Of a stretch of DNA of 32,674 bases, positions 1 to 32,674 are shown one piece after another. A program made the position numbers and the translations under genes. The stretch comes from Candidatus Sabulitectum sp. (lineage in GTDB: Bacteria; Fermentibacterota; Fermentibacteria; Fermentibacterales; JCC-6). Under the pieces are notes generated by a model, which was not told the DNA's origin, did no database searches, and saw only the letters and a list, made by a program, of their open reading frames with translations. Each line of letters starts with the position of its first letter. Within the stretch, counting starts at the first letter, position 1. The stretch is taken from positions 1-32,674 of the forward strand of contig JAGLDY010000069.1 in assembly GCA_023145375.1 (NCBI GenBank), in the 5' to 3' direction.

Positions 1-1234
1 CAAGAACATCCATGAGATACAGATGCCCCTCGCTGTCCAGGAAGGAGAAATCCCCTGAAGGTGCCCACTCTGCGTCCCGGGATACTGCAAGACCGGTGTT
101 CTGTTCATCCAGATCAATGCGAATGGGGTCTCCCTCAATTATCTCTACGGTTCCTAGAACGATCTTCACCTCTCCACCGGATTCTCTCTGAAAAAGGATC
201 ATTGATCCATCAGAGCTGATCCTGGGTCGACTCTCCAGCGCTGAAGTAGAAGTGATCCTTACAGCATCATCAAGTTCACCATCAGTTATGGATACAGCGT
301 ATATCTCACCCTCCGCTTCCATTACCATAAATGAACCATCATTGGCCACGGAGAAATCAGCGGTGTAAACACCTGCGAAAGAAAGCTCCTCCATTGGGAA
401 AGGGAGATCCACATTGGCAGGGAGATAAATGTCCTCCATTATCATATCTGGAAGGGAAGCTCGAACCAGCCTTCCCGCAGATTCAAAAACAACAACGGAA
501 CCATCTGAGCTTATTGAGGGAAAGGTTATTCCCCCGGGAACAGCAGGCGCAACTGGATTACACAGGGTATCGTAGAACCGGTCCTGGCCGGTCTCATCCT
601 CCATAACAAAGAAAACACTGCCCCTGGAATCCGTAAGAGGCCATCTCTGGTCTGAACTGAGAACTGTAAGGGGAGTGTATTCACCAGCTTCAACTTTCCA
701 CAGCGAGCTTGAAGCACTACCTATGTAGTGTCTCCTCCACCAGGGAGTTATTCCCCTTTCGATCACATATCCCCCTGGCACTACGGTGAGATTCTTCACA
801 GAAGCAGCCAGTTCAAGAGTCGGGGTTCCCCCGTCTGTGGACACCATCCATACCCAGTTATTGCCACCTTCCCTGGAAGAACTGAAAAGAACACTTTCCC
901 CCTGCCAGCCAAGAACTCTGTCCTGGCCACCATGGTATGTAAGCCTTGTGGAGACACCGCCATCAGATGGCATCACATAAACATCACCGCTTCCAGTTGC
1001 ATCACTGGTAAATGCGATCCACTCTCCGTTATCGCTGTATGACGGATGACTGATCTCTCCTTCTCCCGGGGTAAGGCACCTGGGAGAGCCTCCCGAGACA
1101 GGAGCTTCCCACAGCTTTCCCCTCCAGCAGAACACCATCTCAGTCCCATGGGGAGACAGAGAGGGAAATCTGGGATCCGAGATCTCTTCCGGAGCAGTAA
1201 GCGTTACGAAAAGAAGACTGATCAGAAAGAACAT
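1..1234 (-). CDS. Tricorn-like protease, N-terminal propeller (partial, runs off left edge)
   Basis: I translated this by hand because the stop codon lies outside the window. About 411 codons are visible, starting at ATG 1234-1232. The product opens with a hydrophobic export signal (MFFLISLLFVTLTAPEE), so it is probably periplasmic. PD40/WD40-like blades follow, with phrases such as PRFPSLSPHGTEMVFCW, HPSYSDNGEWIAFTSD and RLTYHGGQDRVLGW. These match the first propeller of tricorn-family S41 serine peptidases, which degrade peptides. The catalytic PDZ and S41 domains would lie beyond the left edge and are not seen. The start sits one base after the methyltransferase stop, with AAGGAG upstream, so the two genes look translationally coupled. 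A TolB-like or other propeller protein without a peptidase domain remains possible. Confidence 0.75.
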   Translation of the reverse strand, partial: MFFLISLLFVTLTAPEEISDPRFPSLSPHGTEMVFCWRGKLWEAPVSGGSPRCLTPGEGEISHPSYSDNGEWIAFTSDATGSGDVYVMPSDGGVSTRLTYHGGQDRVLGWQGESVLFSSSREGGNNWVWMVSTDGGTPTLELAASVKNLTVVPGGYVIERGITPWWRRHYIGSASSSLWKVEAGEYTPLTVLSSDQRWPLTDSRGSVFFVMEDETGQDRFYDTLCNPVAPAVPGGITFPSISSDGSVVVFESAGRLVRASLPDMIMEDIYLPANVDLPFPMEELSFAGVYTADFSVANDGSFMVMEAEGEIYAVSITDGELDDAVRITSTSALESRPRISSDGSMILFQRESGGEVKIVLGTVEIIEGDPIRIDLDEQNTGLAVSRDAEWAPSGDFSFLDSEGHLYLMDVL

Positions 1235-1235
1235 T

Positions 1236-2000
1236 TCATACTCCTTTATAAGCAAGGACAAGAAGCCTGGGCGATAATTCATCATCATAGGGGCTTCGGT
1301 CATAATTGCCCCACTCAATTATATCACGGAAGCCTGAATCTTTCAAAAGGGAGATTATTTCATCATGATAAGTTACAGCCATATCAAGAGTGATCTTCTC
1401 GGTAACTTCTCCATCTTCGCCAACGGTTGTATAGAACATGTGGTACTTTATTGAATCAGGATTCCGCTTGCGTTCCACCTTCTCCCGGAGTACAAGACGA
1501 GTCCCGTCCGGCAGTTCTGCACTGTAGCGCTCAGTGAGAGCCTCTGAGTCTCTTCGTGCAAAGATAGGACTTACTTCAATGAGAAACACTCCGCCTGGTG
1601 AGGTTACACGGAATGCTTCTTTCAGTATCTCATTCCTGTTCTTTTTCTCAGGAACACACTGAAGCCCGTTGTAGGGAAAACAGACAAGTGGAAATGAACC
1701 AGTAGCGAAGGGCATTTTTTCACCGAAACCCTGTACTCTTACCGCAAGTTTGCTATCCCCTGCAGACCAGGCATCCAACATGGAATCACTGGGTTCCAGT
1801 GCTACGGTGACGGAGTTCATGTGAAAAGGGTCTGCAAGCCTGCCGGAGCCTGCTCCGATCTCGAGACAGGAACCTGTATGTTCTTTCCTGATCCTTCTGT
1901 AAAAACTGAGCTCTGGCAGGTCATCAGGGAAGATAGTCCCCTCTTCCGCATTAAAGTACCTTGCGTATCTGTTCCAGAGATATCTGGTGCTGATGCTCAT
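1236..2000 (-). CDS. Class I SAM-dependent methyltransferase
   Basis: The 254-residue product carries a class I methyltransferase fold. The SAM-binding motif I is CLEIGAGSGRLADPF (about residues 44-58). An acidic residue ends the second strand (ALEPSDSMLDAW), and a PFATGSFPLVCF stretch matches the motif II region. This is the Methyltransf_11/25 type. The C-terminal half is mostly strands, as expected for substrate recognition, but nothing in it identifies the substrate. The start ATG at 2000 has GGAGG upstream. The gene lies 37 bases downstream of the M23 peptidase gene and one base upstream of the tricorn-like gene on the same strand, so it is probably part of the sigma-factor transcription unit. 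The family call is secure; the substrate is unknown. Confidence 0.85.
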   Translation of the reverse strand: MSISTRYLWNRYARYFNAEEGTIFPDDLPELSFYRRIRKEHTGSCLEIGAGSGRLADPFHMNSVTVALEPSDSMLDAWSAGDSKLAVRVQGFGEKMPFATGSFPLVCFPYNGLQCVPEKKNRNEILKEAFRVTSPGGVFLIEVSPIFARRDSEALTERYSAELPDGTRLVLREKVERKRNPDSIKYHMFYTTVGEDGEVTEKITLDMAVTYHDEIISLLKDSGFRDIIEWGNYDRSPYDDELSPRLLVLAYKGV

Positions 2001-2037
2001 AACAGACTGCCTCCGAAAAAAAGGAGTACTGTGAGTG

Positions 2038-2937
2038 TCAGAATGCTGCTTCTGCAGGCCCTGCTCTGATGATAAAGTCTTCAGGGTCTATCTGAACACC
2101 ATTTCTGAGAACCTCGTAATGTACATGGGGGCCAACTGATCTTCCGGTGGAACCAACTCTGGCAATAAGATCTCCCCTCTGTACAGACTGACCAACCGCA
2201 ACATCAATTGCCGAACAATGAGCGTAACGGGTGGAGATGGTGCTGGAATGTTTGACCACCATGTTCAACCCCCAGCCGCCACTCCACCCGCAGAAAGTTA
2301 CTGTTCCGTCTGCAGGGGCATAAATTGATGTTCCTGTGTTTGCGGATATGTCAATACCTTTGTGGTACCTCACGGCCCCGGTGAAAGGGTCAACCCTGGC
2401 GCCGAAATCGCTGACAAATATGCCATTCACAGGCCAGATCGAAGGGGTGTGCCTAAGCTGTTCCGCTTTTTCCACAAGAAGTACCGCAAGAGAGTCGTAG
2501 GCGATCTGTTCAGCATGAGCAAGGCGTTCGCACAGCAGGATCCTGAGTTCAATATCATCTATGTATCTGAACATGTCGGTTCCTCTGTTATCCAGAGCAA
2601 ACCTGTCAGTCATCCTTGTGAAATCTATGTTCATGTCTGCAGCAGCCATGAATGCCAGCTCCTCACGCTGTACAACCTGTTCAAGGCTGTTCTGAAGATT
2701 TCCCACTCTTGTGTTCAACTGAATGAGCTCACCTTGAAGAGTAAGGTATTCCTGATCTGTGCTGAGACTGGTGCTCCGGGAAATACCCTTACCAAGATTG
2801 AATCCGAGAGCCATAAAGAAACAGACGATCCCCACAGCAGCCAGGATATACCAGCCTGCCTTTGCAGAGGACATGACAATATGTCTTCTTCTGCTTGACG
2901 GATTGTCTGGAACCCAGTTCAAAGAACCCTTCAGCAT
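2038..2937 (-). CDS. M23 family zinc metallopeptidase (LytM domain), membrane anchored
   Basis: The 299-residue protein has a short basic cytoplasmic N-terminus (SSRRRH), one membrane helix (about 27-48), a probable coiled coil (about 60-110) and a C-terminal LytM domain (about 165-290). The zinc and catalytic residues are all present: HKGID (H192, D196), YAH (H240) and HVHYE (H271, H273). It is therefore probably an active peptidoglycan endopeptidase rather than an EnvC/NlpD-type degenerate activator. Such proteins cut peptide crosslinks in the periplasm during growth or division. The gene follows the sigma-factor gene by 12 bases on the same strand. A second possible start, inside the N-terminal tail at Met22, would keep the membrane helix. 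Confidence 0.92.
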   Translation of the reverse strand: MLKGSLNWVPDNPSSRRRHIVMSSAKAGWYILAAVGIVCFFMALGFNLGKGISRSTSLSTDQEYLTLQGELIQLNTRVGNLQNSLEQVVQREELAFMAAADMNIDFTRMTDRFALDNRGTDMFRYIDDIELRILLCERLAHAEQIAYDSLAVLLVEKAEQLRHTPSIWPVNGIFVSDFGARVDPFTGAVRYHKGIDISANTGTSIYAPADGTVTFCGWSGGWGLNMVVKHSSTISTRYAHCSAIDVAVGQSVQRGDLIARVGSTGRSVGPHVHYEVLRNGVQIDPEDFIIRAGPAEAAF

Positions 2938-2949
2938 TGAGGATCTTCT

Positions 2950-3819
2950 CTACTTTAGAAAATGAAGCAGAGTAACGCTGTCACTGCTCTCATGCAGTTT
3001 GGCTATAGCTCTGTTCTTCAACTGTCTGACTCTTTCACGACTAATTCCCATGGTTCTACCAATTTCAGCAAGCGTATGACGCCTGTCAGTCTGAATACCG
3101 AAGAAAAGCTGTATGATGGTTCTCTCTCTGTGGTCCAGTATACCAAGCATATCATCAACGCTTGTTTTAAGAGCATCCACAAGAACTGCCTCATTTGGAG
3201 TAACTCCACCCTCGGCGGCTATCATTTCCTGGAATGTTTTGTCGCTTCCTTCGTAAACCGGACTGTCAAGTGACAGATGTGTACTGTGGATGGCCATCAT
3301 CCCCTCAACTTCTCCACGGGAGACGTCCAGTTCACCGGCGATCTCAACCGTGGAAGGATCTCTGCCCAGAGAGTGTCCTAGCTCTCTCGTCGCCCTGCCC
3401 ATCTTGTAGAGTTCACCCACTCGGTTCAAAGGAAGACGAACGATCCTGGACTGCTCAGCCAGGGCCTGCAGTATAGCCTGCCTTATCCACCAGACGGCAT
3501 AAGTAATGAATCTGCATCCCTTTGTCTCATCAAACCCCTTAGCTGCTCTTATGAGACCAACATTGCCTTCATTGATCAGATCTTCAAGGGCTACACCCTG
3601 ATTTGCATACTGCTTTGCAATTGAAACCACGAACCTGAGATTTGCTTCTGTCAGCTCGTTCAAAGCCTCCTGATCACCTTCTCTTATCCGCAGGGCCAGA
3701 CTCGCTTCCTCTTCGGAAGTGAGGGTGTCCCGTGTTCCTATTTCTCGGAGGTAGAGTTCCAGTGAGCGTCCTTCTGTTCTTCTGGTGGCCAAATTTCTTC
3801 CGCCTTTCACCATGCGCAT
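2950..3819 (-). CDS. rpoD: RNA polymerase sigma-70 factor, short primary type (RpoD/SigA-like)
   Basis: This 289-residue sigma factor has region 1.2 (about 18-50, SLELYLREIG), region 2 (about 55-125, including NLRFVVSIAKQYANQG, DLINEGNVGLIRA and FITYAVWWIRQAIL), region 3 (about 135-205) and region 4 with its helix-turn-helix (TLAEIGRTMGISRERVRQLK). Region 1.1 and the non-conserved insert are missing. That length and layout is the normal primary sigma of Bacteroidota and Chlorobi; elsewhere it would suggest a group 2 factor such as RpoS. It directs core polymerase to -10/-35 promoters. The start is ATG 3819 with GGAAAA upstream; ATG at codon 3 is an alternative. It heads the unit that continues into the M23 peptidase gene. 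Its promoter overlaps a strong palindrome. Whether it is the only housekeeping sigma cannot be seen from here. Confidence 0.93.
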   Translation of the reverse strand: MRMVKGGRNLATRRTEGRSLELYLREIGTRDTLTSEEEASLALRIREGDQEALNELTEANLRFVVSIAKQYANQGVALEDLINEGNVGLIRAAKGFDETKGCRFITYAVWWIRQAILQALAEQSRIVRLPLNRVGELYKMGRATRELGHSLGRDPSTVEIAGELDVSRGEVEGMMAIHSTHLSLDSPVYEGSDKTFQEMIAAEGGVTPNEAVLVDALKTSVDDMLGILDHRERTIIQLFFGIQTDRRHTLAEIGRTMGISRERVRQLKNRAIAKLHESSDSVTLLHFLK

Positions 3820-3874
3820 GTTTTTCCAAATGCTTTCGCTCTATATATTGCCAGGGTCTGCAATGGTTCCCGCG

Positions 3875-3903
3875 AAGATAAGTGATTTGTCAAGACTTGA
3901 CAA
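3875..3903 (-). promoter_or_regulatory. Candidate promoter of the sigma-factor gene
   Basis: On the minus strand, TTGTCA (3903-3898) is followed by a 17-base spacer and TATCTT (3880-3875), about 55 bases upstream of the start codon. The -35 hexamer lies inside the right arm of the palindrome at 3884-3906, so a protein bound there would compete with polymerase. The same -10 hexamer occurs in the promoter at 15017-15044. This is predicted from sequence pattern only. Confidence 0.5.
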
Positions 3904-3919
3904 ATCGTCAAGGGTTGAC
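3884..3919. repeat. Two adjacent inverted repeats (candidate operator)
   Basis: The first element (3884-3906) is a perfect 11-bp inverted repeat, GATTTGTCAAG and CTTGACAAATC, around a single central A at 3895. Directly beside it, 3907-3919 is a second perfect repeat, GTCAA and TTGAC around GGG. The two centres are 18 bp apart, and all four half-sites share a GTCAA/TTGAC core. The array lies in the divergent region between the sigma-factor gene and the methyltransferase gene and covers the predicted sigma -35 box. It does not match the CIRCE or LexA consensus that I know. A homodimeric repressor bound as two dimers is the simplest reading. Confidence 0.7.
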
Positions 3920-3929
3920 AGGGAGATTT

Positions 3930-4868
3930 ATGGATTGGGAAGATTTTCCCCGGGAAAAAGTGAATTGCAAACTGTGCGGGCGGAATCAGCCTGAGTCTTT
4001 AAGTGTTCAGAGAAGCTGGCCGGTGGTCAGGTGCGGGCACTGCGGGTTCATCTACCTGTCAAGTCGCCCTGAGGAATCGGCCCTTGAGACATTGTACAGT
4101 AGTGAATACTACGATAATGCTGATGTGGGATATGGTGGCTACGTAGATAATTTCCATAAATTCAACAAGATATTCCTTGGATTATTTGAAAAAAGAGCAA
4201 GGGACATTGAACCTTTCCGCGCCGGGGGAAGGCTTCTGGAGGTTGGCTGTGCCCATGGGTTCCTTCTGGATCACCTTGCAGGGCATAAACACCAATGGAA
4301 AGTCAAAGGTGTGGAGGTGAGCCCCCTGGCCGCCGGATACGCCAGGAACCAGCTGGGCCTGGATGTATTCTGCGGCAAACTGGAAGACGCAGGGTACAGC
4401 GATAACTCATTCGATGTCGTTCTTCTTCTGGATGTGCTTGAGCATCTGCACAGGCCTTTCGAAACCCTTCAGGAAATTGGAAGGATACTTTCTCCGGATG
4501 GAGTTCTGGTAGTCCAGTGTCCGTGGGAACTGACACACTGGGAAGAAAGAGCAGAAGCCTTCCTGAAAGGGATGAAGCCCTGCACAATTACCCCGGATGC
4601 AGTTCCTGCACATCTCTACTTCTTTGACCCTGCAACCCTTGAAGCGTTCATGAAAAAAGGTGGGTTCAACACATTTCAAAGACAGAGCGGTAACTACGGA
4701 GCCATAAGGCGCCGGATCAAACCTGTCCCTGTAAATGCAGGGCACCTGCATGAAAAAGCAGCAAGGTTCATCTATTTCAGAATGGGTCTGCAGCGTATCC
4801 TCTACCGATCTGCAAGAATGATCGGGAAAGGTAACGGTCTCATCAGATACGCAAGGTTTAATGAATGA
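3930..4868 (+). CDS. Class I SAM methyltransferase with N-terminal zinc ribbon
   Basis: The chosen start is ATG 3930, preceded by AGGGAGA; an upstream in-frame GTG at 3882 would read through the palindromic operator and is unlikely. The 312-residue product begins with a four-cysteine zinc ribbon (C13, C16, C35, C38: CKLCG and CGHCGF). A methyltransferase core follows, with LLEVGCAHG (103-110), a VEVSPLAAGYAR strand, FDVVLLLDVLEHL and a late LYFFDPATLEAFMKKGGF segment. This layout is typical of methyltransferases found in cell-surface sugar clusters. The stop overlaps the next start by 4 bases (ATGA), so the gene is coupled to the nucleotidyltransferase-like gene. The substrate is unknown; a nucleotide sugar or glycan is plausible from context only. 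Confidence 0.85.
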   Translation: MDWEDFPREKVNCKLCGRNQPESLSVQRSWPVVRCGHCGFIYLSSRPEESALETLYSSEYYDNADVGYGGYVDNFHKFNKIFLGLFEKRARDIEPFRAGGRLLEVGCAHGFLLDHLAGHKHQWKVKGVEVSPLAAGYARNQLGLDVFCGKLEDAGYSDNSFDVVLLLDVLEHLHRPFETLQEIGRILSPDGVLVVQCPWELTHWEERAEAFLKGMKPCTITPDAVPAHLYFFDPATLEAFMKKGGFNTFQRQSGNYGAIRRRIKPVPVNAGHLHEKAARFIYFRMGLQRILYRSARMIGKGNGLIRYARFNE

Positions 4869-5716
4869 GAGCCTTTGTCTTCCATAAGGAACCAGTTGAG
4901 AAAGTTAATGACATCTGTGGTACCACCCCCCTGAAGGATCTAGTCATTCACCTGCAGAATTCAGGTGTTACTGAAATTTACAGCGACTGCGAAGAAAATC
5001 ATGAAGGGGTTATCCGCTGCGATTTCCCTTCAGCGGAAAAGCAGCTTCGTTCCGGATGGCTTGCAGCGTTCAGCGGTTGCATTACAAGACAGTCTCCTGC
5101 TGAACTACGGAACAGAACCCTTTCCCTCGGAGCTGATATGGGCGCTTCCCTTGCCTGTTCGGCAAAACCGTGGAAACACACCACTGTTCTAACAGATGGC
5201 AACGGTTTTATGGAAAGGGTAGAAAGCAATCCTTCTCCGGAATGCTCGGAAACAAACCTCTGTTTCTCCGGGATGATCTGGGTCAATAGTGGGAGTTTTG
5301 ATCCCGGGGATCCTTCCAGATCGGCTCTGCTTAAAACAGGTACAGCAGCATTCCTTCTTCCAGGCTTCTGGATGTGTCCTGACGACAGAGATAGTTTTCT
5401 TCTAACAGTTCATCAGATCCTGCAACGAGAAGCATATCCATGGCCACACCTGAGCATCCCGAATAATGGTATAATCTCACATAGCCTGATACCAGGGGAC
5501 ATGGAGATAAAAGGAACTCTCTGGGTGGGCAGTAACTGCTTGATCGGAAGTGGATGTACTCTGGAGAACTGCGTTCTTTTAGATGGTTCTTCAGTTGGAA
5601 AAAATTCTAATCTCAGAAACTGTCTTGTTATGGCTGGAACAAGGATTCCAGAAAATACCATACAGTATGATAAACACCTTAGCCTTCTTGGAGATGAAAA
5701 TGCTGGCAAAAATTGA
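4865..5716 (+). CDS. Degenerate sugar nucleotidyltransferase with left-handed beta-helix
   Basis: The 283-residue product looks like a shortened relative of mannose-1-phosphate guanylyltransferase and similar enzymes. The stretch TPLKDLVIHLQNSGVTEIY (about 21-39) resembles the region that follows the nucleotide-binding loop in active enzymes. However, the GGxGTRLxPLT signature is absent and no complete catalytic core can be made out. The C-terminus (about 195-270) has hexapeptide-type repeats (GTLWVGSNCLIGSGCTLENC) predicted to form a left-handed beta-helix. It overlaps both neighbours and lies between a methyltransferase and a GmhA-like isomerase. It may be a regulatory or scaffolding subunit, or an acyltransferase-like helix protein. 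Activity as a nucleotidyltransferase is unlikely. Confidence 0.6.
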   Translation: MRAFVFHKEPVEKVNDICGTTPLKDLVIHLQNSGVTEIYSDCEENHEGVIRCDFPSAEKQLRSGWLAAFSGCITRQSPAELRNRTLSLGADMGASLACSAKPWKHTTVLTDGNGFMERVESNPSPECSETNLCFSGMIWVNSGSFDPGDPSRSALLKTGTAAFLLPGFWMCPDDRDSFLLTVHQILQREAYPWPHLSIPNNGIISHSLIPGDMEIKGTLWVGSNCLIGSGCTLENCVLLDGSSVGKNSNLRNCLVMAGTRIPENTIQYDKHLSLLGDENAGKN

Positions 5717-6266
5717 GAAATACCTTGATGAAGTAAGCAAGCTTGTTTTAAAGATACCCTCTTCTGCAGTTGAACGAATTGCTTCTGTTATCTTTAACGC
5801 ATATAAGAATGGCAACAGAATTTTCGTATTCGGGAACGGCGGTGGAAGTTCAACCAGCGCACACTTTGTGTGTGATCTTTCAAAGGGAACAATAACCGAA
5901 GGCAAACCAAGGTTGAAAGCAATCTCTCTGGCGGAAAACATTCCTCTTCTCACCGCCTGGGCCAACGATACTGATTACACCAATACTTTCGGAGAGCAGC
6001 TCAAGAACCTGGTTGAGCATGGTGATGTTGTTATAGGACTGTCTGGAAGCGGCATGAGTCCGAATGTGATCAATGCATTTTATGTGGCGAACGATGCCGG
6101 TGCTGAATCCATACTCCTGTCGGGATTTGACGGCGGTACTGCAGTTAGAGTTGCCGGTGATTCAATTGTGGTTCCCTCATCTGATATGCAACAGATAGAA
6201 GACGTTCATATGATACTGACACATATTATTTTCAGATGCCTGAAAAGGGCAATAGAGGAAAGCTGA
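5700..6266 (+). CDS. SIS-domain phosphosugar isomerase, GmhA/DiaA type
   Basis: The start is placed at ATG 5700, with GGAG at 5690-5693, giving 188 residues, the normal GmhA length; ATG 5694 is also possible. The upstream gene overlaps by 17 bases. Family motifs are clear: GNGGGSSTSAHFVCDL near residue 45, GLSGSGMSPNVINA near 113, and QQIEDVHMILTH near the C-terminus, with the histidines expected at the metal site of GmhA. One ligand position that is Glu in GmhA appears to be Asp (SAHFVCDL). GmhA converts sedoheptulose 7-phosphate to D-glycero-D-manno-heptose 7-phosphate for lipopolysaccharide. DiaA-like DNA-replication proteins share the fold. The neighbouring nucleotidyltransferase-like gene favours a sugar role. 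The other heptose-pathway genes are not in the window. Confidence 0.8.
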   Translation: MLAKIEKYLDEVSKLVLKIPSSAVERIASVIFNAYKNGNRIFVFGNGGGSSTSAHFVCDLSKGTITEGKPRLKAISLAENIPLLTAWANDTDYTNTFGEQLKNLVEHGDVVIGLSGSGMSPNVINAFYVANDAGAESILLSGFDGGTAVRVAGDSIVVPSSDMQQIEDVHMILTHIIFRCLKRAIEES

Positions 6267-6677
6267 TCACTCCGGTTCCCAGTTATCGAACTGGTCATCT
6301 CCTCCGGCAAGGATATCTTTAAGCGATCCCCGGAAAATGCTTACACCATCTTCGTTCCCTGCTGCTTCAGGAAATCTGCTCTTCCAGAGTTGCCAGGAAC
6401 GCTGAATCTCACCGGACATGGTCTCTGACAGGTTTCCTGCGTCACGGGCCTGTTCAACAGTACTCTGGTTGTAGATAAGCATATCAGACGCCAGGACCCT
6501 TGCAAATCTGGCGGCCCTTTCATCTATGGCAGCAGAGGGAGAAGAAGCTTCATCTTTCGGTGGGTGAATAATGAACACCTCACGGCAGTTCTTACACCGT
6601 AATCTTCTGGATTTACCTGCAAGTTTTTCCTCTGCTATCTGGTATTTCTTAGCACAATTTGGACAGGTTACTATCAT
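6267..6677 (-). CDS. MJ0042-type zinc-finger protein
   Basis: The 136-residue protein begins with the MJ0042/zinc-ribbon signature CPNCAKKYQI...LRCKNCREVF, with two CxxC pairs (C5, C8 and C28, C31). A proline- and serine-rich linker (about 39-50) leads to a helical C-terminal part of unknown function (about 50-136). There is no membrane helix, unlike many proteins with this finger. The start ATG 6677 has GGGGAG upstream and overlaps the aminotransferase stop by 4 bases. The gene ends exactly where the convergent GmhA-like gene ends. Proteins with this domain are thought to be regulators or assembly factors, but no specific role can be given. It is the last gene of the long pilus-to-aminotransferase unit. 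Confidence 0.8.
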   Translation of the reverse strand: MIVTCPNCAKKYQIAEEKLAGKSRRLRCKNCREVFIIHPPKDEASSPSAAIDERAARFARVLASDMLIYNQSTVEQARDAGNLSETMSGEIQRSWQLWKSRFPEAAGNEDGVSIFRGSLKDILAGGDDQFDNWEPE

Positions 6678-7843
6678 TTGAAATCTCCCCGTTCTAAAAA
6701 GGCGTTCAATCTTATCACCGCTTCAGCAATATCATCATCCGAGACAGCAAAAGAAAGTCTTATGTAGCCTTCATTACCGAATGCACTTCCAGGGATTGTT
6801 CCCAGTCCTCCATTCTCCAGAAGTGATATACAGAACTTCTCTGTGTTTATTTCCTTATCCGATAGTACTTTTGGAAAAACATAGAAGGCTCCCTCAGGTT
6901 TATCGAATGCAAGACCCTGTACATTCCCCAGTAGATCACAGACCATGTCACGCCTTCTACGGAAGGCGTTGTACATATCTATCCTCTCCTCTTCAGCTTC
7001 CCGCCTTACAACCACCAGGGCTGCATACTGTGATATAGAACAGGGATTGGAAGTGGTGTGTGCCTGGATCCTTCCTGCAATTCGTATCCAGTCCGGGTTG
7101 GCAATGGCAAATCCTATGCGCCAGCCTGTCATTGCATAACTCTTTGATACCCCTGTAATAAGTGCCACCTGGTCCTTAAGATCAGGGTCTGCTGTAAGAA
7201 TGTGAGGAACCTGGCCGGTGCCGTAGTAAAGGTCCTCATATATGTCGTCCGAAATAACCCATATGCCTGTTTCCCGAATTGCCAGGGCGATATCTTTCAT
7301 CATATCTGCAGTGTTCACAAGACCGGAAGGATTGCATGGGGAGTTGAATATCATCCCCTTCGCCCCCTCTTCCGCCGCCCTTCTCACATCGTCACCGGTT
7401 ATCAGCATACCGTCACCGACAGGGTAAACGGAGATACCGCCAAGACGACGGATCATCTGAGGATAACTTACCCAGTAAGGCTTGGGCAGAAGCACTCTGT
7501 CGCCTGGTGAAACTACAGCCTCCAGCAAATTTGCTATGCTGTGCTTGGCACCACATGAGACCATGGCATTATCAACTTTGTAGTTCTGGCCGTGCACCTC
7601 ACTCCATCGATCCGCAACAGCTTCTCTAAGCTCACTGATGCCCATGCTGGGTGTATAAAGGGTTTTCCCCTCTGCCATAGCTCTTGTGGCAGCTTCAATT
7701 GCAACGTCCGGCGTAGGGAAATCAGGCTGTCCAGCGGTAAGAGAGATCACATCTTTACCGGCAGCTTTCATAGCTGCAGCTCTGGCAGTATAGATCAGGG
7801 TAGCTGATCCTTCAAGAGACGAGGCATTCATAGCGTAGTGCAT
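6674..7843 (-). CDS. Aspartate-type aminotransferase (class I PLP enzyme)
   Basis: The 389-residue length is normal for prokaryotic aspartate aminotransferases (AspC/AspB, subgroup Ib). PLP-site features are present: SAG-like substrate loop TAGQPDFPTP (36-45), YTPSMGISELREAV (63-76), NSPCNPSG (168-175), SDDIYEDL (198-205), the Schiff-base lysine in SKSYAMTGWRIGF (K234), and a late arginine in YIRLSFA for the substrate carboxylate. The enzyme moves an amino group between aspartate (or a related amino acid) and 2-oxoglutarate in the cytoplasm. The ATG overlaps the coaD stop by one base (TGATG), and GGAGG precedes it. Exact substrate choice (aspartate, aromatic amino acids or prephenate) cannot be read from sequence alone. 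Confidence 0.92.
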   Translation of the reverse strand: MHYAMNASSLEGSATLIYTARAAAMKAAGKDVISLTAGQPDFPTPDVAIEAATRAMAEGKTLYTPSMGISELREAVADRWSEVHGQNYKVDNAMVSCGAKHSIANLLEAVVSPGDRVLLPKPYWVSYPQMIRRLGGISVYPVGDGMLITGDDVRRAAEEGAKGMIFNSPCNPSGLVNTADMMKDIALAIRETGIWVISDDIYEDLYYGTGQVPHILTADPDLKDQVALITGVSKSYAMTGWRIGFAIANPDWIRIAGRIQAHTTSNPCSISQYAALVVVRREAEEERIDMYNAFRRRRDMVCDLLGNVQGLAFDKPEGAFYVFPKVLSDKEINTEKFCISLLENGGLGTIPGSAFGNEGYIRLSFAVSDDDIAEAVIRLNAFLERGDFK

Positions 7844-8331
7844 CAGTTCCTCCGGTAGTGATCTTTAAGAGCTTTTTTAACAGAAGCGGTGACAAGAGTG
7901 TCGAGGCTTCCTCCGAATTTTGCCACTTCTTTAACAACTGTTGAGGAGAGGTACATATTGTGCTCCGACGGCATCATGTAGATACCGGTAATTTCAGGTG
8001 CAAGTCGCCTGTTCATAAGCTGCATCTGAAATTCATACTCGAAATCAGAATTTGCTCTCAGACCTCTGATGAACAGTAAAAAACCCTGTTTGTGCATGTA
8101 GTCTATCAACAGCCCATCGAAAGAACACACGGTTATGGCTCCGGCAATACCCTTCTCCTTCACAGCACTTCCAACAAGGTTCACACGAGTTTCTGTATCA
8201 AAGACCATGGATTTTGAACTCCTGTCCACCACAGCAACCTCAAGCTCTTCAAATATCCCAGCAGCTCGTCTGATGATATCAAGGTGACCTTCTGTGACAG
8301 GATCAAATGTTCCAGGATAAATAACTTTCAC
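7843..8331 (-). CDS. coaD: Phosphopantetheine adenylyltransferase
   Basis: CoaD joins 4-phosphopantetheine to ATP to make dephospho-CoA, the fourth step of coenzyme A synthesis. The start is the GTG at 8331, which gives 162 residues, the usual CoaD length. It lies 7 bases after GGAAG and overlaps the rsmD stop in a GTGA arrangement. Longer readings into rsmD are not supported. Motifs are YPGTFDPVTEGHLDII (nucleotidyl transferase GxFDPxxxGH, residues 6-21), RGLRANSDFEYEFQM (about 88-102) and LSSTVVKEVAKFGG (about 127-140), matching the normal ISST-x-VKE region. The rsmD-coaD pairing is very common in bacteria, which supports both calls. Confidence 0.96.
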   Translation of the reverse strand: MKVIYPGTFDPVTEGHLDIIRRAAGIFEELEVAVVDRSSKSMVFDTETRVNLVGSAVKEKGIAGAITVCSFDGLLIDYMHKQGFLLFIRGLRANSDFEYEFQMQLMNRRLAPEITGIYMMPSEHNMYLSSTVVKEVAKFGGSLDTLVTASVKKALKDHYRRN

Positions 8332-8855
8332 TTTTTTACTTCCAATATGTGTATGAGGGTGTCTCCATACTTCCTCTGCTGCCAGCCCGTATCGAAGGTA
8401 ACTCCAGGCCCTGACTCGGCAATAACAACACCACCATCCCTGACCAGCTCGTTCCATGGGTATCTCTGTATCCATGAATATATATCAGTATCACTGTAAG
8501 GGGGGTCCATAAACACTATATCCACATGAGGCAGCAATCTGGTCAGTGCTCCAGGAAGCTTTCCTTTAATTGTTGTGCATTGATACCCAGAGTTCTTCTC
8601 TTCAAAGAAACTGTTTATCCGGCTGAGATTAGATTGAGACTGGTCAAGAAACACTGCTTTTTCCGCTCCGCAACTTACGCACTCGATCCCGAAAGCACCG
8701 CTCCCGCAAAACAGATCCCAAACAACCGCCCCCGGCAACCGGGACGCTAGAACATTCATCAGAGCTTCTCTGACCTTTGACGATGTGGGTCTTACTCCCT
8801 TTAAATCAGGGCGGAGGATCTGGCCTCGCCAGATCCCCCGCCCTATTCTAAGCAA
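8328..8855 (-). CDS. rsmD: 16S rRNA (guanine(966)-N2)-methyltransferase
   Basis: RsmD methylates guanine 966 of 16S rRNA during small-subunit assembly. The 175-residue product has the family N-terminus (RIGRGIWRG and RPTSSKVREALMNVL), SAM motif I VWDLFCGSGAFGIE (about 45-58) and the catalytic DPPY motif (about 117-120). Translation begins at TTG 8855, because no ATG lies near the conserved N-terminus. The gene follows pilQ with only 9 bases between, so it is probably read from the pilus operon, and it overlaps coaD by 4 bases. The family call is firm; the exact target nucleotide follows from the family. Confidence 0.93.
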   Translation of the reverse strand: MLRIGRGIWRGQILRPDLKGVRPTSSKVREALMNVLASRLPGAVVWDLFCGSGAFGIECVSCGAEKAVFLDQSQSNLSRINSFFEEKNSGYQCTTIKGKLPGALTRLLPHVDIVFMDPPYSDTDIYSWIQRYPWNELVRDGGVVIAESGPGVTFDTGWQQRKYGDTLIHILEVKK

Positions 8856-8864
8856 TATCCGCCC

Positions 8865-10613
8865 TTAGTATGGTCGGATAATGTGTGGTGTCACAAAGAT
8901 AACAAGTTCGCTTGTTTCTTCGTTAATGGCAGTGTAAGTGAACAGCCAGTCACCAAGGATCGGAATATGCCCCAGCAGGGGAACCTTCTTTTCCAGCTCT
9001 GTTGTTTTTGTTCTCATGATACCACCAATGACCGCAGTTGCACCGTCGTCGATCATCAGAGTGGTAAGAGCCTCCTGAGTAAGGAAAATAGGCTGCTCTG
9101 AAACTGTGGCTTCTCCTGAGAGATCGCTTACCACAGGGTTCAATTCCAGAGTCACATTGTTATCCGCATTGATGTGAGGGGTAACAGTGAGACTGATTCC
9201 CACATCATAGAGCTGAACGTATGTGTTGCCTTCAGCATCCTGTAGAGTAAGAGGGATCTGCTTTCCACTCATGACCATACCGGTCATGTTATCGCAGATG
9301 GCTATCCTCGGTTCAGAGAGGATGTGAGCCCTGTTCTCCTGCTCCAGGTAGCTGATGGTTGCATTGATATCCAGCAGATCAGTGATGTGACCGAACTGCA
9401 CTGAACCGGTTGGGGAACCAACACCAAGGTTCGTCTCTATACCAGCGTGTGTGATAATGTCACTTCTGCCGAGATTACCCACACTCCAGTCAATACCGAA
9501 CTCTCTTGACGCGCTGGCATCGATCTCAACCAGTTTGGCCTCGATCATCACCTGCGCTGTTGGACTGTCAAGAATCGGCAGGAGTCTGCCTATCTCGTTG
9601 AGCTTCCTTGGAATGTCAGAAACTATCAGTGAATTCGTCCTTGAATCAATAGATATCTGACCCCGCTCTGAAAGCACCGATTCAGCTGCTCTCTGAACAT
9701 CCGCAGCCTGAGCGTACCTTATAACAAAGACTTCTGTAAGAAGATCCTGAAGGTTCTCACGCTCTGAATCACTGACCGCCATCTGGTTGATCTCGCTGTA
9801 GAAAGCTTCACGCCTCATTATGCGAATAGTGTTGTTTCCTGACATGGTAGCCATGAGATCCTGTGAATCCAGGATTGCCTGAAGGGCGTCACGCCATCCA
9901 AGGTTCCGAAGCCTTGCAGTAACTGTTCCGTTAAAATTATCAGGAATCATAATGTTCATTCCACTTACATCAGCTATGGAACGCATAACAGTCCTGATCT
10001 CAGCATCCACTACATCAATGGTTATCCTTCTTCCACCGGACCCGGCCCATTCAACCGGAAATCCATCATCCACAAACCTGTTTGGCTCTGAAACCTGAAT
10101 CCCCTGGGTAATAGTAGCACCCGAGGATGTAGTACCAACGCTGTAGCCAACGGGGTTTGACAATGGTGGAACACTTCCACCGGCAACCTGCTGAACTTCC
10201 TGGGAAGATGAAGACCACGACGTGAACGGAGTTCCTGACGGGTCTGTACTTAGTGTAAGCACGAGTTTGTTGGTGTCCTGGAGAGTTGTAGTGTAGTTCA
10301 TCAATTCACCGTTAACATCAACAATTACTCTTACAATTCCATCAGGTGGAGCCTTGTACTGGCTTGTTCGCACAGCGTTGACTCCTCCTCTGCTTACTGC
10401 AAAGTCAGTTGCCGGGAGAGCGTGAAGCGCATCTCCCATATCAATGACCACCCGCATCGGGTCAGTAAGTAAAAACTTTTCGTAGCTGATGGGACCATCG
10501 GCAACAATGGTCACCTGGGTACGGTCGCCGCTAGACTCGACCGAGATATCCGTTACCCGGTAAGCCATAACCGGCACAGCCAGTACCAGTAGTACCAAAG
10601 CGATCATACGCAT
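8865..10613 (-). CDS. pilQ: Type IV pilus secretin
   Basis: The 582-residue precursor forms the outer-membrane ring through which the pilus passes. It has a signal peptide (ALVLLVLAVPVMA), one AMIN domain (about 20-120) for peptidoglycan binding, a low-complexity linker (130-190), an STN/N0-like domain (about 197-268: IMIPDNFNGTVTARL, WRDALQAILDS), an N1-type domain (about 290-350: VIRYAQAADVQRA, DSRTNSLIVSDIP) and the secretin core (about 350-582: VEIDASASREFGIDW to a C-terminal SELVIFVTPHIIRPY). Only one AMIN and one N1-like domain are present, so it is shorter than proteobacterial PilQ. Its start overlaps the PilP stop by one base (TAATG). Pilus motor and pilin genes are not in this window. 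Confidence 0.93.
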   Translation of the reverse strand: MRMIALVLLVLAVPVMAYRVTDISVESSGDRTQVTIVADGPISYEKFLLTDPMRVVIDMGDALHALPATDFAVSRGGVNAVRTSQYKAPPDGIVRVIVDVNGELMNYTTTLQDTNKLVLTLSTDPSGTPFTSWSSSSQEVQQVAGGSVPPLSNPVGYSVGTTSSGATITQGIQVSEPNRFVDDGFPVEWAGSGGRRITIDVVDAEIRTVMRSIADVSGMNIMIPDNFNGTVTARLRNLGWRDALQAILDSQDLMATMSGNNTIRIMRREAFYSEINQMAVSDSERENLQDLLTEVFVIRYAQAADVQRAAESVLSERGQISIDSRTNSLIVSDIPRKLNEIGRLLPILDSPTAQVMIEAKLVEIDASASREFGIDWSVGNLGRSDIITHAGIETNLGVGSPTGSVQFGHITDLLDINATISYLEQENRAHILSEPRIAICDNMTGMVMSGKQIPLTLQDAEGNTYVQLYDVGISLTVTPHINADNNVTLELNPVVSDLSGEATVSEQPIFLTQEALTTLMIDDGATAVIGGIMRTKTTELEKKVPLLGHIPILGDWLFTYTAINEETSELVIFVTPHIIRPY

Positions 10614-12034
10614 TACAGACCACCTTCTTCATGGAGTCGCATGGAGAATATCGTTGGTATCATAGTGGTACCTCCGGGGCTATTCTCCTGACCCACAGTA
10701 ACTTCCTGTACAATTATTACTTCATTACCTGTTATCTCTGCTATATGAGTGTTGTTAAGGAGCAGCGTTCCCTCTTTAAGAACGTAAGCAACCCCATTCG
10801 CATCCTCAACCATTGCCTGATCTCCACCCAGAGGATCAAGAGTAATTCCCACAAGGTGAAGTTCCTCTATTGTAAGATCCTCGATCGCACGCCTGAGATC
10901 TCTGCTGGCAAGAGGGAACTCGCTGAACGGATCAGGTCTGCTTGAAACTGATTCATAGATTCTGAAAACGCCGCCAAAAGAGGCGTCGGAAGTACCAATT
11001 CCAGAACCGTTTGAAGATCCTCCACCGGTCTGTCCGGCCATCCGGAATCTCAGCATCTGAACATCTGCGGATGGAAGCCTTGTTTCAACTGATCCCATCT
11101 CTGCCCATACGACCATTCCGCCGTTGGAGAGAGACCAGAAAGTACCGTTATCCAGCTGGCAGATCTTCTCAGGTATCCCTGCAAGACCTGCTGTGATAGG
11201 CTCCTGCCCGTGAAGGGTTGTTATACCCCTCTCCGTATAAAGAAGACCTTCACCGGTTATCAGTCCCAGATTACACTCCAACCAGCCGTCAGTGCTGCTC
11301 AGCATGTAAACCGATGATCCGTCATCGGCGTAAATATCACCATCCGACATGCAGATGGAGCCGGCATTCTCCGGAAGAGATGTCTCTGTAAGCAGACTCT
11401 CTGTCACATCAAATCTGCTTAATATTCCGTCCTCATTCATCCAGGCGAGAGTGTTCTCACCGTTGCAGAAACTTCCATTGCCACTGACAGTTCTTCCTGC
11501 GGATTCAACGATCTGTATCAGGTCGTTTCCTTCCTCACCTGATGTGCTGACAGAACCATCACTGAAAAGAACTGCTATCTCTTGACCGAGATGGGAAATA
11601 CCAAGGGGCTCTTTTCCCTGGGGCAAGCTGACCTCTACTACCTGGTCACCTCTGAAAACGATCAGAGATACTGAAGTAAGAAGAGCAGCCCCATCCCCGG
11701 TGGCGGAGACAGCAAATGCAGGATCAGAATTAACAGGAATGTCAGTTTCAACTGCTGCCCACTCCCCGGTGGTTCCGTCCCACTTCATTACATAACCCTC
11801 TGCAGAAAGAATCCACAGATCCGAGCCATAGCCATCCATAGCTACTGGTTCTGAAGGCAGAACCACATCAAGCCATCCCATCACAGGAGGCTGTTCTGCA
11901 ATTTCCACGCTAACCGTTCCAGAACCTGTACTCTGCTCTGCCTGTTCCTCACCGCACCCTGCTGCCAGCAGCAGGAAGAGGGAAACAGTCAGTGCAACCA
12001 ATTTGAAATTCCTTGAATTTCTTTTTCTGTACAT
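10613..12034 (-). CDS. pilP: Propeller-like lipoprotein with C-terminal PilP domain
   Basis: This 473-residue lipoprotein is far longer than ordinary PilP (about 170-180). The signal peptide ends in a lipobox LLLAAGC with C27. Residues about 50-340 are strand-rich repeats with short W/G-D phrases (GSDLWILSAEGYVMKWDG, ENTLAWMNEDGILSRFD) and look like a beta-propeller. From about residue 364 the C-terminus matches PilP: RPDPFSEF, EELHLVGI, AMVEDANGVAYVLKEG, then EITGNEVIIVQEV. PilP links the PilN/PilO inner-membrane complex to the PilQ secretin. Position between pilO and pilQ supports this. GGGAGG precedes ATG 12034. The propeller may add a periplasmic binding surface; that is inference. Confidence 0.8.
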   Translation of the reverse strand: MYRKRNSRNFKLVALTVSLFLLLAAGCGEEQAEQSTGSGTVSVEIAEQPPVMGWLDVVLPSEPVAMDGYGSDLWILSAEGYVMKWDGTTGEWAAVETDIPVNSDPAFAVSATGDGAALLTSVSLIVFRGDQVVEVSLPQGKEPLGISHLGQEIAVLFSDGSVSTSGEEGNDLIQIVESAGRTVSGNGSFCNGENTLAWMNEDGILSRFDVTESLLTETSLPENAGSICMSDGDIYADDGSSVYMLSSTDGWLECNLGLITGEGLLYTERGITTLHGQEPITAGLAGIPEKICQLDNGTFWSLSNGGMVVWAEMGSVETRLPSADVQMLRFRMAGQTGGGSSNGSGIGTSDASFGGVFRIYESVSSRPDPFSEFPLASRDLRRAIEDLTIEELHLVGITLDPLGGDQAMVEDANGVAYVLKEGTLLLNNTHIAEITGNEVIIVQEVTVGQENSPGGTTMIPTIFSMRLHEEGGL

Positions 12035-12056
12035 CTTTTTGTTCCTCCCTTCCAGG

Positions 12057-12614
12057 TTACGGCTGTATGTAGGCCGAGAAAGTGAATGTGGTTTCTATAT
12101 TGTCAAATTTACCTTCTGCAGCTTTCAGCTGGTGGACCTGCAGATTGGTGATGGAACTCATCATAGGCTGCTGTGTCAACTGATCAAAGAAAACACCAAG
12201 CCTGTGAAACCTTCCGGTCATTGTAAGTTGCCAGTCATATACATTGATATTGACTTCTGTTCTTGGCTCCATGGGAACAAGAGAGACGATCTGCAGACCA
12301 CTGGCACCGGCATAGTCGGTGAGCATCTGTAAAACATCTTCCTGGCTGTACTGCCTTGGAAGGAACCTGTCCAGTTCCTCTAGCTCCTGGGTGTACATCT
12401 CAATCCTCTGCCCCATCATGGCCAGATCATCTGAAGTCCGTGACTGAAGTCCTCTTAACTCCAGTTCCTTTGTTTCCAGTGTCTGTTCCCTCTCTGCGAT
12501 CTCCAGATTAACCGGTGAAGCAAAGAAGTTGAAGTAACTGAAAATAAGTGCTCCAAGAAGGATGATCCCGATGATGAGCCTGAGAATGCGAGGATCTCGG
12601 ATATCAAAAGCCAA
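12057..12614 (-). CDS. pilO: Type IV pilus alignment protein PilO
   Basis: The 185-residue protein has the PilO layout: a short cytoplasmic start, one membrane helix (about 11-30, LRLIIGIILLGALIFSYFNF), a periplasmic coiled coil (about 35-85, rich in E, L and R) and a ferredoxin-like C-terminal domain with EDVLQMLTDYAGASGLQIV and GRFHRLGVFFDQL. It pairs with PilN and, together with PilP, forms the bridge to PilQ. The start is TTG 12614, with GGGAGG seven bases upstream; no ATG fits. It lies 22 bases upstream of the propeller-PilP gene. Confidence 0.9.
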   Translation of the reverse strand: MAFDIRDPRILRLIIGIILLGALIFSYFNFFASPVNLEIAEREQTLETKELELRGLQSRTSDDLAMMGQRIEMYTQELEELDRFLPRQYSQEDVLQMLTDYAGASGLQIVSLVPMEPRTEVNINVYDWQLTMTGRFHRLGVFFDQLTQQPMMSSITNLQVHQLKAAEGKFDNIETTFTFSAYIQP

Positions 12615-12667
12615 TGTCAGCCTCCCTTCCAGATTCCTGCTCTATGAATTCAACAGTTATCATCGGT

Positions 12668-13102
12668 TTACTCCCCCCCGCCGAAAGCGGACAGGTCTAT
12701 AGGCCATACTGCAAGGGTGTCTCCTGGAGACAGGATAAATCCATCGTCAACAGTTTTATACACGTAGGTAGCTGCACCGTTATATGCAGTCAGACCTACA
12801 GTAGCAGTGCTGGGCATGGAGTATCCCGCCCCTGATTCCTCGCCGGGTACTGTTGGATAGAATTGAATATTCAAAAAGAATACTCCCGATGAATTTGTGT
12901 AAACTATCTGCGATTTGACAGTTGCACTGTCAGGGCTCGCAACAAGCTCCACTGCTATTCCCTCTGCGGGAATGGTCATGGCAGCATCGGTATAAATTGT
13001 GCCCGTTAAGTAACTCATGGTTTGTGAGGACCCGAACGGGTCACAACCCACAAGAGCCACAAGGGCACTAATTACAACCAGTGCCAGGATCGTCTTTTTC
13101 AT
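12668..13102 (-). CDS. Small lipoprotein inserted in the pilus operon
   Basis: The start is taken at ATG 13102, four bases after a GGGGGG ribosome-binding sequence; a second ATG at 13114 overlaps the PilM-PilN stop and would add only four residues. The 144-residue product has a lysine-led signal (MKKTILALVVISALVALVGC) ending in a lipobox, with the cysteine at residue 20. The mature part is a single strand-rich domain whose features (LTGTIYTDAAMTIPAEGIAV, then TNSSGVFFLN) resemble carboxypeptidase-regulatory or SpaA-like beta-sandwiches. It lies between PilM-PilN and PilO, where pilus operons normally have no extra gene. A role in pilus assembly or anchoring is a guess from position. I do not recognise a named family. 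Confidence 0.7.
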   Translation of the reverse strand: MKKTILALVVISALVALVGCDPFGSSQTMSYLTGTIYTDAAMTIPAEGIAVELVASPDSATVKSQIVYTNSSGVFFLNIQFYPTVPGEESGAGYSMPSTATVGLTAYNGAATYVYKTVDDGFILSPGDTLAVWPIDLSAFGGGE

Positions 13103-13113
13103 GATACCCCCCA

Positions 13114-14850
13114 TCAGATTCCGGCGTAATCGCTAACCAGCGGTTCGAGCGAACTCTGGTTTACGCCTATTTCAGTACTGAATTGATATCTGGTTTCTCC
13201 TCCACCAGCATCATAAATTGGTGCCACATTGTAGTTCTGTCCGTAATCTTCTATAGTGAACAGAAGATTCTCACCGTCAGGTCTGGTCTCCTCAATTCTG
13301 GTCTGGAAGGCTACGATATCTCCCCATGTTCTGGCAATCCCTGATACATGAAGGATGCCTTCGCCAAGAGATAGTTCAGTTAAGTAGATACTCTTACCGG
13401 CTTCCTCCGCAAATTCAACCTGCTGAGGATAGAGAGCCCGTACAAGGTATTCAAGTACATATACCGTGCTCTTCTGCTGAAGAGAGAGCTGGTCGATCGC
13501 GTATCGCTTACTGTTAAGCTGAGCCTCAAGAACATCAAGCTCCTGTTGTCTTGAAAGCTGTTCCTGCATGCTTGCGATCTCTGTATCCTTCTGGGCTATC
13601 TCGCTGTCAAGTTCATCTCTCAAGTTGGTGAGACCACTGTAATGAACGAAAAGGACAACAACTCCAACTACAATAAGCCCAAGAGGTGCCCAGCTGAGAA
13701 CGGTGAGAATAGGAGATCCATCAGAGCTGGATTTCCTGGTTTTCTTTGCCTTCTCCTCCACCGGCAGTATATCGATGTTCAAGCTGCCCGGTTCGAGAGA
13801 TTTAAGAGCAAGACCAACAGCCACAGCAATAACTGCTTCTGTGGAGTGTCTTGTGGATTCATCTGAGAGGAGTTCTCCTTCCAGCTGAATATCACCGAAT
13901 ACGTTGAAAGGCTCCACCGGCAGACCATGCTGTTCACTCAGGGTCTCTGCCAGACCAGCCATCAGTGAACATCCACCACTGATAAGCATCTTATCAATGC
14001 GGCTGCTTTCACCGGACGCCTGGAAACTTATGAAGCTTCTTCGTACACTGGTTGACAGCTCTTCCATCACACTGCTGACAGCGTTCTTCACTTCGGCTTC
14101 AGACACACCTTCTGGAAGCTCACCCCTGAGGATTCCTTCAGCAGTAGCTAAATCAACTCCAACAAGGGAACGTTGAATAGCTTCCACGAACCTGCCGCCT
14201 CCCATGGCGATATCTCTGTTGAAACTGGGAACACCACCCTTTGTAATAACAAGGTTAGTGTTGTCCGCTCCAACGTTGAGAATGGTTACACACTCATCAT
14301 CTGATGGGTGGTAAGAGTTCTCATAGGCTCTCAGTAGAGCAAATTGTTCAAGATCAACAGATGCCGATTTGATACCTGCTCCTTGAACCAGGCTTCTGTG
14401 AAGATGGATTATCTCCTTCTTCGCAGCAACCAGCAGAACTTCCATCTGACCGGGAGCTGACTCTTCGTTCAGTATCTTGAAGTCGATACTGACCTCGTCA
14501 ACACGGAATGGAATGTGCTGCTCGGCTTCCCAATGGATTGCCTGTCTGGCCTGAGCCTCAGTCATTTTTTCCATGGGAATTCTTCGGACGATAACGCTTC
14601 TTCCCGATACCGCCGAGTTAACCGTTTTTGTTTTGATGCCTGACTTGGTCAAGGCATCCTTGATAGACTCCACCAGGTGATCTCTATTGACCACCTCTCC
14701 GTCGACAACTGTATCATGAGGTAGTTCGACAATAGCGTACTTGTTAAGCTTGATTCCCTTTCCGGAACGAACAAGCTCAACCACTTTTACCGAATGACTA
14801 CCAATGTCCAGACCGACAGATGACTTTCCTGACCCACCAAAGATCAGCAT
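13114..14850 (-). CDS. pilM: Fused PilM-PilN type IV pilus assembly protein
   Basis: Residues 1-352 are PilM, an actin-like cytoplasmic ATPase fold: VGLDIGSHSVKVVEL (12-26), HWEAEQHIPF (107-116), LNVGADNTNLVI (191-202) and LISGGCSLMAGL (289-300). The chain then continues into PilN: LNIDILPVEEKAKK (358-371), which resembles the NLLP motif that normally docks PilN on PilM, a membrane helix (about 384-404), a coiled coil (about 405-460) and a ferredoxin-like periplasmic domain ending near 578. In most bacteria these are two proteins. The reading frame is uninterrupted. GGAGG precedes ATG 14850. This is the first gene of the pilus unit. Confidence 0.92.
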   Translation of the reverse strand: MLIFGGSGKSSVGLDIGSHSVKVVELVRSGKGIKLNKYAIVELPHDTVVDGEVVNRDHLVESIKDALTKSGIKTKTVNSAVSGRSVIVRRIPMEKMTEAQARQAIHWEAEQHIPFRVDEVSIDFKILNEESAPGQMEVLLVAAKKEIIHLHRSLVQGAGIKSASVDLEQFALLRAYENSYHPSDDECVTILNVGADNTNLVITKGGVPSFNRDIAMGGGRFVEAIQRSLVGVDLATAEGILRGELPEGVSEAEVKNAVSSVMEELSTSVRRSFISFQASGESSRIDKMLISGGCSLMAGLAETLSEQHGLPVEPFNVFGDIQLEGELLSDESTRHSTEAVIAVAVGLALKSLEPGSLNIDILPVEEKAKKTRKSSSDGSPILTVLSWAPLGLIVVGVVVLFVHYSGLTNLRDELDSEIAQKDTEIASMQEQLSRQQELDVLEAQLNSKRYAIDQLSLQQKSTVYVLEYLVRALYPQQVEFAEEAGKSIYLTELSLGEGILHVSGIARTWGDIVAFQTRIEETRPDGENLLFTIEDYGQNYNVAPIYDAGGGETRYQFSTEIGVNQSSLEPLVSDYAGI

Positions 14851-14950
14851 GTCTCCCCTCCCTGCAATCGACTCCGAAATACCATCAAACCACCTCCGGA
14901 ATCCGCTAGTTCCAACTAAAATCAGAACCCCGTTCTTCTACTGTGCGATT

Positions 14951-14979
14951 ACACTAGCAACATACAAGTCCGTCGTCAA
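14951..14979 (-). promoter_or_regulatory. Candidate promoter of the pilus operon
   Basis: On the minus strand, TTGACG (14979-14974) is separated by exactly 17 bases from TAGTGT (14956-14951). This would give a leader of roughly 95 bases before the PilM-PilN start codon. The facing promoter at 15017-15044 lies 37 bases away on the other strand. The call rests on sequence pattern only. Confidence 0.5.
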
Positions 14980-15016
14980 TACCCCAATTTCATAACTAAT
15001 GAATTTCATATATCTC

Positions 15017-15044
15017 TTGACACAACTTGTGAAAAGTGTATCTT
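15017..15044 (+). promoter_or_regulatory. Candidate promoter of the 100-residue protein gene
   Basis: TTGACA (15017-15022), a 16-base spacer and TATCTT (15039-15044) precede the start codon at 15067 by 22 bases, leaving a very short leader that holds AGGAGG (15053-15058). The consensus -35 and strong ribosome-binding site suggest high expression. Confidence 0.55.
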
Positions 15045-15066
15045 CGGTTCAGAGGAGGTGCAGGGA

Positions 15067-15369
15067 ATGGTTAAGAATCAGAGAGTCAGCGGTCTGGTCA
15101 GCAGTATAACAGACATAGAGGAACAATCAGTTCCATCGGTAAGGCTCACCGTTCCAGTAAGACCTGATCAGGAAGAGATACTAACTCGCATAGTGAGAAC
15201 AATTTCGACCAGCCGATCTAAGACCAACAAGCAACAGAGGATTACAAAAGCTTCGATAATAAGAGCTTACATCGATGCAATGGCTTCTGTATCTCTGAAC
15301 TATGATGAGATACCTGATGAAAAGGAATTGGCCAGAAGACTCATCGAAGTTCTCTCAGGCAACCGTTAG
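15067..15369 (+). CDS. Small protein, possibly ribbon-helix-helix-like
   Basis: The product has 100 residues from ATG 15067, which sits eight bases after AGGAGG. I do not recognise the family. After a polar start, one strand (SVRLTVPVRPDQ) is followed by two predicted helices (EEILTRIVRTIS and RITKASIIRAYIDAMASV), an order that resembles ribbon-helix-helix DNA-binding proteins, though the loop between the helices is longer than usual. A third helix (EKELARRLIEVLS) ends the protein. It has its own strong promoter, divergent from the pilus operon, which would suit a local regulator. It ends with a 4-base overlap against the convergent glgC. The DNA-binding idea is inference. Confidence 0.65.
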   Translation: MVKNQRVSGLVSSITDIEEQSVPSVRLTVPVRPDQEEILTRIVRTISTSRSKTNKQQRITKASIIRAYIDAMASVSLNYDEIPDEKELARRLIEVLSGNR

Positions 15370-16628
15370 AGAACCGTACCATCGGGAACCATTACACCCT
15401 TGGGAACCACAATAATTCCATCTCTTATGTAGATTCCATCTCCATCAAATGACTCCAGCCCTTTTTCGTTAACAAGCTTAACTTCATTCCCCAGTCTCAC
15501 GTTTTTATCAAGTATTGTGTTCCTGATAACACAGTTTCTGCCAATACCAAGAGCGGGGTAGCTGCCGTCGACTGCACCTGAATCCTTTATATGTCCCCTC
15601 CAGAAATCTGTTCCCATGATAACACTGTTCGTAATTGATGTTTCTGAACCAATGTAGCTTCTGATGCCGACAATAGAATTCTCTATCTGTGCCCCGATGA
15701 TATCAGAGGCTCCGCACACTACTGTGTTGTTCAGAGTGCAATTTCTTATTCTTGCCCCGGGGAGAGCTCGCGCCCTTGTATAAAGAGGAGTGAAGTTGGA
15801 GTACATATCAAAATCCGGTTCAGGCATGGCCATATCTATGTTCGCTTTGAAGAAACTGCTGATAGTACCAATATCGGACCAGTACCCGTTAAAAAGGTAA
15901 GATGCAACTTTGTATCGTTCTATTGCATCGGGAATGATCTCTTTCCCGAAGTCAGTCTTATCCCGGTCCTCATCCATGAGTATTCTGCGCAGAACCTCAG
16001 GTTTGAACAGGTAAATACCCATACTCCCAAGGTATGGTCTGGAGTCAGTTACTCCCTTTTGATCACTGGCAAGAGCTGATAGCTCTTTCAGGGAGGGCTT
16101 TTCCACAAATCCCTTGATAACTCCGTCAGTGTTTACCTGCATTATACCAAGGCCGGGAGCTTCCTCCATGGTTACCGGCTTAGTTGCTATGCTGATATCA
16201 GCGTTGGATGACTGAAACTCTTCTACGAATTTTGAGAAATCCATTCTGTAGAGCTGATCTCCGGACAATATGAGAACCATGTCAGGATGCTGAGAGAGGA
16301 TATGAACCAGTCCCTGCCTCACAGCATCTGCGGTTCCCTGAAACCAGTCTGCGCTTTCAGGTGTCTGCTCAGCAGCTAGAATGGAAACAAATCCGTCAGA
16401 AAACCTGTCGAACCTGTAGGTCTGCCCCACATGCCTGTTTAGACTCTCGCTGTTGTACTGGGTAAGAACCAGGATCTTTTTGATACCGTTGTTAACACAG
16501 TTTGATACAGGAATATCAATAAGTCTGTACTTCCCGCCAATTGGTACAGCAGGTTTGCTTCTGTGAAGAGTCAGTGGATAGAGCCTTGTTCCTCTGCCAC
16601 CTCCGAGGATCACGGAAACTATTGCCAT
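15366..16628 (-). CDS. glgC: Glucose-1-phosphate adenylyltransferase
   Basis: GlgC makes ADP-glucose from ATP and glucose 1-phosphate, the committed step of bacterial glycogen synthesis. The 420-residue product has the nucleotidyltransferase signature LGGGRGTRLYPLT (8-20), then KPAVPIGGKYRLIDIPVSNC (25-44), DWFQGTADAVRQ, the catalytic-site region LILSGDQLYRMD, and the substrate loop GLGIMQVNTDGVIKGFVEKP. A C-terminal left-handed beta-helix (about 290-420) completes it. The look is cyanobacterial/plant-like. GGAGG precedes ATG 16628. No glycogen synthase or branching enzyme gene is adjacent. The gene stands alone with its own promoter and converges on the 100-residue protein gene with a 4-base overlap. 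Confidence 0.94.
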   Translation of the reverse strand: MAIVSVILGGGRGTRLYPLTLHRSKPAVPIGGKYRLIDIPVSNCVNNGIKKILVLTQYNSESLNRHVGQTYRFDRFSDGFVSILAAEQTPESADWFQGTADAVRQGLVHILSQHPDMVLILSGDQLYRMDFSKFVEEFQSSNADISIATKPVTMEEAPGLGIMQVNTDGVIKGFVEKPSLKELSALASDQKGVTDSRPYLGSMGIYLFKPEVLRRILMDEDRDKTDFGKEIIPDAIERYKVASYLFNGYWSDIGTISSFFKANIDMAMPEPDFDMYSNFTPLYTRARALPGARIRNCTLNNTVVCGASDIIGAQIENSIVGIRSYIGSETSITNSVIMGTDFWRGHIKDSGAVDGSYPALGIGRNCVIRNTILDKNVRLGNEVKLVNEKGLESFDGDGIYIRDGIIVVPKGVMVPDGTVL

Positions 16629-16670
16629 AATACCCCTCCTGCTTATTGTTAACGAAAAAAACCATTACCG

Positions 16671-16700
16671 TAATTAGCAACATTTTCCGCCCCGGGTCAA
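16671..16700 (-). promoter_or_regulatory. Candidate promoter of glgC with overlapping palindrome
   Basis: On the minus strand, TTGACC (16700-16695) is followed by an 18-base spacer and TAATTA (16676-16671), about 43 bases before the start codon. The -35 box lies within a perfect 5-bp inverted repeat with one central base, GGTCA-A-TGACC (16695-16705), which could be an operator. The repeat is short enough to be chance. Confidence 0.45.
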
Positions 16701-16755
16701 TGACCTGAAAAAAACAACTTCACAAGAACAATATAAATATTTACAACATCAAACC

Positions 16756-16784
16756 TTGACATTTCTTATTTCTATGTATATTTG
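16756..16784 (+). promoter_or_regulatory. Candidate promoter of the DUF2089 operon
   Basis: TTGACA (16756-16761) is followed either by TATATT at 16777 (15-base spacer) or by TATTTG at 16779 (17-base spacer). The combined string TATATTTG (16777-16784) also fits the Bacteroidota -7 element TAnnTTTG, so the class of promoter is ambiguous. The start codon at 16808 has GGAGG nearby. Confidence 0.5.
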
Positions 16785-16807
16785 CTTTAGAAAAATGGAG
16801 GTTTGTT

Positions 16808-17155
16808 ATGAATATTGGTGATATTAGATGCCCATCATGCAGGAGGCCCATGGTTCCGGTGAAGCTTCACTGCCCGGTGTGTGATCTTTCAGTGGAGGGC
16901 AGTTTTGACATGGATGCCCTTGCGGGACTCTCCAGCGAGGACCAGGCTCTGGCAATTGCATTCATCAGGAACTTCGGCTCCATCAAAAAGCTTCAGGAGG
17001 TTTTAGGGGTCAGCTATCCCACAGCAAGAGCCCGACTGGAAAACCTTGTATCAAAACTGAACAGGGGGATGAATATGAACCCTCCCATGGACAGTACCAT
17101 CAAAAGACTGGAGAATGGTGAAATAACCGTTTCCGAAGCACTGGAAGTACTCTGA
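16808..17155 (+). CDS. DUF2089 family zinc-finger / helix-turn-helix protein
   Basis: The 115-residue protein starts with a zinc ribbon (CPSC and CPVC: C8, C11, C22, C25), followed by a helical domain with a helix-turn-helix-like segment (LAIAFIRNFGSIKKLQEVLG, then SYPTARARLENLV), which is the DUF2089 signature. Its last 20 residues (STIKRLENGEITVSEALEVL) look like the SHOCT-type helix pair that opens the protein encoded two genes downstream. DUF2089 proteins are predicted regulators often found beside YvlB-like genes. It leads an operon with a small membrane protein and the SHOCT-like protein. GGAGG precedes ATG 16808. The target is unknown. Confidence 0.85.
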   Translation: MNIGDIRCPSCRRPMVPVKLHCPVCDLSVEGSFDMDALAGLSSEDQALAIAFIRNFGSIKKLQEVLGVSYPTARARLENLVSKLNRGMNMNPPMDSTIKRLENGEITVSEALEVL

Positions 17156-17156
17156 T

Positions 17157-17405
17157 ATGCCTGCATTCTTTCTTCTTCTCAAGATACAGAGGGTTATCAT
17201 TCCACTACCATGGTTCATGCTCTGGCTGGGCCTTCTGCCATTTGTTCCAGTGGCAATGATCGTAAGCCCGTTCTTCAGAAATAAAGAATATGGAAACATT
17301 CTTCAGAGCGCTCATCTTGCCTGGTGGATGATAGCAGCACTCCACGGTTTGAAGGTCGATGTAAAGAGCAGGAGCGGTGACAGAGTTTATCTGTCATTCG
17401 TATAG
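17157..17405 (+). CDS. Small membrane protein of the DUF2089 operon
   Basis: The 82-residue product follows the DUF2089 stop by one base. It has one clear membrane segment (about 16-40, PLPWFMLWLGLLPFVPVAMI), a second weakly hydrophobic helix (about 51-64, SAHLAWWMIAALHG) and a strand-forming tail LKVDVKSRSGDRVYLSF (65-81). That tail matches two segments in the next protein. I do not know a named family. Its position between a predicted regulator and a SHOCT-like protein suggests a membrane-linked part of the same system. It is short, but the spacing, membrane segment and shared motif support a real gene. Confidence 0.7.
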   Translation: MPAFFLLLKIQRVIIPLPWFMLWLGLLPFVPVAMIVSPFFRNKEYGNILQSAHLAWWMIAALHGLKVDVKSRSGDRVYLSFV

Positions 17406-17424
17406 AGATTGAAAGGAAGATGAA

Positions 17425-17829
17425 ATGAGTGATTCAAGGATGAAAATACTGGAAATGCTTTCCGAGGGTAAGATCACAGCTGATGAGGCTTCGTCTCTTC
17501 TGGAAAAGGTTTCAGCTGCGGAAAATGTTACCCCATCCCAGCCGGACGAGATGCCCGCAGGTAGCAGTGCTCCCAGATACCTGCGTGTTGTTGTGGACAG
17601 TGCAAATGGTGATAAAGTAAATGTTAAGGTTCCAATGAGCCTGCTAAAAACCGGCATCAAGCTTTCTGCTCTCATGCCAAAGGATGCTGCAGAGGCGGTT
17701 ATGGATCAGGGGATAGATCTTTCTATGCTCAGAGATCTGCCCACAGATGAACTCATTGATGCACTCCGAGAACTCGAAGTAAATGTGGACAGTGCTGATG
17801 GAGACACTGTAAGAGTATTCACCGAGTAG
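17425..17829 (+). CDS. SHOCT-like (YvlB N-terminal type) protein
   Basis: The 134-residue protein opens with the short helix pair MKILEMLSEGKITADEASSL (6-25), the SHOCT-like domain found at the N-terminus of Bacillus YvlB. A low-complexity linker (30-50) follows. Two copies of an LxVxVxSxxGDxVxV strand motif (53-69 and 117-133) flank a helical middle (70-115). No membrane segment is present. The gene sits 19 bases after the small membrane protein gene. Such proteins co-occur with DUF2089 regulators in several phyla and are thought to be linked to envelope stress, but no mechanism can be seen here. Confidence 0.8.
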   Translation: MSDSRMKILEMLSEGKITADEASSLLEKVSAAENVTPSQPDEMPAGSSAPRYLRVVVDSANGDKVNVKVPMSLLKTGIKLSALMPKDAAEAVMDQGIDLSMLRDLPTDELIDALRELEVNVDSADGDTVRVFTE

Positions 17830-17840
17830 GATTGAACAAC

Positions 17841-17880
17841 CAAGTTTTGTAGATTAGCCCTCTGGACTGAAGAAAACTTG
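17841..17880 (+). repeat. Intergenic 8-bp inverted repeat with 24-base loop
   Basis: CAAGTTTT (17841-17848) and AAAACTTG (17873-17880) are exact reverse complements in the 69-base gap between the SHOCT-like gene and the YchF-like gene. The stem is AT-rich and has no following T-run, so it is not a standard terminator. It could be an mRNA hairpin or a protein-binding site. Confidence 0.4.
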
Positions 17881-17898
17881 AACTCAGGGGGTTGAAAG

Positions 17899-18888
17899 AT
17901 GAAAATTGCGCTGGCGGGTCAATCTGGTTGCGGAAGATCCACTTTGTACAAAGCACTGGCAGGTTCTTCCAGTGCGGATACTGCCAAGCCACTTACAGTG
18001 TGTGTTCCTGATGAACGCATTGACTTCCTGGTTGAGCACTGGAACCCTAAAAGCACTGTGTACGCTACTGTCACTTTCTTTGATGTACAGTCCCCGGCTT
18101 TCAATCCCAGGAATATGGGCAGGATAAAGGAATCAAATGCAGTTGCTTTAGTTCTGGATAACTATGCACTGGGAAACCTTGAGGAAGCCTTTCTCCAGAG
18201 TGAGTCTGAACTGATGATCTCAGATCTGGGTATCATGGAAAAACGGGTGGCACGCCTTACTAAAGAAAGCAAGGCAAAGCAGGCGGAAGCACAGCTTCTT
18301 CTAAGATGCATGGAATCAATAGAGAGGGAGATCCCACTCCGGTTGATCGAGCTTACAGAGCAGGAACTTGAAATTCTTTCTCCCTTCTCCCTGGCATCAC
18401 TTAAGCCCCTTCTGGTGATATCCAACAGGTCCGGGAACGGGGTAAGCAGTGAAGAACAGATCGCGAAACTTGTCAGGAAGCATGGCGGTGCATTTCTGGG
18501 GATCGACAGCGGATTTGAACTGGAGCTGTGTGACCTGCCTGAAGAGGACCGTGGCGAATTTCTGGAATCCATGGGGTTCTCAGCATCCGGGAAAACAAGA
18601 GTTCTTTCTGAAGCATACTCACTTCTTGATCTGGTCAGTTTCATCACAATGGGCAAGGATGAGGTAAGAGCATGGCCGATCAGAAGAGGCAGCTCCGCCC
18701 TTGAAGCTGCAGGAATAATACACTCTGACCTGGCAAGAGGATTCATCCGTGCACAGGTGATACCCTGTGATCTTTTCAGGGAAATCCCGAACGAAGTGGA
18801 GTTAAGAAAAACAGGTTCCATAGGTCTGCAGGGTAAAGAATACACAGTTCTTGACGGAGATATTCTGGAGATCAAATTCTCCGTTTAG
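17899..18888 (+). CDS. Divergent YchF/Obg-family protein lacking normal GTPase motifs
   Basis: The 329-residue protein follows the YchF plan. It has an N-terminal G domain, the VPDERIDFL segment (36-44, normal YchF VPDxRLxxL), MGRIKESNAVALVLD (73-87), a helical coiled-coil insert (about 95-160) and a C-terminal TGS domain (about 240-329) with VRAWPIRRGSSALEAAGIIH and DLARGFIRAQVI. The nucleotide motifs are altered: the P-loop reads GQSGCGRST with Arg13 in place of lysine, the G3 motif is DVQSP rather than DxxG, and NRSG (176-179) stands at the NxxE specificity site. Normal YchF is about 363 residues and binds ATP as well as GTP. This copy may be a paralog with a lost or changed activity. AGGGGG precedes ATG 17899. 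Confidence 0.8.
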   Translation: MKIALAGQSGCGRSTLYKALAGSSSADTAKPLTVCVPDERIDFLVEHWNPKSTVYATVTFFDVQSPAFNPRNMGRIKESNAVALVLDNYALGNLEEAFLQSESELMISDLGIMEKRVARLTKESKAKQAEAQLLLRCMESIEREIPLRLIELTEQELEILSPFSLASLKPLLVISNRSGNGVSSEEQIAKLVRKHGGAFLGIDSGFELELCDLPEEDRGEFLESMGFSASGKTRVLSEAYSLLDLVSFITMGKDEVRAWPIRRGSSALEAAGIIHSDLARGFIRAQVIPCDLFREIPNEVELRKTGSIGLQGKEYTVLDGDILEIKFSV

Positions 18889-19786
18889 CCGCTTCTCTCA
18901 TCCGGTGGATCACCGAACCAACCTCTGCTGAACCGATGAAGATCACGCAGAGCCAGTAAAGCCAGATCAGTGTAGCCATAATACTAATGAACGATCCGTA
19001 TACGATTCCCCAGTCAGGGGCACTTACAGCCCACATGTAGAGACTTGTTCCCAGAGAGGTCATGATCATGGCAAGCAGAGCCATGAGAGCGGACATTCTC
19101 TTTGGCATAGCCTTGTTAGGCGCAGCCCAGTAAAGAAGAAAGAAAACAAGGAAGGTGAATGTAAGACTAAGTATCCGTGCCAGAAAACCACTTAAAGCTG
19201 GACCAACCACAGCCATTGATGTCAAGTAACTGCCGATCTGTGACCCTGCAGCAAACTTCGCGGCTATGGTGAACACCGCTGCAAATATGAAACAGAGCGC
19301 TACCAGTATTGCAAGAAGAAAATCGTACAGCTTACCCCATACTATATGTCTTCCAGGTGCTTCAAATACCTTATCCAGTGCAGTTCGTATTGTTCCAAAC
19401 AATCTGCTGACCATCCAGAGAAGTGTAACGAATCCAATGATACTGATGGTGGGTCCACCGCCAAGAACCGCCTTTTCAAGATCGGCTACGATCGCCTCAG
19501 GTACAAATGGATTCAAACCGGTGAGCCAGTTCATGAATTCTTCCCTGAAGGAAAGATCTCCCATCACCGCCAGAGCACTGAACTGAAAGATCAGAACTGT
19601 CAGCGGGATCAGTGTTACAAGCACATTGAATGCTATTGCAGCAGCCCCGAAATAAACATTGTCCCTGCTCCAATCGACATAGAATCTGTGGAAAAATCTG
19701 CCTGCATTTCTTAGAGCGTTCCTGAACACAGAAAGAATCTTATTCCACGGTAACGCTCTTAGCAAGGTTCCTGGGCTTATCAACAT
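18872..19786 (-). CDS. YihY/BrkB family integral membrane protein
   Basis: The protein has about six membrane helices and the family motif around YVDWSRDNVYFGAAAIAFNV, followed by LVTLIPLTVLIFQ and later LWMVSRLFGTIRTALDKVFE. YihY/UPF0761 proteins are inner-membrane proteins of uncertain role, once annotated as ribonuclease BN. The start is uncertain. ATG 19786 (304 residues) has AAGGGG upstream but overlaps glmS by 47 bases; a GTG at 19729 avoids overlap but lacks a ribosome-binding sequence. The stop overlaps the convergent YchF-like gene by 17 bases. Translational coupling to glmS is likely. Confidence 0.88.
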   Translation of the reverse strand: MLISPGTLLRALPWNKILSVFRNALRNAGRFFHRFYVDWSRDNVYFGAAAIAFNVLVTLIPLTVLIFQFSALAVMGDLSFREEFMNWLTGLNPFVPEAIVADLEKAVLGGGPTISIIGFVTLLWMVSRLFGTIRTALDKVFEAPGRHIVWGKLYDFLLAILVALCFIFAAVFTIAAKFAAGSQIGSYLTSMAVVGPALSGFLARILSLTFTFLVFFLLYWAAPNKAMPKRMSALMALLAMIMTSLGTSLYMWAVSAPDWGIVYGSFISIMATLIWLYWLCVIFIGSAEVGSVIHRMREAAKRRI

Positions 19787-21575
19787 CACATCCCCTTGAC
19801 ACAGCCACATAGTATGACAGGAGCTGGAGCGGGATCACTGAGAGAAGAGGTACCAGTATGTCTGCTACCGGCGGTATTTCGAGAACCCAGTCAGCTACTG
19901 TTCTTATCCCACTGTCACCCTCTGTGGCAATGGCAAGAACTCTCCCCTTTCGGGCTTTTACTTCATGGATATTGGATACTACTTTTTCGTAGGCGGCATC
20001 CTTCACTGCTATCACTGCCACAGGCATCATGTCATCTATCAGTGCAATAGGGCCATGCTTCATTTCAGCAGCAGGATATCCTTCAGCATGTATGTAACTG
20101 ATCTCCTTCAGTTTCAGAGCCCCCTCAAGAGCAACTGGATAGTTAACACCACGACCAAGGTAAAGGAAATTACTTGCGTAGGTGAACTGTCTTGCGATCT
20201 TAATGATGGGATCACATCCCTGAAGAATAGTTTCCACCTTCTCCGGGATCTCCATGATACCACGGCAAAGCTCTATACCATCCTCGCGGGAGAGGTTTCC
20301 CTTTGCGCGACCAAAAGCCAGGGCTATCAAAGAAAGGATCATGGTCTGACCTGTAAAAGCCTTTGTTGATGCAACACCTATCTCCGGGCCTGCATGGATA
20401 TAAACTCCACTGTCAGTTTCCCGGGCAATTGTTGAGCCAACCACATTAACGATACCGAGTGTTCTTATTCCGCGCTTCTTTGCCAGTCGAAGAGCAGCCA
20501 GGGTATCAGCGGTCTCACCGCTCTGACTGATAACAAACATCACTGTCCCATCCTCCAGGACGGGGTCCCTGTACCTGAACTCACTTGCGTATTCAACATC
20601 CACAGGTATCCTGGCAAGTTTCTCAATGATGTATTTACCGATCAATCCCGAGTGCCAGGAAGTTCCGCAGGCTGTAATGACAATTCTCTTAACACCCTGC
20701 ATATCCTTATCTGTCATATTCAGGCCACCCAGGTGGGCAGTTCCATTCACCAGATCGATTCTTCCTCTGAATGCATTTCGCAGGGATTCCGGCTGTGAGT
20801 TTATCTCCTTGAGCATGTAATGGGGAAATCCGTCCTTCTCTATCTCTGCGAGATCCCAGTCCACATGCTGTATCCTGTGTCTGGTCATTCTGGGATCTGA
20901 TGAGTTGGAGGAAATTCCGCTGCTTGTGATCTCAACTATCTCACCCTCTTCAAGGTAGATCACATTCCTTGTGTGAGCAACAATTGCAGCAACATCACTT
21001 GCAACTATGTTCTCTCCGTCCCCAATGCCAACAACCAGCGGACTGCCGTATCTGGCAGCAACAAGGGTGGAGGGTTGATCCGCGCTGAGCACCGCTATCC
21101 CGTAAGCTCCTCTCACTTGAACAAGAGCATCTTTAACTGCAGTGCATAACTCCTTGCCCTTACTCACCTCAAAGCCCACAAGTTTTGCCAGGACTTCCGT
21201 ATCAGTTTCAGACTCAAATGTAATACCCTGAGAGATAAGCTTTTTTCTGAGAACTACATAGTTCTCAATAATACCGTTGTGAACCAGAGAGATCCTTCCG
21301 GAAGAATCCGTATGCGGATGGGCATTGATCTGAGTGGGCTCACCATGGGTTGCCCATCGGGTGTGAGCGATTCCAGTAGTTGAATCAGCAGCTCTGCCGG
21401 CATCCAGCTTTTCAAGATCTGCAACCCTTCCTATACACTTCCTGACAACCAGAGCATCATCAAGCTGCAGTGAATACCCTGCAGAGTCATACCCCCTGTA
21501 TTCAAGTCTCTTAAGTCCTTCAAGAAGAACTTCCAGAGCCTTGCCGTTTCCAACGTATCCAACTATTCCACACAT
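19740..21575 (-). CDS. glmS: Glutamine-fructose-6-phosphate aminotransferase (isomerizing)
   Basis: GlmS makes glucosamine 6-phosphate, the entry step to UDP-GlcNAc for peptidoglycan and lipopolysaccharide. The start is ATG 21575, which puts the catalytic cysteine at position 2 (MCGIVGYVGN); a longer reading through glmM is rejected. The 611-residue enzyme has an N-terminal glutaminase domain (2 to about 220, with RWATHGEPTQINAHPH and HNGIIENY) and two SIS sugar-isomerase domains (about 290-420 and 460-590), including CGTSWHSG, SQSGETADTLAAL and the C-terminal PRNLAKSVTVE. It overlaps glmM by 13 bases, which pairs two consecutive pathway steps. No glmS ribozyme can exist in front of it, because that space is coding. 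Confidence 0.97.
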   Translation of the reverse strand: MCGIVGYVGNGKALEVLLEGLKRLEYRGYDSAGYSLQLDDALVVRKCIGRVADLEKLDAGRAADSTTGIAHTRWATHGEPTQINAHPHTDSSGRISLVHNGIIENYVVLRKKLISQGITFESETDTEVLAKLVGFEVSKGKELCTAVKDALVQVRGAYGIAVLSADQPSTLVAARYGSPLVVGIGDGENIVASDVAAIVAHTRNVIYLEEGEIVEITSSGISSNSSDPRMTRHRIQHVDWDLAEIEKDGFPHYMLKEINSQPESLRNAFRGRIDLVNGTAHLGGLNMTDKDMQGVKRIVITACGTSWHSGLIGKYIIEKLARIPVDVEYASEFRYRDPVLEDGTVMFVISQSGETADTLAALRLAKKRGIRTLGIVNVVGSTIARETDSGVYIHAGPEIGVASTKAFTGQTMILSLIALAFGRAKGNLSREDGIELCRGIMEIPEKVETILQGCDPIIKIARQFTYASNFLYLGRGVNYPVALEGALKLKEISYIHAEGYPAAEMKHGPIALIDDMMPVAVIAVKDAAYEKVVSNIHEVKARKGRVLAIATEGDSGIRTVADWVLEIPPVADILVPLLSVIPLQLLSYYVAVSRGCDVDKPRNLAKSVTVE

Positions 21576-22912
21576 GCCAGTGCCTTTCTGAACAGGGCAT
21601 AGTCGCTTTCGAGGATATCCCTGTTCTCGCCTCTGTTCTCTGCAATGAACCTTACCACCGGTTCTGTCCCGGATGGCCTTATGTGTACCCATCCTTCTCC
21701 CCGGTTCCACCAGAGACCGTCACTGGTGTCGTCAGGCTCACCCATACTGTCTCTCAGAAAAATGGCGATCTCTTTAAAATCGCCGGTAAACTCCACTTTC
21801 TTCTTCATATTTATGTACGCGGGAAAACTGTCCGCCCAGTCTGACAGAGACAATTCCGGATGCTCCCGAAGATAAGAAATGGTGTAAGCCATTCCAACAG
21901 CACTGTCCCGCCCCAGGTGACAATCCCTGTGAATAACTCCTCCGTTACCCTCTCCTCCGATATCTGCTCCCCGTATTTCCATCTCCTCGATAACATTTAC
22001 TTCACCTACTGGACTTCTGTAAACAGAACACCCGTGTTTCTTTGCTGCATCCTCTGACAGTCTGGAAGTTGAGAGATTTACAACAGCAGGTCCCGGTGTG
22101 TGAGCAAGAACATGATCCAGAGCAAGCGCTACAGTGTATTCCTCTCCAATAAGTCTTCCCCTGTTATCAACGAGAGCCAGCCTGTCTCCGTCAGGATCGA
22201 AACCAAAACCTGCATCAGCACCCCGTTTAACTACTTCTTCTGCCAGTACGGACAAACTCTCCGTGTTCGGTTCCGCAACCCTGGGAAAGTCTCCTTCAGG
22301 GGTCATGTCCGGGAAGATCATTTCCCATTCAACATTCAGTGCATCCATCATGGCAGGAGCCAGCTGGGCTGCAGTTGCACCTGTAACATCAAGGATCACT
22401 TTCAGTTTCTTTCCTGTTCCATGCACAAGGGGTAATCCTGCAACAAGCTCCACATGGCGGGCTGTGCTGCCGGTCAATTCTTCTATCTCAGTACATTCGC
22501 GGTAGCCAACCCATTTTCTTTCAGAAGTCAATAGCTCTGTAAGCTTTGCTCTTGCTGCTGCTCTTAGAAAAACGCCATCTGAACCGATAAGCTTCAAGGC
22601 ATTCCATTCGCCTGGATTATGACTGCTTGTCACAGCGATACCGCCACAGATCACGTTATTCATTGCCTCAAGCTGAACTGTTGGCGTGGTAACAATTCCA
22701 AGAAGAACCGGGGTACATCCCACACCCATTAATCCGGCACACACTGCAGCCTCCACAGCAGGGCCGCTCTTCCTGGTGTCTCTGCCCACAACCACTCTAC
22801 CGGGCCCGACCAGCTCACCGAACGCTGCAGCAAAGCTGCATGCGTCCTGAACAGTGAAGCTCTCACCAAATATGCCCCTGATACCAGAGCCGCTGATTAT
22901 GGGCTTTTTCAT
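21563..22912 (-). CDS. glmM: Phosphoglucosamine mutase / phosphohexomutase
   Basis: The start is ATG 22912, eight bases after AGGGG, giving 449 residues, the usual length. An upstream in-frame reading would pass through the tRNA gene. Motifs of the alpha-D-phosphohexomutase family are SGIRGIFGE (7-15), the phosphoserine loop TSSHNPGEWNALKL, the metal loop DPDGDRLALVD, the sugar loop GEGNGGVI and the phosphate-binding RPSGTEPVVR near the C-terminus. The TSSHNP form resembles archaeal-type enzymes more than classic bacterial GlmM (SASHNP). The direct overlap with glmS supports conversion of glucosamine 6-phosphate to the 1-phosphate. Phosphomannomutase or phosphoglucomutase activity is an alternative. 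Confidence 0.88.
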   Translation of the reverse strand: MKKPIISGSGIRGIFGESFTVQDACSFAAAFGELVGPGRVVVGRDTRKSGPAVEAAVCAGLMGVGCTPVLLGIVTTPTVQLEAMNNVICGGIAVTSSHNPGEWNALKLIGSDGVFLRAAARAKLTELLTSERKWVGYRECTEIEELTGSTARHVELVAGLPLVHGTGKKLKVILDVTGATAAQLAPAMMDALNVEWEMIFPDMTPEGDFPRVAEPNTESLSVLAEEVVKRGADAGFGFDPDGDRLALVDNRGRLIGEEYTVALALDHVLAHTPGPAVVNLSTSRLSEDAAKKHGCSVYRSPVGEVNVIEEMEIRGADIGGEGNGGVIHRDCHLGRDSAVGMAYTISYLREHPELSLSDWADSFPAYINMKKKVEFTGDFKEIAIFLRDSMGEPDDTSDGLWWNRGEGWVHIRPSGTEPVVRFIAENRGENRDILESDYALFRKALACVE

Positions 22913-22942
22913 TGAAATTTCCCCTTTCGGGACCGGAGTCGC

Positions 22943-23018
22943 TGGAGCCGACGATCGGAGTCGAACCGATGACCTGCGCATTACGAGTGCGCTGCTCTAC
23001 CAACTGAGCCACGTCGGC
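22943..23018 (-). tRNA. tRNA-Thr (anticodon CGT)
   Basis: The minus strand folds as a full cloverleaf of 76 bases. The acceptor stem GCCGACG pairs with CGTCGGC over seven base pairs. The D-arm contains GGCTCAGTTGGTAGAGC. The anticodon stem GCGCA/TGCGC encloses the loop CTCGTAA with anticodon CGT, which reads ACG threonine codons. The T-arm contains GGTTCGACTCC. The discriminator is T, followed by an encoded CCA (22945-22943). It lies 30 bases upstream of the glmM start and 23 bases downstream of the outer-membrane-protein gene, all in one direction, so it may be cut from a longer transcript. Confidence 0.97.
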
Positions 23019-23041
23019 TCCGAGAAGTTCACAATTCTATA

Positions 23042-23653
23042 TTACATTTCCTCATCGTCAACAGCAAAAAGCTGTACATTTAGAGAGAAAATATACTGGG
23101 AGTAACCAAGATCCGTTGCAACGGCAGGATATACCACGGTTTCGACCCCGTCCTTCCTGACACGGTCACTCTTCATATCCATCCAGCTGTGTCTGTATTC
23201 CAGCCTTGCAGAAAGGGGACCCCACAGGATAAGATCGGTTCCAACTGATGCCCCGAAACCAACGCTGGACCCCTCTGCTTCAACAAAGCTCCCGAAATCA
23301 TCAGTTCCTGAATAGTCTCCGTTTACACCAACGATCCCCGGTCCTCCAAATACGCTGAATCCGTCCATGACCCCCAGTTGAGCACAGGGGAAAGCCCAGA
23401 AAAGCATGGAAGATATCTTACCATCCCAGCCGGAGGATGCCTCCTTGGTGAAATACTCTCCGCCAAGGTGAAACACCATTGGCCCGGGAGCGTCCAGAGA
23501 AGCAACTATTCCGTATGAAACACCGGGAGTCCGAAACCTCTGGTCATAGCTTTCCTCAACAGGGGAAAAACTTGACACAGATGTACCAACGCTTACACCA
23601 AGCCCGCCGGGAAGACTGGATACCACAGAAAGTATCAGGAAAAGATTAAACAT
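23042..23653 (-). CDS. Predicted outer-membrane beta-barrel protein
   Basis: The 203-residue product has a short signal-like start (MFNLFLILSVVSSLPGG). It then shows alternating polar and nonpolar strands rich in glycine and aromatics, such as GMVFHLGGEYF-like and FGASVGTDLILWGPLSARLEYR segments, as expected of an 8-strand outer-membrane barrel of the OmpA/OmpW size class. The C-terminus does not end in phenylalanine (it ends DDEEM), so assembly signals are atypical. The start overlaps leuD by 8 bases. I cannot assign a function; the family is inferred from strand pattern. Confidence 0.6.
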   Translation of the reverse strand: MFNLFLILSVVSSLPGGLGVSVGTSVSSFSPVEESYDQRFRTPGVSYGIVASLDAPGPMVFHLGGEYFTKEASSGWDGKISSMLFWAFPCAQLGVMDGFSVFGGPGIVGVNGDYSGTDDFGSFVEAEGSSVGFGASVGTDLILWGPLSARLEYRHSWMDMKSDRVRKDGVETVVYPAVATDLGYSQYIFSLNVQLFAVDDEEM

Positions 23654-24125
23654 TATTCTCTTTTATCCAGTTCAACAATCCGCCTGCCTCAAGGATAGCA
23701 AGCATTTCAACAGGAAGAGCAGGGAATGGAAATTCCCTTTCACCCACTCTTAGAATTCCAGCTGAGGGGTCAACGGTGACCTCATCACCAGGAGTGTAGA
23801 AGTCTACCGCATCAGGACTCTGCACAAGAAGAAGACCCTGATTGATAGAGCTCCTGTAAAATATCCTTGCGAAAGATCTGGCTATGATAGCCTGCACACC
23901 AAGGTACTTCAGTCCAAGAGTGGGCTGCTCACGACTGGAGCCGCAGCCAAAATTTGAACCTGCCATTATGATGTCACCAGCCTTGACCTTTTCTCTGAAT
24001 CCGGGGTCAAGGTCTTCCAGAAGATGCTCAACTATCTCGGGACCGGTTCCACAGGTATAGGTATACTTCCCCGGGAACAGCAGATCTGTGTTGATGTCAT
24101 TCTGACTGTAGTAATGAACGGCCAT
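23646..24125 (-). CDS. leuD: 3-isopropylmalate dehydratase-type small subunit
   Basis: The 159-residue small subunit has the swivel-domain signature SNFGCGSSREQ (about 58-68) and IIARSFARIFYRSSINQG (about 80-97), typical of LeuD/HacB proteins. With LeuC it forms an aconitase-family hydratase. The substrate-specificity loop near residue 20 reads GKYTYTC. In characterised archaeal enzymes that position is YLVY or similar for isopropylmalate and YLRT for homoaconitase; here YTYT matches neither. The substrate may be isopropylmalate, citramalate or something else. The gene starts one base after leuC ends. No leuA or leuB lies in this window. Confidence 0.85.
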   Translation of the reverse strand: MAVHYYSQNDINTDLLFPGKYTYTCGTGPEIVEHLLEDLDPGFREKVKAGDIIMAGSNFGCGSSREQPTLGLKYLGVQAIIARSFARIFYRSSINQGLLLVQSPDAVDFYTPGDEVTVDPSAGILRVGEREFPFPALPVEMLAILEAGGLLNWIKENNV

Positions 24126-24126
24126 G

Positions 24127-25377
24127 CTAAACCTCCCTTGGGTCAGTTATCACACCAGTGATTGCCGTAGCGGCAGCTGTTTCCGGACTGCCAAGGTAGA
24201 TGAATGCATCCTTCTCTCCCATTCGACCCTTGAAGTTTCTGTTTGCCGTGGACAGGCATACTTCTCCCGGTGCCAGCACACCCTGGTGAGCCCCCAGACA
24301 GGGACCGCAACCAGGAGGAAGAATAACTGCACCGGCTTTTACAAATTCCTCAATTATCCCCTGCTGGAGAGCCTTAACATATTCGTCACGGCTGGCTGCC
24401 CCCACAAGCATACGAACTGACGGCACAACTTTCCTTCCCTTCATCACCTCCAGGGCAGATTTAAGGTCTTCTACCCTGCCGTTGGTGCATGTTCCCAGGA
24501 AGACCTGATCAACTTTCGTTTCTGGGAGATCTGATACAGGGCATACATTATCAACGGTATGCGGACGAGCTACAACAGGTACTATCTCGCCAAGGTCGAA
24601 ATTGTATACTTCACAGAATTCAGCGTCTATGTCACTCCATAAAGCAGCCTTGCACAGTGCATCAGAGAATAAAAAATCGCTGGTGATCCTGTCCGCGGGA
24701 AACACGGCGATCTTGGCCCCCATCTCAATACCCATGTTTGCAATGGTCATTCTCTCATGGATGAGAAGCCCGGAAACTGCACTCCCGTGGAACTCAACCG
24801 CCTTGTAGTTGGCCCCGTCAGATCCCAGTTTCCCAATTATCGTCATTATGAGGTCCTTTGCGGAAACACCACTTTGAAGAAATCCTTCAAGATTGATCTC
24901 GATGGTCTCCGGAACCTTAAACCAGGTTCTGCCTGTTATCCATAGACCGGCTGCTTCCGTCCTGTCAATACCGGTAGCAAAGGTATTAAAAGCACCGTAG
25001 GTGCAGGTATGGCTGTCACTGCCCACAACAATGCCTCCGGGAAGAGTAAGATGCTGCTCCGGAAGAACCTGATGACATATCCCGCTGCCAACGTCAAAAA
25101 ATTTCTCTATCCCCTGTTCAGCCACGAACTTCCTCACCCTGGCATGTCCTGCTGCATTCTTGCTTGTTGCAGCCGGCGTCACATGATCAAGAACTATTGC
25201 GATCCTGTCAGGGTGTTTAACCTTCCCCTCAGGAAGAGTGCTCTCAAATTTTCCGATAATGGCTGAGCTGTTGTCATGGGTCAGTACCAGGTCCGGCTCA
25301 ACAAATACGATCTCACCAGGTTCCACAACTTTACCAGCTGCGCGTCCAAGTAATTTCTGGGCAAAAGTCAGTCCCAT
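24127..25377 (-). CDS. leuC: 3-isopropylmalate dehydratase-type large subunit
   Basis: The start is ATG 25377, eight or so bases after AAAGGAA, giving 416 residues. This is the shorter, two-subunit LeuC type common in archaea and anaerobes. The upstream in-frame reading to 25509 encodes a hydrophobic stretch that is not part of the family. Three cysteines expected to hold the 4Fe-4S cluster lie in FLGTCTNGR and PPGCGPCLG. Other motifs are VGSDSHTCTYGAF, the C-terminal NRNFKGRMG and TAAATAITGVITDPREV. The enzyme isomerises a 2-hydroxy acid by dehydration and rehydration. It leads a unit with leuD and the outer-membrane-protein gene. Homoaconitase or methylmalate dehydratase activity is possible. 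Confidence 0.9.
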   Translation of the reverse strand: MGLTFAQKLLGRAAGKVVEPGEIVFVEPDLVLTHDNSSAIIGKFESTLPEGKVKHPDRIAIVLDHVTPAATSKNAAGHARVRKFVAEQGIEKFFDVGSGICHQVLPEQHLTLPGGIVVGSDSHTCTYGAFNTFATGIDRTEAAGLWITGRTWFKVPETIEINLEGFLQSGVSAKDLIMTIIGKLGSDGANYKAVEFHGSAVSGLLIHERMTIANMGIEMGAKIAVFPADRITSDFLFSDALCKAALWSDIDAEFCEVYNFDLGEIVPVVARPHTVDNVCPVSDLPETKVDQVFLGTCTNGRVEDLKSALEVMKGRKVVPSVRMLVGAASRDEYVKALQQGIIEEFVKAGAVILPPGCGPCLGAHQGVLAPGEVCLSTANRNFKGRMGEKDAFIYLGSPETAAATAITGVITDPREV

Positions 25378-25526
25378 TGATTTCCTTTCTGAGAGTAAAA
25401 CCAGCGCTTTCACAATGGTTGTACTATGAACAATGAAGAAGGTTCCTTCAAGTGTGTAAAATAACAGTATTGCACACAGACGCATGAGGGGGTAATGTAT
25501 ACTTATCAAAAGCGAGAGGAGAACAT

Positions 25527-26960
25527 GTGAGATCTGTCAGAGGAACTCATTTCATACAGGAGGAATACCCCGGGCTGCTGAAGGACGAGTCCTCTCTTTC
25601 CGGGGGAAACTGCCAGACGGCTGCCTGGCCTGAAAATGCAATGGAAGCGGCAGAGTACCTGAAAGAGTGTTTTGCCAATGGCGTTCCGGTGACAATTTCG
25701 GGAGCAAGAACGGGAATAGCCGGAGGCGCGGTTCCCATGGGTGGTGCGGTGCTGTCTACAGATCTTCTCAAAGGTATTCAACCTACTTCTGACATCCATA
25801 CTATCAGAGTTGGCGCAGGAGAAACTCTTGACTCTGTTTACGATTACTGTACCAGAGAGAAATCGGGAATGTTCTATCCTCCAGACTCAACTGAGACCAC
25901 AGCATCTGTTGGAGGCACAGTTGCCACTGACGCTTCAGGTGCCGGAAGTTACAGATACGGCTCAACAAGAAAATGGATAAACAGATTACAGATCATTCTT
26001 CCTTCCGGAACCTTGCTAACCGTAAAGCGGGGTGATTTCAATTTCCACAGAGGAAAATTCAGACACCCTCTGCTGGGGTTGATCACACTGCCTGAACTGA
26101 AAACACCACAGCCTGTTAAGAACGCTGCAGGGTTGCATATCTCCCCGGAAATGGACCTCATTGACCTATTCATTGGCAGTGAGGGTAAACTGGGGCTGAT
26201 AGTTGAAGCTGACCTGATACTGAGCAGGAAACCCCACACTGTAGCATGCTTTGCAGTGTTCTGTAATGAGAAACAGTTCTGGGAACTTCGCAGTGATCTG
26301 ATGAACGCAAACCTGCCCCTGAGAGAACTGGAAGCAATGATTCCGCCCTCTCTTTCCTTTCTCTCAGAAAACACCGGAAGACCGTTCCCGGAATATGAGG
26401 ACTGGGTTCTATTCACATCTATTGATGTTGCATCTGAGGAGGATATTGACATTGTTCTGGAAACCCTCGAAATGATCCTTGAGGAAAAAGGTATCTCAAT
26501 TGACAACACCTGGGGTGGATTTGATGAAGCATCGATAAAACGGCTGAAGGAACTGAGACACCTTCTTCCTGAAACAGTTAACAGGATCATCTCCGGTCTC
26601 TCTTCCAGAAACCGCAGGATTCACAAGGTAAGTACCGATACAGCTGTGCCACCTGAACAACTTGAAGAATACTACAGAACTATGAAAAATATCCTGCGCA
26701 GCTCAGGGGTGGAGCATGTTGTTTTCGGACACTCAGGCCAGGGGCATCTTCATGCAAACCTCATCCCCAGTGATAATGATCAAATGGAAAAGGCAGAATT
26801 TGCCGTGGAACGAATCGCTGAAGAAGCTGTTAAACTGGGAGGAACTGTCAGCGCCGAGCATGGAACCGGCAAACTGAAAGCTTCTCTGTTGAGGTTCATG
26901 TATTCCCAAAAGGAACTTGATGGCATGAACCTACTTACAGAAAGCATTACAAGTTGTTGA
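25527..26960 (+). CDS. FAD-linked oxidase (D-lactate/glycolate dehydrogenase type)
   Basis: The 477-residue protein starts at GTG 25527, with GAGGAG upstream. It has a PCMH-type FAD domain (about 35-210): VPVTISGARTGIAGG, DSTETTASVGGTVATDASGA, RKWINRL and GSEGKLGLIVEADL, followed by an FAD-oxidase C-terminal domain (about 230-470) with GHSGQGHLHANLIP and SAEHGTGKLKAS. Relatives oxidise 2-hydroxy acids such as D-lactate or glycolate. It is divergent from leuC across about 150 bases. The C-terminus is odd. The frame stops at TSC, while another frame continues as LQKALQVVENTLF to 26976, closer to the family ending, so a small frameshift near the end is possible. Confidence 0.85.
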   Translation: MRSVRGTHFIQEEYPGLLKDESSLSGGNCQTAAWPENAMEAAEYLKECFANGVPVTISGARTGIAGGAVPMGGAVLSTDLLKGIQPTSDIHTIRVGAGETLDSVYDYCTREKSGMFYPPDSTETTASVGGTVATDASGAGSYRYGSTRKWINRLQIILPSGTLLTVKRGDFNFHRGKFRHPLLGLITLPELKTPQPVKNAAGLHISPEMDLIDLFIGSEGKLGLIVEADLILSRKPHTVACFAVFCNEKQFWELRSDLMNANLPLRELEAMIPPSLSFLSENTGRPFPEYEDWVLFTSIDVASEEDIDIVLETLEMILEEKGISIDNTWGGFDEASIKRLKELRHLLPETVNRIISGLSSRNRRIHKVSTDTAVPPEQLEEYYRTMKNILRSSGVEHVVFGHSGQGHLHANLIPSDNDQMEKAEFAVERIAEEAVKLGGTVSAEHGTGKLKASLLRFMYSQKELDGMNLLTESITSC

Positions 26961-27015
26961 AAATACCTTGTTTTGACTTCTCTGGCTGGTATATTCCATC
27001 GGTCTTCGGACAAGG

Positions 27016-27453
27016 GTGCTACAGGTCTCAAGCCGGAGGTTTCTGATAGGAACTGCACGAACCCTGAAGGAAACCGTTTCCGGAACACCTGTTCTGGAGA
27101 AGCAAAGCCGGTTTCTGGCCTGTGGCACCCCCTTTTCATCAGACAGCGACCAACCCACCATACTGAGATCACTCATCAGGCAGTTCAAGATGAAAAAAGC
27201 AAGCCATTTGAGCTGGGCGATCCGTCTCTCTGACGGCACTGAGCTCAAGAGTGACGGTGGAGAATCCGGCTCCGGCAACTGCATTCTTGAAGTAATGAGA
27301 AATTTGAGTGCTGAAAACTGTCTGATCCTTGTGGCTAGATGGTACGGAGGCAAACACCTGGGAGGTCTCCGGTTCCGTATCTACAGAAACAGCACAAAAG
27401 AGTTACTCTCTGAGTTTTCTTCCATTCTGAAGAAAGAGGGTCCCCATGGATAG
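27016..27453 (+). CDS. Truncated IMPACT/YigZ family (UPF0029) protein, start uncertain
   Basis: The frame encodes the N-terminal UPF0029 domain: LEKQSRFLACGTP (28-40), then HLSWAIRLSDG and CLILVARWYGGKHLGGLRF. The usual GEPSGTAG box is weak (GGESGSGNCI). Typical YigZ has about 200 residues, with a C-terminal DUF1949 domain; here that domain is absent and the protein ends near residue 145. No ATG lies at the start. GTG 27016 lacks a ribosome-binding sequence, while a good one (GGAGG, 27035-27039) points to CTG 27043 or ATA 27046. The stop overlaps the TIR gene start by 8 bases, so the two are coupled. IMPACT proteins affect translation control in eukaryotes; the bacterial role is poorly known. 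Confidence 0.7.
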   Translation: MLQVSSRRFLIGTARTLKETVSGTPVLEKQSRFLACGTPFSSDSDQPTILRSLIRQFKMKKASHLSWAIRLSDGTELKSDGGESGSGNCILEVMRNLSAENCLILVARWYGGKHLGGLRFRIYRNSTKELLSEFSSILKKEGPHG

Positions 27454-29650
27454 ACAGTTCTTTATCTCTCATTCAAGCGTGGACGCCCGCCTGGCGGAAG
27501 CCCTGGTGGAAGAGCTGGAGTCCAGTGGATATAAATGCTGGATAGCCTCCAGAGATGCTTCTGAAGGACCTGACTCAAAGAAGCCTGTAAACTCAGTCAT
27601 CCTTGAATCTGCAGCGGTTCTACTGGTGTTCACGGAAAATACAGCGGATTCCAGCCGCATCAGAAGTGAACTCGACATTTCAGCTAATCAGAGGATTCCC
27701 ATTATTCCACTGAAGTTCCGTGAAGCACCGATCTCGAAGAGTATCAGTTACTACACACACTCCCGGAAATGGATAGACTGCACAGTTCATCAGGCAAATA
27801 CCAGGGAGATAATGAAAACCCTTTTTGCTCTGGCGAAAGAACCGCCACCCAGAGAACAGCCCGTCTCCTCCAGGGGGAAAAAGCGGAAGTGGATCCTTGC
27901 TTCAGTCCTTCTCTTTGTCACAGTGATAACCTCTCTGCTGTTGGCACTGAAAACGGTTAATACTGACCCCGCAGACCTGATCAATGTTGCGGTGGGAGGC
28001 AGAGATTCATGGGACTATGCCTCCAGTATCAATCCAGGAACGAACGGAGGTATGATTGTAACAGGAGCATGGGACTGGGGTTACTGGAGTGAGATATGGG
28101 TGACTCAATTTGACAACACCGGCAGACTGATCTTCAGCTGGTCCGATTCCATTTCAGGCGATTGTAAGCCGGTTTCAATACCGACATATCAGGGTGGCAG
28201 TATAACTGTCTACGCCAGCTTCTCTGAAGCTGATGAAAGAGGCTTTACGTTCAGAGCTGTTAATCTGACAGACCAGGGCAGCATTCTCTGGGAAACTGAG
28301 CAGAGAATAGACCACCCTGGAGGAGACCAGCCTTCAGTAGCTTCCCTCCACTGGCTTCCCGGGGGAAGGGCTGTAGCTTCATTCAGTCTGAGATCATCAT
28401 CGGATAACTTGTACTCAGCTCATCTGGCAAAAATTGATGCGACAAACGGCTCAATGGAAGTGTTCACAATACCCGGCAACATAAGAACTGGTTGTACGGC
28501 AGTATCGGCTGTTTATGAACGGATCCTTCATGTGAGCGAAGGTGAAGGCAATGGCGGAGATGTTATCAGGGTACTGGACTGGGAAGGACGGCAGAACGAC
28601 TTGATCCAACTTGATCCGGGGGTGGTAGTAAGTTGCGCTGAATACAGGAGAGATAACACTTTGATCCTCTCCGGCTTACCCGTTAACGGCTCTGGAACGG
28701 TGTGGACAGCCTGCTTCTCTGAAGATATGGAAATGATATGGGAAATAGCATTCAATGAGATAATCCTCAGCGAGCTGGCAGATATGACCATTCTACCTGA
28801 TGGCTCCATTCTTCTGGCTGGCTCGATCGACTCCTCACAAACAGGTGAATCTGACGGAGTAGTTCTCCGCCTTGATAAAGAAGGCAAACTCCTTTGGAAG
28901 ACAGTAATTGATGAAGAAGGAGACAATCACATTCTATCAGTTGCAACCCGGGAAGATAGAACTATCCTTCTAGCGGGCACAACAACAGCTTTCGGTGACA
29001 GAGATGCCTGGTTCATGGAGATGACCCGGGATGGGCAATACAGCAGCACTTGCGCCCTGGGGATAGAGTTGCTGACTGAAGGCTGGGAAGCTGGTTTCAT
29101 AGAACACTCTTTGTGGAGTGTGGTGTTGAATGAAGAAAGCCCTCAGGTCTTAATAGAGGACGACTCTACAGGCAACTTTGCTCTGGTGAACTGTAATGCT
29201 CCCGTTGTTCTGAATGAACCTGTACCACTGGTTCCCGGCCTGTGCTTTTCCGCTGAAATATCAGTGCCGTCTGAAACAGGGGCAACAGAAAGCAACTGGA
29301 TATCTATCGGTACTGCCGAACACGGTCTTTCAACAGCGCCTCAGGGGTCATCAGACTGTGAGCTACGATGGAACTACTCACCAGAACAGGAATTCTCAGC
29401 CACTTTTGGAAGATCAGCCTCATGTTCCCTCCTGACTGTTCAGGAATCCCAAATTATCACCAGATCGGAACCGCAACTGTTCTCAATAGAGAACTGCTCT
29501 GATTCCGTTCTCTTCCTGATCAATGATAGTCTGCTGTGGGCTCTACCGTCTGAAAACAATCCTGACTCTCTAAAATTCTTCATCAACGGCAGTTCACCGT
29601 CAGTTCCTCACATGGTGGACAACGTCAGGATATACTTGAGAAAATGGTGA
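27446..29650 (+). CDS. TIR-domain membrane protein with extracytoplasmic propeller
   Basis: The 734-residue protein has three parts. Residues about 4-115 form a TIR_2 domain: FFISHSSVDARLAEALVEEL, GYKCWIASRD, SAAVLLVFTEN, then SSRIRSELDIS with Glu75 at the position of the catalytic glutamate in NAD-cleaving TIR domains, and IPIIPL. A basic KKRK leads into one membrane helix (about 149-168), which places the TIR in the cytoplasm. The outer part (about 180-560) has repeated blades with phrases such as LRLDKEGKLLWKTVIDEEG and LLAGTTTAFGDRDAWFMEM, a delta-60/PQQ-like propeller, followed by a jelly-roll-like C-terminal domain. This is the layout of a transmembrane receptor. TIR domains act in phage defence and signalling; whether this one does is inference. 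Confidence 0.85.
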   Translation: MDRQFFISHSSVDARLAEALVEELESSGYKCWIASRDASEGPDSKKPVNSVILESAAVLLVFTENTADSSRIRSELDISANQRIPIIPLKFREAPISKSISYYTHSRKWIDCTVHQANTREIMKTLFALAKEPPPREQPVSSRGKKRKWILASVLLFVTVITSLLLALKTVNTDPADLINVAVGGRDSWDYASSINPGTNGGMIVTGAWDWGYWSEIWVTQFDNTGRLIFSWSDSISGDCKPVSIPTYQGGSITVYASFSEADERGFTFRAVNLTDQGSILWETEQRIDHPGGDQPSVASLHWLPGGRAVASFSLRSSSDNLYSAHLAKIDATNGSMEVFTIPGNIRTGCTAVSAVYERILHVSEGEGNGGDVIRVLDWEGRQNDLIQLDPGVVVSCAEYRRDNTLILSGLPVNGSGTVWTACFSEDMEMIWEIAFNEIILSELADMTILPDGSILLAGSIDSSQTGESDGVVLRLDKEGKLLWKTVIDEEGDNHILSVATREDRTILLAGTTTAFGDRDAWFMEMTRDGQYSSTCALGIELLTEGWEAGFIEHSLWSVVLNEESPQVLIEDDSTGNFALVNCNAPVVLNEPVPLVPGLCFSAEISVPSETGATESNWISIGTAEHGLSTAPQGSSDCELRWNYSPEQEFSATFGRSASCSLLTVQESQIITRSEPQLFSIENCSDSVLFLINDSLLWALPSENNPDSLKFFINGSSPSVPHMVDNVRIYLRKW

Positions 29651-29660
29651 TCCGCAGGAA

Positions 29661-30902
29661 TTACTGACTAGCCGGATATTTCTTTACAATAAGACAGGAG
29701 TTGCCTCCACCGAAACCGAATGAATTACTCATGGCGGCATTCAGCTCCATAGATTCAGCACCATCAGTTACATAGTCGAGGGGGCAGTCAGGGTCAGGTT
29801 CCCGGTAGTTGATCGTTGGCGGGATCCTGCCTGTTGATATACTCTTAACCATCGCTGCGAACTCAACCGCTCCGGCAGCTGCCATAAGATGGCCGATCAT
29901 TGATTTATTCGAGCTTATCTTGAGTACAGAAGCATGCTCACCGAATACCTTCAACACCGCTGCGCTCTCACATTTATCATTCAGCACTGTAGATGTGCCA
30001 TGAGCATTTATGTAACCGATCTCTTCCGGATTCAAACCGGCATCTTCAAGAGCCACAAGCATAACCCTGATCATACCACTGCTCTCCGGATCAGGGGCAG
30101 TAAGGTGGTAAGCATCAGCAGTATTGCCATAGCCAGCAAGCTCAGCGTATATCCTGGCTCCCCGCTGAACAGCATGCTCCAGATTCTCAAGAACAACGAT
30201 ACCGGCTCCCTCGCCCATGATAAACCCATCCCGGTCCCTGTCAAACGGCCTGGATGCATTTTCAGCAGACTCACTGGGAGTCATCGACCTGGTGGAACAG
30301 AAAGCTCCGTATGGAAGTGGAGAGATACAGGCTTCCGAACTGCCTGCAAGTATAAGATCAGCATCACCTCTCTGAATTATCCTGAAGGCGTCACCAATTG
30401 CATTTGACCCTGTAGAACAAGCTACCGATGGAGCAGAAAGAGGACCTTTAAAGCCGTACTTTATGGAGACCAGGGCAGCAGACATGTTAACAAGCATTCT
30501 TGACACAAGGAACGGGCTTAAACTGCGAGGGCCCTTCTCGGAAAGCTGTGAGAATCCTTCATCCAGAGCTTGAGCACCGCCTATCCCGGAGCCTATAACA
30601 ACTCCAGCTCTATTTCCGTCAAAAGAGCTCAATCCTGAATCTTCCATTGCCATGGCTGATGCCGCCATGCTGAACTGCGTGAACCTGTCCATACGCCTGG
30701 CAGATTTGCTGTCGATCCAGTTCTCAGCCTGGAAATCCTTAACCTCTGCAGCCAGCTTGGACCGGTAGTCTGTTACATCAAAATGTGTTACTCTTGCAAT
30801 GCCATTCTTACCCTGAAGCAACCCAGCAAAGAAATCCTCTATGCCTGTTCCAATGGGCGTAACTGCACCAAGACCTGTAACAACAACTCTGTGTTCATTC
30901 AT
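29661..30902 (-). CDS. fabF: 3-oxoacyl-ACP synthase II
   Basis: FabF elongates fatty acyl chains by condensing malonyl-ACP with acyl-ACP. The 413-residue length is standard. The catalytic cysteine lies in SVACSTGSNAIGDAF (C162), with the two histidines in NAHGTSTVLND and KSMIGHLMAAAGAVE, and a C-terminal NSFGFGGGNSCLIVKK. The N-terminal RVVVTGLGAVTPIG is typical. AAAAGGAA precedes ATG 30902. It stands alone on the minus strand, with no acpP, fabG or fabD next to it, and converges on the TIR gene with 10 bases between. Confidence 0.96.
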   Translation of the reverse strand: MNEHRVVVTGLGAVTPIGTGIEDFFAGLLQGKNGIARVTHFDVTDYRSKLAAEVKDFQAENWIDSKSARRMDRFTQFSMAASAMAMEDSGLSSFDGNRAGVVIGSGIGGAQALDEGFSQLSEKGPRSLSPFLVSRMLVNMSAALVSIKYGFKGPLSAPSVACSTGSNAIGDAFRIIQRGDADLILAGSSEACISPLPYGAFCSTRSMTPSESAENASRPFDRDRDGFIMGEGAGIVVLENLEHAVQRGARIYAELAGYGNTADAYHLTAPDPESSGMIRVMLVALEDAGLNPEEIGYINAHGTSTVLNDKCESAAVLKVFGEHASVLKISSNKSMIGHLMAAAGAVEFAAMVKSISTGRIPPTINYREPDPDCPLDYVTDGAESMELNAAMSNSFGFGGGNSCLIVKKYPASQ

Positions 30903-30960
30903 GAATAGAAATTCCTTTTAGAAACGGTACTACAAAGAAGAACTCACAAATATTGTTCCT

Positions 30961-30989
30961 TAGATAATTAACTCTCGCCATTTTTGCAA
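30961..30989 (-). promoter_or_regulatory. Candidate promoter of fabF
   Basis: On the minus strand, TTGCAA (30989-30984) is followed by exactly 17 bases and TATCTA (30966-30961), about 58 bases before the fabF start codon. The -10 resembles the TATCTT boxes of the sigma-gene promoter and the 15017-15044 promoter. Prediction by pattern only. Confidence 0.45.
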
Positions 30990-31040
30990 GAAGAAGCAGT
31001 GGGAAAACCTAAGCTCCCCACTACTACTACATTTCAGGAA

Positions 31041-32674
31041 CTATCTAAGCACCGTCAGGCTTCTCATGGAATTCAGACCCTCACCCTGGAACTTCAGGAA
31101 GTAAAGACCACTGGAAAAAGTAGAAGTTTCCAATGTGAGATCATGACTGCCCGCCTCCAGCAGTTCATCACACAGTGTTTCAACTACTCTTCCATGAATA
31201 TCGTAAACAACAACTTCCGTAATTCCAGGTGCGGTAGTGGTAAAGCTGAGAGAAGCCTGATCCACACACGGGTTAGGGAAAACAGTTGCCTCCTGTGACG
31301 GAACGGCACCACCGCTCATACCTGTGCCATCATGCTCCCATAGGGTAACTGTGGCATCAGCAAAAGTCTGCAGGCCCTGATGTCTATCACCGCTGAATAC
31401 AATGTACCAGTCGTCTGTATGAGGTGCATAGAACCATATCTCGCCTGCACTCTGCCCCTGGACAACCTCATAACAATCAAATTCCCCGCCAGCCTGGTAG
31501 AGGTCCCAGTTGGCTGAATCAACAATAAAGAAGTCCGCTGTACCATCTTCAAGGAGTTCAGCATATTCACTTCTGGGATTTGCGTAGTAGTCTCTTCCAT
31601 TCATTATGTCAGCTGGAAGCTCGTAATCCACCTGGATGAGATACTTCGTCCAGGATCCCTCACTGAGCTCATTCATCTCCAGCTCCGGCATCAGACCGGA
31701 AGGGCTCCAGTCAAAGAAGTAATCCTGGTCAGCTACGCTGTTAACGATGACCTCTTCGAATCCCCCTCCCCCGAAACTGCCCAGAGAAGATGAAATGTTC
31801 AGGTAGAAATTCTGATTGTTGCCAAGGGTGAATGTGATCTGCCCATTGCGGTCAGTCTGCCCCCAGGTTCCCCTGTATATGGTACTTGTCTGCCACCCTT
31901 CACTGGCTATTTGAACACTGGCATTGTCAACAGGTACACCGGCTGAATCTGTAACGGTAACTGTGAAGGTACATGTCTGGGAGTAGAATGCAATGGCGTC
32001 CCAGGTAAATCCGTCATTACGCCAGCTCCAGATGCAGCTGCATTCCTTGGAACCGCCGTAATCTGCATCATAAGCGCAGTTCGGATTGTTGACAGTATCA
32101 ACATACCATCCACCCCAGGTGCCATCCCACCAGATCTCGCACCACACATGATCCTCGTTGATGTCCATGGCGCAGACTGTGGGAATCAATGCGGTTCTGG
32201 CTGCTGCGCATAGAAGATCCTGCGTCTCTCCGCAGTTCCCGTTGTGTTCATGGGCAATGATATTGGGCTGAATAGGTCTGTTTCCGCTGGCTCCGTCCGC
32301 CAGAGTGGCACGTGTCCATTTACTGAGTATCTCAACAGCCTGCAGAGTATCGTAAAACGCCGGGGTGGTTGACCATCCCCAGCTCCTTGTCTGCTCGTCC
32401 CAGAATACCATTACATTCTCGTTAAGTACATCGTTCAGGATCGGGTAACCTGTATCATCCATGTCCCAGAGGTACTGTCGCCAGAATTCATCGTAAACGG
32501 TGGAATCGTTCTGGGGTTTCTCGTCGGAAACCTTAGGCATCACCACATAGTGATAGTAGATGTCCTTTGGTATCTCCACCCAGACAGTATCTGAACCAAC
32601 AATAGTGTTGTACTCTGTGGTACTGTAGTAGTCCGTACCGGGATAGTCATTCACATTCACATAACTCAGGAATG
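31041..32674 (-). CDS. Secreted transglutaminase-like protein with type-A sorting C-terminus (partial)
   Basis: The reading frame is open to the right edge, so the N-terminus is missing; about 543 codons are visible. Counting from a GTG at 32660, a transglutaminase-like cysteine-peptidase core carries the triad NCGE (C143), DHVWCE (H171) and YVDT (D188). After it come a strand domain resembling bacterial Ig or carboxypeptidase-regulatory folds (FTVTVTDSAGVPVDNASVQI), another beta-rich region, and a C-terminal domain with VFPNPC, VVVYDIHGRVV, LSSGLYFLK-like FSSGLYFLKF and a final SLTVLR. The last domain is the Por/type-A sorting type used by type IX secretion in Bacteroidota-related phyla. The protein is probably exported and surface-linked. 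Its target is unknown. Confidence 0.85.
   Translation of the reverse strand, partial: FLSYVNVNDYPGTDYYSTTEYNTIVGSDTVWVEIPKDIYYHYVVMPKVSDEKPQNDSTVYDEFWRQYLWDMDDTGYPILNDVLNENVMVFWDEQTRSWGWSTTPAFYDTLQAVEILSKWTRATLADGASGNRPIQPNIIAHEHNGNCGETQDLLCAAARTALIPTVCAMDINEDHVWCEIWWDGTWGGWYVDTVNNPNCAYDADYGGSKECSCIWSWRNDGFTWDAIAFYSQTCTFTVTVTDSAGVPVDNASVQIASEGWQTSTIYRGTWGQTDRNGQITFTLGNNQNFYLNISSSLGSFGGGGFEEVIVNSVADQDYFFDWSPSGLMPELEMNELSEGSWTKYLIQVDYELPADIMNGRDYYANPRSEYAELLEDGTADFFIVDSANWDLYQAGGEFDCYEVVQGQSAGEIWFYAPHTDDWYIVFSGDRHQGLQTFADATVTLWEHDGTGMSGGAVPSQEATVFPNPCVDQASLSFTTTAPGITEVVVYDIHGRVVETLCDELLEAGSHDLTLETSTFSSGLYFLKFQGEGLNSMRSLTVLR

Follow-up and report, generated by a model that had tools for sequence, protein, structure and literature searches.

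Gene content and order at the locus

The window, that is the whole stretch of 32,674 nucleotides analysed here, carries a gene (27446..29650, + strand; ATG start, 734 aa) whose product combines a TIR domain, one membrane helix, a propeller and a C-terminal domain. The start of this receptor gene is overlapped over 8 nt by the end of a YigZ/IMPACT family gene (UPF0029; 27016..27453, + strand), recognised with Pfam and also found beside the receptor gene in relatives, a conserved neighbour outside the system. On the other side, Pfam and gene order identified a conserved beta-ketoacyl synthase gene (29661..30902, - strand), followed by a 138-bp gap (30903..31040) and by a transglutaminase-like T9SS cargo gene (31041..32672, - strand) truncated by the contig end. 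In relatives the synthase gene lies between a window-type and a second, cassette-type TIR receptor gene. The gap corresponds to the site where this cassette-type receptor and its exported proteins are located (order in L026, L033, L042, L031 and L043); the cassette is absent in the window. The TPR-S gene of relatives is situated just past the transglutaminase gene, whose other part, like the expected next gene, is missing from the window's assembly. Assembled from several contigs, the gene order of the genus reads: TPR-S, transglutaminase/T9SS, cassette-type TIR with exported proteins, ketoacyl synthase, window-type TIR, YigZ, FAD oxidase and aconitase family.

The genes on either side of the receptor gene (YigZ, ketoacyl synthase, T9SS-type transglutaminase, FAD oxidase, aconitase-family subunits and a glmS-like gene) are housekeeping genes in conserved order. 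No known defence gene was found among the window neighbours, and window genes with Pfam matches were metabolic, pilus or housekeeping genes. The first-pass annotation had suggested looking for enrichment in defence islands; the neighbourhood spoke against it, and we rejected a defence-island reading of the locus. A scan for promoters and terminators near the receptor gene gave counts close to chance.

Two related loci (L045, G012:C156, 2575-17332, with L070, 3320-13108) carry, where the window gene has its syntenic site, six tandem TIR-helix genes and after them a further TPR-S protein. Four of the six encode a distant version of the receptor ectodomain, and the remaining two TPR-like or helical C-terminal parts. 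TIR receptors seem to accumulate at this site, as at a hotspot.

Domain architecture of the receptor

The TIR_2 domain covers residues 5-115 (27458..27790, + strand) and matched PF13676 with 58.5 bits against a curated cut-off of 28 (E 1.2e-15); it belongs to the only TIR_2 gene of its genome. A stop-transfer charge cluster, KKRK (residues 145-148; 27878..27889, + strand), precedes on the cytoplasmic side a single transmembrane helix (residues 149-167; 27890..27946, + strand), which AlphaFold2 also modelled as a helix over exactly these residues. Hydropathy analysis of the whole protein gave segment 147-173, placed after GKKRK, as the sole strongly hydrophobic one (Kyte-Doolittle peak 2.72).

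The beta-propeller (residues 180-526; 27983..29023, + strand) was modelled with pLDDT 70-90 throughout by AlphaFold2, supplied with the window protein and sequences from four related loci. The model resembled the propeller of CylK (Foldseek, E 3.8e-15) and a profile of the region retrieved the same protein (E 1.4e-6), while Pfam and other profiles gave weak matches to DUF5122 / delta-60 repeats, with DUF5122 at 451-481. With the window protein alone as query, a PDB sequence search returned no match; the CylK match needed a profile. The receptor thereby shares its propeller type with CylK and with the DUF5122 / delta-60 repeat propellers. In the receptor, however, the propeller serves as ectodomain, whereas the enzyme CylK has neither a TIR nor a membrane helix.

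The C-terminal domain (residues 540-734; 29063..29647, + strand) constitutes a homology unit, since it matched end to end the exported proteins of about 230 aa encoded in sister cassettes (hhalign, probability 94%, E 8.5e-8). The first-pass annotation had called this part jelly-roll-like: the existence of a domain was upheld, whereas AlphaFold2 gave no confident fold (pLDDT about 30), so the jelly-roll name should be taken as provisional. Structure prediction of the window protein provided a TIR-like core, the helix and the propeller but left the C-terminal part without a confident model. The TIR, the KKRK signal, the single helix and the propeller proposed by the same annotation were all recovered. 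Over its length, the window receptor scored 1063.8 bits (1-745) against a profile of the full TIR - helix - propeller - C-terminal domain architecture.

Predicted topology

We then examined on which side of the membrane the two halves would lie. In nearly all homologues positive charge lies on the N-terminal side of the helix, and the C-terminal flank is negative or close to neutral. In addition, both outer domains have exported relatives and so belong to exported families: those of the C-terminal domain (about 230 aa) have signal-type hydrophobic segments at their N terminus, and those of the propeller (491-497 aa) carry signal peptides at the start and T9SS-type tails at the end. Because of these flank charges and exported sister proteins, a topology with the TIR in the cytosol and the propeller and C-terminal domain outside is well supported as a prediction. 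The protein would thus have the layout of a single-pass TIR receptor (cytosolic TIR, one helix, extracytoplasmic sensor), in agreement with the receptor layout initially suggested. For an inverted protein exposing its TIR, we found no evidence beyond the general ability of signal-anchor helices to adopt either orientation; positive charges on the TIR side, exported sisters of both outer domains and lack of a signal peptide ahead of the TIR make such an orientation extremely improbable.

The exported propeller proteins with T9SS-type tails (L093-L100) occur in several copies per genome.

The conserved glutamate of the TIR domain

The first-pass annotation placed a catalytic glutamate at Glu75 (codon 27668..27670, + strand). 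Alignments located this residue at the alpha-C Glu position: it was unchanged in 22 of 22 aligned TIRs and, by profile alignment, fell on the WCxxE-type Glu of TIR-STING, Cat1 and TLR6. The position assigned was therefore sound, but the catalytic motif around it is incomplete. In most bacterial TIRs the NADase motif is WxxxE, with Trp four residues before Glu (PMC11374754); here Trp is absent and position -4 is occupied by Arg71, by Arg, His or Asn in the window clade and by Gln throughout the sister clade. Moreover, a survey of TIR sequences reported the alpha-C Glu, critical for NADase activity, in more than 70% of all TIRs, including non-enzymes (PMC7075850). For this reason Glu75 is weak evidence of an NADase, and with the Trp of WxxxE missing, any NAD cleavage by the window TIR is putative. 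The isolated TIR was modelled by AlphaFold2 with a modest pLDDT of 60; Foldseek found it similar to AbTir (8g83, top match, probability 1.00), PdTIR, TcpB and SARM1, with a best E of 1.4e-3 for this modest model.

A membrane-tethered abortive-infection NADase, in which an envelope signal such as phage adsorption or injection directly triggers NAD depletion with no partner, would agree with the invariant Glu75, with NAD-consuming AbTir as nearest model and with the patchy distribution of the cassette described below. The missing Trp (PMC11374754) and a Glu that is not diagnostic alone (PMC7075850) speak against it, as does the absence of a defence-island context. Similarly, PADLOC and NCBIfam matches concerned a partial TIR only, with weak similarity to ThsB (PADLOC, E about 0.005) and an NCBIfam score far under the cut-off (ThcB4, 18.9 bits against 220). 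Finally, the TPR-S partner conserved in sister loci points to signalling rather than to direct killing. We judge this direct NADase clearly unlikely.

Sister receptors are encoded in a cassette

Most sister copies of the receptor sit in a cassette composed of the TIR receptor gene, 1-4 tandem genes whose exported products share homology with the C-terminal domain of the receptor itself, and a gene for a TPR-S / GHR-motif / cyclase-like protein. The receptor gene and the first exported-protein gene overlap by 7 nt in most relatives, as measured from longest-ORF starts; short gaps separate them in L035 and L044. In other genera the exported-protein genes are followed by that of a protein of about 605 aa, in which TPR-S lies at the N terminus, GHR and PRFP motifs mark the middle domain, and the C terminus is cyclase-like. 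TPR-S was recognised with E values from 2e-12 to 5e-21, while the cyclase-like part of the cassette-type protein had no Pfam cyclase match. A PDB search with the partner returned TPR-like and chance matches only.

The GHR and PRFP motifs led us to suspect a SLOG identity for the middle domain; as Pfam gave no match at E<=10 and PDB profile matches were at chance level, we assign the domain to no family. At L037 (2420-2929) this conserved domain of the TPR-S protein displays GHR, PRFP and GADILFHE motifs and matched no Pfam family or solved structure. A TPR-S relative with a cyclase match (PF00211, E 1e-9) is present at L062 (G015:C64, 5367-9018), where a gene for a TIR-helix-TPR protein overlaps that of a protein joining TPR-S, the GHR domain and a class III cyclase that looks intact.

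From gene content, the sister cassette looks like a ready-made ligand-receptor-effector set. The exported protein is a putative ligand because of its homology to the receptor's C-terminal domain and the gene overlap, the two observations on which this assignment rests. Of the two, the cassette found in relatives holds more interest than the gene of the window.

Distribution in related genomes

The annotation had called for a search for the same domain order in related genomes. The full architecture was conserved in 16 of 59, at 34-56% identity over full length, and is thus no chance arrangement. With copies cut by contig ends counted, 9 of the 12 remaining genomes in the genus possessed it, as did 8 genomes from other genera. 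Conversely, TIR_2 above cut-off was absent in all 19 cassette-free genomes tested (19/19), and no plasmid-borne relatives of the receptor were found.

Among the 47 genomes outside the genus, the receptor, the exported protein and the cassette-type TPR-S protein occurred in the same 8 (G014, G017, G019, G025, G028, G031, G034 and G040) and nowhere else; these co-occurrence counts are non-independent by relatedness and linkage, and hence no P value is claimed. The set is split across contig ends in G028 and G034, and the TPR-S match is in two pieces in G017. Linkage of receptor and TPR-S genes is not strict, since the latter lies on the opposite strand about 3 kb off in G040 and some kb from the receptor in the window's genus. 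A more distant, cyclase-type TPR-S protein was found in G015 and G036.

Other TIR proteins were observed in the course of this survey. TIR, one helix and an FGE-sulfatase (C-type-lectin-like) domain are combined in L021 (568-1965), L074 (6913-8595) and L078 (3600-4883); in these proteins the same stalk carries a different outer module. L073 (7246-10965) encodes a TIR protein of 1239 aa in which a cyclase-like part, an NTPase and TPR repeats were distinguished by eye, and TIR ORFs of similar length (1221-1344 aa) are present in several genomes of the phylum.

The cassette has a patchy distribution and is missing from most family members having exported propellers, an observation that bears on whether the receptor is immune at all. 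A housekeeping envelope sensor, monitoring for instance type IX secretion cargo or surface integrity, would fit with the phylum's propeller family being mostly exported proteins with T9SS-type tails, with the adjoining T9SS-type transglutaminase and conserved housekeeping genes, and with purifying selection on an ectodomain that is not fast-evolving (see below). It accords poorly with the patchiness just described and with the presence of two conflict-associated modules. TPR-S is one such module, associated with conflict systems. TIR is the other (PMC7159879). We hold this housekeeping role to be rather unlikely. Between conflict and envelope surveillance, the former draws support from the patchy distribution and the pairing of TIR with TPR-S, but not from the housekeeping surroundings or the lack of diversifying selection; we regard defence as a plausible role.

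The window copy is a paralogue outside the cassette

Window-type copies formed one genus-specific, monophyletic clade (support 100/100). In alignments, TIR positions 44-46, 71, 74 and others set this clade apart from every cassette copy: W44, A45, E46, Q71 and N74 were lost only here, while all cassette copies keep W44-A45-E46 and Q71. In the window's own genome, the exported paralogue of the C-terminal domain had no match and TPR-S gave only a short TPR-region match (E 1.4e-9); the expected TPR-S site falls past the contig end, in the assembly gap. A window-type receptor was the only one found in G000, G004, G009 and G010, while G007 and G008 carry window-type and cassette-type receptors at the same locus.

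The window receptor and its nearest homologue gave dN/dS values of 0.16-0.28 by domain, so the gene is maintained by purifying selection. Within the window clade the TIR showed the highest conservation and the strongest constraint, with dN/dS of 0.08-0.16, whereas the propeller had 0.19-0.28. No diversifying selection on the ectodomain was seen in pairwise comparisons (dN/dS 0.08-0.28, some pairs being near dS saturation).

Since the architecture is kept and BB-loop-region residues are lost, we infer that the window gene is a paralogue outside the cassette, probably representing a branch of this receptor type that has diverged or become modulatory. Alternatively, it might be a decoy that no longer signals, or a tuner, acting on the cassette-type receptor and retained for ectodomain binding. 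Loss of W44, A45, E46, Q71 and N74 in this clade alone, cassette partners not seen in the window's own assembly (with the expected TPR-S site in the gap) and the shared locus in G007 and G008 are in line with such a decoy. A TIR more constrained than the propeller, a Glu75 that a decoy would not need and the four genomes with the window type only argue otherwise, and we regard it as very unlikely. A diverged or modulatory branch remains our reading of the window copy.

Comparison with known systems

The layout recalls, by analogy, animal Toll/IL-1 receptors, which similarly have one helix, a cytosolic TIR and an extracellular sensor; the window TIR profile matches TLR1/2/6 TIRs, and the sister cassette co-encodes a candidate exported partner. 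Unlike in these receptors, the TIR is N-terminal, a propeller and C-terminal domain replace LRR or Ig modules, and no MyD88-type adaptor was seen. As the animal Toll-like receptor family is recognised by an LRR ectodomain and a C-terminal TIR, and the protein has neither, we would describe it as Toll-like by layout and not as a Toll family member, with no claim of common descent for the architecture.

As in Thoeris (ThsB TIR - ThsA), the TIR of sister loci is paired with a separate cytosolic protein that may sense its signal. In contrast to Thoeris, the TIR is here membrane-anchored with an outer sensor, the partner is a TPR-S / GHR-motif domain / cyclase-like protein, and ThsA, SIR2 or macro-domain proteins are lacking. 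Thoeris membership was rejected: no ThsA-type effector adjoins the gene and ThsB matches are weak and partial.

TPR-S (PF20308) partners lie beside or near TIR-helix proteins in Fermentibacterota, and on a Caballeronia plasmid genes for a TIR and for a TPR-S-like cyclase likewise lie no more than 6 kb apart. The present case differs in that the TIR belongs to a receptor bearing an ectodomain and that Pfam gave no cyclase match for the cyclase-like part of cassette-type partners.

On a plasmid of Tolypothrix sp. PCC 7712 (L089, 7399-10614), a TIR - helix - WD40 protein (WP_264267989) lies beside a short cyclase-domain gene. The order TIR, one hydrophobic helix and propeller is thus not unique to the receptor. 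The Tolypothrix protein differs by a WD40-type propeller, by lack of such a C-terminal domain and by the absence of annotated exported paralogues adjoining. We read its architecture from sequence here and found no published account of it. Similarly, the literature searched, mostly outside subscription journals, yielded no account of a bacterial receptor with the order TIR, one helix and propeller, nor of the present cassette. To our knowledge, characterised bacterial TIR systems are all triggered inside the cell.

A model for the receptor and its cassette

With medium confidence, we propose that the protein is a single-pass membrane receptor of a Fermentibacterota TIR cassette, in which a periplasmic sensor would cluster cytosolic TIRs and signal to a TPR-S partner. 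The periplasmic propeller and C-terminal domain would recognise a ligand in the envelope. For sister loci, the best candidate for this ligand, or for a co-receptor, would be the co-encoded exported protein, alone or complexed with an outside trigger. Binding would cluster receptors and thereby assemble their TIRs in the cytosol. The assembled TIRs would in turn act on the TPR-S / GHR-motif / cyclase-like cytosolic protein, either by a nucleotide (NAD-derived) product or by contact and recruitment.

More tentatively, and with considerable doubt, the cassette may be a bacterial Toll-like ligand-receptor-effector system which makes its own exported ligands or co-receptors, derived from the receptor-tip domain. 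These would convert an external event into TIR assembly, and a TPR-S protein with a cyclase domain turned non-catalytic would read it.

The window's own copy, as an orphan of the cassette system, limits what this locus can reveal. If the proposal is true, Fermentibacterota would possess a transmembrane signalling system comparable, in bacteria, to that of Toll, with a periplasmic sensor, exported partners and a cytosolic TPR-S protein. The cassette is small (3-6 genes) and could be moved to a laboratory strain, which would make envelope-sensing TIR signalling directly testable.
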